In this document: positions 1-64,000 of the stretch, one piece after another
How the letters are laid out: each line of letters starts with the position of its first letter
Numbering within the stretch: position 1 is the first letter of the stretch
Assembly: GCA_963580285.1 (NCBI GenBank)
Contig: OY757021.1
Span: 97,950,149-98,014,148 of the forward strand
DNA from: Lucinisca nassula
Lineage: Eukaryota > Mollusca > Bivalvia > Lucinida > Lucinidae
DNA length: 64,000 nt
Reading direction: 5' to 3'
Program-made: the position numbers and the translations under genes
Notes under the pieces: generated by a model
Database searches by the model: none
What the model saw: the letters and a program-made list of their open reading frames with translations, nothing else
Told to the model about the DNA's origin: nothing

Positions 1-440
1 TCATATTTCACATGTGCACTCCTTGTCACAAGACCTTTATAGTGATACCATAATTTTTGACCTCGTAACCTTGACCTTGATGTTTGACCTACTTTTTAAA
101 AACTTTAACATTGGCCATAACTTTCGATTGGTAAGTGGTAGGGCTTTCATATTTCACATGTGCATTTCTTGTCACAAGACCTTTCTAGTGGTATCATAAT
201 TTGTGACCTCGTAACCTTGACCTTGACGTTTGACCTACTTTTTAAAAACTTTAATATTTGCCATAACTTTCGATTGGTAAGTGATAGGGCTTTCATATTT
301 CACATGTGCATACTATGTCACAAGACCTTTTTTACAATCCCATAAGTTTTGGCCTTGTGACCTTGACCTACTTTTTTAATACTTGAACATTGGCCATACC
401 TTTCGATTACTTAGTGATACTGCTTTCATATTTAACATGC
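1..440. repeat. Tandem repeat, unit about 146 bp, three copies
   Basis: A unit containing the phrases ttcatatttcacatgtgca and cttgtcacaagacctt recurs with a 146-bp step. The third copy is shorter and diverged, and the array runs off the left edge of the window. The same phrases appear in the 6.8-8.2 kb and 32.8-33.0 kb arrays, so this is one dispersed minisatellite family. The short open frames here are repeat translations, not genes. Confidence 0.85.
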
Positions 441-1251
441 GCTGTCCGGGGGCATCAGCGTTTCACAAACACATCTTTTTTTTTTTTGTCACTGGGTCTC
501 TGTGCCTATGGACAATGTGTACATGTATATAATTTCCCATAGGTCTAAAGTGGGGCCACTCACTTATGAACGTTTGGCTTGCATTATCACCTTTATTTGT
601 ATAAATAGGGGAATAATCCCGAGGTAACAGTGTAAACATTGAAATTGGATAAGCTATGGAAGACAGAGAGCATCATAGTTTTAGAACATTTCAAAAGTCC
701 ATTCAAAATTAAATCAGAGACACAATCATAGCCAAAATTTAATGGAGTACTCCTGATTTCTATTGTTCATTTTATTTTTTCCTGTCTTTAAAATGATTCT
801 TTCGTTCAAGAACCTGGTAAGCCCTACTTTCTTCTTTATAAAAAAGAACCTGGGCTTTCAAGATTATATCTTATTATTACATCTTGCTGATACTGAATAT
901 ATTACTCTTTGTCCATAAACCTCACGAAAATATCCGGCAACAGACAGATGATGAAATAATCTTAAAATCTGGCCAGCAATAACTTGTGTTCAGAATATGC
1001 AGATGAAATGACAAGCAATAATCAGTGAGACTGCAGAAGTCTAAACTTGTTATTACGCAAACATACCTGTGCAAAATATTGTAAATTTAAAAGGTATGAA
1101 AAGAATTTTTTTAAAAAATCAGACTATTGTGTTGTATTTTCTTTATTTCTGCTCAAAGAATAGATTGAGAGCTCAGTGAAATTCTGTTCACTGATCGTTC
1201 CAAGGCGGTTCTTCTTTGTTATGGTTTGTCTTGTGTGTGTATTGCTTGCAT
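441..1251. other. AT-rich stretch with nothing recognised
   Basis: I see no coding pattern, no RNA gene and no clear repeat border here. It contains a T-run near 475-487. It is presumably intronic or intergenic sequence upstream of the arylsulfatase exons. Confidence 0.5.
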
Positions 1252-1530
1252 CATTAAGCTAACACACCCGTGCGACATAGTGCATTTTTCACATTATCAA
1301 AATGGCTACTTTTCTGATGAAAATCAGTGATATTTTTCTTATTTATACTAAAAACATAGGTTGTGGGTGCTCGTTAGAACCGCCTCATTGAGGCGGTTCT
1401 AACGAGTACCCACAACCTATGTCTTGGAGGAGAAATAAGGAAAATAATGTATACCCCCGTAAACCCCAATTTTCTCTATATAAAGTGGGGTTTAAGGGGG
1501 TGTTCATTTCACGGACGTGTTAGCGTGATG
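1252..1530 (+). mobile_element. MITE family B, copy 1
   Basis: The copy begins with cattaagctaacacacccg and ends with a gtgttagcgtgatg-type terminus, the inverted terminal pattern of this family. A perfect core hairpin (gaaccgcctcattgaggcgg) sits in the middle at about 1378-1400, flanked by matching arms that read gtgggtgctcgttag and the reverse. There is no open reading frame. The next copy (1733-2012) is in the opposite orientation. Confidence 0.8.
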
Positions 1531-1535
1531 TCTTT

Positions 1536-1725
1536 TTGTTTTGGATAGCCAATTGGTCATTTTGTTGGAACGTAACTGACCTTTTGGCTATTTGCTATTG
1601 ATGTTTCCATTAGGATCAAGTTATTTCATGTTTGTGTTTCTTTCCCTTAGGTGTCTCTGATAGGAGCTGTGGGATTATTGTATCGATTCCTGATCATTGC
1701 CTTCACTTCTATTTCTGGTTTAACT
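1536..1725 (-). repeat. Family M repeat fragment (reverse orientation)
   Basis: Phrases such as gatgtttccattaggatc, tgtgtttctttccctta and tcgattcctgatcattgcc are the reverse complement of the repeat at 7200-7485 and 61458-61704. Other fragments lie at 32520-32665, 36455-36490 and 56155-56310. It forms the spacer between two inverted MITE copies. Confidence 0.65.
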
Positions 1726-1732
1726 TGTATCA

Positions 1733-2012
1733 CATCACGTGAACAAGTCCGTGAAATAAACACCCCCCTAAACCCCACTTTATATAGAGGAAACTGGGGT
1801 TTAAGGGGGTTAACATTATTTTTCTTATTTTTACTCCAAGACATAGGTTGTGGGTACTCGTTAGAACCGCCTCAATGAGGCGGTTCTAACGAGCACCCAC
1901 AGCCTATGTTTGTAGTATTTATAAGAAAAATATCACACATTTTCATCAGAAAAGTAGCCATTTTGGAGATGTTAACAAATGTACTATGTCATACGGGCGT
2001 GTTTTCGTAATG
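1733..2012 (-). mobile_element. MITE family B, copy 2 (inverted relative to copy 1)
   Basis: It starts with catcacgtgaacaagtccg and ends with cgggcgtgttttcgtaatg. The same core hairpin is at about 1865-1887. Together with 1252-1530 it makes a roughly 280-bp inverted repeat with a 200-bp spacer, a potentially large cruciform. It is non-coding. Confidence 0.8.
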
Positions 2013-2155
2013 TAAAGGCGTTTTTACTGAGTACCCACAATCTATCTCCTATAATGTTTAAGAGCAGAGATAATAAAAACGCATGCAATACTTAATCCTG
2101 CAAACCCAATATTTTCCTATATAAAGTGGAAAGTAGGGTTTATCAGGGTCTTTAA
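2013..2155. mobile_element. MITE family B, degraded fragment
   Basis: It contains the family phrases gagtacccacaatctat and ctatataaagtgg and a diverged middle, without clear termini. It lies directly against copy 2. Confidence 0.5.
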
Positions 2156-2480
2156 CGCACATGCATGATACAGTATCAATGGGTTTGCGTTGATGTTTAT
2201 TTCCTGCCGAACAAATTGTATATGCATGATGCCATACAAGAAATAAACAAAGGCGCTTTTAAAAGATTAAATTTAAATTGCACAACAGACTTAAGATGCT
2301 AAGATGTCCCTGTTTTGGGACAAAATTAACATATATCAAGCAACTTCACCTTGAAAAAGACCCCGAACGGAGTCCGAATATTTTTGGAGGCCCCAATCTG
2401 AGTCATTTGTGGGCCGATCAGGGACATGGGAGTTTTTGACAAAAAATGTTAATCAAATTTGATGATCAATAGCTTTTTAT

Positions 2481-2826
2481 CATATGACGTCGCGTCTGAG
2501 AGTGTAAAAACACCATGCACTATTTTCGATAATCCACAAGTGGATTAAATATGCAAATTAGCTAGATACGTCCCGTAAAGTTACATGTACGACGTCCTTA
2601 ACGACGTTACGTTTACTAATGGCGGAATATTGACATTTTTGTAAACAACCGTAAATAAAATGCGTTTTAAATGTCATATGATAAATAGAATCATGCATTC
2701 GTGCTCATGTATTATTGAATTTATTAAACTCGTTGAGGAAATGGGATAAAATGCTCGGCAAAGCCCCGCATTTTATCGCTTTTCCTCAACTCGTTTAATA
2801 AATTCAATAATACATGAGCACTCGTT
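2481..2826 (+). mobile_element. Foldback element family D, copy 1
   Basis: The element starts at catatgacgtcgcgtctgag and ends in a near-perfect palindrome at 2701-2823 built around attaaactcgttgaggaaa and its complement. Copies lie at 29142-29490, 36583-36941 and, reversed, at 56783-57162. No open reading frame is conserved between copies. Confidence 0.8.
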
Positions 2827-3084
2827 TAAAACCCCTAATTAACAAAGGCATTTAAAAAATGGTAAACGGTAAAAACCTAGACTTTCATATCTTTTAAAAG
2901 TTGGAGTTTTCATCTATTTGACAGAATAAGTAACTTTTTGCATAGACTCAATTCTGTGAACCAACCCAAAAATGGCCATTTTAGCCCCCGATCGGGGTAC
3001 ATGTTACTAAAAATGGAAACAAAATGCAGCAGGTAAAAGGGGATTCCCCTGACTCCGATCGGGGGTTCTCTTCTACTGCCCCGA

Positions 3085-3495
3085 GACACTTTGGTTTTAC
3101 ATAGACTTATATAGGAAAACCTTTATAAATCTTCTTCTCTGAAACTGCAAGGCCCAGGTCTTTGATATTTGGTATGGAGCTTCATCGAGTGGACCTCTAT
3201 CAAGATGTTCAAATTATAGCCATCTGGCCACAAATGTCCCCGCCCCGGGGCCCTTTGGTTTTACATAGACTTATAGATAATCTTTGAAAATCTTCTTCTC
3301 TGAAACAGCATTGCCCAGGTCTTTGATATTTGGTTGTGAAGCTTCATCTAGTGGACCTCTATCAAGATTGTTCAAATTATAGCCTTTGTTGATATTTGGT
3401 ATGAAGCTTCACCTTTTAAGGCCTCCATCAACATTATGCACATTATAGCCCTGGGGTCAATAATGGCCCTCCCCGGGACAAACTTGTTACTCTAT
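3085..3495. repeat. Tandem repeat with unit about 160 bp, three degenerate copies
   Basis: Repeated phrases are ggttttacatagacttata, aatcttcttctctgaaa, ggtctttgatatttgg and gtggacctctatcaag. The same family reappears degenerately at 62640-63800. Confidence 0.75.
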
Positions 3496-3529
3496 GGATC
3501 AGGTGAACGATCAGGGCCATCATGGCCGT

Positions 3530-3595
3530 TTTGTTTTGTTTTTTTTTTTGTTGTTGTTTTTATTGTTGTTGTTTTATTGTTGTTGTTTATATTTT
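3530..3595. repeat. Low-complexity TTG/TTT-rich tract
   Basis: Tract of (tgttgttt)-like sequence just before the hairpin head of the next repeat module. Confidence 0.8.
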
Positions 3596-4850
3596 TGTCG
3601 CACCTGCTTTAGCAGGAAGACATAGGCGTGCAAGTTTCCGTCCGTCCGTCCGTTCGTCCGTCCGTCCTTCCGTCCGTCCGTCCGTCCGTCCGTTCGTTCG
3701 TCCGTTCGGTTGTCCGTCCGTCTTTCCGTCAACATTTTACACTTGGTGTCTTGTCATCGCAACTCTTACAGTTTCATACCGATTATTTTGAAACTCTGCG
3801 TGTGCTTTTTCCATGGCATGAGGATGGGCATGTGGTTTAGACTTTATCGTCCGATCAAATTTTGTCACTTTTTTCCACATTGTGAACTTAGTCATTTTTA
3901 ACCTACAATTGGTATATGATAGGTACCTCTTGTCATCGCAACTCCTCTTACAGTTTTATACCGATCATTTTGAAACTTTGCGTGTGCTTTCGCCATGGTT
4001 TGAGGATGTGCATGTGCTTTCGACATAATTTTCAGAATATATTTTTTCACTTTTTGCACATTATGAACTTAGCCATTTTTATGTTTTTGTTATTACAATA
4101 GGTACCTCCTGTCATCGCAACTCCTCTTACAGTTTTATATTGATCATTTTGAAACTTTGTGTGTGTTTTTGCTATGGTATGAGGATGTGCATGTGGTTTG
4201 GACTTTAACTTCGGATCAATTTTTATCACTTTTGCCACATTGTGAACTTAGTCATTTTTAACCTTCAATTGATATATGATAGGTACCTCTTGTCATCGCA
4301 ACTCCGCTTACAGTTTTATACCAATCATTTTGAAACTTTGCATGTGCTTTTGTCATGGTATGAGGATTTGCATGTGATGTCGACATAATTCTCAGAATAT
4401 TTTTTTTTGCTTTTGCGCATTGTGAACTTAGTCATTTTAAGCTTAAATTGATATACAGGAGGTACGTCGTTGTCACCCCAACTCCTCTTACAGTTTTAAT
4501 ACTAATCATTTTGAAACTTCGCATGTGTTTTTGCCATGACATGAGGCCCTGCATGTGGTTTGGACTTAATCTTCGGATCAATTTTTGGCACTTTTTCCAC
4601 ATTGTGAACTTAGTCATTGTTAACCTTCAGTCGATATATTGTTAACCTTCAGTTGATATATGATAGGTACCTCGTCATCGCAACTCCTCTTACAGTATTA
4701 TACTAATCAATTTGAAACTTAGTTTGTGTTTTCTCCATGATATGAGGATGTTCATATGCTTTGGATATAATTCTTGGATCATTTTAGTACATTTTATCAC
4801 ATTGTGAAATTAGTCAGTTTTATATTTCTAATATATAGGCTATGGATTCT
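3596..4850 (+). repeat. Hairpin head, GTCCGTCC microsatellite and about 180-bp minisatellite array
   Basis: The module opens with the short palindrome cctgctttagcagg, continues with a GTCC/GTTC microsatellite at about 3640-3732, then six units of about 180 bp. Each unit carries cttgtcatcgcaactc, cattttgaaactttgc and acattgtgaacttagtcat. Hairpin, microsatellite, then tandem array is an architecture that recurs at 24.2, 38.1, 44.3, 45.8, 49.7 and 52.4 kb. Frames rich in Ser-Val-Arg-Pro here are microsatellite translations. Confidence 0.85.
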
Positions 4851-5755
4851 TCTCAAAGCCCTATATTCATCTCTTTTGCCTTAAATAAACTTTTATTTTT
4901 TGTGTTGGGCAGGTGGGGAGCAGGTGCGACATCAACTTCACCGAAGTTGAATTTCTGGTGTTGTTGACGTGTTGTTTTTGAAGTAGTCAAATCTAAGCAC
5001 ATGTTTCCTCTGTGCATTTTCAAGCAGTATTTAAACAAGTTCATGTGCATTGCAGTTAGAACCAATGACAATTCTACTCGTTGTTCATGTTTTTGCGCCA
5101 CTTTCCTAACAATCTCTTTTGTGCTTGTTCTAACCCTCATACTCTGTGATGGCTCTTTAACGACTCAATCACCATAAGAATATTATAAGAATCTTATATG
5201 GGTGTGAGGGGTGGATAGAAAAATCCGTCCGAAGGGTCACTGTCCGGATTCACGAGGCTTGCCGATTGATGCCGGACAGTGATCCCGAGGGACGGATTTC
5301 TCTATCCACCCCTCACACCCATATAGGATTCTTTTTCTTGAAAACCTTCCATTTCTCAGCGCACATGTTTAATGCTGCAGTCACTAAGGTTACCGACGTC
5401 CGCCATATTGTGATGACACTACCGGAATTTTTAATGACGTCACGTAACGTGCTGTGGCGTAGACCTTAATGACGGCGCATGCGAGGTCGTATTCAACTTG
5501 TGCATTAATCACACACGCGAGAATATTCGATTTTGGGTAAGAACACCAGGGTTGAAACAGAATTTCCATCCCAAGCTAAAACTATGCATTTCCTTATCTG
5601 ATTGGCAAGAAGTAAGCTGATTAGAATTGCTAAAGACGAGAACACAATCGAAAGTTTAGAGTAGATATTAACACTCTAAATGTCTTTGAGCAAAGTAGGG
5701 ATTATCGCGGATTCATTAAGTTTTCTCAAGTTGATAAAAAAAATGGTGGTTGCAG
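4851..5755. other. Unassigned stretch upstream of arylsulfatase exon 1
   Basis: It includes an inverted repeat around 5190-5330 (atatgggtgtgaggggtgga and its complement; arms also share aaatccgtccgaaggg). I see no upstream arylsulfatase exon here. The preceding exon must lie outside the window or be too short for me to recognise. Confidence 0.5.
5190..5335. repeat. Inverted repeat, possible foldback element
   Basis: The left arm near 5197-5243 (tgtgaggggtggatagaaaa, gtccgaagggtcactgtccg) pairs with the right arm near 5275-5325 (ccggacagtgatcccgaggg, ctatccacccctcaca). The loop is about 30 nt. Confidence 0.7.
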
Positions 5756-5853
5756 GTATGGTATCAGCCCTAGATGAAGCCGTGGGGAATATCACTGATG
5801 CTTTACAAAAGAGAGGATTCATGAAAAATGCTCTGATAGTTTTTACAACTGAT
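5756..5853 (+). CDS. ARSB-like: Arylsulfatase B-like, internal exon (first seen)
   Basis: A 98-nt exon bounded by the acceptor tggttgcag (AG at 5754-5755) and the donor gtgagt at 5854. Its first two bases, GT, complete a codon begun in the previous exon; a G there would give Gly, as in the Tyr-Ala-Gly-Met-Val run of ARSB. It then encodes MVSALDEAVGNITDALQKRG and ends LIVFTTD. The motif MVSxxDEAVGNIT is highly characteristic of arylsulfatase B, I and J. The last codon (5851-5853) is the Asp of the metal-binding Asp-Asn pair, whose Asn is the first codon of the next exon 25.5 kb away. No MITE of family B is clearly present just upstream of this exon, unlike the others. The preceding exon was not found. 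Confidence 0.88.
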
Positions 5854-6368
5854 GTGAGTATTTAAACTTTTCGTATTAAAATATAAAAAACCTTGCGACG
5901 AGAAACCCCTATTCGATGGTTGCGACCAGGTCACGAGGTTATAAAACTTTTTTCATGCTCAGCTGAACTGAGCGTAAAATTTGTCTTGGTCATAAAGTTT
6001 AAAATGCCATCATTTGTTGACATTTTGACATTTATGAGCAGGACAAGCATTGTTTTCTGATTTTAGCAAGAAAATTACCGGATTCGTTTGTAATATCTAT
6101 ACTATGAGCATTACAAATTTCTTGCTCAGTGGAGTTGAGCATGTAAAAGTTGAATAATCTTGGGGTAAGGTCAGCCATAAATCGGTCTACTCAGCTACAC
6201 AATCAAACAAGAGAATTGAAAGTTTAAACGTGGAAACTAGAGGTTTTGTGTTACCCAAGCAGCGAACGAAAAGGTGGTAAAACGACATGGATCATATCTA
6301 TGTTTACAACGCACCTGAAGACATACATTTGGACGCTTTCGGCCTTTCTTCATAAAAGTTACGATTTT

Positions 6369-7092
6369 TTAGCTCACCTGACCGAAGGTCATGGTGAGTT
6401 TTTGTGACTGTGAGATGTTGTGCGTGCATTAACTTTTTTTTTGTGAAAACTCTAGAGGCCACATTTTTAGACCAATCATCATCAAACGTGTCCAGAATAA
6501 TTATCATGACAATATCTCGTTCAGGTTAAATTATGGGTCATGTCGATCAGAAAGTAGGTCAAACCATAGAAAAACCTTGTGAACACTCTAGATGCCACAG
6601 TTTTGGTTCGTACATTATCAAATTTTTTCAGAATGATAATCTTGACAATATCTTGGTCAGTTCGATTATGGGTCATGTCAGGTCAGAAAATAGGTCAAAT
6701 CAAAGAAAAACTTTGGGAACACTCTAGAGCAAAAGTTTTGGTCCAGTCCTCTTCAAACTTCCTCGGAAAGATCATCTTAACAATATTTCAGTCACTGTCG
6801 GGTTCAAAAGTATTTTCATAACTTTGGCGCTGTTTAAGATAGAGCCTTCATATTTGGCATGTATGTTCCTTGCGACAATGGCTTCTCGCGCATATAAAAC
6901 ATTTTGACCTGTGACCTTGACCTGTGAACTACTATATAATAACTTTTTAACCATTTGAGATAGAGCCTTCATATATGGCATGTAGGTTTCTTGTGACAAG
7001 GGCTTCTCACTCGTACAAAACATTTTGACCTGTGACCTTGACCTGTGACCTTCTAAATCATAACTCTTGACCATTTGAGATGAGATATAGCG
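6369..7092 (+). repeat. Hairpin-headed minisatellite module
   Basis: The head agctcacctgaccgaaggtc, then tcatggtgag, can fold back. Three units of about 133 bp follow at 6510-6770 (tatgggtcatgtcgatcag, aacactctaga phrases). Then come units of about 127 bp at 6830-7090 (agatagagccttcatat, ttgacctgtgaccttgacc). The second unit type is shared with 7690-8250 and, reversed, with 32760-33040. Confidence 0.75.
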
Positions 7093-7095
7093 CTC

Positions 7096-7680
7096 GCTCA
7101 TCGGAACTAGAAGAAATAGATGGGCTGCATGATGCTTTCATGCAGAGCGGAAGGCGACCGCACACAAGTACTGGTAAATTGCTTACAGGATCTAAGTAGA
7201 TGTAAAACAAAGATCAGGAATTGATACAATTAACTTACTCCACCCATAAAAGACACCAAAGGGAAAGAAATACAAACATTAAGCGACCAGACCATAATGG
7301 AAACCTAAACAAAGGACAGTTACTTTCCCACAAAATGGCCATATGGCCATCCAAAACCAAAAGACACAAGTGATACACACAGCAAGTAACAAACAACAAC
7401 ATAAATAAATCGCCACAGAAGAGCCGCCTTGGAACGGTCAGTGGAAGATTTCCACTGGGGGGGCTTAAATCGATTTTACGCCTGCCCAGGCAAAGCCGTG
7501 CGAGTTGGACCGTCCATGCCTATAAACCCTATTGGTTTCCTTGCGCGACAGGGCTTGAGATGTCATTTCATCTCAGTGTCGATTCAAAGTCCCACAGAAT
7601 TGGAAGCAACGTCTCCAAAATGACCTATACAGTGTTGACGGAGACGTTAAACCTCAAATCAATTAATGCAAAAAAAAATC
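7096..7680 (+). mobile_element. SINE family A, copy 1, split by a family M element
   Basis: The 5' half (aagaaatagatgggctgcat up to ggatctaag, ending about 7184) and the 3' half (cctgcccagg from about 7488 to gacgttaaacctcaaatc) are contiguous in the other copies. Here about 300 bp of family M lie between them. The 3' tail is A-rich. Confidence 0.8.
7190..7487 (+). mobile_element. Family M element inserted in a SINE
   Basis: It begins near gtaaaacaaagatcaggaat and ends with cttaaatcgattttacg. The 61458-61704 copy has the same borders with an internal deletion. The ends carry a short gtaaaa/ttttac inverted match. I see no clear target duplication in the interrupted SINE. The superfamily is not recognised. 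Confidence 0.65.
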
Positions 7681-7689
7681 AATTGAACA

Positions 7690-8260
7690 TTTGAGATAGA
7701 GCTTTCATATTTACAATGTACAAGGGATTCCAGACCATACAAAAGGTTTGACATGTGACCTAATTTAGCATAACTTTTGTACCGTTTAAGGTTGAGCCGC
7801 CATATTTGTTTTTGTATCGGGTTTGAACGACCCAGTCAACTCTATTTGGGTCATTTTTCAGCCGGTAAGTTTACCTATCCACACTTTTTCTGGACAGGCT
7901 TATACGTAAGCTGTTAACAAGTACAGTGTACATTTTTCTCCAGAAACTGACAACTGTCCTTCTTGAATTTTTCGGAAGGGAGAGAATGGCCGTAGAAAAC
8001 ATTTCATGATGAATCTCGACGAAAGAATACCGCCATATTTAACATATACGTTTCTTGTGATAAGGGCTTCTCGCTCATTTGAAAAATTCTGACCTGTGAC
8101 CTTGACGTTGACCTGTGACCTACTTTATCATAACTTTATAACCGTTTGAGATAGATCCTTCATATTTTGTATATTGGTTTCTCGTGACCATGGCTTCACA
8201 CTCGTACAAAAGTTTGATTTGTGACCTTGAACTGGACCTGTTTACTTGTAAGGCATTCCT
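7690..8260 (+). repeat. Degenerate minisatellite, unit about 127-130 bp
   Basis: It repeats the phrases gagatagagctttcatattt, gacctgtgaccttgac and cataacttt from the 6830-7090 array, with an unrelated stretch at about 7820-8030 between units. Confidence 0.65.
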
Positions 8261-8536
8261 GTATTGTCAAAGGGAACTATTGATTCGTAAGTCTTGCATC
8301 AGACAGATGCCAATCCCCACCCCCCTTGTCGATACAAAGCATTGTAAGTTAGACTAAGTCTGTTAATCTCCGTATGGTACATTAGGACTGGCCCTCATTG
8401 TCCACACAAGGTCCACAGATAGTTACATACACGTCAGCTCTGTATTGGAAATGGGAAAAATAATTTCGAAGGAATGTTCTATGCATGGGTGACCCTCTCA
8501 CAAAGTTGCCCAACATCCTTTCGCTCCATTGAACAT

Positions 8537-8827
8537 CGGCCCCCGCCAATCGGGGCTGGACGAAATATATGGGCTGTATGATGCAGAGCTAAAACCGACC
8601 GCACACAAGTACTGGTAAACTGATTAAAGGATCTAAGCCTGCCCATGCATAGCGGTGCGAGTCGGACCGTCCATGCTTATAAACCCTATTGTTTTTTTTG
8701 GGCAACATGGCTTGTGATGTCATTTCATCTCAATGTCGGGTAAAAGTCCCACAAATTTGGAAGCAATGTCTACAAAATGAACTTTATAGTGTTGACGGGG
8801 ACGTTAAACCTTAAATCAAACAAAAAG
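8537..8827 (+). mobile_element. SINE family A, copy 2, with target duplication
   Basis: A copy flanked by a perfect 10-bp direct repeat, cattgaacat, at 8527-8536 and 8828-8837. It ends gacgttaaaccttaaatcaa followed by acaaaaag. The repeat is evidence of target-primed retroposition. Confidence 0.85.
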
Positions 8828-8861
8828 CATTGAACATGGTAGTCACCAGAAACCCTAAACC

Positions 8862-9011
8862 CTTCTGTTGCTGAATATTCAGTTTAGCCACACCCATTTC
8901 TGTCTATCAACCAATCAAATTAATTGATGTAATTTATTGCTACAAATTCATAAACTGAATACCAAACAGTGAAGATCCTGATCAGATGGCTTCTTCAGAA
9001 GCTCTACCACC
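8862..9011 (+). mobile_element. Family C MITE, truncated copy
   Basis: It contains gttgctgaatattcagttta, ccaatcaaattaattgatgt and the start of the palindrome gatcagatggcttcttcaga. Full copies have inverted ends built on ttaacccttgtcctgctgaa (see 59498-59663). Confidence 0.7.
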
Positions 9012-9890
9012 TTGAAAACACGCCTATGTTTTGTCTCCACCCCCAAGTCTCTACGAGAGTATTCTTGGTAGTATCGTATACTAATGGCCCCTAGCTGCGT
9101 TGTGTTGGAATGTCATGTTTTGGTGTTTTATTTGTTGCTTTTTCTCTTAGTTTGTAGTTAATCCAGCCAATCAGTATGCAATGAGTGACTTCTATCGCGG
9201 GGGATGCTAAAGGAGGTCAATCCTCTTTTACTTCTTAGCTGTCTTAGTTTGTGAAAAGGTGATGCTTTCATCGACGTAGGATGTCGTGTTCTTATAAAAT
9301 CTTAAGTGGGTCAATTGGGACCGGACCGCCATGTTTGCATATCATTATCTCATCCTACGCGAAGGAAGATATCATAGTAAGGATGTATAGGTTGTAATAC
9401 AGTATGGATTAGTTATGTTTATGCTTGGTAGTGTTGTGACCCTCTTATGTTCAGGATCAATGTGTTCAGGCTTATAATGTTTATGCATAGGCGGATCTTC
9501 TTAGTGGTGAAAAGTTGTGTAGTTTGGCAAAGGCGAGTATGAGGCTAACCAGCTATTGTGCAATTTCGCTTTTATTTCATTTTGAACGGTCGGTCTAAAA
9601 GGCTTTTTAAGGGTCTTCCTGTGTCCAAATCCCTATCAAATTTGGTCATTACCGTTATCCCGCCTAATGAATTGTTCTGTACTTGACCTATTCCAGATAT
9701 GTATGCTCCGTTCTGGCAGCTATTGCATACTTCCGGATTTCATCAGGTGGGTGTTCCCAAGGGGGCCTGAACGAGGCGCCCTCCCGGGCACCCCGCTGAT
9801 GACTTCTCGGTAGATGTCCTACACGAGGTATGGTTGGGTTCCCCGTCAAGGATCCCCGTGTACCTGCAACAGAAGTTATGATTAATGTAT
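9012..9890. other. Unassigned sequence
   Basis: No gene or repeat border was recognised. From about 9720 the sequence becomes GC-richer (gggggcctgaacgaggcgcc) and runs into the next two features. Confidence 0.45.
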
Positions 9891-9892
9891 AT

Positions 9893-9942
9893 TGTAGTTA
9901 GGGTTAGGGCAAGGGTTAGGGATAGGGTAAGGGTTACATAAG
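9893..9942 (+). repeat. Short degenerate TTAGGG-like tract
   Basis: It reads tagttagggttagggcaagg followed by gttagggatagggtaagggt. Only four to six degenerate units are present, so it could be an interstitial telomere-like repeat or simple sequence. Confidence 0.6.
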
Positions 9943-9944
9943 CC

Positions 9945-10435
9945 TAGGTTTAGACTTGTATCCCAGATGTGTTACTTTTGCGGAGCACTCCTAAGTGCAA
10001 AGCAAACGAACTGCAACAACAGCGCCCCGCCTCGGCACAACCGCCTCTGGTCCAAGTCATGTAGGGTAGGGTCTGAAAGGGGTGTGAGCCGTGTTGATGT
10101 AACCACTATATAAGCATGTGTGGGTTTTGTGTCCCCCCGCCCCCATGCAACCGAGGACTCCGGGCCGCCGCCCCGGAAACGGCCAGTCCGCCCAAGGTGC
10201 ACCAGCCCGAAGCCCCCAGGTACACGGAGGGACAGAAGTACGAGGATGGGGCCTACATGTATGGGTTGGGTGGCATAAGCAGAACTATTAGATTCTTAGT
10301 AAAAATAATTCATCTGTTCGCGAAAGCGCAGGCCAGAAGCACAAAGCGGTCACGGTCTGATTGGGGCAGGTCCCTCACCTAGGTTGCAACCAACCCATGC
10401 CCCAGCAAGCACGAAATCACGACTGGGCGAAATTT
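9945..10435. other. GC-rich block of unknown nature
   Basis: Noticeably richer in C and G than its surroundings, with runs such as gtccccccgcccccatgcaa. An 88-codon + frame (10116-10382) and a 76-codon minus frame overlap here, and neither resembles a known family. It could be a LINE 5' region or a CpG-rich fragment. Confidence 0.35.
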
Positions 10436-10581
10436 TGATATGAAAAAATTATTTAGATTATTGGAAGCTGTATCTGAAAAAGAAACATGCAGTATTAATG
10501 ATCGCTGCATGAAAGGATTCCAGCGCTGGAAGAGAAATAAACTGAGATTAGTATTATATGTTTCTCTTATACTGCAGCTGT

Positions 10582-11667
10582 CTATATTTTATCAATTAAC
10601 TCAGTATCTTTCAGAAATGTAATGATTGCCTCAACTATCCGAGGCCTAATGTTTCGCGGGGAGTTAAGTAGGTCTCGTTCATCAAATGTATTGTATCCCA
10701 ATTTTAACAGTGCAGCTTTTAATTCCTGTCTGGTTTCTACATTTCCTTCACAGTGAAAAAGAATATGTTTGATGTCATTTTGTTCATCTCTATCACATAT
10801 GTTACATTTGATGTGGCTTTGATTGAATACACAATGGGTCCCTAGTTTACTGTGGTTTACGGTTACCACTGTAATGGGTGATAACATGGGTGATAAAATT
10901 TTTAACCTTGGGTTCCAGTCTATGGTAGAAATGGCCTTTGCTTTGTGGGTTGTCCCATAATTTTTGCCATTTTGTCATAATGGCCTGCTTAATTACCGGG
11001 TATATTTCTGTTTTTGTTGGTAGGGTCAGATCGTTTTTACCGTTTGTCATTGCTGATTTGGCACTTGAGTCTTTCATTACATGGGATATCTACATGGAAT
11101 GGGATCCCTTCCAGGTAGATATTTTGCCTTTGTCTTTGGCTGAGTCTAAAAGTAGTACTATTTTGTTTATTTTATCTGGTCTTCTTTTTGATTGGCCAGA
11201 TTGGAGGGCTTGTACTGAGCTGAGGGAGTCTTTGTTTGTTTGTTTGTTTGATTTGAGGTTTAACGTCCCCGTCAACACTGTAAAGGTCATTTTGAAGACG
11301 TTGCTTCCAATTTTGTGGGACTTTTACCCGACATTGAGATGAATTCACAAGTCAAGCCCTGTCGCCCAATGAAACCAATAGGGTTTATTAGCATGGACGG
11401 TCCGCCTCGCACCGCGGTTCCTGGACAGGCTTAGATCCTCTAAGCGGTTTACCAGTACTAGTGTGCGGGCCGGATTCAGCTCTGCGTTGAAGCACCGTGC
11501 AGCCCATATATTTCTTCAAGGCCCTAGGGGCGGGGGCTGAGGGAGTCTGTTAGTATGACTGCCTCAGGGATGTTAACAATGATCCATTTAATGGCATGTT
11601 CAATTGCTAACAATTCGATAGTAAATATCGACAGGCTCGGATTGGTTTTGAGTTCGATGTTCAAGTT
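10582..11667 (-). pseudogene. LINE 3' fragment: RNase H domain and C-terminal zinc-knuckle-like region
   Basis: Read on the minus strand, about 11549-11660 encodes SIFTIELLAIEHAIKWI and then AVILTDSLS, which is the RNase H pattern of LINEs carrying this domain. After an inserted SINE, the frame continues SVQALQSGQSKRRPDKINKI. Further frames at 10847-11077 and 10582-10887 follow, the latter with CNICDRDEQNDIKHILFHCE, a Cys-Cys-His-Cys array typical of LINE C-termini. It is 5' truncated and frameshifted, so not functional. RNase H after the reverse transcriptase points to I-, R1-, LOA- or Tad-like groups rather than to the L1/Tx1-type LINE at 12347-17899. The break with the inverted virus-like arm lies at about 11667. 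Confidence 0.75.
11232..11535 (-). mobile_element. SINE family A, copy 3, inserted in the LINE fragment
   Basis: Minus orientation; its tail appears on + as tttgtttgtttgtttgattt. It is flanked by a perfect 13-bp direct repeat, gctgagggagtct, at 11219-11231 and 11536-11548. It interrupts the RNase H reading frame of the LINE fragment, so it is younger than that fragment. Confidence 0.92.
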
Positions 11668-12346
11668 TTTCATAGCCTCCACATCAGCCGTCTAGCGTAC
11701 AACCCCTCCAAGATCTGTGCTGAATACAGGAGCCCCGCAAATGAATACAACGTACAAACCCCCGTGTTTCCACCCCAACATTTCTTCCGCCATTTTTTGG
11801 CGAGATTTCCCCCAAGATCTTAACACACTTCTCCCTCGTCCATATCCTATCTTCTCCGTCGGGACCCCAACCCAGTTCCAACGCCCATTCGCGGGAAGCC
11901 TCCCGGATCTCTTCTAGATCGCCCCACTCGACCTGCCCCTTTCCATGTAGTTCTTATTGTGTTCTCCAAACCCCTGGAACCTACGACAACATCCTCTTTT
12001 CTGCACGAGCTCCATGCCTGCCCGCAAACAGAGTTTGCATATATGTATTTCGCAGCTATATGTTCTCGTCCAAATGTTCCTTCTCCCCAGCTCCAGGCTT
12101 CGACTTTGTGGGCACCAGCTTCCGTTAGCTCTTCGCGTGTGGCGGAGCCATGGGCGTACAATGGTTCCAGGTCTTTGCGACCACCGCCCAGACGACAGCC
12201 GCGGCAATCGAGATATATACCCATCCTCGGGCCGTATCCACCATTTGCTTTATTTTCTCCAGGACCGTCCGGGTATCTTGTAGGGCCTCCTCTGTTTTTT
12301 CCTCTGTCTCTTATAGGAAGGCATCGAGATCTTCGTCTTCTTCTTT
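11668..12346 (-). pseudogene. Left arm: inverted, deleted copy of the virus-like element's plus-strand genes
   Basis: The reverse complement of this segment matches 18525-19335 closely, from the shared end near tgtggaggctat through the ORF stop (tag) to the coiled-coil and transmembrane coding part. Relative to the right copy it lacks about 140 bp, the region corresponding to roughly 18728-18868. It has extra differences that break the frames, including an early stop after the Phe-Leu codons near 12315. It includes a fragment encoding TARGWVYISIAAAVVWAVVA, a plausible membrane segment. The copy continues at 17900 after removal of the LINE. Confidence 0.85.
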
Positions 12347-12607
12347 TTTTTTTTTTTTTTTACAAAAACACACTTTAATTTTTCAGTCAAATGCACACAA
12401 CATTCACACAACTTGTGACACACGTTTACTTATCACAGCCAGCGCGAAATGCCTGGACAACGTCATGAAGAAGTTGAAGCTGCCATCAAGATGCAAATGA
12501 CGGACAAGTTTCAAATACAAAATGAGCCAGCGCACGACAAATCTACAACTAGAGCGAGCAGTCGATGGCAAGCCATCGCAAATCCCACGCTTTTGCCAAA
12601 TAGCAGA

Positions 12608-13750
12608 CGTGACCTTCTGACCCCTTGGCCCCTTTGGGCGGGCCAACTATAACATCCCTCTTGCACGCCCTCACCATGTAAGGAAGTCATGTAGCAAATA
12701 TGGTTGTATTCAAGCCAGAGGTTAAGGGGGAGATAGCGTGACGGACGGACGGACAGACGGACGGAGGCATTCACAATATCTCCCAACGGTTTATTTAAAA
12801 GCATGGGAATAATAAAAATCCACCAATAAAAGAAGTCACTAGAGCGATGACAAAGTATTTTTAATAAAAATAGCCACAGTGACCTTGACGTCAGCTCACT
12901 TGAGATATTGTCATAAGGAACATTTGTGTGAAGTTATATTGAAATCGGACAAGAAATGTAGGCGCTAGAGCGATGACAAAGTTTTTCTAAAAATAGCCAG
13001 TGAACTTGACCATGAACGTCAAACACACTCTAGATATTGTCAAAAGGAACATTTGTGCGAAATTATATTGAAATTGGTCAAGAAATGTAGGCGCTAGAGC
13101 GAATACAAAGTTTTTCTAAAAATAGCCACAGTTACCTTGACCTTGAAAGTCAAACACGCTCGAGATATTTTCATAAGGACCTTTTGTTTAAAGTTTATTG
13201 AAATCGGTCAAGAAATGTAGGCGCTAGAGCGATAACAAAGTTTTTCTAAAAATAGCCACAGTGACCTTGACCTTGAGGCAATGACTTTGAAAGTCAAACT
13301 CACTCGAGATATTTTCATAAGGAACAATTGTGTGGAGTGATATTGAAATCGGTGGACACATATAGCCGCTAGAGCGATGACAATGTTTTTCTAAAAATAG
13401 CCACAGTGACCTTGACCTTGAGGCCAAGACCTTGAAAGTCGAACCCGCTCGAGATATTGTCAGTCGGACATTTGTGTGAAGTTATATTGAAATCGGGGAA
13501 GAAATGAAGGTGCTAGGGCGATAGCGTGACTTTTACAGTGTAGCGTGACCTTTTGACCCCTTGAGATGGCCCTTTTGGGCGGAGCCAACTATAACGTCCC
13601 TCTCGCGCGGCCTCGCCATGTAAGGAAGTCATGTAGCAAATATTGTTGAATTACGGCCAGTGGTTAAGGAGGAGATAGCGTGACGGACGGACGGACAGAC
13701 GGACGGAAGCGTTCACAATATCCCCGAACGCTTTTTTTTAAAGCGTGGGG
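12608..13750 (-). repeat. Minisatellite element with GTCC flanks, nested in the LINE
   Basis: Two related flanks (12608-12810 and 13545-13750) share gtaaggaagtcatgtagcaa, ggagatagcgtgacggacgg and an ACGG/ACAG microsatellite. Between them lie about five units of about 130 bp with gatgacaaagtttttctaaa, agccacagtgaccttgacct and aaatcggtcaagaaatgtag. The unit is the reverse complement of the array at 39545-41450. Confidence 0.85.
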
Positions 13751-13751
13751 A

Positions 13752-13932
13752 TAATAAGACAAGACTCAGATCAGCCTGCGCTGTCTGATCAGTCTTCTTC
13801 GTGCGCTTTATGGATAGCTAAGGGCCCAATGCTCCTTCATGCAGCAAGAGAAGTATTTTGTTAGACTATATGTATGCACAGACTGATCTGATTCTTCGCT
13901 GGACGCACATGTAAGTTGTAGGAAATGCTGTG
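13752..13932. mobile_element. Family L MITE, copy 1
   Basis: It has inverted ends (agactcagatcagcctgcgc against gatctgattcttcgctggac) around a middle with gggcccaatgctccttcatg. Relatives lie at 31772-31970 and, partially, at 45583-45690. Confidence 0.65.
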
Positions 13933-13984
13933 CCCCGCCTCAATTATCATACTCATCTTAGTTTAGCATGACTTTTGTCCTGCT

Positions 13985-14932
13985 TATAAACATCAAAATG
14001 TCATCAGTCGTTGGCTTTACTACTTAAATCGAAGTTCAGATTTGTGCGTGCAAGTATCCATACTCTCAAAAGCTGCCAAAATCTATTCACTTTTTCACAT
14101 TCTGTAAATAGATGCAGGATAGTTTCCGCCCGATTCGCACAGTATGAACATTGATTTTCATCTATTTTCTTTATTCTGTGTAAAAAGGATTTCGTAACTA
14201 AAATTTTATTTGTAAGTTTAAACTGGAAGTTTTAACGTCGCTTCTTTTAGATCTTTGACCACTAAGTTAACTTAGGCACAAATCTGAACTTCGATTTAAG
14301 TAGTAAAGCCATCATTTTCTCAAACCAAAATAAAAATAAACTATTGTCATTAATTTTGGTTTTAGCAAAGCAATACATTTACAAAAATAAATTAAATCAT
14401 CCGATGAGATATTTCCTAATTCTTGTTCCCATTTATTTGAAAAGATAATTTCTTCAGTCCCAACCATTATGTCATTAAACCTCCTGCACCCTTTATTGTC
14501 TTTTATTAAGTTTCGAGTACATATACTGCATGTTGTATTATAAGCATTCATAATGCAAAACGGTTTATTTTCATTAATCGTATTTTTCCACTTATTAGGG
14601 ATTTTAGCTATTAATGCTTGGTAATCTAAAAAGGCCCCCCTCACCCCATAAACAGCTTTGAATCTTTCAAAACTATAGATATCACCATTATGATCTACTA
14701 AATCTGACATAAGTCGAACACCTTTGTTGAACCATTAATTATTATAGAACATCAGACCATGTGTCAATTTACTGTTGTACCAAATTGGAGTATCCAAAAT
14801 CTCTTTAATATTTTCTATTTTAAGTTTATTACAGTAAGTGCACCAACTTAGAAGTAAATCTTTCCAGAACGGGTTATCAATATCCCTATGAGTTTGGATA
14901 GCATATCCATGACCAGAACTTAGTAACAACAT
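13985..14932 (-). pseudogene. LINE ORF2, C-terminal part
   Basis: Minus-strand frames at 14735-14932 (NPFWKDLLLSWCTYCNKLKI) and 14312-14710 (FERFKAVYGVRGAFLDYQAL) match the post-reverse-transcriptase region of L1/Tx1-type ORF2. A frame at about 14030-14230 reads FLHRIKKIDENQCSYCANRA followed by ETILHLFTECEKVNRFWQLL, the Cys/His motif at the end of such proteins. An exact 34-bp inverted repeat (14013-14046 and 14277-14310) sits inside and replaces part of the coding sequence. Confidence 0.8.
14013..14310. repeat. Perfect 34-bp inverted repeat within the LINE
   Basis: Positions 14013-14046 (ggctttactacttaaatcga then agttcagatttgtg) are the exact reverse complement of 14277-14310. The inner 230 bp are LINE 3' coding sequence. 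The 14013-14046 copy is in frame with the LINE protein, so the 14277-14310 copy is probably the added one. Confidence 0.9.
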
Positions 14933-15140
14933 AAAATTTATATTAGATAATGTATATCAAGCATTTTAGATAATGTATATCAAGCATTATTTTCTGTATT
15001 TTGTATAATTCTACGTATCCATTAAATTTTCAATGCTTTTATAAAGTATGAGATGTTAATCATTCGAAGTCTACCTTCTCTATAGTTCTTAACTATTATA
15101 TCACGTTTAATTCTGTCTGGCCCATTATTCCATAAAAATT

Positions 15141-16250
15141 TTAAAAAATTCGGTTTATCTGCTTGACGAGATCGTCTGGAGGATTGGGAAGTGCTAAAAA
15201 TAAATGGGTGAATTTAGCCAAGGCTAGAGATTTTATAATTGTTATACGACCTATTAATGTCAACCTTCTTTTTGTCCATTGTTTACAAATATTTTCAACT
15301 TTATTCAGAACTTCGTAGTAATTCAAGTCCCAAACATAATTAACATTAGTTGAAAAATTGACGTCAAGTACTTTAAACGGGCCTTGATTCCAGTCAAGAT
15401 TGAATTCACGACATTGGCGTGTAACCGAATTACTCAACACTCCAATGCAAATAGCACGTGTTTTTTCAACATTGATCTTAAGTCCTGACAAAAAATAAAA
15501 CTGATTTTTAAACATTTAACGTCTCCCTCAAAGACCTTTCTGAACCGTCCAGGAAAATCTGAGTTTTATCGGCATATTGGCTTAGTTTAAACACCTTGTT
15601 ATCAATATTAATGCCTCGTATTTCTTGATTATTTCTTATCATCTGACCCAATAATTCAGCAGCTAAAACAAATAGGTATGGAGATATTGGGTCTCCTTGT
15701 CTGCATCCTCTGTTCAGACTGAAACTTTCAGACATAAATCCATTCTGTATGATACAGGATTCAGAACCTTTTTGAAAATTTCTTACCCATTTTCTGATTG
15801 AAGGTCCAAAATTATAATACTTTAAAGTTTTATCGATAAATTTCCAAGAAACTGTATCAAATGCTTTTTCATAATCAGTCGATAATATCAGACTGGGAGA
15901 TTTTGTTGTTGTGTTTCAAATAAAACATCATAAAACATTCTTATGTTTTCGCCTATATATCTACCTGATAAAAATCCCTTTTGGTCTTCATGAATAAGTT
16001 TATTTAAAACATTTTTTATTCTATTTGCTATAACCGCAGAAACCATTTAATAAATTACATTAAGCAATGAAATAGCATGCCAGTTTTTAAGGGTCTGTCT
16101 ACATTTATTTGATTTTGGAATACAGGTTATGACACCTTGTTTTTGAGTAATAGATAGATTTCCACATCTATAACCATAATTAAGAGATCTTAAAACAAAA
16201 TAGCCTAAATTTATCCAAAAAAAAAAAAAAATCAGGGTAAATCAATCTTG
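15141..16250 (-). pseudogene. LINE ORF2, reverse transcriptase domain
   Basis: On the minus strand, the segment encodes LSTDYEKAFDTVSW near 15855-15895, then LNRGCRQGDPISPYLFVLAA (15640-15720), then LSQYADKTQIFLDGS (15550-15600), then SGLKINVEKTRAICIG and RRLTLIGRITIIKSLALAK. These are the ordered motifs of a LINE reverse transcriptase. The catalytic YADD box reads YADK, so one of the metal-binding Asp residues is lost. Several frameshifts separate the pieces. The function would be target-primed cDNA synthesis, but this copy cannot do it. Confidence 0.88.
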
Positions 16251-16582
16251 ACCGGGACTTTTCCAATTCTTCATAGTTTTCAGAGTTTCACCTAGTTCAA
16301 TGAAAGTAATTTCGCCTTCAAGTTGATCTGAATCAAGGTCAGAAAGTTTATTGTCGTTTTCTCCGAGAATATTTTCAATATCTTCGTCATTTAACGGTTC
16401 ATTTTCATTATATAAATTACAATAGAATTGTTTCTGACAGTTTAAAATATCATTAGTATCTGTGTATTCTATCCCTTCCTCAATTAATTTGTTAATTACT
16501 TTACTGGTAAAGTTTCTATTTCAAGATTAAAGAAATAATTTGTAGGCTTTTCTCCCAAGTCTTGGTATGGGCACCTTGATCG

Positions 16583-16795
16583 TTACATTACCCGATCTAT
16601 TTTATCTTTTCTTATATTGAATAATTCTTCTTTTTTTGTTATTAAGTCACGTATGTTTTCATCAGAGATATTATGAAAGTTAGCATTTATTTCGTTTTCT
16701 AATACTTTAATATCGTTTTCCAGTTTTAATTCGGCTTCAGAAGTTTTTCTCTTTTTTTCAGAGGAATATTTAATAGTTATACCTCTTATCATCAT
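16583..16795 (-). pseudogene. LINE ORF2, linker between endonuclease and reverse transcriptase
   Basis: Encodes MMIRGITIKYSSEKKRKTSE and a Glu/Lys-rich helix. This is the usual linker sequence of L1/Tx1-type ORF2 proteins between the endonuclease and reverse transcriptase domains. It is in a different frame from its neighbours. Confidence 0.7.
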
Positions 16796-16921
16796 AAATA
16801 AAGTTTCTAAAAATAACTGGTCATTTATATTAAATTTAATGTTTTCAATATCATTTATGTTGTTTTGATTTAAACTGTATGTCTGTTTTACCTCTTCTAT
16901 TGTTTCTTTTACTTTCTGTAT

Positions 16922-17708
16922 CTAATCCGGATCTTTGAGTAAAGAGTTACTGAATTTCCAATAACCTTTTCCTCTCTCATTATTTGTTAATTTCAAATTT
17001 AGCAAAATACTGCTATGATCAGTTCTATAACCCGAGAGAATATCAGTGTCAACCACAAACTGTGATAGATTTTTACTGACCAGAAAGAAATCTAAGCGGG
17101 CCTGTTTATGTGTAGGATTTAACCTACGCCAAGTAAATATCTTGCAATTTTCATTCATCACCCGCCACACGTCTATAAGATTTTCTTCTTCAATATAGTT
17201 TAAAATTACCCTTTTTGCATTTGCATTATTGACATGCAAATAGTTTTCACAATCAATTTCTGGATCCAAGATAAAATTCCAAGCATAAAATTATTTGATC
17301 ATTTTCAAATTCAGCAATTTTTTGCAACAAAGTGGTATAAAAATTAGGGTTATCTTGATTTGGGCCATAGAGATTAACTAAAGTTATTTTTTTTCCTTGT
17401 ATGTGTTTATATCCATAATAATATAATTTCCATTTTTTGTCTGCCTTTACTTTATCAACTTTTTGAGCAAAGTTGTTATTTATAAGTATCATAACCCCTC
17501 TACTATTAGTTGTATATGAACTGAAGTAGGCATCATATCCCCATTCGGCTTTAATAAAAGGCTCTAACTGCGGCTTTACATGAACATCTTGTAAGCAAAT
17601 GATGTTGTATTTTTTAGACTTAACATAGTGAAACAAATCTCGCCGTTTTGTTACTTCAGATAGTCCTTGACAGTTCTGTGAGTAAATCCTTAACGGTTCA
17701 GACGTCAA
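16922..17708 (-). pseudogene. LINE ORF2, APE-type endonuclease domain (frameshifted)
   Basis: 17253-17708 encodes LRIYSQNCQGLSEVTKRRDL, then NIICLQDVHVKPQ and SRGVMILINNNF. 16922-17269 encodes DPEIDCENYLHV, then ARLDFFLVSKNLSQFV and YRTDHSSILL, then GKGYWKFSNSLL. This is an APE-like nuclease of the L1/Tx1 group: the Asn-Cys-Gln-Gly start, the LQDxH box and the final SDH-like box (here TDHS). The frame shifts at about 17270-17285, just where the Gly-Asp-Trp-Asn motif should be, so that motif is damaged. The domain nicks the target DNA in active elements. Confidence 0.88.
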
Positions 17709-17899
17709 ATCGAACTGTTTCTATGAATCCATACCCAAAATGAGCCATACTGAGAAAAGCGTGCTGGAGCAGAAACGGAAACCAAAACCAAAATACTTAT
17801 GGTATAAACAATATTAAAAAACTACCTACCAAAAAGGTGATCATTTTCCGGTATGCTATTAATGGTACCTCTGTAGTGATATTCATAGCATTTTATTTT

Positions 17900-18008
17900 C
17901 TTCTTCTTTGTCCGTGTTGTCGGCCAACTGGGCCAGCACCTCCTCCAGCAGTCTCGTAGATATCGTCGAGCGAAAGATTCGATTTTCCCATTTTGCCAAG
18001 CAGTTGTA
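17900..18008 (-). pseudogene. Left arm, continued beyond the LINE
   Basis: This continues the inverted copy after the LINE target duplication. The reverse complement matches the coiled-coil coding part at 18463-18515, then jumps to the segment at 18153-18190 that starts an ORF (MGKSNLSLDDI), then matches 18077-18090. It therefore lacks about 270 bp and about 66 bp relative to the right copy. The deletion joints are at short direct repeats and have no GT-AG ends, so they are not removed introns. Confidence 0.8.
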
Positions 18009-18090
18009 GAGCAGAGGAAGCAAAACAAGCAGTCCGGAGACAAAACAAGAAAGCAGCTATGCAAACGAGGAAACAACTGCTTGGCAAAAT
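17995..18090. repeat. Centre of the large inverted duplication
   Basis: gccaagcagttgt at 17995-18007 pairs with acaactgcttggc at about 18076-18088, leaving a spacer of about 68 nt. The outer arms extend from here to 11668 on the left (with the LINE between) and to 19335 on the right. Confidence 0.8.
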
Positions 18091-18274
18091 TCTCGGAATG
18101 TTTCCGATTTGTTCACGTCCCGATTTGGAAATATATCAATTGCGTTGGATACAAAATGGGAAAATCGAATCTTTCGCTCGACGATATCGAATTTATTCGC
18201 AAACCCAAAGGCCTGCTATCGGGCACCGAAAATACAAAGTAGGTCAAAATAGGCTAGAAAAATATGGGGACAGG

Positions 18275-18299
18275 GTGCGCACGCTATATAACGTGCGTC
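18275..18299 (+). promoter_or_regulatory. TATA-like box inside a small palindrome, candidate promoter
   Basis: gcgcacg (18277-18283) and cgtgcgt (18292-18298) form an inverted pair around tatataa (18285-18291). It lies just upstream of the plus-strand coiled-coil/transmembrane ORF. It is a candidate only; no transcript start can be seen from sequence. Confidence 0.3.
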
Positions 18300-18324
18300 T
18301 CGCGACAATCCTGCACTAGATATA

Positions 18325-18832
18325 TCGGAGCCAGCACAAAGCATCTTGCCCTACAATGGAGTTGCTTCCGTTGGCTCCGCCAAAGACCAACAACAAGCCC
18401 CGCGCCCGACTGTAGTAGACTTCTACAAAAGGCTGGAGGGACTCGAGTCCCAAGCACAGTAATCTACGAGACTGCTGGAGGAGGTACTGGCCCAGTTGGC
18501 CGACAACACGGACAAAGAAGAAGACGAAGATAGAGCTCGATGCCTTCCTAGAAGAGACAGAGGAAAAAACAGAGGAGGCCCAACAAAATACCCGGACGGT
18601 CCTTGAGAAAAAAGAGCAAATGGTAGATACGGCCCGAGGAATGGTACACATCTCGATTGCCGCGGCTGTCGTCCCGGCGGTGGTCGCAAAGACCTGGAAC
18701 CATTGTACGCCCATGGCTCCGCCACACGCGAACAAGCCGCCGAACATCAACCCGCCGGCCGTTGTTTCCGTTCCTCCGGAGGAACTAGCACAGAAGCCAC
18801 CGTCGGTCGGGGATCCCTTCTACATGGAATAG
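18325..18832 (+). pseudogene. Virus-like element: coiled-coil and transmembrane protein
   Basis: A plus-strand reading frame of about 165 codons with at least two frame breaks. In order it encodes a segment ending in TVVDFYKRLEGLESQAQ, then after a shift LLEEVLAQLADNTDKEEDED, then after a second shift near 18530 a Glu/Lys-rich helix with TRTVLEKKEQMVDTARG. Next comes a hydrophobic segment, VHISIAAAVVPAVVA, followed by a Pro-rich tail ending PSVGDPFYME at the stop (18830-18832). The inverted copy has Trp residues flanking the hydrophobic stretch, which suits a membrane helix. Acidic coiled coil, single membrane segment and Pro-rich tail suggest a membrane-associated or structural protein, but I recognise no family. 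The start is not certain; a short ORF beginning MGKSNLSLDDI at about 18160 may be a separate upstream gene. Confidence 0.55.
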
Positions 18833-19313
18833 TCGAAGACCCCCAAGTATTTTCGAGTACCTTCGAACAGCTGGAGCTGGCGGAAGCTGGTGCCCACAAA
18901 GTCGAAGCCTGGAGCTGGGGAGAAGGAACATTTGGACGAGAACATATATCTGCGAAATACATATATGCAAACTCTGTTTGCGGGCAGGCATGGAGCTCGT
19001 GCAGAAAAGAGGATGTTGTCCTAGGCTCCAGGGGTTTGGAGAACACAAGAACTACATGGAAAGGGGGCACATCGAGTTGGGAGATCTAGAAGAGATCCGG
19101 GAGGCTTCCTGCGAATGGGCGTTGGAACTGGGTTGGGGTCCCGACGGAGAAGATAGGATAGGGACGAGGGAGAAGTGTGTTAGGAAGATCTTGGGGGAGA
19201 TCTCGCCCGAAATGGCGGAAGAAATGTTGGGGTGGAAACACGGGGGTTTGTACGTTGTGGCCATTTGCGGGGCTCCTGTATTCTGCACAAATCTTGGAGG
19301 GGTTGTACGCTAG
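18833..19313 (+). pseudogene. Virus-like element: second plus-strand ORF, unknown function
   Basis: Following the previous stop without a gap, plus-strand frames encode FEQLELAEAGAHKVEAWSWG and, after a shift near 18995, a run with YMERGHIELGDLEEIREASC, then LGWGPDGEDR and a C-terminus LYVVAICGAPVFCTNLGGVV before the stop at 19311-19313. The left inverted copy conserves much of this sequence with a few in-frame differences, which suggests it was coding when duplicated. I recognise no family. The stop codon overlaps the stop of the minus-strand gene. Confidence 0.5.
19310..19313. other. Overlapping stop codons of convergent genes (CTAG)
   Basis: The plus-strand frame stops at TAG 19311-19313 and the minus-strand frame stops at TAG read on the complement at 19310-19312. 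Both lie in the one palindromic tetranucleotide CTAG. This leaves no intergenic space and is typical of very compact viral or plasmid genomes. Confidence 0.8.
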
Positions 19314-21951
19314 ACGGCTGGTGTGGAGGCTATTGAGACCATCCTGTCCTTCCTCTTTGTAGGCGTCGACTTTTCTCCCCCAAACCTGCAGAGGATAGGG
19401 CTCCGCATCTTTTCCAGCACTGTCGGCCCACCAAGGCGCTCCTTCTGCAGAAAGTGTCCGTACGTTGGGTGTTCCACATCCGTCGTCGGCTCTCCCCTCT
19501 TGTCTAGGGGAACCATATATAGCAGCGTTCTGGGGGCTCCCCGAAACATCTGCGAGCAGAAACTTCTGCCGAGATATTCTTCTGGGAGCATGTCCACGGC
19601 TTTCCACAGATCTGTAGATTTGGGGGCGATCTCCACCCGTCGCACACACGAAATCTTTTCGACAAATTCCGCCTCCGACTCTGCCAACCTCTGGAGAGTC
19701 TCTACGCTTAGATTCCCAGGAGCATGCAATGCTTGGATTGGATTCCAGCAAACCTCCATCCCTCGCCTACTTAAGAACTTCTTGCTCGGCTGCACTTCTG
19801 TCTCCAGGCCCCGCACCAGGGCGTTGTGCTCCAGCGCTGTCATCCAGTATATGGTTTTGTAGCGGCCGTCGTCCACCCGTTTCTCGAAGAATTCTTTGCA
19901 GTTGGATAGGATCCTAGCCAGGCTCTCTGTTGCCCACACCGCTATCCTAGAGTTTGAATCGTTCAACAGCACGACCCTAGGCTTTCGTGTATCCTGGTGC
20001 TGCTCCCGAAACCCCAGCACGATCCACCTATCCGGTTGGAGGCTAGAGATCTTGCTGGTCTGCATGGAGGATAGGATCCCCACCACCTCCTCCTCGGTTT
20101 TCCGCGAAGCAGCCATGTACTCCCGATGCTCGGTGGCAAGCTTGGATATCTGTTCTAGCTCCCCTTGCCTATACCGCCTGTTTTTTTTTCCTTTGCTTCT
20201 TCCAGCCGTTTTGGGGTCTCCCTCCTCCACTTCTCTATGTCGGCGGCTTGGAACAGATCCCAAAGCCTCTTCTCTCTGTCTCGTGTAGAGAGCGTGGAGA
20301 GTCGGCGACCACTGGCTATCTCCTGCATTTCCACGATCTGGAACTGCGAGGTCTCCGCAGCGATCCGATGGGTCTTCTTTTCCCTCCACACCCAGGACAC
20401 CTTGTCGGTCGGTGGAAGAATGGTGGATGGATCCGGCCCGTTTGGGTGCAGGGCTGTCGGTTTCTTACTATCGTCCAGGATCGTCGCGGAGCCAGCGTCT
20501 TTGGTGTAGCAGCGAAGCGGAGAGAAAAGGATGGAATCCTCGCCGTCCTCCCGCGCACCTTGCCTGGTTTCCAGTATATCCTCCCGAAATATCTTGCAAT
20601 CCCGGAATCCAAAATTTGCCGCAGCCCATTCCACAGCCCTCTTCCAGCTGCCATCGTTGTCCACGGTTTGTGGCGTGGGGCGTATCCGCATGCCGGCCAC
20701 CCTACCAGTCCCGGTGTGCGCATGCCAGGCCACGAAGATTGTCCCTTGGGGTCTGTCGGCTAGGACAAGGCACCTATCCAGGCTGCCGGCCAGGTTTGTC
20801 CACAACCTAGAAGGCGGCTGTACGACAAACAGATCTTCTTCCTCAGGAGACACGACGCCAAGCGCCTCCTCGACCAACTCTTTTGCCGTGTCCGTGGAAA
20901 GATCCCTGCCCCTGCACGCATAGAGGGAGACCTCGATCCTTGTGCATTCTCTTTCTTGCATATCCGGGTGCGAGAAAGTCCTCCGCAGGTGCTCGTTCGG
21001 ACAGTCCACATAGTCGGCGAGATGGCCCCCATGTGCTCCCGAACCTCCCCGGCCTCGAAGTTGGAGACGACCTTGTTGTAGAGCTTGGTTCGACCCCAGT
21101 ACCCGCTCGCCCCCGTTCCTATCCAGGTCCAGACATGGTTCCCCACGGACTTGGTGTTGTCCAGGACTGTCGGGGCATCCCTATTCGCGAGCGCGCCGTT
21201 GGGATCTTCTTGTATCCTGTACCCAAGCTTTTCCAGGTGGGCCACGAGAGCTTGCCGGTCCAACGTCCCGGAGAAATCCTGGGTGTAGTCGATGGAATAG
21301 AGGCCGTAGCCTTTCCCGAGAAGCAGTTTCTGGAGTTTTGGAAGCCTTGCCTGTAGGCTGTCTATCTCCACCTCGGAAACATCCACCTTCGCCACGAAGA
21401 TCGCGAATGGGTCTTCCCCGTGCAGCTTCTTCCACCTTGTCTCCCCGAGCCTATCGGTATCCGCCTCTATTCTTTCCACCGTGGCCAAAATCGTGCTGCT
21501 GCGTGCGTCGGACCGAAATGCGATCGTGTGCACAATATTCGTCTGCATGTGCTTCTCGCCGTCCAGAGCCTCCCGAATGCTCCAAGAAATAGGCCACGAC
21601 CACCTGCGCCGACCAACCTTCCCCGGTCGTGCACGAGGCTCTGCCGGCCCTGGACACGCAATGCTCCCTACGTAGGTATTCTTACACATACACATCGTCC
21701 ACAAAGGTTGGGAGGCCTTCGAGGGGGTGCAGCCGCGTCCTCCCCGAGTGCCCTTCCAAGTAGTCCACATCCGAGATGTCGGGAACAAGGTTGCTCTCGA
21801 ATGCGTTTTCCAGGAGAAGATGGGTTGCCACAGATTTCTCGGAAAAGAGCCCATCTCTCGAAAGGTTCGTTCTACAACTTCCATTTTTTTCTATGGTAGT
21901 ATGCGATATGTCTACACTATCGACGGTGATCTCGATGTTTTGCACTACCAA
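19310..21951 (-). pseudogene. Virus-like element: large replication-initiator-like protein (frameshifted)
   Basis: Minus-strand frames at 21682-21951, 20760-21660, 20155-21021 and 19310-20180 read as one interrupted gene of about 870 codons. Visible in order are YGLYSIDYTQDFSGTLDRQA, then SGYWGRTKLYNKVVSNFEAG, then CTRIEVSLYACRGRDLS. This order resembles, by eye, the Rep_trans family (PF02486) of rolling-circle initiators such as RstA: a strand with an Asp-rich motif, a (K/R)xYxK box and an RIExxL box. Further on are IFVAWHAHTGTGRV and LRCYTKDAG; His-Ala-His followed by a Tyr could mimic an HUH/Tyr pair, but this is weaker. The C-terminal 270 codons (RWIVLGFREQHQD, TIYWMTALEHNALVRGLETE) are unrecognised. 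Frame breaks lie near 21660, 21030 (one base) and 20183 (a T8 run). No ATG opens the first frame, and its best start is TTG or an upstream in-frame codon. The base composition is clearly richer in G and C than the surrounding intron. Confidence 0.6.
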
Positions 21952-21955
21952 TTGT

Positions 21956-22645
21956 CTAATTCGAAATTTCGATATACCTGGGTAGTGTGTGCTTGTCTAC
22001 ACTACCGATCTGTCCGATAGACAACCGCTGCGGGGGTAAAAATACGCTCTCCTTCGTCGACCTCGATGTGCGCCTGCTGCGACTTTTTCGGCACAATGCC
22101 CTCTTCCCCATCTTCCGGTGCTTTGTCCTTCCCCGCAGGAGGGCCGCGCGCGCAAGGTCTTCTCGCACTTTTGTGTTCTCGACCTCCAGCTGCTCCTTCC
22201 GCCTCCCTCTTTCTTTCCGGGCTTCCGCAAGGTCTTCTCGCAGTTTTGCATTCTCGGCCTCCACTTCCCTCCGCCGCAGTCTTTCTTTGCAAGCTTCCTG
22301 CAGCCCCACATTCCCCAGTGCGATGTTGCGCATCATGGCGTTCTCCTTCTCCAGCTCCTCTCGCCGACATTGGCCTTGCTCTGCCTCGTCTTTGGTGTGC
22401 TTGGATTCGGCTTGCGCTTGCTCTGCGCCGTTCTTGGCTTCGTCTCGTGCCTGCTCTGCGTCGTCCTTGGCTTCGGCTCGCGCATGCTCTGCGTCGTCCT
22501 TGGCTTCCTCGTTCTCCAAGCCTTTCCGAATACGGAGAACCCGTCGTTCTCCTATCCCATATCTCGACTTCGCTGCCCGTATACCAATCTCGCCCGAAGC
22601 GATATGCCGAATAGCTTCCTCGGACAGTTGTGTTTTCCCAGGCAT
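21956..22645 (-). CDS. Virus-like element: helix-turn-helix, coiled-coil protein
   Basis: An intact 229-codon ORF starting at an ATG (22643-22645). Residues 1-45 (MPGKTQLSEEAIRHIASGEI, then GIRAAKSRYGIGERRVLRIR) have the pattern of a helix-turn-helix of the transposase or resolvase type. From about residue 48 follow repeats of the form EAKDDAEHARAEAKDDAEQA, a long charged helix likely to be a coiled coil. A further RRREVEAENAKLREDLAEAR-type segment and a basic C-terminus follow. The role is probably DNA binding with oligomerisation, as a regulator or terminus-binding partner of the downstream initiator-like gene, but this is inference. Its stop is 4 nt before the first codon of the next frame on the same strand, an operon-like spacing unusual for animal genes. 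Repetitive Ala/Glu/Lys sequence makes function hard to assign by eye. Confidence 0.6.
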   Translation of the reverse strand: MPGKTQLSEEAIRHIASGEIGIRAAKSRYGIGERRVLRIRKGLENEEAKDDAEHARAEAKDDAEQARDEAKNGAEQAQAESKHTKDEAEQGQCRREELEKENAMMRNIALGNVGLQEACKERLRRREVEAENAKLREDLAEARKERGRRKEQLEVENTKVREDLARAALLRGRTKHRKMGKRALCRKSRSRRTSRSTKESVFLPPQRLSIGQIGSVDKHTLPRYIEISN

Positions 22646-22669
22646 TGCAATGCTTTGCGTCTCTACTTC

Positions 22670-22878
22670 TCTAGTAGGATGTCCCTACCCTGTCCCTACC
22701 TGTGTGTGCATGCTGGGTGTCCATACCCTGTCCCTATCTGTGTGTATGGCTGGGTGTCCCTACCCTGTCCCTATCTGTGTGTGCGTACTATAGGCGTCCC
22801 TATCTGTGTGCATGCTGGGTATCCCTACCTGTGTCTGGTGAGCGCATGCTGGGTGTCCCTACCTGTGTGCGCATACTG
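22670..22878. repeat. Minisatellite of about 36 bp next to the virus-like block
   Basis: About six degenerate units built on tgctgggtgtccctaccctg and tccctatctgtgtgtgc. It lies directly upstream of the helix-turn-helix gene, at the right end of the GC-rich block. Confidence 0.9.
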
Positions 22879-22939
22879 AAATAAGTAGCACAAAATCCTG
22901 GTAGAGTGCGGGGAAAATGCGCTCTCCTAAAAAAAATGT

Positions 22940-23015
22940 CCTCGGCATCCCCACTCGGTGGGGCCGATCTGGGGGTTGGTTGGCCCCACAGTGTTGGGGT
23001 GGGGGTTGTCCCAGA
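22940..23015. repeat. GC-rich hairpins at the right edge of the block
   Basis: Two short foldbacks: gcatccccactcggtggggc at about 22945-22966, and ggccccacagtgttggggtg. They could be element termini or chance structure. Sequence beyond about 23010 returns to AT-rich DNA. Confidence 0.45.
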
Positions 23016-23019
23016 ACTC

Positions 23020-24180
23020 CTGTTTTGTATACTTCTCAGGTGTCATTCCCGTACCACAGGCATGAAGGCGTATGATGTCAAATAATGCTGACGCCCGAAA
23101 ATTAAATAAAAACCATACAGAAAGATGTTGACCATGTTCTGTTACTAATCCTATACTCTGACCATCTTGGACAAAAAGGTGTCGATGAAATGATTAATCA
23201 CATATTTTTAAAGAATGTTTGTACGATTTTGCAAAGGAAAACGGCAACCGGAAGTACGAATCCTCCAGCAAACGCAAAGCGTTTTCCAGTGAGATTTAAA
23301 TTATATACAATGGAAGGAAATGGAAGAGAAAACACTGTGTTTTTAAACATGGACATACATTGAATACAATATAGTACATACAGAAACCTGTTTGTGCCAT
23401 ACAGTCTTCCGTCGCAACGATATATGACGAAATTTTCAGTTTATTAACGTATTGTAATGGTAACTCCTAAAGTTTTTGATACTACATTATCATGCATGTT
23501 ACATACAAAGACATCTTCATTTATTGATTGCGAAGCATACAAGGGTGTGACTGTCCTTTATCTGGCCGACCAGTATGCATATGCAGATTTCATAGGTCGA
23601 ACGATCAACACGCAAACCACACTTAACAATACGGGGTGACAGTCTTCAAGGGGGTATTTATATAATAGAAATATTTGGCCAATAAAATAATAAGTTACAC
23701 ATATTTATTAAATATGTCATATACACGCCTTCTATACAAAGCTGTATGCAAGATGTTTTCTATTCATTTATTACTGTTGAAAACGTATTGTATATTTACA
23801 TGACAAAATTGCTGATAGTATTACCATATGTATCCAAGATGTACGATGTATTAAATATAAGTATTTTCTATTTGGATGTAATCTATTTTATTCATATTAT
23901 TTTATTTTTACATAGTTGCATGTGTAAACAATTCATTTTAAGCTAATTTGAAAATGTTCTTATTCCACTTATAATGTTTTATTATCCACAAATAGTTATA
24001 TACAGACATTTTATAAATACTTACGAGAGTTGAATAATTTATTCAAAACTACATGTACAATGAACAAAGAATATACTTCATACAAACTTCGCAAAATTGA
24101 ATAGTTCGCAGTAAAGTTAATTACTTACTCAAATTACAATGTATTATTTACAAATATTTATTTTCAAATATACCTTATTT
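23020..24180. other. AT-rich intronic stretch with nothing recognised
   Basis: No repeat borders or coding pattern were found. The small frames at 23457-23639 and 23746-23946 lack any family resemblance. Confidence 0.5.
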
Positions 24181-26526
24181 TTATGCTCCCCGAAGGGGGA
24201 GCTATATAGTCGCCGCTTTGTCCGGCCGTCCGTCCGACCGTCCGTCCGTCCGACCGTCTGTCCGCACTAACAAATATATAGTTAGGTGGCTATGTAAATG
24301 GACAGAATCAATGTAAGTCTATGGGATTTATTCCGTTAGACACCGAAAATGCTTCTTTTCTGTGGCTAAAAGTAGCCACTGAAGTATCAATCCTGCCAAA
24401 AATAGCCACATAAGTATACATCCGTGAGAACGTCCGTCCGTCCGTCCGTCACACTATATCTCCGAAAGTATTTAATTTATTTAAGTGAAACTTGATATAC
24501 TGATAGAGGACGATGAGGGGAATCGGAGAATACAAAAATCATAACCATGTCACCAGTATTTATGGAGTTACTTCCCTTCTGAACTATTTCAATGAAAAGA
24601 TTGTACGGAGCATATCTCTGAAAGTATAGAAGGGATTTAAGTGAAACTTGATACATTGATAGATGGCCATCACAGGAAGTGCAGAGTGCAAGAACTGTAA
24701 CTCTATCACAGGTAATTACAGAGTTATTATCCTTTTTAGTTTTTGCTATATTAAGCTTGTCCGGAGAATATCTCTAAAAGTTTTAAAGATAATTTAGTGA
24801 AACCTGATACACTGCTAGGGGGTTATGAGAGAAATCGCAGGATGCAAGAAGCATAACCCTGCCAACAGTATTTACGGAGTTACTTCCCTTCTTAATTAGG
24901 GCCCCACAAGTATTTTGAGTGCCCTATAGTATTCTCCTTGTCAGTCAGTTTCAAATCTAAACCAAAACATTTAACCGGTTATAACTTCAAAAGTATTATC
25001 CCTACTTCCATGACACTTCACACTCGTACTAACAATCACATTACCTACATTCTGACAAACCATATTGCTTTTGTCCGTGTGTTTGTCACGCCTTTACCGA
25101 AAAACTTAACCTCGGTCATAACTTCAAAAGTATTTGCCCTACTCTCATGAAACTGCACACACTTACTTACTATTACAAGACCTACATTCTGACAAAGGGC
25201 CATAACTATATTGCTTTTCGGTGTGTGTTTGTCAGACCATAACCAAACAATTTAAACTCAGTCAAAATTTTAAACGTATTTGTCCTACTCTCATGAAACT
25301 TCACACACATACTTACCACCACAAAATCTACATTCTGACAAAGGGCCATAATTATTTTGCTTATTTTCACTGAATTGTCTCCCCTTTTATTCAAAAAAAT
25401 TTTCCTGTTGTTTCATAACCATGGGTAATAGGGCTTTCATATTTCACATATGTATTCCTTTTGACATTCTTCATTGAAAATCACTTACTAGGGAACACAA
25501 AACTGAGTTTCTTTGTCTTATGGTTCAAGATTTACTTGCCCTTGCACGGAAGGGGCCTTACATTTCTCCTTATTTTTGCAGTCTTTGTTGAAAATAACTA
25601 ACTAGGGAATTCTTAGACTTTTGGTTAAACCCATTTGGTACCGGAAACCCCAAAAGTGGTAAGTGGCAAACATTGCAGGCCCAGATCAGACGCCACGGAA
25701 CGCGTGTTTGGCACGCCTTAACAAAAAAACTTAACCTTGGTCATAACTTCAAAAGTATTGGCCCTACTCTTATGAAACTTCACACGCATACTTACCATCA
25801 CAAGACCTACATTCTGACAAAGGAGAATAACTCTTGTGTTTGTCACACCTAAACCAAAAACCTTAACCTCGGTGATAGCTTCAAAAGTATTTTGTCTACT
25901 CTCATGAAACATCACACACATAATTACCATCACAAGACCTACATCCTGACAAATTGCTTTTTGGTGTGTGTTTGTCAGGTCATACCCAAACAACTTAAAC
26001 AGCGGTCAAAATTTTAAACGTATTTGTCCTACTCTCATGAAACTTCACATACATACTTACATCACAAAATCCTACATTCTGACAAACGGCCATAACTATA
26101 TTGCTTATTTTCACTGAATTATATCCCCTTTTTTCGAAAAAATATCTCCTGTTATTTTATAACCATGGGTAATAGGGCTCTCATGTTTCACATGTGTATT
26201 CATTGTGACATTTTCCATTGAAAAATCACTTACTAGGGAACAAAAAATTGAGTTTCTTAGCCTTATGGGTTAAGATTTACAGGCCCTTGCAGGGAAGGGG
26301 CCTTACATTTCTCCTCTTTTTTGCATTCTTTGTTGAAAATCACTACCTTGTTTCTTTATTTGTGCTCCAAACATCGGCTGAGGATACTCATTAGCACCTC
26401 CTCATTCAGACGGTTCTAACGAGTACCCATAACCTTTGTCTTCGAATAAATCTTCTCAAACTTCAAAGTGTATAGGATCATTACACTCAAATAACCCTCC
26501 TACTACTGCGCATCTTCGGGGAGCAT
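24181..26526 (+). repeat. Hairpin-ended minisatellite element, 2.3 kb
   Basis: It opens with the palindrome gctccccgaagggggagc (24185-24202), followed by a GTCCGTCC/GACC tract. It then has an array of about 155-bp units (phrases aaagtatttaatttatttaa, gaaacttgatacactgatag) and an array with cttcaaaagtattgccctac and tacattctgacaaagggcca at about 24950-26330. It ends with cgcatcttcggggagcat, an inverted match to the head. A piece of MITE family B (26350-26450) lies near the end. It is non-coding. Confidence 0.7.
26350..26450. mobile_element. MITE family B, core fragment
   Basis: It contains tttcttatttgtgctccaaa, a diverged core hairpin (cacctcctcattcagacggt) and the arm ctaacgagtacccataacct. 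Confidence 0.6.
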
Positions 26527-26689
26527 CCCTCCGTTTTACCGATGCTCTTGTTATCACAGTTGGATATATAATGTTTTGAAAGTACATATTGCCCTTGTTG
26601 CAATTATTCACCTTATTTGCATTATCCCCTGGTTCCTTGACTGAACGTTATCAGTGTTGAAACAACAGGTAACCAGACCCCCCTGACCT

Positions 26690-26725
26690 TGAAAGGTCAG
26701 GGGGGTCTGGTTACCTGTTTTTCCA
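26690..26725. repeat. Perfect palindrome, about 2x20 nt
   Basis: aacaggtaaccagacccccc-type arms: ggtaaccagacccccctgac followed directly by the complementary gtcaggggggtctggttacc. The centre is cttgaaag. Confidence 0.9.
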
Positions 26726-26846
26726 ATATTGACAATGTGCAACCTGGGAGCCAGCAAATAATGCAAATGTGGTAAATATTTAAAGCATAGAAAATATTAC
26801 CGAATGCATTTTGAAAATTTATGTACGGATATTTCATTTACTATAT

Positions 26847-27084
26847 GGGCCCCGTCAAGCGATTTTGGTACTTATCGCCTATGCGAGCAGCGAAGGTTCA
26901 GGCGAGCCTGCGCATCCGCGCAGTCTCACCAGAACCTCCGCTGCTCGCTCATACAAGCAGTGAATCAAGAGGAACCTTTAGACAGAAAGCCATATCCCTA
27001 GCCCCTCTGAATGGCTGGGCATGCGCAGTTAAAATTTGTCATGACGGAATGCTCGAAGACCCAAATTCGCTTGGCGGGGCTCAT
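26847..27084 (+). mobile_element. Family N MITE, copy 1
   Basis: Ends gggccccgtcaagcgatttt and, inverted, aaattcgcttggcggggctc. The interior has the palindrome-like gaaggttcaggcgagcctgc. A second copy at 59183-59420 is about 95 percent identical by eye. Confidence 0.85.
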
Positions 27085-27139
27085 ATTCATCACAGTTGAA
27101 TAATTATTACTTATAACACAGTTGCATATTTATTGCTTA

Positions 27140-27400
27140 CCGGCCCCGATAGCTTTGTGGTAGAGCCTCCGGTTCGGGAATGGGAAGTCGCGGGTTCGAT
27201 CCCCGGCCTCGCCGTACCAAAGGCGTGAAAAATGGTACTATGACGCTCTCATTATCAGGGGTAGTCCTAGGAAGATAAATGAAGGCAGGTAAGTATTTGT
27301 TAAAGGACACTTTGTTTGTCGCAATAAAAGCTCTACAGAGCGTTTGTTATTTGTTTCGGATATGCGACGTTAAATAAAGCTTCTTTATCTTTATCTTTAC
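27140..27400 (+). mobile_element. tRNA-derived SINE with (TTTATC) tail
   Basis: The head (ggccccgatagctttgtggt, then cgcgggttcgatccccggcc) carries A-box (tagctttgtggtagagc) and B-box (gggttcgatccc) pol III promoter elements. An unrelated body of about 170 bp follows, ending in gacgttaaataaagcttctt and the repeat ctttatctttatctttac. The tail and internal promoter identify it as a SINE rather than a tRNA gene. Confidence 0.85.
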
Positions 27401-27404
27401 CTTG

Positions 27405-28255
27405 GCTGTCTATATACAATTCGGACACTAACTCATAGCACAGAAATTCCAATCTGTTATATATCGGAATCCGTTTCAATTTCTATTTACACATATTTAC
27501 ATGTAAAAAGAAGACTTTTTTTTTCAATTTTATCGCACAAATGGTTATCGACCGAATCACGGTAGATGGCTATTCTTGACTCTTTGATTGCACGACGGCG
27601 GGTCAGGCTTTAGACTCGGCATAAATCTTTGTTAAAAGAGGGCTGAGGCCTGATGCTATGTCTGTCGCTTGGCTCATTGCGGTTTAACTAATGATTTTCT
27701 TTAGCTCTGGCCATTAGTGTAAGGGGATCAGCTAGCACCCCTAAGCTTTGCTTCATCTTAGTGTTTGAATTTGGTTTATGTCTCTGTGAGCATGCGTTGA
27801 TTGAGTTAGGACATCATTATTCAGTCCAAATATTTAATGTTTATTGTTGAGAACAACACCTTTTATTACTTCTAATATCGTCATAATTCTACATATTTTT
27901 TATCATTAACCGATTGACGCTTATGACCCAAAAGAGGGTTGGCGCGTCGTTAAACTCGAAAACCTCATCATCATCATTTTACGCCAAAGTCAATTTCTGT
28001 CATAGGAAAAAGTCAAAACTGAGTATTTTAGGCTATGATCTGAAAACATTTCGATGCAGTTAGCTAAATGAGTTTATTACATACCTTCTATAGGAAAATT
28101 ACATTAGAATCTTTCAATACAGGCTTATTTTTTCGCTATTTTGATGGCACAGTCACGTGAAGGGGCCAAAAATCCATATAATATGGATTTTTGGCACTGC
28201 CTTTCCATATTGGCACTGCTCCACTCTGTTACTATAGCAATAGAACGTTAATGCC
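27405..28255. other. Stretch with nothing recognised
   Basis: AT-rich. It contains a 40-bp inverted pair at about 28162-28215 (aaaatccatataatatggat core) and a second short tail-like gacgcgtcgttaaactcgaa near 27945 that may be the end of another SINE. Confidence 0.4.
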
Positions 28256-28261
28256 GTACCC

Positions 28262-28650
28262 CATAAGCTTCAAAATGGCCGCAGAAAAATCACTTGGAGC
28301 AATGTCAACCCGACTGCTGGACCTAGACAGAGCGATAGAAGACAGTGATAACAATAGATTTTGAGAAAAGTCTGATATTTCGTGGCAAGCATGAAAAATG
28401 AAAAACAAAATACTTTAAAAGAAGTTCACTCACGATTGGGAAACATTGTGAAGGACGTTGCTTTCAAGCACAGCAGGGATGTCCCAACATTTGAAACAAT
28501 AAGGTCTTGCCAACAACCTTAAACGAACAGATCCCTTCACAATTGAGGAGCTGGAAATTGTGCGGAAGAAATCTGTGAGAGGGAAAAATGTCCCTAAAAA
28601 TCGTCTTGTATTTTAACGTAAACATCCACCGCGACCGACTGCTACACACG
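28262..28650 (+). pseudogene. Possible decayed coding fragment
   Basis: From the ATG in caaaatggccgcagaaaaat, a frame reads MAAEKSLGAMSTRLLDLDRA before a stop at about 28363. Further pieces with stops and shifts read EVHSRLGNIVKDVAFKHSRD and TIEELEIVRKKSVRGKNVP. The helix-like composition suggests a former protein, but no family is recognised and it may be chance. Confidence 0.25.
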
Positions 28651-29140
28651 GAATCGATTAAGCATTAGCTTGATGAATGGCACTAAGAGCCTTTAAAATT
28701 AAAATGGTCTTCAAATAAGCACAAAACATTCTGTAAAATACCTTAAAAAGCATTCTTTGTACTGCAGAAATTCTGTATTTAAAATGGCGATTTGTTTTTG
28801 TTTTTAAACTTACAGTTGCGACGTCACTTGTGACGTAATTTGCTGCGCACTACTACGTTACTGTATTACCGTGAGCATGGTAAGTGTAGGCCTACTAATC
28901 AGTTATATAATTTGATAGGAATTTCTTTCTTTTTTTCGGCGGATACCGAAAATATAGCCTCAACCCACTCGATGAAACGTTCCCGGCATCAACCGTTAAA
29001 AAGTAAATGTTCTCTTTGCATTCATTTCTTCACGTTGCAATATAACTATGCTATATAAATGATGTAATAAAGAGGTTATGATATGGTAAAGGTGTGCCTC
29101 TAAGTCATATTGGCACCGGAAGTCATATTGGCCCGAGGGC
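28650..29140. other. Stretch with nothing recognised
   Basis: AT-rich sequence. A 72-codon frame at 28840-29058 has no family resemblance. Confidence 0.4.
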
Positions 29141-29141
29141 T

Positions 29142-29620
29142 GTCGCGTCTGAGAGTGTAATAACGTCATGTATTATTTTCGATAATCCACTAGTGGATTA
29201 AATATGCAAATTAGCTAGATACGTCCCGTAACGTTACATGTACGACGTCCTTTACGACGTCGCGTTTACTAACGGCGGAATATTGACATTTTTGAAAACA
29301 ATCGTGAATAAAATGCGTTTAAAGTGTCATATGATAAACAGAATCTTGCATTCGTGCTCATGTATTATTGAATTTATTAAACTCGTTGAGGAAAAGGGAT
29401 AAAATGCTCGGCAAAGCCTCGCATTTTATCTCTTTTTCTCAACTCGTTCAATAAATTCAATAATACATGAACACTCATGTAAGATCCTCTATATCAATAA
29501 TTTATTAAACTCGTTGAGGAAAAGGGATAAAATGCTCGGCACAGCCTCGCATTTTATCCCTTTTCCCCAACTCGTTTAATAAATTCAATAATACATGAGC
29601 ACTCATGTAAGATCCTCTAT
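29142..29620 (+). mobile_element. Foldback element family D, copy 2, with duplicated palindrome
   Basis: Starts gtcgcgtctgagagtgtaat. The terminal palindrome (attaaactcgttgaggaaaa and complement) occurs twice in tandem, at about 29360-29480 and 29497-29612, separated by taagatcctctatatcaata. The other copies have one palindrome. Confidence 0.8.
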
Positions 29621-30019
29621 GAATGAAAGTAAACGCGAACATGAAATAACTAAATCTAAACCTCACAAGCGGAAAGCCAAAATGACAGTTACCTTTTTCA
29701 ATGGCTATCCAAAATTAAAGATACAAGCAATACACACATGCATAGATGAACTATAACAATAACCAGTGCTTCAGCTGAAGTGCACGACCCGCCGGATGCT
29801 TTTAGCTTTATGAGTGTTACCATATATGGGTATGGCGGCCATTTTGGTCATGTGACCTGGTCCTAAAACGGTTCCCCAAAATAAATGCGCCTTATCGTAA
29901 GGAGCAAAAATATATCTTTTACTTTAGTACTGTATTCTGAATCGTTTGCAGGATAAAATGCATTTTCACATTTCCAATACAAAAGCATATGTGTCAAAGT
30001 TTGACCTAGGCACAAAGAA

Positions 30020-30780
30020 GGTCAAGGTCAACCCAGGGTCACCATTTTAGCAATAAATGATGGGCCTACGTCCCAGATGCTATTTATCAAGTTTCGTGGA
30101 AATCTGCCCAGTGGTTCTGGAGAAGACTATTTTTGAAGGGTTTTTACCATATATGGCTTAACGGCCATTTTGGTCATGTAGCCTGGACCCCATGAGTAAA
30201 CTTTGGTTTCCCTATCCCATAGAGGCTCCATATGAAATTTGACTTCGATCGGCCCAACGGTTTCCGAGGAGAAGCAGTTCGAAAAATTTCACATTTTTCG
30301 CCTCGGCGAGGCTATACTAAATGGAATGTAATATTTCGCAAGTTCATTGGTTAGATCTCATTGATATCTATCAGTATGCCAAAAATTGTTTAAATATTCC
30401 AAGCGGTTAAGTCACTATCACCAATTTCCACAAACGGGTTACGGACGGACAGACAGACATACCATATATAGCTTGGGGGCCATTTTGGTCATGGGACCTG
30501 GACCCCATGAGCAAATTGTGGTTTCCCCCATCCCATAGAGGCTGCATATGAAATTTGACTTCAATCGGCCCAACGGTTTCCGAGGAGAAGCAGTTCGAAA
30601 ATTTTCACATTTTTCGCCTCGGCGAGGCTATACTAAATGGAATGTAATATTTCGCAAGTTCATTGGTTATATCTCATTGATATCTATTAGTTTGCCAAAA
30701 ATTGTTTAAATATTCCAAGCGGTTAAGTCACTATCACCAATTTTCACAAACGGGTTACGGACGGACAGACTGACAGATTG
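30020..30780. repeat. Direct duplication, unit about 300 bp
   Basis: 30187-30455 and 30487-30770 share catagaggctccatatgaaa/gctgcatatgaaa, cggcccaacggtttccgagg, cgcctcggcgaggctatact and ttccaagcggttaagtcact. Both end in gggttacggacggacagac. A third partial unit precedes them at about 29815-30160. Confidence 0.8.
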
Positions 30781-31063
30781 ACCGATTGACAGAATGTCAC
30801 TGTGATTTTAGGGCACTCTTAGAAATCAACCGACTTCAGTCAGTTGCTTTTTCTGCGGGTCGTGCAATAAACCACGACAGAAGAACCGCCTTGGAACGGT
30901 CAGTAAAAAGTAAAAGGTATTTCACTGGGTGGGGGCTTAAGATGATGGTCGCAAAAGTTGCAGACTCAAACTTAAGTTTGAAATCAGATCTACTTCAAAA
31001 TTTCACATCAATAACCAAATTTAAAGTAGGAGTAAATTGATTACGAAGACATATAAACTTACT

Positions 31064-31330
31064 CATTACGGATACACGCCTATACAAATACATTGTAAAC
31101 TTAAAGAATATTTTAAGATGAAAAATTGTGATATTTTTCTTATTTCTGAGCAAAAAATGTTTGTTGGAATTCGTTAGAATCGCCTCATCTGTTAGAACCG
31201 CCTCATCGAGGCGGTTCTAATGGATGAGGCGGTTCTAATGAGTACCCACAATCTATACATTAGAGCAATAAGGAAAAAAAGGTTTACCCTTGCAAACCGG
31301 TCAAAATTGTATGGGTGTGTTTTCGTGATG
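31064..31330 (+). mobile_element. MITE family B, copy directly upstream of arylsulfatase exon 2
   Basis: Starts cattacggatacacgcctat and ends gggtgtgttttcgtgatg. The core hairpin (gaaccgcctcatcgaggcgg) is at about 31194-31216, here with an extra flanking ggatgaggcggttctaat. Only 12 nt (ttgttatttcag) separate its end from the exon. Confidence 0.85.
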
Positions 31331-31342
31331 TTGTTATTTCAG

Positions 31343-31482
31343 AATGGTGGTCCCATTGAACAAGGGGCCAACAACTTCCCATTGAGAGGGGCAAAGGCGA
31401 CATTGTGGGAAGGTGGTACAAAAGGAGCTGCTTTTATTTACAGCGACACATTATTGAAGAAAACGAATTATACAAATACAGA
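31343..31482 (+). CDS. ARSB-like: Arylsulfatase B-like, internal exon 2
   Basis: A 140-nt exon with acceptor ttatttcag and donor gtaagt at 31483. It encodes NGGPIEQGANNFPLRGAKAT, then LWEGGTKGAAFIYSDTLLKK, then TNYTNT, and leaves GA to be completed by the next exon (Glu). The Asn at 31343-31345 continues the metal-binding Asp-Asn pair begun in exon 1. Lys at 31394-31396 (in GAKATLWEGG) corresponds to the active-site Lys 318 of human ARSB, which contacts the substrate sulfate. NxPLRGxKxTxWEGGxxG is the strongest diagnostic motif of the family. The exon is flanked by two MITEs in mirror arrangement, 12 nt from each border, yet its frame is intact. Confidence 0.92.
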
Positions 31483-31494
31483 GTAAGTGATTAT

Positions 31495-31758
31495 CATCAC
31501 GAAAACACGCCTATATACCTGTGACCCCACTCGAACCCCATTTTGATAAGTAAACCTGGGGTTTACAGGGGTGTTCATTATTTTTCTTATTTCTGCTTAA
31601 AACATAGATTGTGGGTATTCGTTAGAACCGCCTCGATGAGGCGGTTCTAACGTGTACTAGCAATGTGTTTTGAGCAGAAATAAGACAAATATCAATTTTT
31701 ATCGGAAAATTTTCATTTTTTCTGCGGTAAAATTTATAATGTATGTGTTTTTGTAATG
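31495..31758 (+). mobile_element. MITE family B, copy directly downstream of exon 2
   Basis: Starts catcacgaaaacacgcctat, 12 nt after the exon's last base, and ends atgtgtttttgtaatg. The core hairpin is gaaccgcctcgatgaggcgg. With the upstream copy it places inverted termini on both sides of the exon. Confidence 0.85.
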
Positions 31759-31771
31759 GATTGGGAAATGA

Positions 31772-31970
31772 ATACACTTAGCATATGCGCTCAGCGAAAA
31801 ATCAGATCAGCCTGCGCATCCATATAGTCTAACCAGAGACTTTTCTTGCTGCATGAAGGAGCAATGGCACTTAGTTGTCATTAGAGCGCACAGTGAAGAC
31901 TCTAATAAGACTGCGCGGATGCGCAGGCTGATCTGAGTCTTCGCTGGGCGCACATGTCCGATTGTAGGTT
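31772..31970. mobile_element. Family L MITE, copy 2
   Basis: Inverted ends gcatatgcgctcagcgaaaa/ tcttcgctgggcgcacatgt, with a second inner pair gatcagcctgcgcatcc/ggatgcgcaggctgatct. Confidence 0.75.
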
Positions 31971-32001
31971 TTGTCGTGCGCTGGCTCAAATTTAGATGAA
32001 G

Positions 32002-32515
32002 CCATTAGGATTACACATCTGTGTGACAAAGTGCATCCTTTCATGGTGCCGAAACTAGCATCTTTCTCATGAAACTATTTGACAATTTACTTATATACTA
32101 ACATAGATTGTGGGTGCCAGTTAGAATCGCCCCCGCCCACAGGGGCTTGAAGAAATATATGGGTTGCATGATGCTTCCAGGCAGAGCTGAATCCGGCCCG
32201 CACACTAGTACTGGTAAACCGCTAAGAGGTCAAGGAACCGCGGTGTGAGGTAGATCGTCCATGCTAATAAACCCTATTGGTTTCATTGGGCGACAGGGCT
32301 TGAGTTGTCATTTCATCTCAATGTCGGGTAAAAGTCCCACAAAATTGGAAGCGACGTCTCCAAAATTACCTTTACAGTGTTGACGGGGACGTAAAACCTC
32401 AAATCAAACAAACAACGAACCGCCTAACCGAGAATCAGCAATCTGTGTTGTGAACAAGAGAATGACAATGATTTTAACCCCTGTTAATCCCCACTTTCCT
32501 CAATTTAAAAACGGC
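32002..32515 (+). mobile_element. MITE family B, diverged copy split by a SINE
   Basis: The 5' part (acatctgtgtgacaaagtgc to gttagaatcgcc) and the 3' part (cgaaccgcctaaccgagaat to ccccactttcctc) together make one MITE, interrupted by SINE copy 4. Confidence 0.7.
32132..32415 (+). mobile_element. SINE family A, copy 4
   Basis: Starts ccgcccacaggggcttgaag and ends gacgtaaaacctcaaatcaa acaaacaa. The flanking gaatcgcc/gaaccgcc (32124-32131 and 32417-32424) is a target duplication with one mismatch. Confidence 0.8.
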
Positions 32516-32519
32516 TTTT

Positions 32520-32665
32520 GTGGGAAAGTTACTGTCCTTTTGGCTTTCCGCTGTTGGTGTTTCCGTTAGGGTCTGTGGCTTCATGTTTGTGTTTCTTTCC
32601 CTTTGGTGTCTCTGATGGGAGCTGCGGGTTGATTGTATCGATTCCTGATCATTGCCTCCACTTCT
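32520..32665 (-). repeat. Family M fragment, reversed
   Basis: Phrases tgttggtgtttccgttaggg, tgtgtttctttccctttggt and cgattcctgatcattgcctc match the reverse complement of 7200-7485. Confidence 0.6.
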
Positions 32666-32739
32666 ATTTTTCATGATGTCACTTTCTGCTGATAACCAAT
32701 CGGAAATATTATAAGGTTTTAAGTGTGTTTGTGAAACAC

Positions 32740-33045
32740 GAATATGTCCCCGGGCATGGTCATTTGTTATATATTCAAAGTTGCTCACAGTTCAAGATCA
32801 AGGTCACAGGTTAAGATTTTTTTGTGTGTGTGGGAAGCCCTTGACAAAAGGAACTTACATGCCAAATATGAAAGCTCTATCTTGAACAGTTCAAAAGTTA
32901 TGTACAATAATATTTTTTATTTAAAGTAGGACAAGGTCACAGGTCCCAAAAATTGCATGAATGTAAAGCTCTTGTCACAAGGAACTTACATGCCAAATAT
33001 AAAGGCTCTATCTTAAACGGTTCAAAAGTTATGAACAATTTTATT
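32740..33045 (-). repeat. Minisatellite, reverse orientation of the 6.8-8.2 kb family
   Basis: Two units with ttacatgccaaatatgaaag and ctatcttgaacagttcaaaa, the reverse complement of ttcatatttggcatgtatg and related phrases. Confidence 0.7.
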
Positions 33046-33774
33046 TTGGAAGTGGCTATTGACAGCCGGCTGTCTCCAGCGAAAGTTCGCTAGTGACAGC
33101 CGGCTGTCTCCAGCGAACTTTCGCTGGTGACAGCCAGCAAAATTATATAGAAAGTATATTGTCCAGTAATAAATAAAAGTCATTTATTGGAACCCTTGTT
33201 AATAATTTAAATAGATACATGATGTAAAATTATTAAATTAATCCTAAAATTATTAAATTATCATTAATTTAACATTTTTACAACATGCAGTAATTTCATT
33301 CTATACATTTACATTTTTGGTTGGATATATATAACAAGTATTTCTAGCATGCTTTGTGCTTTGTTCCCAGATATCAATGTTATAAAGAGGTTGTGGTGAT
33401 TTGAAAGTCAAAAAGGTATATGAGTCTATGTCTATATTAAACAAGTTACCCCTGGGGTAGGGTGACTTGATCCCAGGGCTATAATTTGAACAAATGTGAA
33501 CAAAGATGAAGCTACATAACAAATATCAACCTGGGCCTTCTGGTTTCAGACAAGTAAATTTCTAAAGGTGTCACCATTATTATTCTATGTAAAACCAGTG
33601 GGTTTCAGGGCTTTCTGGTTTCATACATTTTTAAGTATTTTCCCCAAATGTGGATTGATATTTACTGATGATGACAATGATGGTGGCTGATTACAATAGC
33701 TCCCTCAAGAGCCTTCGGCTCAAGTGAGCCAAAATAAGATACAACGTGGGTGAAGTCTCCTCTGCCCATCACCC

Positions 33775-33796
33775 TCCCCCCCCCCCCCCCCACACA
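33775..33796. repeat. C homopolymer followed by CACACA
   Basis: Run of C at about 33776-33790 followed by cacacacacaaac. Length errors are likely here. Confidence 0.9.
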
Positions 33797-34339
33797 CACA
33801 AACAAAAGAGGCCCATGGGCCACTATGCTCACCTGAGATCAGTTGGGCACTGCCCACTGGCAGCCATGTATTTTACAACTTTTTGTACTAAATGGACTCT
33901 TCCTCCTTACATATGGCAGGAGTCTATTTTGAAATAGAGGGTTGAAAGGTTGTGTTATCTTAAAAATTTATTCGGAAAATAGCTGAACTTTTGCAAATAG
34001 TCTAGGCCCTGATCAGACGCCATGTTCTGCGGCGTCTGCAGGGATATAGACTAAGCATTTTGCTTTAAGCGCCCAGACTGCCAGCCCATAAATCCAAATT
34101 TTGCATTTTAAACTTAGGCTTCTAGGCAAAAATTTAGGTGCCTTGGGCGACTTGGCACCAGTTAGTCTGTATCCTTGGTCTGATCTTGGCCTATACTGTT
34201 TGCTAGGGTATCCGTTTTGGGGTTTCCGGTACAAAATGTGTTAACATGATATGATTTTAATCCACTGATTATAGTCTCACCAACAAACCCCCATTCCCAA
34301 ATAAGCACCCATGTGCACCCTGTATCTGAAATATTAGGC

Positions 34340-35310
34340 ATTTTATGAAGTGTAGGAGGTGGAGCATGGACTGGTTGCTATCACTGAATGCATCATATCA
34401 TAAGGAACAAGAATATTTATGGATTAGGGGCGGGGATCAGTACAATTCCTTAGAGGCATTTTAAGCAGTAGAGGGGCTTGGGCTTGGCCGCAGCAGATCC
34501 AAGGAAAGCCCAAGATTGTTGTCACTGAATGTGTTTTATCATAAGGACCAAGAATATATATGGTTTAGGGGTGGGGATCTGAACTGTTTCTGAGATACAT
34601 ACATACATGACTTTTTATGAAGTGCAGGGGTAAGGCATGACCCAGGGCACCCCTGGGGACCTCCAGGGGTGGGGATCTTAACTGTTTGAGATACATATAT
34701 GGCTTTTTATGAAGTGGAGGGGGTGAGGCATGACCCGGGGTACCCCTGGGGACCTCCAGGTTGGTGTCGCTGAATGTGTATTTTCATAAGGAACGCGACT
34801 ATATATGGTTGAGGGGTGGGGCTCTGAACAGTTTCTCAGATAGTTGGCCTTTTGTGAAGTGGAGTGGAGTGGCCATGGCACAACCTGTGAGACCCCTCGG
34901 TTGCTATCACTGAATGTGTCTTATCATAAGGAACAAGAATATATATGGTTTAGTAGTGGGGATATGTATGGTTCCAGAGATAAAGGTTTTTTTAAGCAAT
35001 GGATGGGTTGGGGCATGGCCCCGGCAGATCCTAGGAAAGCCCATATGGCTTAGGGGTTTGGTGAGATATGAGGCACTTTTATGAAGTGGAGATGTGGGGG
35101 TAGAGGAATGGCCCCCCACCCTACGTTGGTGTGATTGAATGTGTCTAATTATTAGGAACAAGAATATTTATGAGGTATATATGCTTGTGAGGTGTGGATT
35201 TGATTTGAATGGTTTCGGAGATATAGTGCCTTTTATGAAGTGGAGGGGCAGGGCATGGCCCCAGCACATTACCCCAGTACACAGAGACCCCAGATTGTTT
35301 ATCTCTTTTT
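34340..35310. repeat. Degenerate tandem array, unit about 170 bp
   Basis: Units share atcactgaatgtgtcttatc, aggaacaagaatatatatgg, ggggtggggatctgaac and ttttatgaagtggaggggg. About six copies, some truncated. Confidence 0.8.
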
Positions 35311-35327
35311 CATAAGAAAATGGATTT

Positions 35328-35347
35328 GGGGGGGGGGGGGGGGGGGG
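35328..35347. repeat. G homopolymer
   Basis: About 20 G in a row. It marks the end of the array and is a likely spot for assembly error. Confidence 0.9.
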
Positions 35348-35609
35348 CAAAGCCTACAAATTTGGAAATAATATTATTATTTTTTTTTTTCAAATAAAAA
35401 CACTTAAAAACAAGATTTCTTCTTCAGTGGTTCTTAGGGGTACTATATGACTTCTCTTTTAATTGCTACCGTCTGTTGGGCTTTTTACTGAAGAAAAAAT
35501 TCGTTTTGATAACTTGCCCTCATCCAACATATATAGGCCCCCAAAGGGGAGCTATGTTGTCTTCTGACAACTCTTGTTTGTCAATTATATATCATCCATA
35601 TATTTTAGC

Positions 35610-35844
35610 CGGGGGCTTAAAGAAATAGATCGGCTGCATGATGCTTCCCACAGCTGGTAAACTTCTTAGAGGGTCTAAGCCTGCGCAGGCAAAGCTATGT
35701 GAGTCAGACCTTCATTGCTTATAAACCCTATTGGTTTCATTGGGCGACAGGGCTTGAAAGTCCCATGAAATTGGAAGCAGCGTCTCCAAAATGACGTTTA
35801 CAGTGTTGACGGGGACGTTAAACATCAAATCAAACAAACAAAAA
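35610..35844 (+). mobile_element. SINE family A, copy 5, with 12-bp target duplication
   Basis: Flanked by atatattttagc at 35598-35609 and 35845-35856. The second copy of the direct repeat is also the first bases of the internal palindrome at 35855, so the SINE landed at its edge. Confidence 0.9.
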
Positions 35845-36179
35845 ATATATTTTAGCTGGCTGTCACCAGCGAAAGTTCGCTGGAGACAGCCGGCTGTCCC
35901 CAGCGAACTTTCGCTGGTGACAGCCAGCTTTCAAAAACAAATACAAGTATTTAAAAATGAAAAAAATCATATATTGATATTCAAAACCATAAAAAAATTA
36001 TTCTCAAGCATATAAATAGAATTAAAATCAGTGAATAACTTAATTTTTTATCAATATATCATCAGTATATTTGAGCTGGCTGTCACCAGCGAAAGTTCGC
36101 TGGAGACAGCCGGCTGTCTCCAGCGAACTTTCGCTGGTGACAGCCGGCTGTCAATAGCGACCGCCTTTTATTTTTTCTT

Positions 36180-36391
36180 TTAACTCTTATCATGCTGTTC
36201 ACGACAACCCATATCTTTGGAAACAGTGTAGATCCAGATCAGATGGCTTCTGAAGAAGCCATCTGATCAGGATCTACACTGTTTGGCATTCAGTTTATGA
36301 ATTTGTAGGAATAAATTACATCAAGTAATCTGATTGGTTCAAAGTCAGAGATGGGTGTGGCTAAAATTAATATTCAGCAAGAGAAGGGTTA
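36180..36391 (-). mobile_element. Family C MITE, copy 2
   Basis: Starts ttaactcttatcatgctgtt and ends gcaagagaagggttaa. The central palindrome is cagatggcttctgaagaagc catctg. Confidence 0.85.
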
Positions 36392-36582
36392 AGCAGGTCA
36401 AGTTCAAGTTCATGGTCCAAACATTTTGCATGAATGTAAAGCTCTTATCTATTATTCCTGATCATTGCCTCTACTTCTGTTTTGCAGGATTTTATAACAA
36501 ATACCTTTTTCGTGATGTTTCGTTCCCTGTGTACTGTGTCCCTTTAAAATAGAGATTCCTTCCAAAGGTGAAAAATCCTTTT

Positions 36583-36941
36583 CATATGACGTCGCGTCTG
36601 AGAGTGTAATAACGCCATGTAATATTTTCGATAATCCACTAGTGGATTAAATATGCAAATTAGCTAGATACGCCCCGTAACGTTACATGTACGACGTCTT
36701 AAACGACGTCGCGTTTACTAACGGCGGAATATTGACATTTTTGTAATCAATCGTGAATAAAATGCGTTTTTAATGTCATATGATAAATAGAATCTTGCAT
36801 TCGTGCTCATGTATTATTAAATTTATTAAACTCGTTGAGGAAAAGAGATAAAATGCTCGGCGAAGCCTCGCATTTTATCCCTTTTCCTCAACTCGTTTAA
36901 TAAATTTAATATTACATGAGCACTCATGTAAGATCCTCTAT
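36583..36941 (+). mobile_element. Foldback element family D, copy 3
   Basis: Starts catatgacgtcgcgtctgag and ends gagcactcatgtaagatcct. The terminal palindrome is about 120 bp at 36805-36925. Confidence 0.85.
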
Positions 36942-36944
36942 TTT

Positions 36945-37508
36945 CATGACGAGTGAGTAGACACCTATTAATAGAAGATTAACCCTTAAGACACCGAGAA
37001 AAACAACATCTGAAAATGACGTCTGCTTTTGTCGTCGACTGGCTCTTTTTGCAAACTTTTTAGAAATATTTTTGCATTCAGGCACTCTCTGCAAAAATGA
37101 GTTTTAAAGTAACCGACAGACAGCAATTTTCGTTATTGGCATTGTATGGGTTAATTATCCATACCGACATCGGAATCTCTGACTAGACAAAATTCTTATG
37201 GAGAATGGGAACACTTGTCAGATTTTTTCCGCCATTTTTCAAAGGGAGACAACTTTTGCGACTTCCTGTTCGCTTTTCTATAAGCCCTGTCCCACTGAAA
37301 AAGGGGTCTACTGTTCAAGGAAAGAGCTATTTGCTCATCAGGAGCAAATTCTTTCCTTTAAGAAATGACATGAGAGACAAAAATTCTTTTTCAGAAGTTG
37401 CCTCACCAGGTGTATCCATTCACCTTAATATAACCGTGACACTTCATTTTTAAATCGGTGTCCCCGGAAGAGTGAATGGGAGATTGAAACTGTACATATG
37501 GCTCTTAT
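36945..37508. other. Stretch with nothing recognised
   Basis: An 82-codon + frame (37205-37453) has no family resemblance. No repeat border was found. Confidence 0.45.
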
Positions 37509-37521
37509 ACGTTTTCTTTGC

Positions 37522-37791
37522 AAATAGATGGGCTGCATGATACTTCCACGCAGAGCTGAAACCGTCCGCACACTAGTACTGGTAAACCGTTTAGAGGATC
37601 TAAGCCTGTCCAGGAACCGCGGTGCGAGTCGGACCGTCCATGCTTATAAACCCTATTGGTTTCATTGGGCGGCAGGGCTTGAGAAGTCATTTCATCTCAA
37701 TGTCGGGTAAAAGTCCCACGCAACGTCTCCAAAATGACCTATACTGTGTTGACGGGGACGTTAAACCTCAAATCAAACACACCAAACAAAA
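37522..37791 (+). mobile_element. SINE family A, copy 6, 13-bp target duplication
   Basis: 5' truncated (starts at aaatagatgggctgcatg). Flanked by a perfect acgttttctttgc at 37509-37521 and 37792-37804. A truncated 5' end with a clean duplication is the signature of target-primed insertion. Confidence 0.93.
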
Positions 37792-38243
37792 ACGTTTTCT
37801 TTGCTATACTTTTGTTAAAAGAATTTTTGCGCCTTTAAAATCTTCCCAAATGTGTTTAGCTAGAAAAAAAATCCTATTTAGTGGAAAAGGAACGACGTCT
37901 TAAAAATTTATCAGAGCCACGACAAACCTTAAATGTTGTTTTGAACATGTGCAAAGACGACTATCACCTTATTTGCCCTCGTCAGTACACTTACGGCTTT
38001 TTTAAGTGTGCATAAAGTGTGCATAAAGAGGCTTTGCGTCAGTTGCCATCCATGTAGCGCAGGGCAAAGTTATATAGCAACCGATAAGGTTGGTATTTTG
38101 TGATAACTGTATGTTTTTGCCAATTCTCCATAAAAACCTTTTTTTATGCCCCCAACTTTGAAAAGTTGGAGGGGCATATTGCTTCTGCCTCGTTCGTCCG
38201 TTCGTCCGTTCGTCTGTTCGTCCGTTCGTCCGTCCGTTACGCT

Positions 38244-39544
38244 TTTGATGCATAGCATAACTAAAAAACCGTGTATGCTAGGGTTTTGAAATTTCATATA
38301 TGGATTCCTCATGGAAAATTAGCTGACGCGTATTTTTTTTCTAGTCCGCATCCCCCTTCAAGAGTAATTGCCCTTTGAAATTTTTTTAATAAAATCTTGT
38401 CAGCAAGATATCTCAAAAACTATTGGAGCTAGAGCCTTGAAAGTTGGTGATTATATTGGTGGTGATGAGTAGATGAACTGATTAACTTTTGACAAAATTC
38501 TGAAAAATACTTTGTGAGTTATGGCCCTTTGTCATTTTGGTAATTTGTGCCCATTGTAATGTATGCTAAAAGTGATGCATAGCATAACTTTCTTTAGAAC
38601 CGTGTATGCTGAGGTTTTGAAATTTCATATATGGATTCCTCATGGAAAATTAGCTGACGCGTATTTTTTTTCTTGTCCGAATTATGCCCCTTTTAAGAGT
38701 TATTGCCCTTTGAAATTTTTTAAATAAAATTTTGTCAGCAAGATATCTCAAAAATTGTTGGAGCTAGAGCCTTGAAAGTTGGTGAATATATTGGTGGTGA
38801 TGAGTAGATGAACTGATTAACTTTTGACGAAATTCCGAAAAATACTTTGTGAGTTATGGCCCTTTGTCATTTTGGTAATTTGTGCCCATTGTAATGTATG
38901 CTAAAAGTGATGCAAAGCATATCTTTAGAACCGTGTATGCTAGGGTTTTGAAATTTCATATATGGATTCCTCATGGAAAATTAGCTGATGCGTATTTTTT
39001 TTCTTGTCCGGATTATGCCCCTTTTAAGAGTTATTGCCCTTTGAATTTTTTTTATAAAATCTTGTCAGCAAGATATCTCAAAAACTATTGGAGCTAGAGC
39101 CTTGAAAGTTGGTGAATAGATTGGTGGTGATGAGTAGATGAACTGATTAACTTTTGACAAAATTCCGAAAAATACTTTGTGAGTTATGGCCCTTTGTCAT
39201 TTTGGTAATTTGTGCCCATTGTAATGTATGCTAAAAGTGATGCATAGCATATCTTTAGAACCGTGTATGCTAGGGTTTTGAAATTTCATATATGGATTCC
39301 TCATGGAAAATTAGCTGACGCGTATTTTTTTTCTTGTCCGGATTATGCCCCTTTTAAGAGTTATTGCCCTTTGAATTTTTTTTAATAAAATCTTGTCAGC
39401 AAGATATCTCAAAAATTATTGGAGCTAGAGCCTTGAAAGTTGGTGAATAGATTGGTGATTATGAGTAGATGAACTGATTAATTTATGACAAAATTCCGAA
39501 AAATTCTTTGTGAGTTATGGCCCTTTGTCATTTTGGTAATTTGT
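38244..39544 (+). repeat. Tandem array, four units of about 335 bp
   Basis: Units share gcatagcataac, gtatgctagggttttgaaat, tatggattcctcatggaaaa and gagttatggccctttgtcat. Adjacent copies are over 95 percent alike by eye, so this part expanded recently. Confidence 0.92.
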
Positions 39545-41450
39545 TAAAAACTTTGTCATCGTTCTAGCGCCTACATTTCTTCACCAATTTCAATAAAACT
39601 TCACACAAATGTTCCTTATAAAAAAAAAACTCGAGCGAGTTCGACTTTCAAGGTCATGACCTCAAGGTCAAGGTCACTGTGGCTATTTTTAGAAAAACTT
39701 TGTCATCGCTCTAGCGCCTTCATTTCTTCACCAATTTCAATGTAACTTCACACAAATGTTTCTTATGACAATATCTCAGCGAGTTCGACTTTCAAGGTCT
39801 TGACCTCAAGGTCAAGGTCACTGTGGCTATTTTAAGAAAAACTTTGTCATCGCTCTAGTGCCTACATTTCTTCACCAATTTCAATATAACTTCACACAAA
39901 TGTTCCTTATAAAAAAATCTCGAGCGAGTTCGACTTCAAAGTCATGACCTCAAGGTCAAGGTCACTGTGGCTATTTTTAGAAAAACTTTGTCATCGCTCT
40001 AGGGCCTACATTTCTTCACCAATTTCAATATAACTTCACACAAATGTTTCTTATGACAATATCTCAGCGAGTTCGACTTTCAAGGTCATGACCTCAAGGT
40101 CAAGGTCACTGTGGCTATTTTAAGAAAAACTTTTTCATCACTCTAGCGCCTACATTTCTTCACTGATTTCAATATAACTTCAAACAAATGTGCCTTATGA
40201 CAATATCTTTAGCGAGGTCGACTTTCAAGGTCATGACTCCAAGGTCAAGGTCACTGTGGCTATTTTTAGAAAAACTTTGTCAATGCTCTAGCGCTTACAT
40301 TTCTTCACCGATTTCAATATAACTTCACACAAATGTTCCTTATGACAATATCTCAAGCCATTTCAACTTTCAAGGTCAAGGTCACAATGGCTATTTTTAG
40401 AAAAACTTTGCTGTCGCTCCAGCGCCTACATTTCTTCACCGATTTTAATATAACTTCACACAAATGATCCTGATGACAATACCTCGAAAGAGTTCGCTTT
40501 TCAAGGTCAAGGTCACTGTGGCTATTTTTAGAAAACCTTTTTCATTGCTCTAGCGCTTACATTTTTTCACCAATTTCAAAATCGATTCACACAAATGTTC
40601 CTTATGACAATATCTGTAGCGAGTTCCATTTTCAAGGTCAAGGTCACTGTGACTATTTTTAGAAAAACGTTGTCAATACTCTAGCGCTTACATTTCTTCA
40701 CCAATTTCAATATAATTTCACACAAATGTTCCTTAAGACAATATCTCGAGCGATTTCGACTTTCAAGGTCAAGGTCATTGTGGCTATTTTTTGAAAAAAA
40801 AACTGTCATCGCCCTAGCGACTACATTTCTTCACTGATTTCAATATAACTTCACACAAATGTTCCTTATGATAATACCTCGAGTGAGTTTGACTTTCAAG
40901 GTCATGGTCACTGTGGCTATTTTTAGAAAAACTTTGATATGGCTCTAGCGCTAACATTTCTTCACCGATTTCAGTATAACTTCACACAAATGTTCCTTAT
41001 GACAATATCTCGAACTATTTCGACTTTCAAGGTCAAGGTCACTGGGGCTATTTTTAGAAAATCTTTGTCATCGCTCTAGTGCCTACATTTATTGATGGAT
41101 GTTAATAGAACTTCACACAAATGTTTCTTATGGTAATATCTCGAGTTGCTTGGTCATGACCTCAAGGTCAAAGTCACTATGGCTATTTTTAGAAAAACTT
41201 TGTCATTGCTCTACCGCCTATATTTATGATTTTAATATAACTTCACACAAAAGATGCTTATGATAATATCTTGAGCAAGATCTACTTCGTGGCCATGGCC
41301 TCAAGTCAAGGTCCCTATGACTATTTTTAGAGAAATATTGTCATCACTCTAGAACCTACATTTATGGATGGATTTTTAAACAAACTTTACACAAATGTTG
41401 CATATGATAATATCTCAAGCAAGTTGGACTTTTGCCATTTCAGTGTTTTC
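39545..41450 (-). repeat. Tandem array, about 15 units of about 125 bp
   Basis: Units share aaactttgtcatcgctctag, cctacatttcttcaccaatt, aacttcacacaaatgttcct and caaggtcaaggtcactgtgg. It is the same unit as the 12830-13520 array but in the opposite orientation. Confidence 0.92.
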
Positions 41451-41514
41451 CACACACGAGGTTGTCTTGTGCGAGGGGATTTGTATCGCATGCGATGCCT
41501 TGTTTTTTTTAAAT

Positions 41515-42130
41515 AAAATCTTGTCAGCAAGTCCATATCTTGAGAACTATTAGAGCTTCATTAATCATTCTTGGTACAAACTTGCATCCAGGCATTGCAA
41601 CTTCAACGCAAGCATCCATATCTGACATTGACCTATATTTCATGGTTCACTGACTTCGTGAATTATTGCGACCACCCTGACTTTCACCATTTCTCGAAAA
41701 CTATTAAAGGTTTTTAAATTATAATTGGTTTAAACTTGCATCTAGGAATTCCAACTGCAACGCAAGCATCCATATTTGACTTTTACCCATATTTCATGGT
41801 TCACTGACTTTGTGAATTATTGCGACCACCCTGACTTTCTATCTAATGTAAGAGTCCATTTCTCAAGATCTATTAGAGCTTCATTAATTGTATTTGGTAC
41901 AAGCTTGCACTTAGGAATTGAAACTTCAATGCAAGTATCCATTTCTGACCTTGACCTACATTTTATGGTTCACTGACTTTGTAAAATAGTGTGACAACCC
42001 TAACTTTGACCCTGATGTAAGAGTCTGTTTTTAAGAGTTACTTGGTACATGCTTGCAACTAGGAGTGAAATTTTTATGCAGGCATCCATGTTTGACCTTG
42101 ACCTAGATTTCATGGTTTGGTGACTTTGCG
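41515..42130 (+). repeat. Tandem array, about four units of about 155 bp
   Basis: Units share tattagagcttcattaat, aagcatccatatctgac, ttgacctatatttcatggtt and cactgactttgtgaattatt. Confidence 0.85.
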
Positions 42131-42274
42131 CCCCCACAGGCGCGACATAGCCTTCGGGGGAATTCTTGTTGTATGTTTTTGAGTCTTTAACAATATTTGT
42201 TGAATATTTTGCCAGCTAAGGTCAAGCAAAGGTTGGGGGCATTGTGTTTTACAAACACCATTTCTAGTTCGGTA

Positions 42275-42488
42275 TAAACTCTTGTCATGCTGTCCACGAC
42301 AACCCATATCTTTGGAAACAGTGTAGATCCAGATCAGATGGCTTCTGAAGAAGCCATCTGATCAGGATCTACACTGTTTGACATTTAGTTTATGGCTTTG
42401 TAAGCATAAATTACACCAAGCAATCTGATTGGTTCAAAGTCAGAAATAGGTGTGGCTAAACTAAATATTCAACTAGAGAAGGGTTAAT
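42275..42488 (-). mobile_element. Family C MITE, copy 3
   Basis: It has ctcttgtcatgctgtccacg at one end and agagaagggttaa at the other, around the palindrome agatggcttctgaagaagcc. It starts just after the end of the 4.1 kb element. Confidence 0.8.
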
Positions 42489-42572
42489 TAGAACCGCCAC
42501 GACGAGGCGGTTCTACTGAATACCCAGGTCATAGGTTTTTATGGCGAAATAAGGAATACTATCCTTCAATAA

Positions 42573-42764
42573 CATTACGAAAACATGCCTATACAAATAC
42601 ATGTACATTGTAATCTTTACCGCCGAAAAAACGAAAATTTTAAGATGAAAAATTGTGATATTTGAGATAAGAAAAATAATGTATATCCCCTTAAACCCCA
42701 GTTTTACTATATAAAAGTGGGTTGTGAGGGGGGGTCAAAATTATATAGGCATGTTCTCGTAATG
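42573..42764 (+). mobile_element. MITE family B, copy without the core hairpin
   Basis: Starts cattacgaaaacatgcctat and ends ataggcatgttctcgtaatg. The core is missing between tgtgatattt and gagataagaa. A separate core fragment (gaaccgccacgacgaggcgg) lies just upstream at 42490-42560. Confidence 0.75.
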
Positions 42765-42837
42765 TATCACCAAATATGCACCTTAACTGTTGCTACCAGG
42801 AGAGATAGTGATACTGGGTCTTTACTGGGAGCGCATG

Positions 42838-43072
42838 TTTGGTTTGGTTTGGTTTTACGGCCCTTTCAAGATTATTTCACTCATATCGAGCCGTTCGTTA
42901 ATCAGAGGATGGCGAAAACCGGTATACCCGGAGAAAAACCATCTGACCTTCCGTTGCAGAACTTTGCGTCTCACATGTGACCCGAGCGAGGCTCGAACCC
43001 ACAGCGGTGAGAGACCTAATGATTAAGAGACAGCGCTCTTATCCACTAGGCCAATGAGGCCCTTGGGGACGC
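42838..43072 (-). mobile_element. tRNA-Lys-derived SINE
   Basis: On the minus strand the head reads ggcctagtggataagagcgc, then gtctcttaatcattaggtct, then gtgggttcgagcctcgctcg: A box, an anticodon loop with CTCTTAA (Lys CTT) and B box. The body follows to a tail seen on + as tttggtttggtttggtttta. A 7-bp flank, cgcatgt, occurs on both sides. Confidence 0.82.
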
Positions 43073-43163
43073 ATGTGGAAATAAATGTTTTTCTTCAGGC
43101 GGCTAATAGTTTTCCTTTTCTATGGAGTAAGAGTCTACACTGCTTACAGTTGTAACATAAACA

Positions 43164-43508
43164 CAGTAGAACTTCGATGGCTCGAACACCGATGGCTCGT
43201 TACCATGGCTGGGTCGAACTCGTACTTGAGCCCCTAGGGAAATCCTCAAGATAAGAAGTGGTGGGGATGATTAAGGAGATTTTAGTCTTTTATCTTGCAA
43301 ATGTATGCTGTGTGTACTCATTAGAATCGCCTCGGTGAGGCGATTCTAATGAGCACACACAGCATACATTTTCATTATATAACATCGAAAAGACGTTCAA
43401 AAGTATCTCGTAATGCCTCCTGATAGTAACCCTCAGTGGCTCGAACTACCCCTGTCTCGAATACATTTTCATGGTCCCAAAGGGGTTCGAGCCATCGAAG
43501 TTCGACTT
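43164..43508 (+). mobile_element. Tc1/mariner- or pogo-like MITE, copy 1
   Basis: Ends cagtagaacttcgatggctc and gagccatcgaagttcgact. The interior holds a hairpin (gaatcgcctcggtgaggcga, arms tgctgtgtgtactcattaga) that is a variant of the MITE family B core. Copy 2 is inverted relative to it. Confidence 0.8.
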
Positions 43509-43546
43509 ATTGAAAGAGCCAACGAAGAACTGATAAGTCGAGCAGT

Positions 43547-44159
43547 CATGACGATAACACACCCGTGCGACATGGTGCATTTTCTTACCCCCAAAATGGC
43601 TTTTTTTTCTGATGAAAATCTGTTATACAGTCGAACTTCGATGGCTCGAACCCCTTTGGGACCATGGAAATTTGTTCGAGACAGCGGAAGTTCGAGCCAC
43701 TGTAACATACTTCCAGAAAACATAACGGGGTTTTTTTGGTCTTCTTTTCATTGTTCTGTAACATAAATGTATGCTGTGTGTACTCATTAGAATCGCCTCA
43801 TTGAGGCGATTCTAATGAGTACACACAGCATACATTTGCAAGATAAAAGTCGAAAATCTCCTTAATTATCCTAAACTTTTTCTTAAGCAGAGGAATTCCC
43901 TAGGGCTCAAAAATGGGTTCGACTCAGCCATGGTAAACGAGCCATTGGTGTTCGAGTCATCGAAGTTCGACTGTATTTAACTTATTTTTACTGCAAATAT
44001 AGGTTGTGGGTGCTCGTTTGAGGCGGTTCGAACGAGTACTCACAACCTATGTCTTGGAGCAGAAATAAGAAAAACAATGTATACCCCTGTAAACCCCAAT
44101 TTTCACTGTATGAAGTGGGGAGTAGGGGGTGTTCATTTCACGGACTTGTTCACGTGATG
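43547..44159 (+). mobile_element. MITE family B, split by a mariner/pogo-like MITE, upstream of exon 3
   Basis: The 5' part at 43547-43627 (catgacgataacacacccgt) and the 3' part from 43974 (ttatttttactgcaaatata, ending ttcacgtgatg) join once 43628-43973 is removed. Its end is 17 nt from arylsulfatase exon 3. Confidence 0.82.
43628..43973 (-). mobile_element. Tc1/mariner- or pogo-like MITE, copy 2, TA target site
   Basis: Starts cagtcgaacttcgatggctc and ends catcgaagttcgactg, flanked by TA on both sides (43626-43627 and 43974-43975). TA duplications and the CAG..CTG termini are typical of Tc1/mariner and pogo groups. Confidence 0.88.
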
Positions 44160-44176
44160 TAATTTGTTTATTCCAG

Positions 44177-44235
44177 GCTTATCCATGCTGTTGACTGGTA
44201 TCCAACATTACTTTCTGTCGCCGGAGGAACGCCAG
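44177..44235 (+). CDS. ARSB-like: Arylsulfatase B-like, internal exon 3
   Basis: A 59-nt exon with acceptor tttattccag (AG at 44175-44176) and donor gtaatt at 44236. Its first base completes the Glu codon from exon 2. It then reads LIHAVDWYPTLLSVAGGTP and leaves a G for the next exon. This is the conserved (L/M)xHxxDWxPTLxxxAGG stretch that follows the WEGG region in arylsulfatase B-type enzymes. The intron before it is 12.7 kb and the one after 14.6 kb. A MITE ends 17 nt upstream, so the acceptor's pyrimidine tract and branch site lie against or inside mobile DNA. Confidence 0.9.
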
Positions 44236-44257
44236 GTAATTGTCTTGTTTATGCCAC

Positions 44258-44741
44258 TGCCATTCAAAGAATGGTGGAAGGGCATATAGCGTGGCCCCTG
44301 TCCGTCCGTTCGTTCGTCCGTCCGTCCATCCGTTCGTCCATCCAAATCTTAAACGCAGTCAATAAATTTCTTATTTCTGGATGGATTTTGCAATTACTTT
44401 GTAAAAATGTTAACCACCATTAGACGATGTGTCACGTGCAAAACCCAGGTCTGTAACTCCACGGTCAATGTCATACTTAGAAGCCAAAGGTAAAAAAAAG
44501 GTCCGATCAATAACTTTCTTATTCCTGAATGGATTTTGAAATTACTTGGCAGAAATGTTGGCCTTCATGAGACAATCTGCCTCTCACAAAACCAAGGTCC
44601 TTACCTCCAAGGTCAAGGTCATTTATTAGAGGTCAAATGTGAAAAAAGGGTCCAAAACTTAAACACTGTCAGTAACTTTCTATGGATAAATACGAACATA
44701 GACATATTTTTAGGCGGGGGCATCCGTGTCCTATGGACGCA
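44258..44741 (+). mobile_element. Hairpin-headed minisatellite element, short copy
   Basis: Head tatgccactgccattcaaag, then aatggtggaagggcatatag, then a GTCC/GTTC tract, two units of about 190 bp (ggatggattttgaaattact, aatgttaaccaccat, ccaaggtcaaggtcat) and a terminal ggcgggggcatccgtgtcct atggacgcat. Its longer relative is at 49688-50706. Confidence 0.8.
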
Positions 44742-44751
44742 TGTTATGTTT

Positions 44752-44963
44752 TTAACTCTTATCATGCTGTTCACGACAATCCATATATTTGGAAACAGTG
44801 TAAGGCCAGATCAGATGGCTTCTGAAGAAGCCATCTGATCAGGATCTACACTGTTTGACATTCAGTTTATGAATTTGTAGGAATAAATTACATCAAGTAA
44901 TCTGATTGGCTCAAAGTCAGAGATGGGTGTTACTAAAATGAATATTCAGCAAGAGAAGGGTTA
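44752..44963 (-). mobile_element. Family C MITE, copy 4
   Basis: Starts ttaactcttatcatgctgtt and ends gcaagagaagggttaa, with the palindrome cagatggcttctgaagaagc. Inserted right after the previous element. Confidence 0.85.
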
Positions 44964-45172
44964 AAATACTTGGTGCTATTTGGGCGACTCGAGAGAAACT
45001 TATTCAGCTGAAATGTTGTGATTTTGTTCTATTCTCAAGTCATAATTATTGGTATTGTTTCATGGCCCATACCTGAGGTGGTAACGTCAATTAACAGTAA
45101 TTTCGTCCGTCTTGCAATTAGTTGGCGGCAAGAAGCAAAAAGTAGTATCGAGCCTCTGCACACAACGGAGAC

Positions 45173-45453
45173 CATCACGCTTACAAGTCCGTGGAATGAA
45201 CACCCCCTTACACCCCACATTATATAGAGAAAACTGGGGTTTAGGGGGGGGATACATTATTTTCCTTATTTCTGCTCATAGACATAGGTTGTGGGTACTC
45301 GTTAGAACCGCCTCAACGAGGCGGTTCTAACGAGCACCCATAACCTATGTTTGCATTATAAATAAGAAAAATATCACGGATTTTCATCAGAAGAGTAGCC
45401 ATTTTGGAGATATGAAAAAATGCACTATGTCGCACGGGTATGTTATCGAAATG
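45173..45453 (-). mobile_element. MITE family B, reverse copy
   Basis: Starts catcacgcttacaagtccgt and ends cgcacgggtatgttatcgaa atg. The core hairpin is gaaccgcctcaacgaggcgg. Confidence 0.82.
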
Positions 45454-45582
45454 CACTAAACATCATTCTTAGTTATTCTGCAGACGCCATACACGCCCAG
45501 AAGTACTTGTACACTCATGCGGCGTATTCTTTGCTTCAAATGGTTAACCCTTTTTTCTAAGTCTTTGAAAGAAACTTTGGGT

Positions 45583-45690
45583 TAAGGCGCATTTATTTAG
45601 CGCGCAGCGATGATCCTGATCAGACTCTGTGGGTGTGCAGGCTTTTCTGAGTCTTTGTTGAACGCGCATTCTCAAAGACCCATTTTGCTT
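45583..45690. mobile_element. Family L MITE, partial copy 3
   Basis: It has gcgcatttatttagcgcgca and ttctgagtctttgttgaacg, resembling the ends of 31772-31970. Confidence 0.45.
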
Positions 45691-45899
45691 GACGCGGCCG
45701 ATGTAATAATTGACATTGTGTCATCACGAAAACACGCTAATATAATTTTGACCCCCTTGAACCCCACTTTTATATAGTAAAATTAGGGTTTGCAGGGGTA
45801 AACCTTAGTATGCCCCCAAGTTTGAAAAAGTTGGGGGCATATTGCTTCTGGCTTGTCCGTCCGTTCGTTTGTTTGTTCGTTTGTACGTTCGTCACACTT

Positions 45900-48110
45900 A
45901 CTTCTGCATAGCATAACTTAAGAAACATGTACGCTGGTGTTTTGAAATTTCATTATGGTTTCCTCATGAAAAAATAGTTGACCCGTATTTTTTTTTCTTA
46001 TCCGAATTATCTCCCCTTTCTGCATAATTTTCCTTTTAATTAAATAACATAGAAATCTCGTTAGCAAGATATCTCAAAAAGTATTTGAGCTAGAGCCTTG
46101 ATATTTGGTATACTGCTTGGGACTGAGAAGGAGATCACCTGAATAAATTTTCGACAAATTTAATTGAATTTTGTTAGAGTTTTGGCCCTTTGCAATTTCT
46201 GGCCATTTATTTTTGTTGTTTTCTTGTGTATAGCATAACTTTATAACCATGTATGCTAGTGTTTTGAAATTTCATACATGGATTTCTCATAAAAAATAGT
46301 TGACAAAAATATTTTTTTCTTTTCTGAATTATCTCGCCTTTTTGGGTTATTGCCTCTTCGATTAAATAACTTAGAAATCTCGTTAGCAAGATCTCTCAGA
46401 AAGTATTTGAGCTACAGCCTTGATATTTGGTGTACTGATTTGGACTATGAAGGAGATTACCTGCTTAAATTTTTAACCAATTTAATGAAATTTTGTTAAA
46501 GTTTTGGCCCTTTGCAATTTCTGGCCATTTATTTGTGTTGCTTTCTGGTGCATAACATAGCTTTATAACCATGTATGCTAGTGTTTTGAAATTTCATATA
46601 TGGTTTCCTCACGAAAAATAGTTGACACTGACTTTTTTTCTTATCTGAATTATCTCCCCTTTTCGCGTTATTTCCCTTTTGATTAAATAACATAGAAAGC
46701 TTGTTAGCAAGATATCTCAAAAAGTATTTGAGCTAGTGCCTTGATATTTGGTATACTGATTCAAACTGAGGAGGAGATCACCTCATTATTTTTTCAACCA
46801 ATTTAATGAAATTTTGTTACAGTAATGGCCCTTTGCAATTTCTGATTGTGTTGATTTCCTGTGCATAGCATTACTTAAGAACTACGTATGCTAGTGTATT
46901 GAAATTTCATAAACGGTTTCCTCATGAAAAAATAGCTGACCCATATTTTTTTCTTATCTGACTTATCTCCCCTTTTCGCATTATTTCCTTTTTGATTAAA
47001 TAACATAGAAATCTCGTTAGCAAGATATCTCAGAAGGTATTTGACCTAGAGCCTTGATATTTGGTATACTGCTTGGGACTGAGGAGGAGATTACCTGATT
47101 AAATTTCAACAAATTTAATGAAATTTTGTTAGAGTTATGACCCTTTGCAATTTCTGGCCATTTAATTGTGTTGCTTTCTAGTGCATAGCATAACTTTATA
47201 ACCATGTATGCTAGTGTTTTGAAATTTCATATATGAATTTCTCATGAAAAGATAGTTGACCAATATTTTTTTTCTTTTCCGAATCATCTCCCCTTTTTAA
47301 ATTATTGCCCCTTTAATTAAATAACAAAGAAATCTCCTTAGCAAGGTATCTCATAAAGTATTTGAGCTAGAGCCTTGATATTTGGTGTACTGATTTGGAC
47401 TATGAGGAGATTACCTGCTTAAATTTTTAACCAATTTAATGAAATTTTGTTAAAGTTATGGCCCTTTGCAATTTCTGGCCATTTATTTGTGTAACTGTTG
47501 CTTTCTGGTGCATAACATAACTTTATAACCATGTATGCTAGTGTTTTGAAATTTCATATATGGTTTCCTCACGAAAAATAGTTGACACTGATTTTTTTTC
47601 TTATCTGAATTATCTCCCCTTTTCGCGTTATTTCCCTTTTAATTAAATAACATAGAAAGCTTGTTAGCAAGATATCTCAAAAAGTATTTGAGCTAGAGCC
47701 TTGATATTTGGTATACTGATTAAGACTGAGGAGGAGCTCAGCTTGTTAAATTTTCAACAAATTTAATGGATTTTTGTTAAGTTATGTCCCATTACAATTT
47801 CTGGCCATTCAATTGTGTTGATTTCCTGTGCATAGTATTACTTAAGAACTATGTATGCTATTGTTTTGAAATTTCATTTATGTGTTCCTCTTGAAAATAA
47901 TTGACCCGTATTTTTTATCTGACTTATCTCCCCTTTTCGCGTTATTTCCTTTTCAATTAAATAACATAGAAATCTCGTTAGCAAGATATCTCAAAAAGTA
48001 TTTGAGCTAGACCCTTGAAATTTTGGTATACTGATTTGGGCTGAGGAGGAGATCACCTGATTAAATTTTCAACCAATTTAATGAAATTTTGTTGGAGTGA
48101 TCGCCCTTCG
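45900..48110 (+). repeat. Tandem array, seven units of about 320 bp
   Basis: Units begin near 45900, 46222, 46552, 46865, 47180, 47516 and 47833. They share accatgtatgctagtgtttt, aaatctcgttagcaagatat, ttgagctagagccttgatat and gccctttgcaatttctggcc. Confidence 0.92.
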
Positions 48111-48248
48111 CATTTTCAGGTCAGTTAATTGTGTTTCTTTCTTGTAGCAAGATATTTTTAAAAACTAGTTAAATTGTTGCCTAAAAACTTGACAAGCTGA
48201 TTTGGAATGACTAGTACATCACCTGATTAACATTTGAAAAAAAACTGA

Positions 48249-48273
48249 TTTTTTTTTTTTTTTTTTTTTTTTG
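48249..48273. repeat. T homopolymer
   Basis: About 23 T in a row inside the minisatellite element. Confidence 0.9.
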
Positions 48274-48432
48274 CGATAATGGCCTTTTAAAAATTTGAGC
48301 ATTTATGGACACGCATATGGTTTACAAACACCATTTCTAGTTTTTCTTATTTCTGCTCTATTAGTAGACTGTGGGTACTCTCTAGAACCGCCTCGATGGA
48401 GCGGTTCTAACGTGTACTCACAATCTATATTT

Positions 48433-48731
48433 AAGCCCCCGTCCATAGGGGCTTGAAGAAATATATGGGCTGCATGATGCTTCCACGCAGAGCTGAATCC
48501 GGCCCGCACACTGGTACTGGTAAACCGCTTAGAGGATCTAAGCCTGTCCAGGAACCGCGGTGCGAGGCGGACCGTCCATGCTAATAAACCCTATTGGTTT
48601 CATTGGGCGACAGGGCTTGAGATGTCATTTCATCTCAATGTCGGGTAAAAGTCCCACAAAATTGGAAGCAACGTCTCCAAAATGGCCTTTACAGTATTGA
48701 CGGGGACGTTAAACCTCAAATCAACCAACCA
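48433..48731 (+). mobile_element. SINE family A, copy 7, 13-bp target duplication
   Basis: A full copy from aagcccccgtccataggggc to gacgttaaacctcaaatcaa ccaacca. Flanked by a perfect acaatctatattt at 48420-48432 and 48732-48744, a sequence belonging to the interrupted MITE. Confidence 0.93.
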
Positions 48732-48888
48732 ACAATCTATATTTTGAGCAGAAATAAGAAAAAAAAATCACAATTTTTTTTATCTAAACATTTTCGATTT
48801 TCGGCGGGAAAATTTACAGTGTATTAGAATATGCGTTTATTCGTAATGTGTTGGTGCACGTGATGTTTTGCGCTTGTATGTGCTCATC

Positions 48889-49166
48889 CTGGCCCAGTTG
48901 TCAAAGCATCGTTAACTTAACGAGATCGTTATTGGTCAGGAGCCAGTTGTTCAAAAGTAACGACGTCGTTAGTTAACGTATCGTTAAAACTTTGATCATT
49001 AAATATGACAAATATGCTGAAATATTTGCTGAAAAAATGTGAGCAGCTTTTGCACATTTTTCCAGCAAAAATACCAAAATTTACGATATTGTACTGGCTA
49101 GAAGAGTTAACAATATGACCACTAACGAGCTCGTTAAGCTAACGATGCTTTGAACAACTGGCCCCA
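48889..49166. mobile_element. MITE with about 35-bp inverted ends (family P)
   Basis: ctggcccagttgtcaaagca, then tcgttaacttaacgag, at the left pairs with ctcgttaagctaacgatgct ttgaacaactggcccc at the right. Partial relatives follow at 49168-49330 and near 59128. Confidence 0.8.
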
Positions 49167-49340
49167 GATTGTTAAATATTTATGTAATGTAGCGGTACTT
49201 TTGCTGAGAGAAAGTGGGCAGCTTGTACATTTACAAAAGCTGCTCACATTTTTCAGAAAAAATATTAGCATATATGCCGTATTAATTCATCAAAGTTTTA
49301 ACAATACGTTGACTAACGGCGTTGTTATCTGGTGGTTTTT

Positions 49341-49634
49341 CGCCCCAGCCCATCGGGGCTTGAAGAAATAGATGGGCTGCATGATAATTCCACGCAGATC
49401 TGAAACCGACCTCACACGAGTACTGGTAAACCGCATAGAGGATCTAAGCCTGCCCAGGTGAAACGGTGCCCCTCGGTCCGCCCATGCTTATAAACCCTAT
49501 TGGTTTTATTGAGCGACAGAGCATGAGCTGTCATTTCAACTCGATGTCGGGTAAAAGTCCCACAAAATTGGAAGCAGTTTCCAAAATGACCTTTACAGTG
49601 TTGACGGGGACATTTCACCTTAAATTAAACAAAA
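49341..49634 (+). mobile_element. SINE family A, copy 8
   Basis: Starts cgccccagcccatcggggct and ends gacatttcaccttaaattaa acaaaaacc. The flanks atctggtggttttt and atctgattgtttt may be a diverged target duplication. Confidence 0.78.
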
Positions 49635-49687
49635 ACCAACATCTGATTGTTTTGTTTAGTGTTAATGGCCTTCCCTGGGTGATGTTT

Positions 49688-50706
49688 TATGCCCCCACCA
49701 TTCTTCGAATGGCATATAGCGTTGCCGCTGTCCATTCGCCCGTCCATCCGAAACTTAAACGCAGTCAATAACGTTCTTATTTTTGGATGGATTTTGAAAT
49801 TACTTTGTAGGAATGTTAACCATCATGAGACAATGTGTCCCGCGCAAAATCAAGATCCGTACCTCAAAGGTCAAGGTCCTACTTAGAGGTCAACGGTAAA
49901 AAATGGGTCCGAAACAGAAACACGGTCAATAATTCCTTATTTCTGGATGGATTTTCAAATTACTTGGCAGAAATGTTAACCACCATGAGACAATGTGCCG
50001 CGCGCAAAAATCCAATCCGTACCTTCAAGGTCAAGGTCGTCCTTAGAGGTCAAAGGTCAAAACAAATGTCCAAAACTTAAACACGGTCAATCACTTTATT
50101 TATGGATGGATTTTGAAATTGTCAGCCATCATGAGACTGTCACACACAAAACTCAGGTCCGTACCTCCGAGGTCAAGGTCGCACTTAGAGGTCAAAAGTT
50201 AAATAAGATCCTTATCTAAAACACAGCCAATAACTTTCTTATTTCTGGATGAATATTGAAATTACTTGGCAGAAATGTTAACCAATATGACACGATGTGT
50301 CGTGCCCAAGGCCGAGGTTGGTACCTCTAAGGTCAATGTCATACTAAGAGGTCAAGGTAAAGAAAAATGTCTTTTTCTTGTGTACGGTTATATTTACTTG
50401 GTAGAAATGTTAACCATCATGAGTCGATGTGTCATGCGCAATACCCAGTTTGGTACGTCCAATGTCAAGGTCCAACTTAGAGGTCGATGGTAGAGAAGTG
50501 TTTTCTTCTTGTGTCCGCTCAATCTCTTTGTTGTTCCTGGATGGATTTGGAAATTACTTGGCAAACTGTTAACCATCATGAGACAATTTATTTCACGCAA
50601 GACCCAGGTACCTACCTGTAAAGCCAAGGTCATACTTAGCAGTCGAAGGTCAAATACTAACATAAACATATTTTCAGGCGGGGGCATCCGTGTCCTATGG
50701 ACGCAT
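49688..50706 (+). mobile_element. Hairpin-headed minisatellite element, long copy
   Basis: Head tatgcccccaccattcttcg aatggcatatagc, then a short GTCC tract, five units of about 190 bp (ggatggattttgaaattact, aatgttaaccatcatgagac, aaggtcaaggtc), and the same end ggcgggggcatccgtgtcct atggacgca as the 44258-44741 copy, which has two units. Confidence 0.85.
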
Positions 50707-50739
50707 TTAAAGTCTTAAATATGTTCTGTAAAAGGGTTA

Positions 50740-51250
50740 TCCTTTGGAAGCAAGGAATACACCACGGAACTGAAAAATATGGAGTGTATATGTTTTCTGG
50801 GCCAGACTAGCTAGTTTCGACCAATTAGGCCTCATCAGTGACCCTCAGATATTTTCAAAATTCCACAATGGAATCAATGATCCCAAAGGACAAGAAAATA
50901 TAATCTACACTATGATGTAGAGCAGGGAGACGTTTTACCGCCGCCACACATTCCCACACACCAGCTTAATATTTAAGTTTGCTACAGTGTTACTAGAAAA
51001 GTCACATAGGAAATGCCATTAATACCGCAATCCTTATTTGCCAAAGCGCTAGATTGATTCACAGGTGCATTAAAATCTGTACAGAAAACATGCAAGTGTG
51101 GGATTATTCGACACGATCTTCAGATTTTATCAAGGACCCGTGTTAAAAAGTGAGAGATCAGACAGTAGACCACACACGTATGATCTTGTATTATATTTAT
51201 GACATTACCATAACGCAGCCGTGTGCTAAAATGGCACCTCATATATGTAC
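50740..51250. other. Stretch with nothing recognised
   Basis: It contains gccagactagctagtttcga and aggcctcatcagtgaccctc, a phrase seen again at about 62980 (gcctcatcagtgaccct), so part is dispersed repeat. No coding pattern is seen. Confidence 0.4.
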
Positions 51251-51285
51251 TACTAGTTTTTTTTTTCTAGTCGTGACCATTGACC

Positions 51286-51475
51286 TGCTGAATGTTTAAA
51301 TATGCTACACCCACTACTGAATATTAACCAATCAGATTACTTGATGGAAATTATTGCAACAAATTAATAAACAGAATGGCAAACAATGCAGATCCTGATC
51401 AGATTGCTTCTTCAGAAGCTATCTGATCTGGATCTACATTGTTTGAAAGTTAAGACACATCCGGGCTCAACAGGA
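51286..51475 (+). mobile_element. Family C MITE, copy 5
   Basis: Runs from gacctgctgaatgtttaaat to catccgggctcaacagga, with the palindrome cagattgcttcttcagaagc. Confidence 0.8.
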
Positions 51476-51487
51476 CTAGGATTAAGA

Positions 51488-51590
51488 TAGATAGTGATGC
51501 TAGCTAGAACGGCCTCGATGAGGCGGTTCTTATGAGTACACAATCTATGTCTTTGAGCAAAAATAAGAGAAATAAGAAAATTCCTGTAAA
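51488..51590. mobile_element. MITE family B, core fragment
   Basis: It has gaacggcctcgatgaggcgg and the arm gagtacacaatctatgtctt followed by gagcaaaaataag. Confidence 0.65.
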
Positions 51591-51704
51591 ATGGAAGTAA
51601 CGGTAATCTGGAAGAGATACATTTACCTCTCAACTCCCATCCAAGACACAAGAGGAAAAGGTGTCAAACAGTGATCCAAATCAGAAAAGATATTATAGGG
51701 ATCA

Positions 51705-52235
51705 ACCATGGTTTTTCATGCATTAACATTCGCCGGGTCCCGAGGAAGCTGTTTGAACATGAGGCCGCTAGGCCGAATGGTCAAATATCTTCCGAGGGAT
51801 CCGGCAAATGTTAATGCAATGAAATAACCATGGATGATCGTTGTTCTTGCATAACTTACGATTCCGACAGCAAATTTGGACGAAAACGTCCAAAAGCTCC
51901 ATATAAATTCCATATAAACTCTTCAAATGCGACAGGCGAACCAAAATGGCGGCCAGTTCAGAATGTTGTTTACAATGACGTTGTCATGCAGTAACCCTCT
52001 GACGTCAGCATAGAATCCTAAAACGCTACTTTCAGGGCGATGACTTTACGTCGCTCAACGTAACGTAAACAAAGCAAGGCCCGTCTTGTGATATCAAAAG
52101 CTCAAAATCCATGTTCAAACAGTACGCGAATTTCATGATTTGAACATGGTTTTTGCTGTTTGAGCACGGCTTTCGGTTCATTTGACAATGGCTTCAAACA
52201 GCCATGCGCATAGGCATTTATGCAAGAATAATAAT
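51705..52235. mobile_element. Inverted-repeat element of unknown family
   Basis: Inverted pairs: accatggtttttcatgcatt aacattcgccgg against ggcaaatgttaatgcaatga aataaccatgg, and ttgttcttgcataact against tatgcaagaataat. The interior has aacatggtttttgctgtttg and related inverted phrases. Confidence 0.5.
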
Positions 52236-52483
52236 TTATACATGCAAATAAAAAAATAGAACAATAAACCTATAACAATAACCGCAAAAGAACCGTCGGT
52301 ATATATTTTTAACTGGTTGTGGGACTTAAATGGAATTTACATAGCCACAACCCTCTCCCTTTGTTCTTGTGTGGTTCAGACAAATAATTATACACCTGCA
52401 AACTTTGTGGGGGTATACTGTTCTCACGTCGTCTGTCCGTCCGTTCGCGACGTTTTTATTTTCTTCTTCCCAGCTGGCACATG

Positions 52484-52618
52484 ACGTAATTGTGACGTCA
52501 CATCAACGTCGATACAACGTCATGACGTTTATGCAACGTCACATCAACGTCGGTGCAACGTCGTGACGTTGCACCGACGTTGATTTGACGTTGCCTTTGC
52601 GACGTGTGCCTGCTGGGT
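52484..52618. mobile_element. ACGT-rich palindromic MITE
   Basis: Inverted ends cccagctggcacatgacg and cgacgtgtgcctgctggg. The interior is built almost wholly of aacgtca/tgacgtt steps (catcaacgtcggtgcaacgt, then cgtgacgttgcaccgacgtt). Confidence 0.75.
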
Positions 52619-53036
52619 TAATATCTTGAAAATGCATAAATGGATATTCATCATTTTCTGCAGAAGCATTGTTATCAATAAGGTGTTCCTGCATAAGAAA
52701 AAGTAAGGGCTAGGGGCCAATGCTCTTAGTTGTTGCCCTTTGTAATTTCTTAATGCAATAAAAACCTTTTGCGCACAATATCTCATTAGCCAAAGGCTGG
52801 AATTTGGTCCAACTAGCACAGATACATCATTAGAATGGGAAAGAGAAGTGATCAGGTTTTGGTGACCTTATTTTTAAGGTCACCACATAATAAATACTAG
52901 AAAAGTGAGCCTTGTGTGCACTTTATCGCATGAATCAAAAGATGGAATTGGCCAAACTAGCACAGATACATCACTGGGATTGGGGAAAGAGATGATTAGA
53001 TTTTGGTAGCATTGACCTCATTTTCACATTACACAA

Positions 53037-53297
53037 ACACGCCTATACAAATACATTGCCAACTTTATCGCCGAAAAAATGAAAATTTTACGATGAAAAA
53101 TTGTGATAATTTTCTTATAAATATTGCAAACATAGGTTCTGGATGCTCGTTAAAACCCGCCTCATCTAACAAGTACCTACAATCTATATTTTAGAGCAGA
53201 AATAAGAAAAATAAGTTATATCCCCCGAAAACCCAGTTTTACTGTATAAAAGTGGGGTTCAAAGGGGTCAAAATTATAAAGGCGTGTTTCTGTGATG
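53037..53297 (+). mobile_element. MITE family B, copy with half core
   Basis: Starts cattacacaaacacgcctat and ends aaaggcgtgtttctgtgatg. The core is reduced to aacccgcctcatctaac, so the hairpin is lost. Confidence 0.8.
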
Positions 53298-55176
53298 AGT
53301 GTCGCACGGGTACTTTGAAACTCAAATTTTTATGGGATATATTGCCCTTTTTAAAATTTCTTAATACAATAAAAAGTTGTGTACAATATCTCTTTAGTCA
53401 ATGGTTGGAATTTGATCAAACTTCACATAATAATTGTGTGCTGTCTATCTCATGAATCGAATAATGGAATTTGACCAAACTAGCGTAGATACATCATTGG
53501 ATTTGGGAAAGAAATTATTAGAATTTGGTGGCCATGACCTTATTTTCAAGGTCACATGGGTACTTTGAAACTCAAATTTTGATAGAAATCATTGTCTTTC
53601 CTAAAATTTCTTAATGCAATAAAAAGCTTGTTTGTAGAATATCTCTTAAGTCAATGGTTGGAATTTGATAAAATTTTCACAAATTCATCACTAGGATGCG
53701 ACAGAAAAGTGGTTAAGTTTTGGTGATTTTGACCTTATTTTCAAGGTCACTACATTGTAAAGATTAAAAAAATTAGCTTAGTGCATTCATATCTTGGCAA
53801 GGCATTGATTGATATTCATCCATTTCTGCAGACACATTGATATCAATAAGGTGTACCTACATAGGAAAAAAAAAGGCTAGGGGTCAATTCTCTTGGAGTT
53901 ATTCCCCTTTGTAAAATTTCTTTGCAAAAAAAAAAAATCTTTATGCAATGAGTTTTTGTGCGCAGTATCTCTTTAGCCAATGGCTGGAATTTTATCAAAT
54001 TAGCACAGATACATCATTAGGATGGGAAATCAAACTGATTAGGTTGTGGTGACCTTGACCTTATTTTCAAGGTCATCATATAATATCACCTCGAAAGTCG
54101 AGCCTTGTGTGTACTCTATCTCATGAATCAGTCGTTGGAATTCAAATACATCAATGGGATTGGGGAAGAAATGATTATACTTTGGTGACCTTGACCTCAT
54201 TTTCATGGTCAAGGTCACACAGGCACTTCGAATCTCCAATTTTGGTATGAAAAGCTTGCAAACACACTATTTTAAACTGATTACTGGAATTTTAACAAAC
54301 TAGCACAGATGCGTCATTAGGAAATGGGAAAGAAATGATTAGATTTGGTGACATTGATCTTATTTTCAATGTCATTACATTATGAAGACTACAAATTAGC
54401 CCTGTGTGCATTAATAGCTTATGAATCAGCAAAGAAATGTGTACAAGCAAGCACAGATATGTCATTTGGACTGGGGAAAGAAGTGATTAGATTTTGTTTG
54501 GCTAGGGACCAAATCTCTTGGAGTTATTTCCTCTTTGAAAAATATCTTTATGCAATAAAAGCCTGTGTGCATACTATCCCTTTAACCAATCACTCAAACT
54601 TTATCAATCTAGCATAGATACAAATATATCAGAAGTGATTAGATTTTGGTGACCTTGACCTATTTTTAAGGTCACTACGTTAAAGACTCGAAAAGTGAGC
54701 CTTTATACACTCTATCTCTTGAATCAATATATGGAACTTGACTATGCTAGCACGGATACTTCATTGGAATGGGAGAAAGAAGTGATTAGATTTTGATGAC
54801 TTAGCCTAATCTCAAGGTTACACGTGCAGTCAGAAACTAAAAAGCCTATGTGCACACTACAATTAGAACCAGCAGTTGGAATTTGACCAAACTAGCATAA
54901 ATATATGTCGCGTATTTTTTTTTGTTACGGTTTGTCCTTGAGTCTATGTATCGCAAATATCTTTTGTTTTAGATAGCCAGTTGGCCAATTTGTGGGAAGG
55001 TACAGTAAAACCGACATCAGTTGTCAGTTTGTTATTGTCAATATTATTGTAAATAAAGGTTATTTTTAAATTTATCTACGCAATTATATGTTATTTTTGG
55101 ATGATCTAATTTTATTTTTGGTGACTCCCTATTAATGTGATGGTATCAGGCTAAAAAATACCATACCTGCACTGTA

Positions 55177-55249
55177 TCGACGCTAGCCAAGTGGTAAAGT
55201 CACGGGCCTGTAGAGCTGAAGTATGCGGGTTCGAATCCCGCTGGGGATG
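55177..55249 (+). tRNA. Degenerate tRNA-like sequence (Tyr GTA-like)
   Basis: The A box is tagccaagtggtaaagtc and the B box gggttcgaatccc, with the loop ctgtaga giving anticodon GTA. A T-run (tttttt) follows as a pol III terminator. The acceptor stem pairs poorly and no intron is seen, so this is more likely a pseudogene or SINE head than a working tRNA-Tyr. Confidence 0.45.
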
Positions 55250-55269
55250 TTTTTTCTTTAACATTTTTT

Positions 55270-55910
55270 TTTCGCGCCAAAAGCAAAAAATCCTCGATTT
55301 TCTCGTGAAGCATGCATTTTTTTGTGCTGATATAAATTTTTACTGAACATTCCTTAGTTCATACTCGGTTGCCCTGCTGTTGAAGTGTCGTCATGTGATG
55401 CTACTCTGACAGCAGAAGACTCTTTGTCGGCTGACAAAGCGAAGTTTTTTGGTTCTGACAAGTGCAGTTTTGTGACTAACAATCGATAAACGTTAAAATA
55501 ACGTATGATCAACATGAATTAAATTATAAATTTCCAATCAATGTTAATTTCAAGTCATGTTATTGGTGTGCCTATTCTTTACTTTCACATGTCACATATA
55601 GGGTCTAGGCCAATCAGGTTCCATTGTATCAAATTATGGCATCTTGTATTTCAATTCTCTTGTACATGTACTTGCTGGTGTTTCTTTTTTATTCACTATT
55701 ATAAATCAAAAGTGAAGTTGATCTCTAAAATTATACATGACATGTATTGAACTTAAAATAAATAGATAACCATTCACGAAAAAATAATAATACAAAAATA
55801 ATAAACTGAATTGAAAATTAAAAAAGAAATAATAAAAATGTAAATTCTGAAACTATTTTATAAAAAAAATCATCAAGAAAAAAATAAATCATGCTTTTAA
55901 TAGCTTTATG
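55270..55910. other. AT-rich stretch with nothing recognised
   Basis: Sequence such as aataataatacaaaaataat and a run of A at about 55910-55920. No genes recognised. Confidence 0.45.
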
Positions 55911-55922
55911 AAAAAAAAAAAG

Positions 55923-56020
55923 GTTGTCTGCGAGGATCGAACCGGCGACCCTCAGGAAAGTAAACAGTCGTTTCAGGCGCTCCTCGCTACTAGTTGCGCT
56001 ACACCTGATTACATTCGGAT
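55923..56020 (-). tRNA. Degenerate tRNA-like sequence (Phe GAA-like)
   Basis: On the minus strand: gtgtagcgcaactagtagcg (A box region), ctgaaac (loop with GAA) and gccggttcgatcctcgcaga (B box). The acceptor stem is not convincing and the variable region is long, so it is a pseudo-tRNA or SINE head. Confidence 0.4.
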
Positions 56021-56154
56021 TGCAAAATTAAGTGCTTTTGTGTTAGAATATAACCCTTTACGTACCTGTGGAAAACACCGTTGTTTGTTATGATTTATAA
56101 ATAGACGAGTATTTATCAACATTGAAACCATAACACCGACATAATACGGCAGGG

Positions 56155-56312
56155 TACCTGTAACTGTCTTTTCGCTTTCCGCTATTGATGTTTCCATTAG
56201 GATCTATTTACCTAATGTTTGTGTTTCGTTCCATTTGGTATGTCTGATGAGGTGTGTGTGTTAATTGTGTCGATTCTTGATCGTTGCCTCCACTTCTATT
56301 TTACATAATCTA
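56155..56312 (-). repeat. Family M fragment, reversed
   Basis: It has ctattgatgtttccattagg, ttgtgtttcgttccatttgg and gatcgttgcctccacttcta. Confidence 0.6.
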
Positions 56313-56422
56313 TTTTGCTATTTTGTTTGTGTCGTGTGGTGGCTGTAAAATGCATTTAATGGTCTTATTTTTCCAAACCTCAGGGATTGCATTTACAGTT
56401 GCTTTTCACGGTTCCTGAATTT

Positions 56423-56703
56423 CATTACGCAAACACGCCTATAGAAATGCATTGCCACCTTTATCGCCGAAAAAAATGAAAATTTTATTATGAAAAATTG
56501 TGATATTTTTCTTATTTCTGCTAAAAATATAGATTGTGGGCACTCGTTAGAACCGCCTCATCGAGGCGGTTCTAACGAGTACCCGCGATCTATATTTTAG
56601 AGCAGAAATAAGAAAAATAAGGTATACTCCCGGAAACCCCAGTTTTACTATATAAAAGTGGGGTTCAAGGGGGCCAAAATTATATAGGCGTATTTTCGTG
56701 TTG
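56423..56703 (+). mobile_element. MITE family B, well-preserved copy
   Basis: Starts cattacgcaaacacgcctat and ends ataggcgtattttcgtgttg. The core hairpin gaaccgcctcatcgaggcgg is extended on both sides by cgttagaacc arms. A good reference copy for the family. Confidence 0.85.
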
Positions 56704-56782
56704 GACATCCTATAGATATATGTTGAAGGTCATAATTGGACCGATGTTAGTATCGTCGTTGAATAACAATTGCTTGTTTTAG

Positions 56783-57162
56783 ATAGAGGATCTTACATGA
56801 GTGTTCATGTATTACTGAATGTATTAAACTCGTTGAGGAAAAGGGATAAAATGCGAGGCTTTGCCGAGCATTTTATCCTTTTTCCTCAACGAGTTTAATA
56901 CATTCAATAATACATGAGCACGAATTCTATTTATCATATTCTAGATTCAAGATTCTATTTATCATATGACATTTAAAACGCATTTTATTCAGGATTGTTT
57001 ACAAAAATGTCAATATTCCGCCGTTAGTAAACGCGATGTCGTTAAGGACGCCGTTCTTGTAACGTTACGGGACGTATCTAGCTAATTTGCATATTTAATC
57101 AACTAATGGATTATCGAAAATATTACATCGCGTTATTACACTCTCAGACGCGACGTCATATC
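56783..57162 (-). mobile_element. Foldback element family D, copy 4 (reversed)
   Basis: Starts atagaggatcttacatgagt and ends cagacgcgacgtcatat. The palindrome lies at 56800-56925. Confidence 0.85.
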
Positions 57163-57244
57163 AAGTTGTGTATATTTTGCAGGCATAGCTGCTGATTAAG
57201 AAGTTTAGCAATTAACAATTTATTTCGAGTGTTGAAGTCATTTA

Positions 57245-57720
57245 CATGACTAGACGCTCAAGCAAATCGAATTAATTGTGAAATATAAACGCCATAGTAT
57301 GCCGCACGAGGAACATTGCCATCCAAGAAAGTCAAATTTTCAATCTCAAAATCAAAATCCTCACGTTTGTCATAAATTTTGCAGGAAACGAACCCAACTA
57401 CAATAGATAGATGTAAATCCAAAACCTGGGCCTCGGTATCAGAAAACATTGCTTAATGTAACTGAAGCTCAGCTCTGTCGTGGTAATGGGGAGGAGGGGC
57501 TACATTTGACTGATCAAACCATCGAAATAAGTCTTGACAATATTTAATAAATCATTCAAATACCTAGAAGTCCAGCTAAAGGCTTCAATGATTTCAGGAA
57601 CGGGACATCATGAAGTCCCTTTCATAACAAAACAAGAGTAGATCAGCCATAAGGGGTGCGCAATTCGTACCCATCGGAATACCCACAATATGTCTAAATT
57701 ATTTAGTACCAAATTTTATG
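57245..57720 (-). pseudogene. Degraded reverse transcriptase fragment (possibly Penelope-like)
   Basis: Minus strand, frame 57258-57449 encodes SDTEAQVLDLHLSIVVGFVS, then KIYDKREDFDFEIENLTFLD, then AAYYGVYISQLIRFA. Upstream, at about 57620-57690, a frame gives GIPMGTNCAPLMADLLLFCY followed by ERDFM, which matches reverse transcriptase motif B. The segment that should carry the catalytic YxDD is degraded by stops between the two. Such sequences are widespread in marine invertebrate genomes; I assign it tentatively to Penelope-like or related retroelements. Confidence 0.65.
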
Positions 57721-57959
57721 TAAATATTGTCAAGTAGAAAGGGAAAAGCTTCACACACCTCCTGACATGACCGTAATGTATAATTTTATGCTCTTCAGGA
57801 GGTAAAAAGCATTTCTTACATGTCAGCTGGAGGGAATTTTCTCTTTGAAATATCCATTCCATTTGAATCATTAACTGCTTCTACATTTATGAACAAGGAC
57901 TGTAATAAATTCAAATCAGAGAGAAATATATTTAAGTGTTAGGATAGCTGATCATTGTT

Positions 57960-58338
57960 TTGCGAATTTCATATCAGGCAACACTCAGGCAACATTGCAG
58001 ACAGGTAAAATGCTACAGACCCTACTTATGGGGTGTGCAGGTCCTACTTATGGGGTGTGATAGGAAAACGACCTACTGTTCTGAAGATGGTTACGTGAGG
58101 GGTATGATATGGCTTGTATGATCCGATATGGTTGTGTGATATTGAACTCGGATTGTGATATGGCCACATGTGTTAACCCTCAGCTAACGTGATACGATTA
58201 CGGATTTCATTCTCGTATCGCATAATCAAGAACATATTATTTTATAGTAAATGTGTTATAAATCTGGATAGCACATATAAATAATGATTATATCATATGT
58301 TTGTTCAGCTTCTTGGTTATCTTTTTATACGTTACAAA
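57960..58338. other. Stretch with nothing recognised
   Basis: It contains the local direct repeat ctacttatggggtgtg at about 58022 and 58048 and several atatggc/gtgatatgg steps. No coding. Confidence 0.4.
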
Positions 58339-58340
58339 AA

Positions 58341-58567
58341 CATTACGAAAACACACCTATACAAATACAACGCCACCTTTATCGCCGAAAAAATGAAAAT
58401 TTTAAGATGAAAAATTGTGATATTTTTCTTATTTCTGCTCTAAAATATAGATTGTGGGTACTCGTTAGAAACCGCCTCAATTAAGGGTTACCCCTGTAAA
58501 CCCCAGTTTTACTATATAAAAGTGGGGTTCAAGGGGGTCAAATTTATACAGGCGTTTTTTCGTGATG
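58341..58567 (+). mobile_element. MITE family B, first of a tandem pair before exon 4
   Basis: Starts cattacgaaaacacacctat and ends aggcgttttttcgtgatg. The core hairpin is truncated after gaaaccgcctcaatt. Confidence 0.82.
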
Positions 58568-58785
58568 ACACGCCTAAACAAATATATAGAACATTTTACC
58601 ACCAAACAAAATGAAAATTATCAGATAAACAATTGGTATTTTTTCGTATTTCTGCTCAAAACCATAGATTGTTGGAACTCGTTACAGAAATAATACAAAT
58701 AATGAATACCATTGTAAACCTAACTTTTGCTTTATAAAAGTGGGGTTTAAGGAGGTCTGAATTATAGTGGCGTGTTGTCTTGATG
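58568..58785 (+). mobile_element. MITE family B, second of a tandem pair before exon 4
   Basis: Starts acacgcctaaacaaatatat, directly after the previous copy (sharing the gatg junction), and ends tggcgtgttgtcttgatg, 23 nt before arylsulfatase exon 4. It has no core hairpin. Confidence 0.78.
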
Positions 58786-58808
58786 AATATTCTGCTTTTC
58801 TATTTTAG

Positions 58809-58920
58809 ATCCTGCTTTGGATGGGAAAAACCAATGGCCAATGATTAGTGAAGGAAAATCTTCGGCGAGAACAGAATTTGTTTATAATATTGACGAAATC
58901 ACTCATAGTTCTGCTATCAG
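58809..58920 (+). CDS. ARSB-like: Arylsulfatase B-like, internal exon 4
   Basis: A 112-nt exon with acceptor ttctattttag (AG at 58807-58808) and donor gtagta at 58921. With the G from exon 3 it reads DPALDGKNQWPMISEGKSSA, then RTEFVYNIDEITHSSAI, and leaves AG, probably the start of an Arg codon. It matches the LDGxxxWxxISEGxxSPRxExxxNID region of arylsulfatase B-type enzymes. The next exon should begin with the conserved (A)AIRxGxxKLxxG stretch, but none is seen up to 64000, so the following intron is over 5 kb. A pair of MITEs ends 23 nt upstream. Confidence 0.9.
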
Positions 58921-59182
58921 GTAGTATATCAGTCCATCCATGTGTAACAAGTACTAACAACGCTCTGATGTAGAGTCCTTTTGCCTGGCAGCACACATGT
59001 TTTTAATTGTTGCCAGCATTCAATATAGGATTTATTGCTTAAATTTATTTGAGCAACGTTCCATTAATGATGGAATAACATATGGTTGCCATGGACATAT
59101 TAGCAGCTTCCTCAAGTCCTGGGTCTAGTTGTCCAAAATTAACGATGCCATTAGTTAACATATTTTGAACGTTTCATCATTT

Positions 59183-59420
59183 GGGCCCCGTCAAGCGATT
59201 TTGCTACTTATCGCCTATGCGAGCAGCAAAGGTTCAGGCGAGCCTGCGCGTCCGCGCAGTCTCGCCAGAACCTTCGCTGCTCGCTCATACAAGCAGTGAA
59301 TCAAGAGGAACCTTCAGACAGAAAGCCATATCCCTGGCCCCTCTGAATGGCTGGGCATGCGCAGTTAAAATTTGTCATGACGGAATGCTCGAAGACACAA
59401 ATTCGCTTGGCGGGGCTCAT
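59183..59420 (+). mobile_element. Family N MITE, copy 2
   Basis: Inverted ends gggccccgtcaagcgatttt and aaattcgcttggcggggctc. Nearly identical to 26847-27084. Confidence 0.85.
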
Positions 59421-59497
59421 TTTATATGACAAGTATTCTAATACTGTGATGCAAAAGTGAGTAGCGTTTGCAGTTGCAAAAGGTACCCATAGTTCTA

Positions 59498-59663
59498 TTA
59501 ACCCTTGTCCTGCTGAATATTTAAATATGTCACACCCACTACTGACTATTAACCAATCAGATTACTTGATGCATAAACTGGATGGCAAACAATGAAGATC
59601 CTGATCTGGATCTACATTGTTTCAAAGATAAGGCATATCCGGGCTCAGCAGGACAAGGGTTAA
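59498..59663 (+). mobile_element. Family C MITE, copy 6, with clear inverted ends
   Basis: ttaacccttgtcctgctgaa at the left and gctcagcaggacaagggtta a at the right are inverted copies. The internal palindrome is shortened. Confidence 0.88.
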
Positions 59664-59770
59664 CAAAACGAAAAAAAAAAATGAAACAAAACAGTTCTGT
59701 GATTTAAAAATTTAATGGTAGCCTTCAATCTTTTGGCTACGGACGAATTCGTTAAGGTAATAACGATATG

Positions 59771-60024
59771 CATTACGTCAACATGTTAGAGAAAGGAATG
59801 CCCCCCCCCCCCCCTAAACCCAGCTTTATATAGAGAAAACTTGAATTTACAGGGGTATATTTAATTCGCTTATTTCACTAAAGATAGATTGTTACTCATT
59901 AGAACCGCCTCGACAATCCCTGTATTTGGTAGAAATAATAAAAGTATCAAAATATATTGTCTGAAAATTTTAACTTTTCGCTGATTCAATTTCAATATAT
60001 TTGAATAGGCGCGGTTTCGTAATG
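59771..60024 (+). mobile_element. MITE family B, diverged copy with a C homopolymer
   Basis: Starts cattacgtcaacatgttaga and ends ggcgcggtttcgtaatg. It contains about 14 C in a row near 59802 and only half the core hairpin. Confidence 0.7.
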
Positions 60025-60164
60025 CAAACCTTTGGCAAGGGACGAATTCGTAACAATGCTTTGAGGACAACTGTGCCGTGAACTCGTCCATTAGGGAATA
60101 TTGACATCCTCGATGCATTTACAGAACGCCACAGAGACTATAGATAACATTGTACCTCAGTGAA

Positions 60165-60431
60165 AATCACGAAAACATGGCTATATAATTCTGACCCCAT
60201 TCAACCCCACTTTTATATAGTAAAACCAGGGGTAAACATTGTTGTTCGTATTTCTGGTCAAAACTATAGATTGTGGGTAATCGTTTGAACCGCATCGATG
60301 TGGCGGTTCTAATGTGAACCCGCAATCAATATTTTGAGCAGAAATAAGAAAAAAATATCACAATTTTCAATTTTAAATTATTTTTTTCGGCGGTATTTAC
60401 AATGTATTTGTACAAGCGTGTTTTCGTAATG
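60165..60431 (+). mobile_element. MITE family B copy
   Basis: Starts aatcacgaaaacatggctat and ends acaagcgtgttttcgtaatg. The core hairpin is altered (gaaccgcatcgatgtggcgg). Confidence 0.8.
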
Positions 60432-60434
60432 ATA

Positions 60435-60728
60435 AACTGACTAACGCGAAGTCAGTTGAAGAAAATAAACCATGATTCTTTCAATCATGGTATGACGATG
60501 TCAACGTTATGACGTCAACGGGGATATTCCGCGGTAAATAGGAAGACTGCGTGCAATTGTTCTCTTGCTTCCATTTTAGCCGTTAACCAATTTTGTTCCA
60601 ATAGGCCAGTCACTTTAGCCCAAAAAGACCCTCAACCTCAAACAAATTCCTTCAGAAGGGTTTTCACTATTTTCCAAATCAGTGAGGTGTCCTGACTTAC
60701 AGGAAAAAAATCCCCAGAATAATTTCCT
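60435..60728. other. Stretch with nothing recognised
   Basis: It contains ccatgattctttcaatcatg g, a small palindrome at about 60469-60490. Otherwise unassigned. Confidence 0.4.
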
Positions 60729-60775
60729 AGCGAATTTTTTTTTTTTTTTTTTTTTGGGGGGGGGGGGGGGGGGGG
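60729..60775. repeat. Poly(T) directly followed by poly(G)
   Basis: About 24 T then about 20 G in sequence. Either a real homopolymer junction or an assembly artefact. Confidence 0.9.
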
Positions 60776-60869
60776 AATTGTTCGAAATTTGAATAAAAAT
60801 CGCCTAAAACAGGAATTAAATTATAATAATTTCTTTAATTATATCAAATTTATTTAAATAGCCAAAAAT

Positions 60870-61435
60870 AAGCTAACTGTTGTCAAGTAGCGATAAAAGA
60901 AGTTTTAGCTTGATATGTGAACAGAAAGCTGTCTTTTTGGGGGTAAAAACTTGGAAATATTGACAAAAACGCAGAAAATGGGAATAATTTTTTAAAAAGT
61001 GACTGGTTTGGATTCTTGAAAATGCTTCGGTGTAAAAAGTTATATATGTGTATAAGTTAACTGCAGGAAAAAAAAATAAAATTTTATATGTCAAAAAAAA
61101 TCATTTTTGCGGGGTAGGAAAATGCACATTTTTATATAAAACAGTCATAATCCATTAGTTTTTGGACAAGTAGCAATCACAGTATAAAAACGTATTGTAT
61201 GATGTTGAACCAATTTATTTAGCCCGATGTGCACTAACTACTGTCAAGTAGCTATAAAAAACATTCAGTTTTGTGCCTGCTCAGAAGTTTGCCTTTTAAG
61301 AGAGAAATTCCAAATTTTGACAAAAAAGCGAGGGAAACGGGAATGTTTTTGTAAACAGTTAGTGGCGAGGATTCTTGAAAATGTTTTGATGCAAAAAGTT
61401 ACATGTGGATAACCGTTAACAACAGAAACAAAGAA
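60870..61435. repeat. Two direct copies, about 335 bp apart
   Basis: 60877-61090 and 61240-61430 share gtcaagtagc-ataaaa, gacaaaaa-gc, ggattcttgaaaatg and aaaaagttaca phrases. They are diverged by roughly a quarter by eye. A weaker third copy may follow near 62085. Confidence 0.7.
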
Positions 61436-61457
61436 AGATATTGAAATGTTTATAAAG

Positions 61458-61704
61458 GAGAAGTAAAACAAAGATCAGGAATTGATACAATTATCTTACT
61501 CCACCCATAAAAGACACCAAAGGGAAAGAAATACAAACATTAAGCGACCAGACCATAATGGAAACATATGGCCATCCAAAACCAAAAGACACAAGTGATA
61601 CACACAGTAAGTTACAAACAACAACATAAATAAATCGCCACCGAAGAGCCGCCTTGGAACGGTCAGTGGAAGATTTCCACTGGGGGGCTTAAATCGATTT
61701 TACG
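61458..61704 (+). mobile_element. Family M element, second copy
   Basis: Runs from gtaaaacaaagatcaggaat to cttaaatcgattttacg. Same borders as 7200-7485 with a deletion of about 40 bp. Confidence 0.8.
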
Positions 61705-62635
61705 TGGCCACAATCCTCGCCCTTACTTCCGTCGCGATTTAGACAAATAATTTGTTCAGTCCGCATGAAGGCCTCCTAACTCATCAGTGCAACATCTCCG
61801 TGAACACAAAAATCAAAGAACCACAGAGGTGAGACAACGGTGAGGACTCGACAGCAAGAAACCACTGAAATGCTGGAGCAAAAGAAAACCAACAGTTAGA
61901 CTCCGATGAGCCCGACCAGAGACAGAGCATCAGGCTGTTTCATTTTTCAGGTGATGAAAATGCTGAATTTTACCGAAAAATACCATGTTTTTTCACATGT
62001 AGGAATTACTTAACAAAATTTCACAGTGCATACATGTCTGACGTGGAGCTGGTTTGTATTACCAGATATGCACAAACTACTTTGAGCAGCTAATAAATGC
62101 TTCAACTTCATACCTTAACGGAAATGTTCCTTTCTGAGGTTTTTGGGAAATTTGTCCAAAGAAAAAAAAACATGGAAAACGAACATTTTTAACACATGTA
62201 TCTGGTAAAGGCTTTTGAAAACACTTTGTTGTAGCGTTACATCAGATTACTGCATGAAGAAACATTTTTAGCTTCTTAAAAACAAATCAATCCTTATTTC
62301 AGGGTAAAATGATAATACTTTTACAGAAAAATTCATGAAAAATGAACATGTATTATGTATTTCAGCTTTCACAAGCTTAAGGCTTCTGGGAATCTATTGT
62401 AACTGGTCACTGTCCATGGTCGTCACTGTGATCCGTCTGCCCTTCTGTTCTCAATTTTCTTAATGACATTTCTTAAGTCACTAAATCTTGTTCAGAGTTA
62501 TTCAAAAATCCATTCCATGCAACTTTGATTGTCATGGCAATGAAAACGGGGAAATTGGCGAAACCAGAACAAGAAGGTCTTTAAGAAGGTTTGGCAAGCA
62601 GCTTTTAACAACATTGTTTAAATCATAGCCTTGGA
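61705..62635. other. Stretch with nothing recognised
   Basis: It has gtggccacaatcctcgccct near 61705, similar to catagccacaaccctctccc near 52340, so part is a dispersed repeat. No coding sequence and no further arylsulfatase exon was found. Confidence 0.45.
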
Positions 62636-62639
62636 GTCA

Positions 62640-63800
62640 AAAGTGTACCAATCCCTGGTGTTACAAATGTTTTACATGAACGCTCATCCGGAATTTAGAC
62701 GATCTTGGCCTTTGATATTTAATAGGTATCCTCATCTAGGGGATCTCTGCCAATTAAGATTGCCCAGAGTATAGCCCTGAGGTACCAATTGGCCCACACT
62801 GGGGTCTGCTGTTCGAAGAATTCCATCCCATGCAGCTTTTGTTGCCATGGCAGAAAAAGGGAGAATAAGTAAAATCTTTAAAATCGTCTTGTATAATAAA
62901 AATCAAAAATGAGTTCCTTCAAGAGCAATGAAAACATTCATAAGAAAGAAGATGGGTCATACTACGTAGTTTCAGCTAATAAAGCCTCATCAGTGACCCT
63001 GTAATGATCCGGCAACGAAAGCCAGAGGAAACATACTGCAATTTTACGAATTTCGAATAGGCAGTCGATTCAAAGACTGATATAAATCAAAACGGGGTCC
63101 AAATAATTGAAACATGTCTAGAATATGAGTCTAAACCAATAATATAAAGCTGTAAAGGTTTTAGAGATTTGGTTTGTAGCTTTTTCCAAGACTGTTGAAA
63201 TTATAGCCCTGGGGGTCAAAAATGGTCCCCTCTGATGGTCACTTGTTTTACATTGTCCCATATTGGAAAACTTTAAAAATCTTCTTGCCTGAAAATGGAA
63301 GGGTCGGACCTTTGATGTTTGGTAAATATAGCTTCAGATAGTGAATTTTTGTCAAGATTGTGCAAAAATTGATTCATATGGGGAAAACTATAAAAAATCT
63401 ATGTCCTTGATACTTGTATGTATATTCATCTAGTTGACTTTTACAAAGATTGTTCAAATCATAACACTGTTATCAACAAGGGCCCGCCTTCATGATCACA
63501 TGTTTTACACTGACATTTTAAAATCTTCTTGTGAAACTGGAAGGCCCATATGAAACAGAGGGCCAAGGCCTTTGATATTTGGTATACCTTTATATAGTAT
63601 TGTTCAACCAACATTGTCTATATTATAGCCCAGGAATAAAAATGGCCCATCTCCAGGGGGTCACTTATTTTGCATAGACTCATATAGGGAAAAGCTTTAA
63701 AAACGTTGAAACTAGAAGGCCCAGGACCTTTGATATTTGGTAAGTACGTGTAGCTACATCAAGTAAACCTTTATCAAGGTGTTAATATTACAGCTCTAGG
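62640..63800. repeat. Degenerate tandem array related to 3085-3495
   Basis: Repeats of cttgttttacattg, aatcttcttg, gaaggcccagg, cctttgatatttggta and caagattgttcaaatcatag at roughly 150-200 bp steps. Heavily diverged. Confidence 0.65.
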
Positions 63801-64000
63801 GTCAGATATAGCCCCATCATTTGGGTAATTTGTGATCGCATGTGTGCTCATGCCATGTAATTGGGACCATTTCCATCATCAGTCCATCCATTCACAATTT
63901 CTTTACTGCAAGGTTTTCAAATAAACTGTGTAGGAATAATCCTCGGGTGATCTTAAACAGTTGTCATAGAATTGTATTACCTGGAGAAGAGTAACGGGCT
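63801..64000. other. Right edge, nothing recognised
   Basis: No gene or repeat border was found up to the end of the window. Confidence 0.4.

Follow-up and report, generated by a model that had tools for sequence, protein, structure and literature searches.

A decayed palindromic mobile element with a predicted Rep_trans-like initiator and ends common to likely Polinton-type elements in Lucinisca nassula

The GC-rich block near 18-23 kb of the window (the whole stretch of 64,000 nucleotides of Lucinisca nassula DNA that was analysed) is a single arm of a decayed palindromic mobile element. The description that we consider probable is a decayed palindrome with three genes per arm, ends in common with larger elements that are likely of Polinton type and would integrate it, and a predicted Rep_trans-like protein that likely starts the copying. 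The product predicted for the main gene is a plasmid-like, Rep_trans-like DNA-nicking enzyme that would initiate copying of the element. The initial annotation had proposed a decayed small replicon or transposon, which is supported. Its palindromic build, sister arms, target-duplicated ends and end modules common to larger elements go beyond that annotation.

The arm, its genes and its copies

The GC content, calculated in steps of 1 kb, is 0.51-0.58 across 18001-23000 compared with 0.27-0.47 in the remaining steps of the window, in line with the GC-rich block described at this site. The element extends on both sides past the limits proposed for it, 18090..22900, and runs from 17899 to 23036, see Table 1. 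The remnant of the left arm consists of fused inverted copies of 18462-18524, 18152-18188 and 18073-18090. A decayed non-LTR retrotransposon adjoins the element at 15508-17708 on the minus strand, with one RVT_1 piece (E 1.3e-6) and one Exo_endo_phos piece (E 1.5e-4), both slightly under the Pfam cut-offs.

Table 1. Features of the element in the window, and the gene of a larger element with related ends.
Feature	Position	Strand	Remarks
Left-arm remnant, 109 nt	17899..18007	-	Inverted repeats I1-I3, 98-100%
Central loop, 65 nt, separating the arms	18008..18072		Either orientation in other copies
Right arm body of the palindromic element	18073..22930		Homologous inverted arms in 10/10 fetched pairs
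Third gene, broken in the window	18156..18832	+	Helix-turn-helix, coiled coil, one transmembrane-like stretch
Rep_trans-like gene, split over several frames and interrupted by a stop in frame	19310..21951	-	Catalytic-type boxes within about 20920-21300
Helix-turn-helix and coiled-coil protein, 229 aa	21956..22645	-	4 nt upstream of the Rep frame
Subterminal minisatellite, units of ~37 bp, TGTCCCTACC-rich	22660..22880		Differs from copy to copy
Type A end module	22931..23036	+	Terminus at 23036, TACTTCT in the window; larger elements are capped by the same module
203-aa protein with a hydrophobic middle	L060:571-1179	-	No credible Pfam or NCBIfam match

The two minus-strand frames at 21956-22645 and 21682-21951 are separated by 4 nt, as first reported. 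The large protein is broken in the window and would be ~870 aa long; its relatives include natural forms of ~845 aa. The 229-aa protein matches HTH_psq with an E-value of 0.021 and 15.0 bits, under the Pfam cut-off of 20.4. The third gene has an open frame of 227 aa in copy L009, and its relatives P0135 (60%) and P0136 (57%) each cover 99% of the query. Both partners that had been suggested for the Rep gene, a helix-turn-helix coiled-coil protein and a coiled-coil protein of membrane type, are present in the arm. The two helix-turn-helix proteins, one of them with a transmembrane-like stretch, may have a role in holding the DNA or its ends. The CTAG at 19310-19313, which had been read as common to two convergent stops, looks like a chance overlap because the conserved plus-strand gene spans ~18156-18832 and does not extend to 19313; the plus-strand stop of this CTAG is that of a different frame. 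For the structural (capsid) gene that had been considered possible, as for an SF3 helicase, searches with the arm against Pfam (10 frames) and PHROGs (4 frames) gave no match.

The host genome (2.93 Gb, 696 contigs) was searched with the piece 20155-21009, and 137 out of 444 candidates were scored. This gave at least 150 matching stretches of the large gene, which merge to at least 120 copies. The gene is thus no single occurrence, and it is present many times together with its neighbour genes. Among neighbouring copies within 12 kb, 21 pairs are convergent, none is divergent and one is tandem. Ten of the 21 convergent pairs were fetched and read. In all ten, the arms are inverted and show homology to 18073-22930, and loss of the centre has been unequal. 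The outer boundary (window 22901-22990) is reached by nine out of 20 arms; the other eleven end earlier or diverge. Eight apparently single copies were read at their centre, and we found a second arm in three, the loop alone in two (within the stretch fetched) and neither in three. In total, 14 of the 19 copies read, window included, have a second arm. The loop occurs in either direction: plus in four copies, minus in four and mixed in one.

Two arrangements of related pieces were seen elsewhere in the genome. At G000:C12:69651732-69652014 the central loop is repeated head to tail with a spacing of ~53 bases (69651744, 69651822, 69651875, 69651928), and it may have been the seed of a small satellite on C12. 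Three rep pieces of nearly equal score lie ~310 kb apart on C19 (G000:C19:73479851-73480513, 73793910-73794569 and 74100775-74101437), perhaps as part of large segmental repeats.

The large Rep-like protein

The piece 20155-21009 matches 27 database proteins with E-values from 1.8e-98 to 4.5e-5. Given these relatives and the at least 150 matching stretches in the genome, the frame of the large gene is more than chance. A profile built from 12 relatives finds 206 proteins at E up to 10, and the best 120 of these all have E-values below 1e-76; none of the best 120 has a Pfam domain or an informative name. The sources named among the relatives include Nematostella vectensis, Elysia crispata, Actinostola sp. 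and MAGs of clam symbionts (Candidatus Thiodiazotropha). The last are likely host contamination in symbiont bins. Five proteins of the element family (P0013, P0014, P0023, P0136, P0137) are filed under such MAGs. Rep is accompanied by the third gene in this second sample as well: one of the MAGs, AB2556, contains the Rep pieces P0013, P0014 and P0023 and the third-gene protein P0136. Pattern searches and tblastn of IMG/VR and GTDB contigs, and tblastn of the phage and plasmid records, found no relative of the large protein.

An alignment of 69 relatives shows near-invariant residues at D53/D54, D196, Y265 flanked by K263 and K267, and R312-x-E314. The reference residues of the Rep_trans active site were taken from an excerpt of PMC4797284. 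Judged from the alignment, the protein would have three acidic ligands on separate strands, a tyrosine between basic residues and an R-x-E, as Rep_trans proteins do, where the equivalence of D53/D54 with the Rep_trans ligand is based on aligned ranges alone. The conservation of these active-site-type residues speaks for selection on the Rep function. The full Rep_trans signature (R140, A144, E196) is not seen: a serine or cysteine precedes D196, a threonine is at 198 and a serine or cysteine at 270.

The predicted structure of the large protein includes a curved sheet, and the likeness of the fold to Rep_trans is less firm than that of the residues. PF02486 (Rep_trans) gave no significant match for P0039, nor was there one among 25 of 50 families for the 69 relatives. 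The PF02486 profile has no match in the host genome either, while the B. subtilis control was positive. The large protein is thus predicted to resemble the Rep_trans plasmid initiators by its conserved residues and, less firmly, by its modelled fold. For the Rep_trans-like initiator of the initial annotation this means agreement in the residues, weaker agreement in the fold and no credible Pfam match, PF02486 included. The boxes IDYTQDFSG, KLYNK and TRIEVSL, on which it was based, are present in the order given, but they are spread over two frames and not found in one product. Profile searches placed the large protein in no unrelated host family.

Ends, larger elements and sister arms

In the copies that reach this point, the arm body ends ...AAATGCGCTCTCCTAA (window 22930). 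It is followed by either module A, ending ...CATTGTGTATACTACT, or module B, ending ...GGCTGAAACAAAAAGTSYATTCACCCTCCCTGCTGCT. Ends of the form TRCTRCT, with at most one change, were found in 24 of about 46 outer-end stretches (16 with module B and 8 with module A, window counted); in the remaining ones no terminus is recognisable within the stretch read. Module A terminates with TACTTCT in the window and with TACTACT in the seven others. One copy, L015/L016, was left out of this count as it has TACTACT on both sides and its inverted repeat runs past them; here the repeat continues through a ~165-bp tandem repeat, unlike in the other copies read. Both ends are known in three copies, and two of these have an exact 5-bp target duplication. 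L009/L010 is flanked by AGCCT on each side and L027/L028 by GACTC, and L025/L026 has no exact duplication.

The end modules also occur away from the rep gene. A search with the module-B end (query L028; 719 first-look candidates, 40 scored) gave at least 43 matches at 40 distinct places, of which 15 lie by rep copies or the loop, 11 by a gene of a larger element and 14 by neither as listed. Five pairs of rep-free module-B ends are 16-31 kb apart. The 16.6-kb element at C16:91043480-91060062 has terminal repeats with 92.6% identity over 544 columns. This terminal repeat is nearly complete in the rep copy L031 (88.7%), mostly retained in L017 and L029, and trimmed to the last 50-100 bp in many other rep copies.

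A gene of the C16 element, found in L060, encodes a protein of 203 aa (2662 genomic candidates, 150 scored). On the inward side, it is present at a distance of up to 25 kb from module A at 10 out of 40 places, and from module B ends that have no rep at 4 out of 25. Outward of the modules it was found at none of the 40 (A) and none of the 25 (B) places; the chance expectation is about 0.05 per 40. As the gene is on the inward side, modules A and B are the terminal repeats of larger elements, which are about 17-25 kb long where both ends and the 203-aa gene were observed. One larger element contains a piece that resembles a packaging ATPase (Pox_A32, E 0.001, 19 bits, cut-off 22.8). From their size, their terminal repeats and this piece, the larger elements are likely of Polinton type. 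A Polinton-type polymerase is found in at least 148 stretches of the genome, with 69 candidates scored out of 2025; on visual inspection, the stretches listed all lie outside the paired ends. The polymerase frames are often about 1425 aa long and nearly all free of stops, e.g. C22:18004682 and C15:37782715, perhaps reflecting a recent burst.

In a tree of 20 arms and the window, the two arms of the same copy are sisters in all ten copies with a support of 97-100, and the branching between copies has little supported structure. The divergence between the arms of one copy is 3.8-7.8%. The signal per site is modest: measured as raw distance, 14 of the 20 arms are closest to their mate, and in separate trees for three segments the pairs that could be tested were recovered in 7 of 9, 5 of 6 and 6 of 6 cases. 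As the arms are sisters in ten out of ten copies, we conclude that they are re-templated, i.e. made alike, as copies form, like the LTR pair of a retroelement. The plain cause would be that a self-complementary copied strand folds back, and that repair or copying of the hairpin levels the arms. Gene conversion in place is a possible alternative cause. The terminal branches inside the arm pairs are similar in length, which fits a clock since insertion.

Explanations and comparison with known systems

Our best reading of the inverted arms, the two-way loop, the sister arms, the common ends, the exact duplications in two copies and the two genes kept in other genomes is a satellite transposon that depends on a helper, is copied by snap-back and encodes a Rep_trans-like initiator of its own. 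The fold and active site of the initiator are predicted, and the helper and the snap-back are inferred. The Rep-like protein would nick the element at or near one end, and strand displacement would free a self-complementary single strand. This strand would snap back at the loop to form a hairpin duplex of ~5 kb, in which the arms would become alike by mismatch repair or because one of them serves as the template for the other. An integrase supplied by a helper element would then recognise the common terminal repeat and insert the palindrome with a 5-bp target duplication. After the insertion, the centre of the long palindrome would be eroded unequally from the two sides, which is our proposed origin of unequal arms as in the window. 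The chances are about even, in our judgement, that the element represents a new eukaryotic class: a hairpin-replicating satellite with its own Rep_trans-type initiator, which wears and swaps the terminal repeats of resident Polinton-type elements for their integrase, and whose arms are re-templated in each cycle.

It is unlikely that the element is an autonomous palindromic transposon. In that case the Rep-like protein itself would cut with staggered nicks and would carry out the excision or copying as well as the insertion with its 5-bp duplications, and the likeness of the ends to those of larger elements would be secondary. Each arm does have its own initiator-like gene and two proteins of DNA-binding type, and there are defined ends and target duplications. 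However, the terminal repeat of another element is nearly whole in L031 and mostly present in L017 and L029, as with borrowed ends, and two different end modules on the same body are also expected of borrowed ends. The common ends would equally suit defective snap-back products of Polinton-type elements with a captured, passive rep, copied wholly by the protein-primed polymerase of the helper. Linear genomes with protein-primed replication, for example those of adenoviruses, are known to give rise to snap-back products. We consider this quite unlikely, as Rep and the third gene are retained together in another sample and the near-invariant active-site-type residues over 69 relatives speak for selection on the Rep function.

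The copies could also stem from a linear DNA virus with hairpin replication whose snap-back forms have integrated, comparable to the self-complementary derivatives of parvoviruses. The self-complementary build, the Rep-like gene, the small gene set and the sister arms all fit an endogenous virus. The viral structure library gave three matches with E <0.001, one of them to an uncharacterised phage protein, but they say little because all align at an rmsd of 25-29 A. Furthermore, neither the arm pieces nor the relatives, as far as listed, have a credible match to a capsid, packaging or helicase protein, and no relative was found in IMG/VR or the phage records, while ends of resident elements and 5-bp duplications fit a transposon; a viral origin is decidedly improbable. 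Finally, fold-back artefacts of long reads exist, according to an excerpt of PMC12870357, and the inverted repeat of L015/L016 does pass the usual end. Assembly artefacts of this kind, or ordinary inverted duplications of host DNA, are nevertheless extremely improbable here: the arms within a copy differ by more than an artefact would suggest, and in two copies the ends are clean and flanked by exact target duplications.

If the satellite reading is true, the element is a class of animal mobile DNA that joins a plasmid-type Rep_trans initiator, a giant gene-bearing palindrome and borrowed ends, a combination that we did not find described together in the literature searched. Eukaryotic transposons would then include a pair of satellite and helper. 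The element would also illustrate the entry of long palindromes into genomes and their decay, and offer a hairpin-based route of transposition that is directly testable. With arms re-templated in each cycle, every copy would have its own clock, as LTR elements have. As the best 120 of the 206 relatives carry neither a Pfam domain nor an informative name, many genomes could be re-annotated.

No comparable element was found in the literature searched, and the closest likenesses are partial. Elsewhere, Rep_trans-type initiators are known in plasmids of bacteria, in phages and in conjugative elements. With the Rep_trans initiators (PF02486; RepD of pC221, RepSTK1) and the MOBT relaxases, the large protein has in common the order and kind of the metal ligands, the tyrosine with basic flanks, the R-x-E and, in the prediction, the curved sheet. 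It differs in its size of about 850 aa, with an extra long coiled coil and a weak OB-like match, in its occurrence in likely eukaryotic genomes, and in having no profile match and only part of the R-x-D-x-A-x-D signature.

Helitrons and Replitrons are eukaryotic elements with a tyrosine nickase as the key protein, which is predicted here too. A Helitron was rejected, as there is neither a credible helicase match nor a conserved HUH pair. Among the 69 relatives, AAA_11 appears in two at a best E-value of 2.8 (25 of 50 Pfam families) and a replicative-helicase model in one at 0.036, and the near-invariant columns of the alignment hold no histidine. A Replitron has, by the definition given in an excerpt of PMC10741241, short direct terminal repeats and no terminal inverted repeats; it was rejected as the ends of the present element are inverted and as the conserved HUH pair is again missing. 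On the features tested, the initial annotation was right to assign the element to neither group.

Foldback/Galileo-type elements likewise have very long inverted repeats, whereas here genes are present within both arms, no DDE transposase is matched and the arms are re-templated. Like rolling-hairpin replicons of parvovirus type and their snap-back derivatives, the element combines self-complementary linear DNA with a Rep, but it has no SF3 helicase or capsid match, another type of nickase and transposon-like ends. Polintons/Mavericks have target duplications of 5-6 bp and terminal inverted repeats of several hundred bp. The exact 5-bp duplications in two of the three two-ended copies may be a likeness to them, as may the end modules, which are the terminal repeats of ~17-25-kb elements of likely Polinton type, one of them with an A32-type ATPase-like piece. 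The body of the present element, in contrast, is a ~10-kb palindrome, and a scan of 10 window frames matched none of the Polinton genes (protein-primed polymerase, integrase, packaging ATPase, capsid). Judged on the features tested, the element is distinct from Helitrons, Replitrons, Polintons and parvovirus-type viruses.
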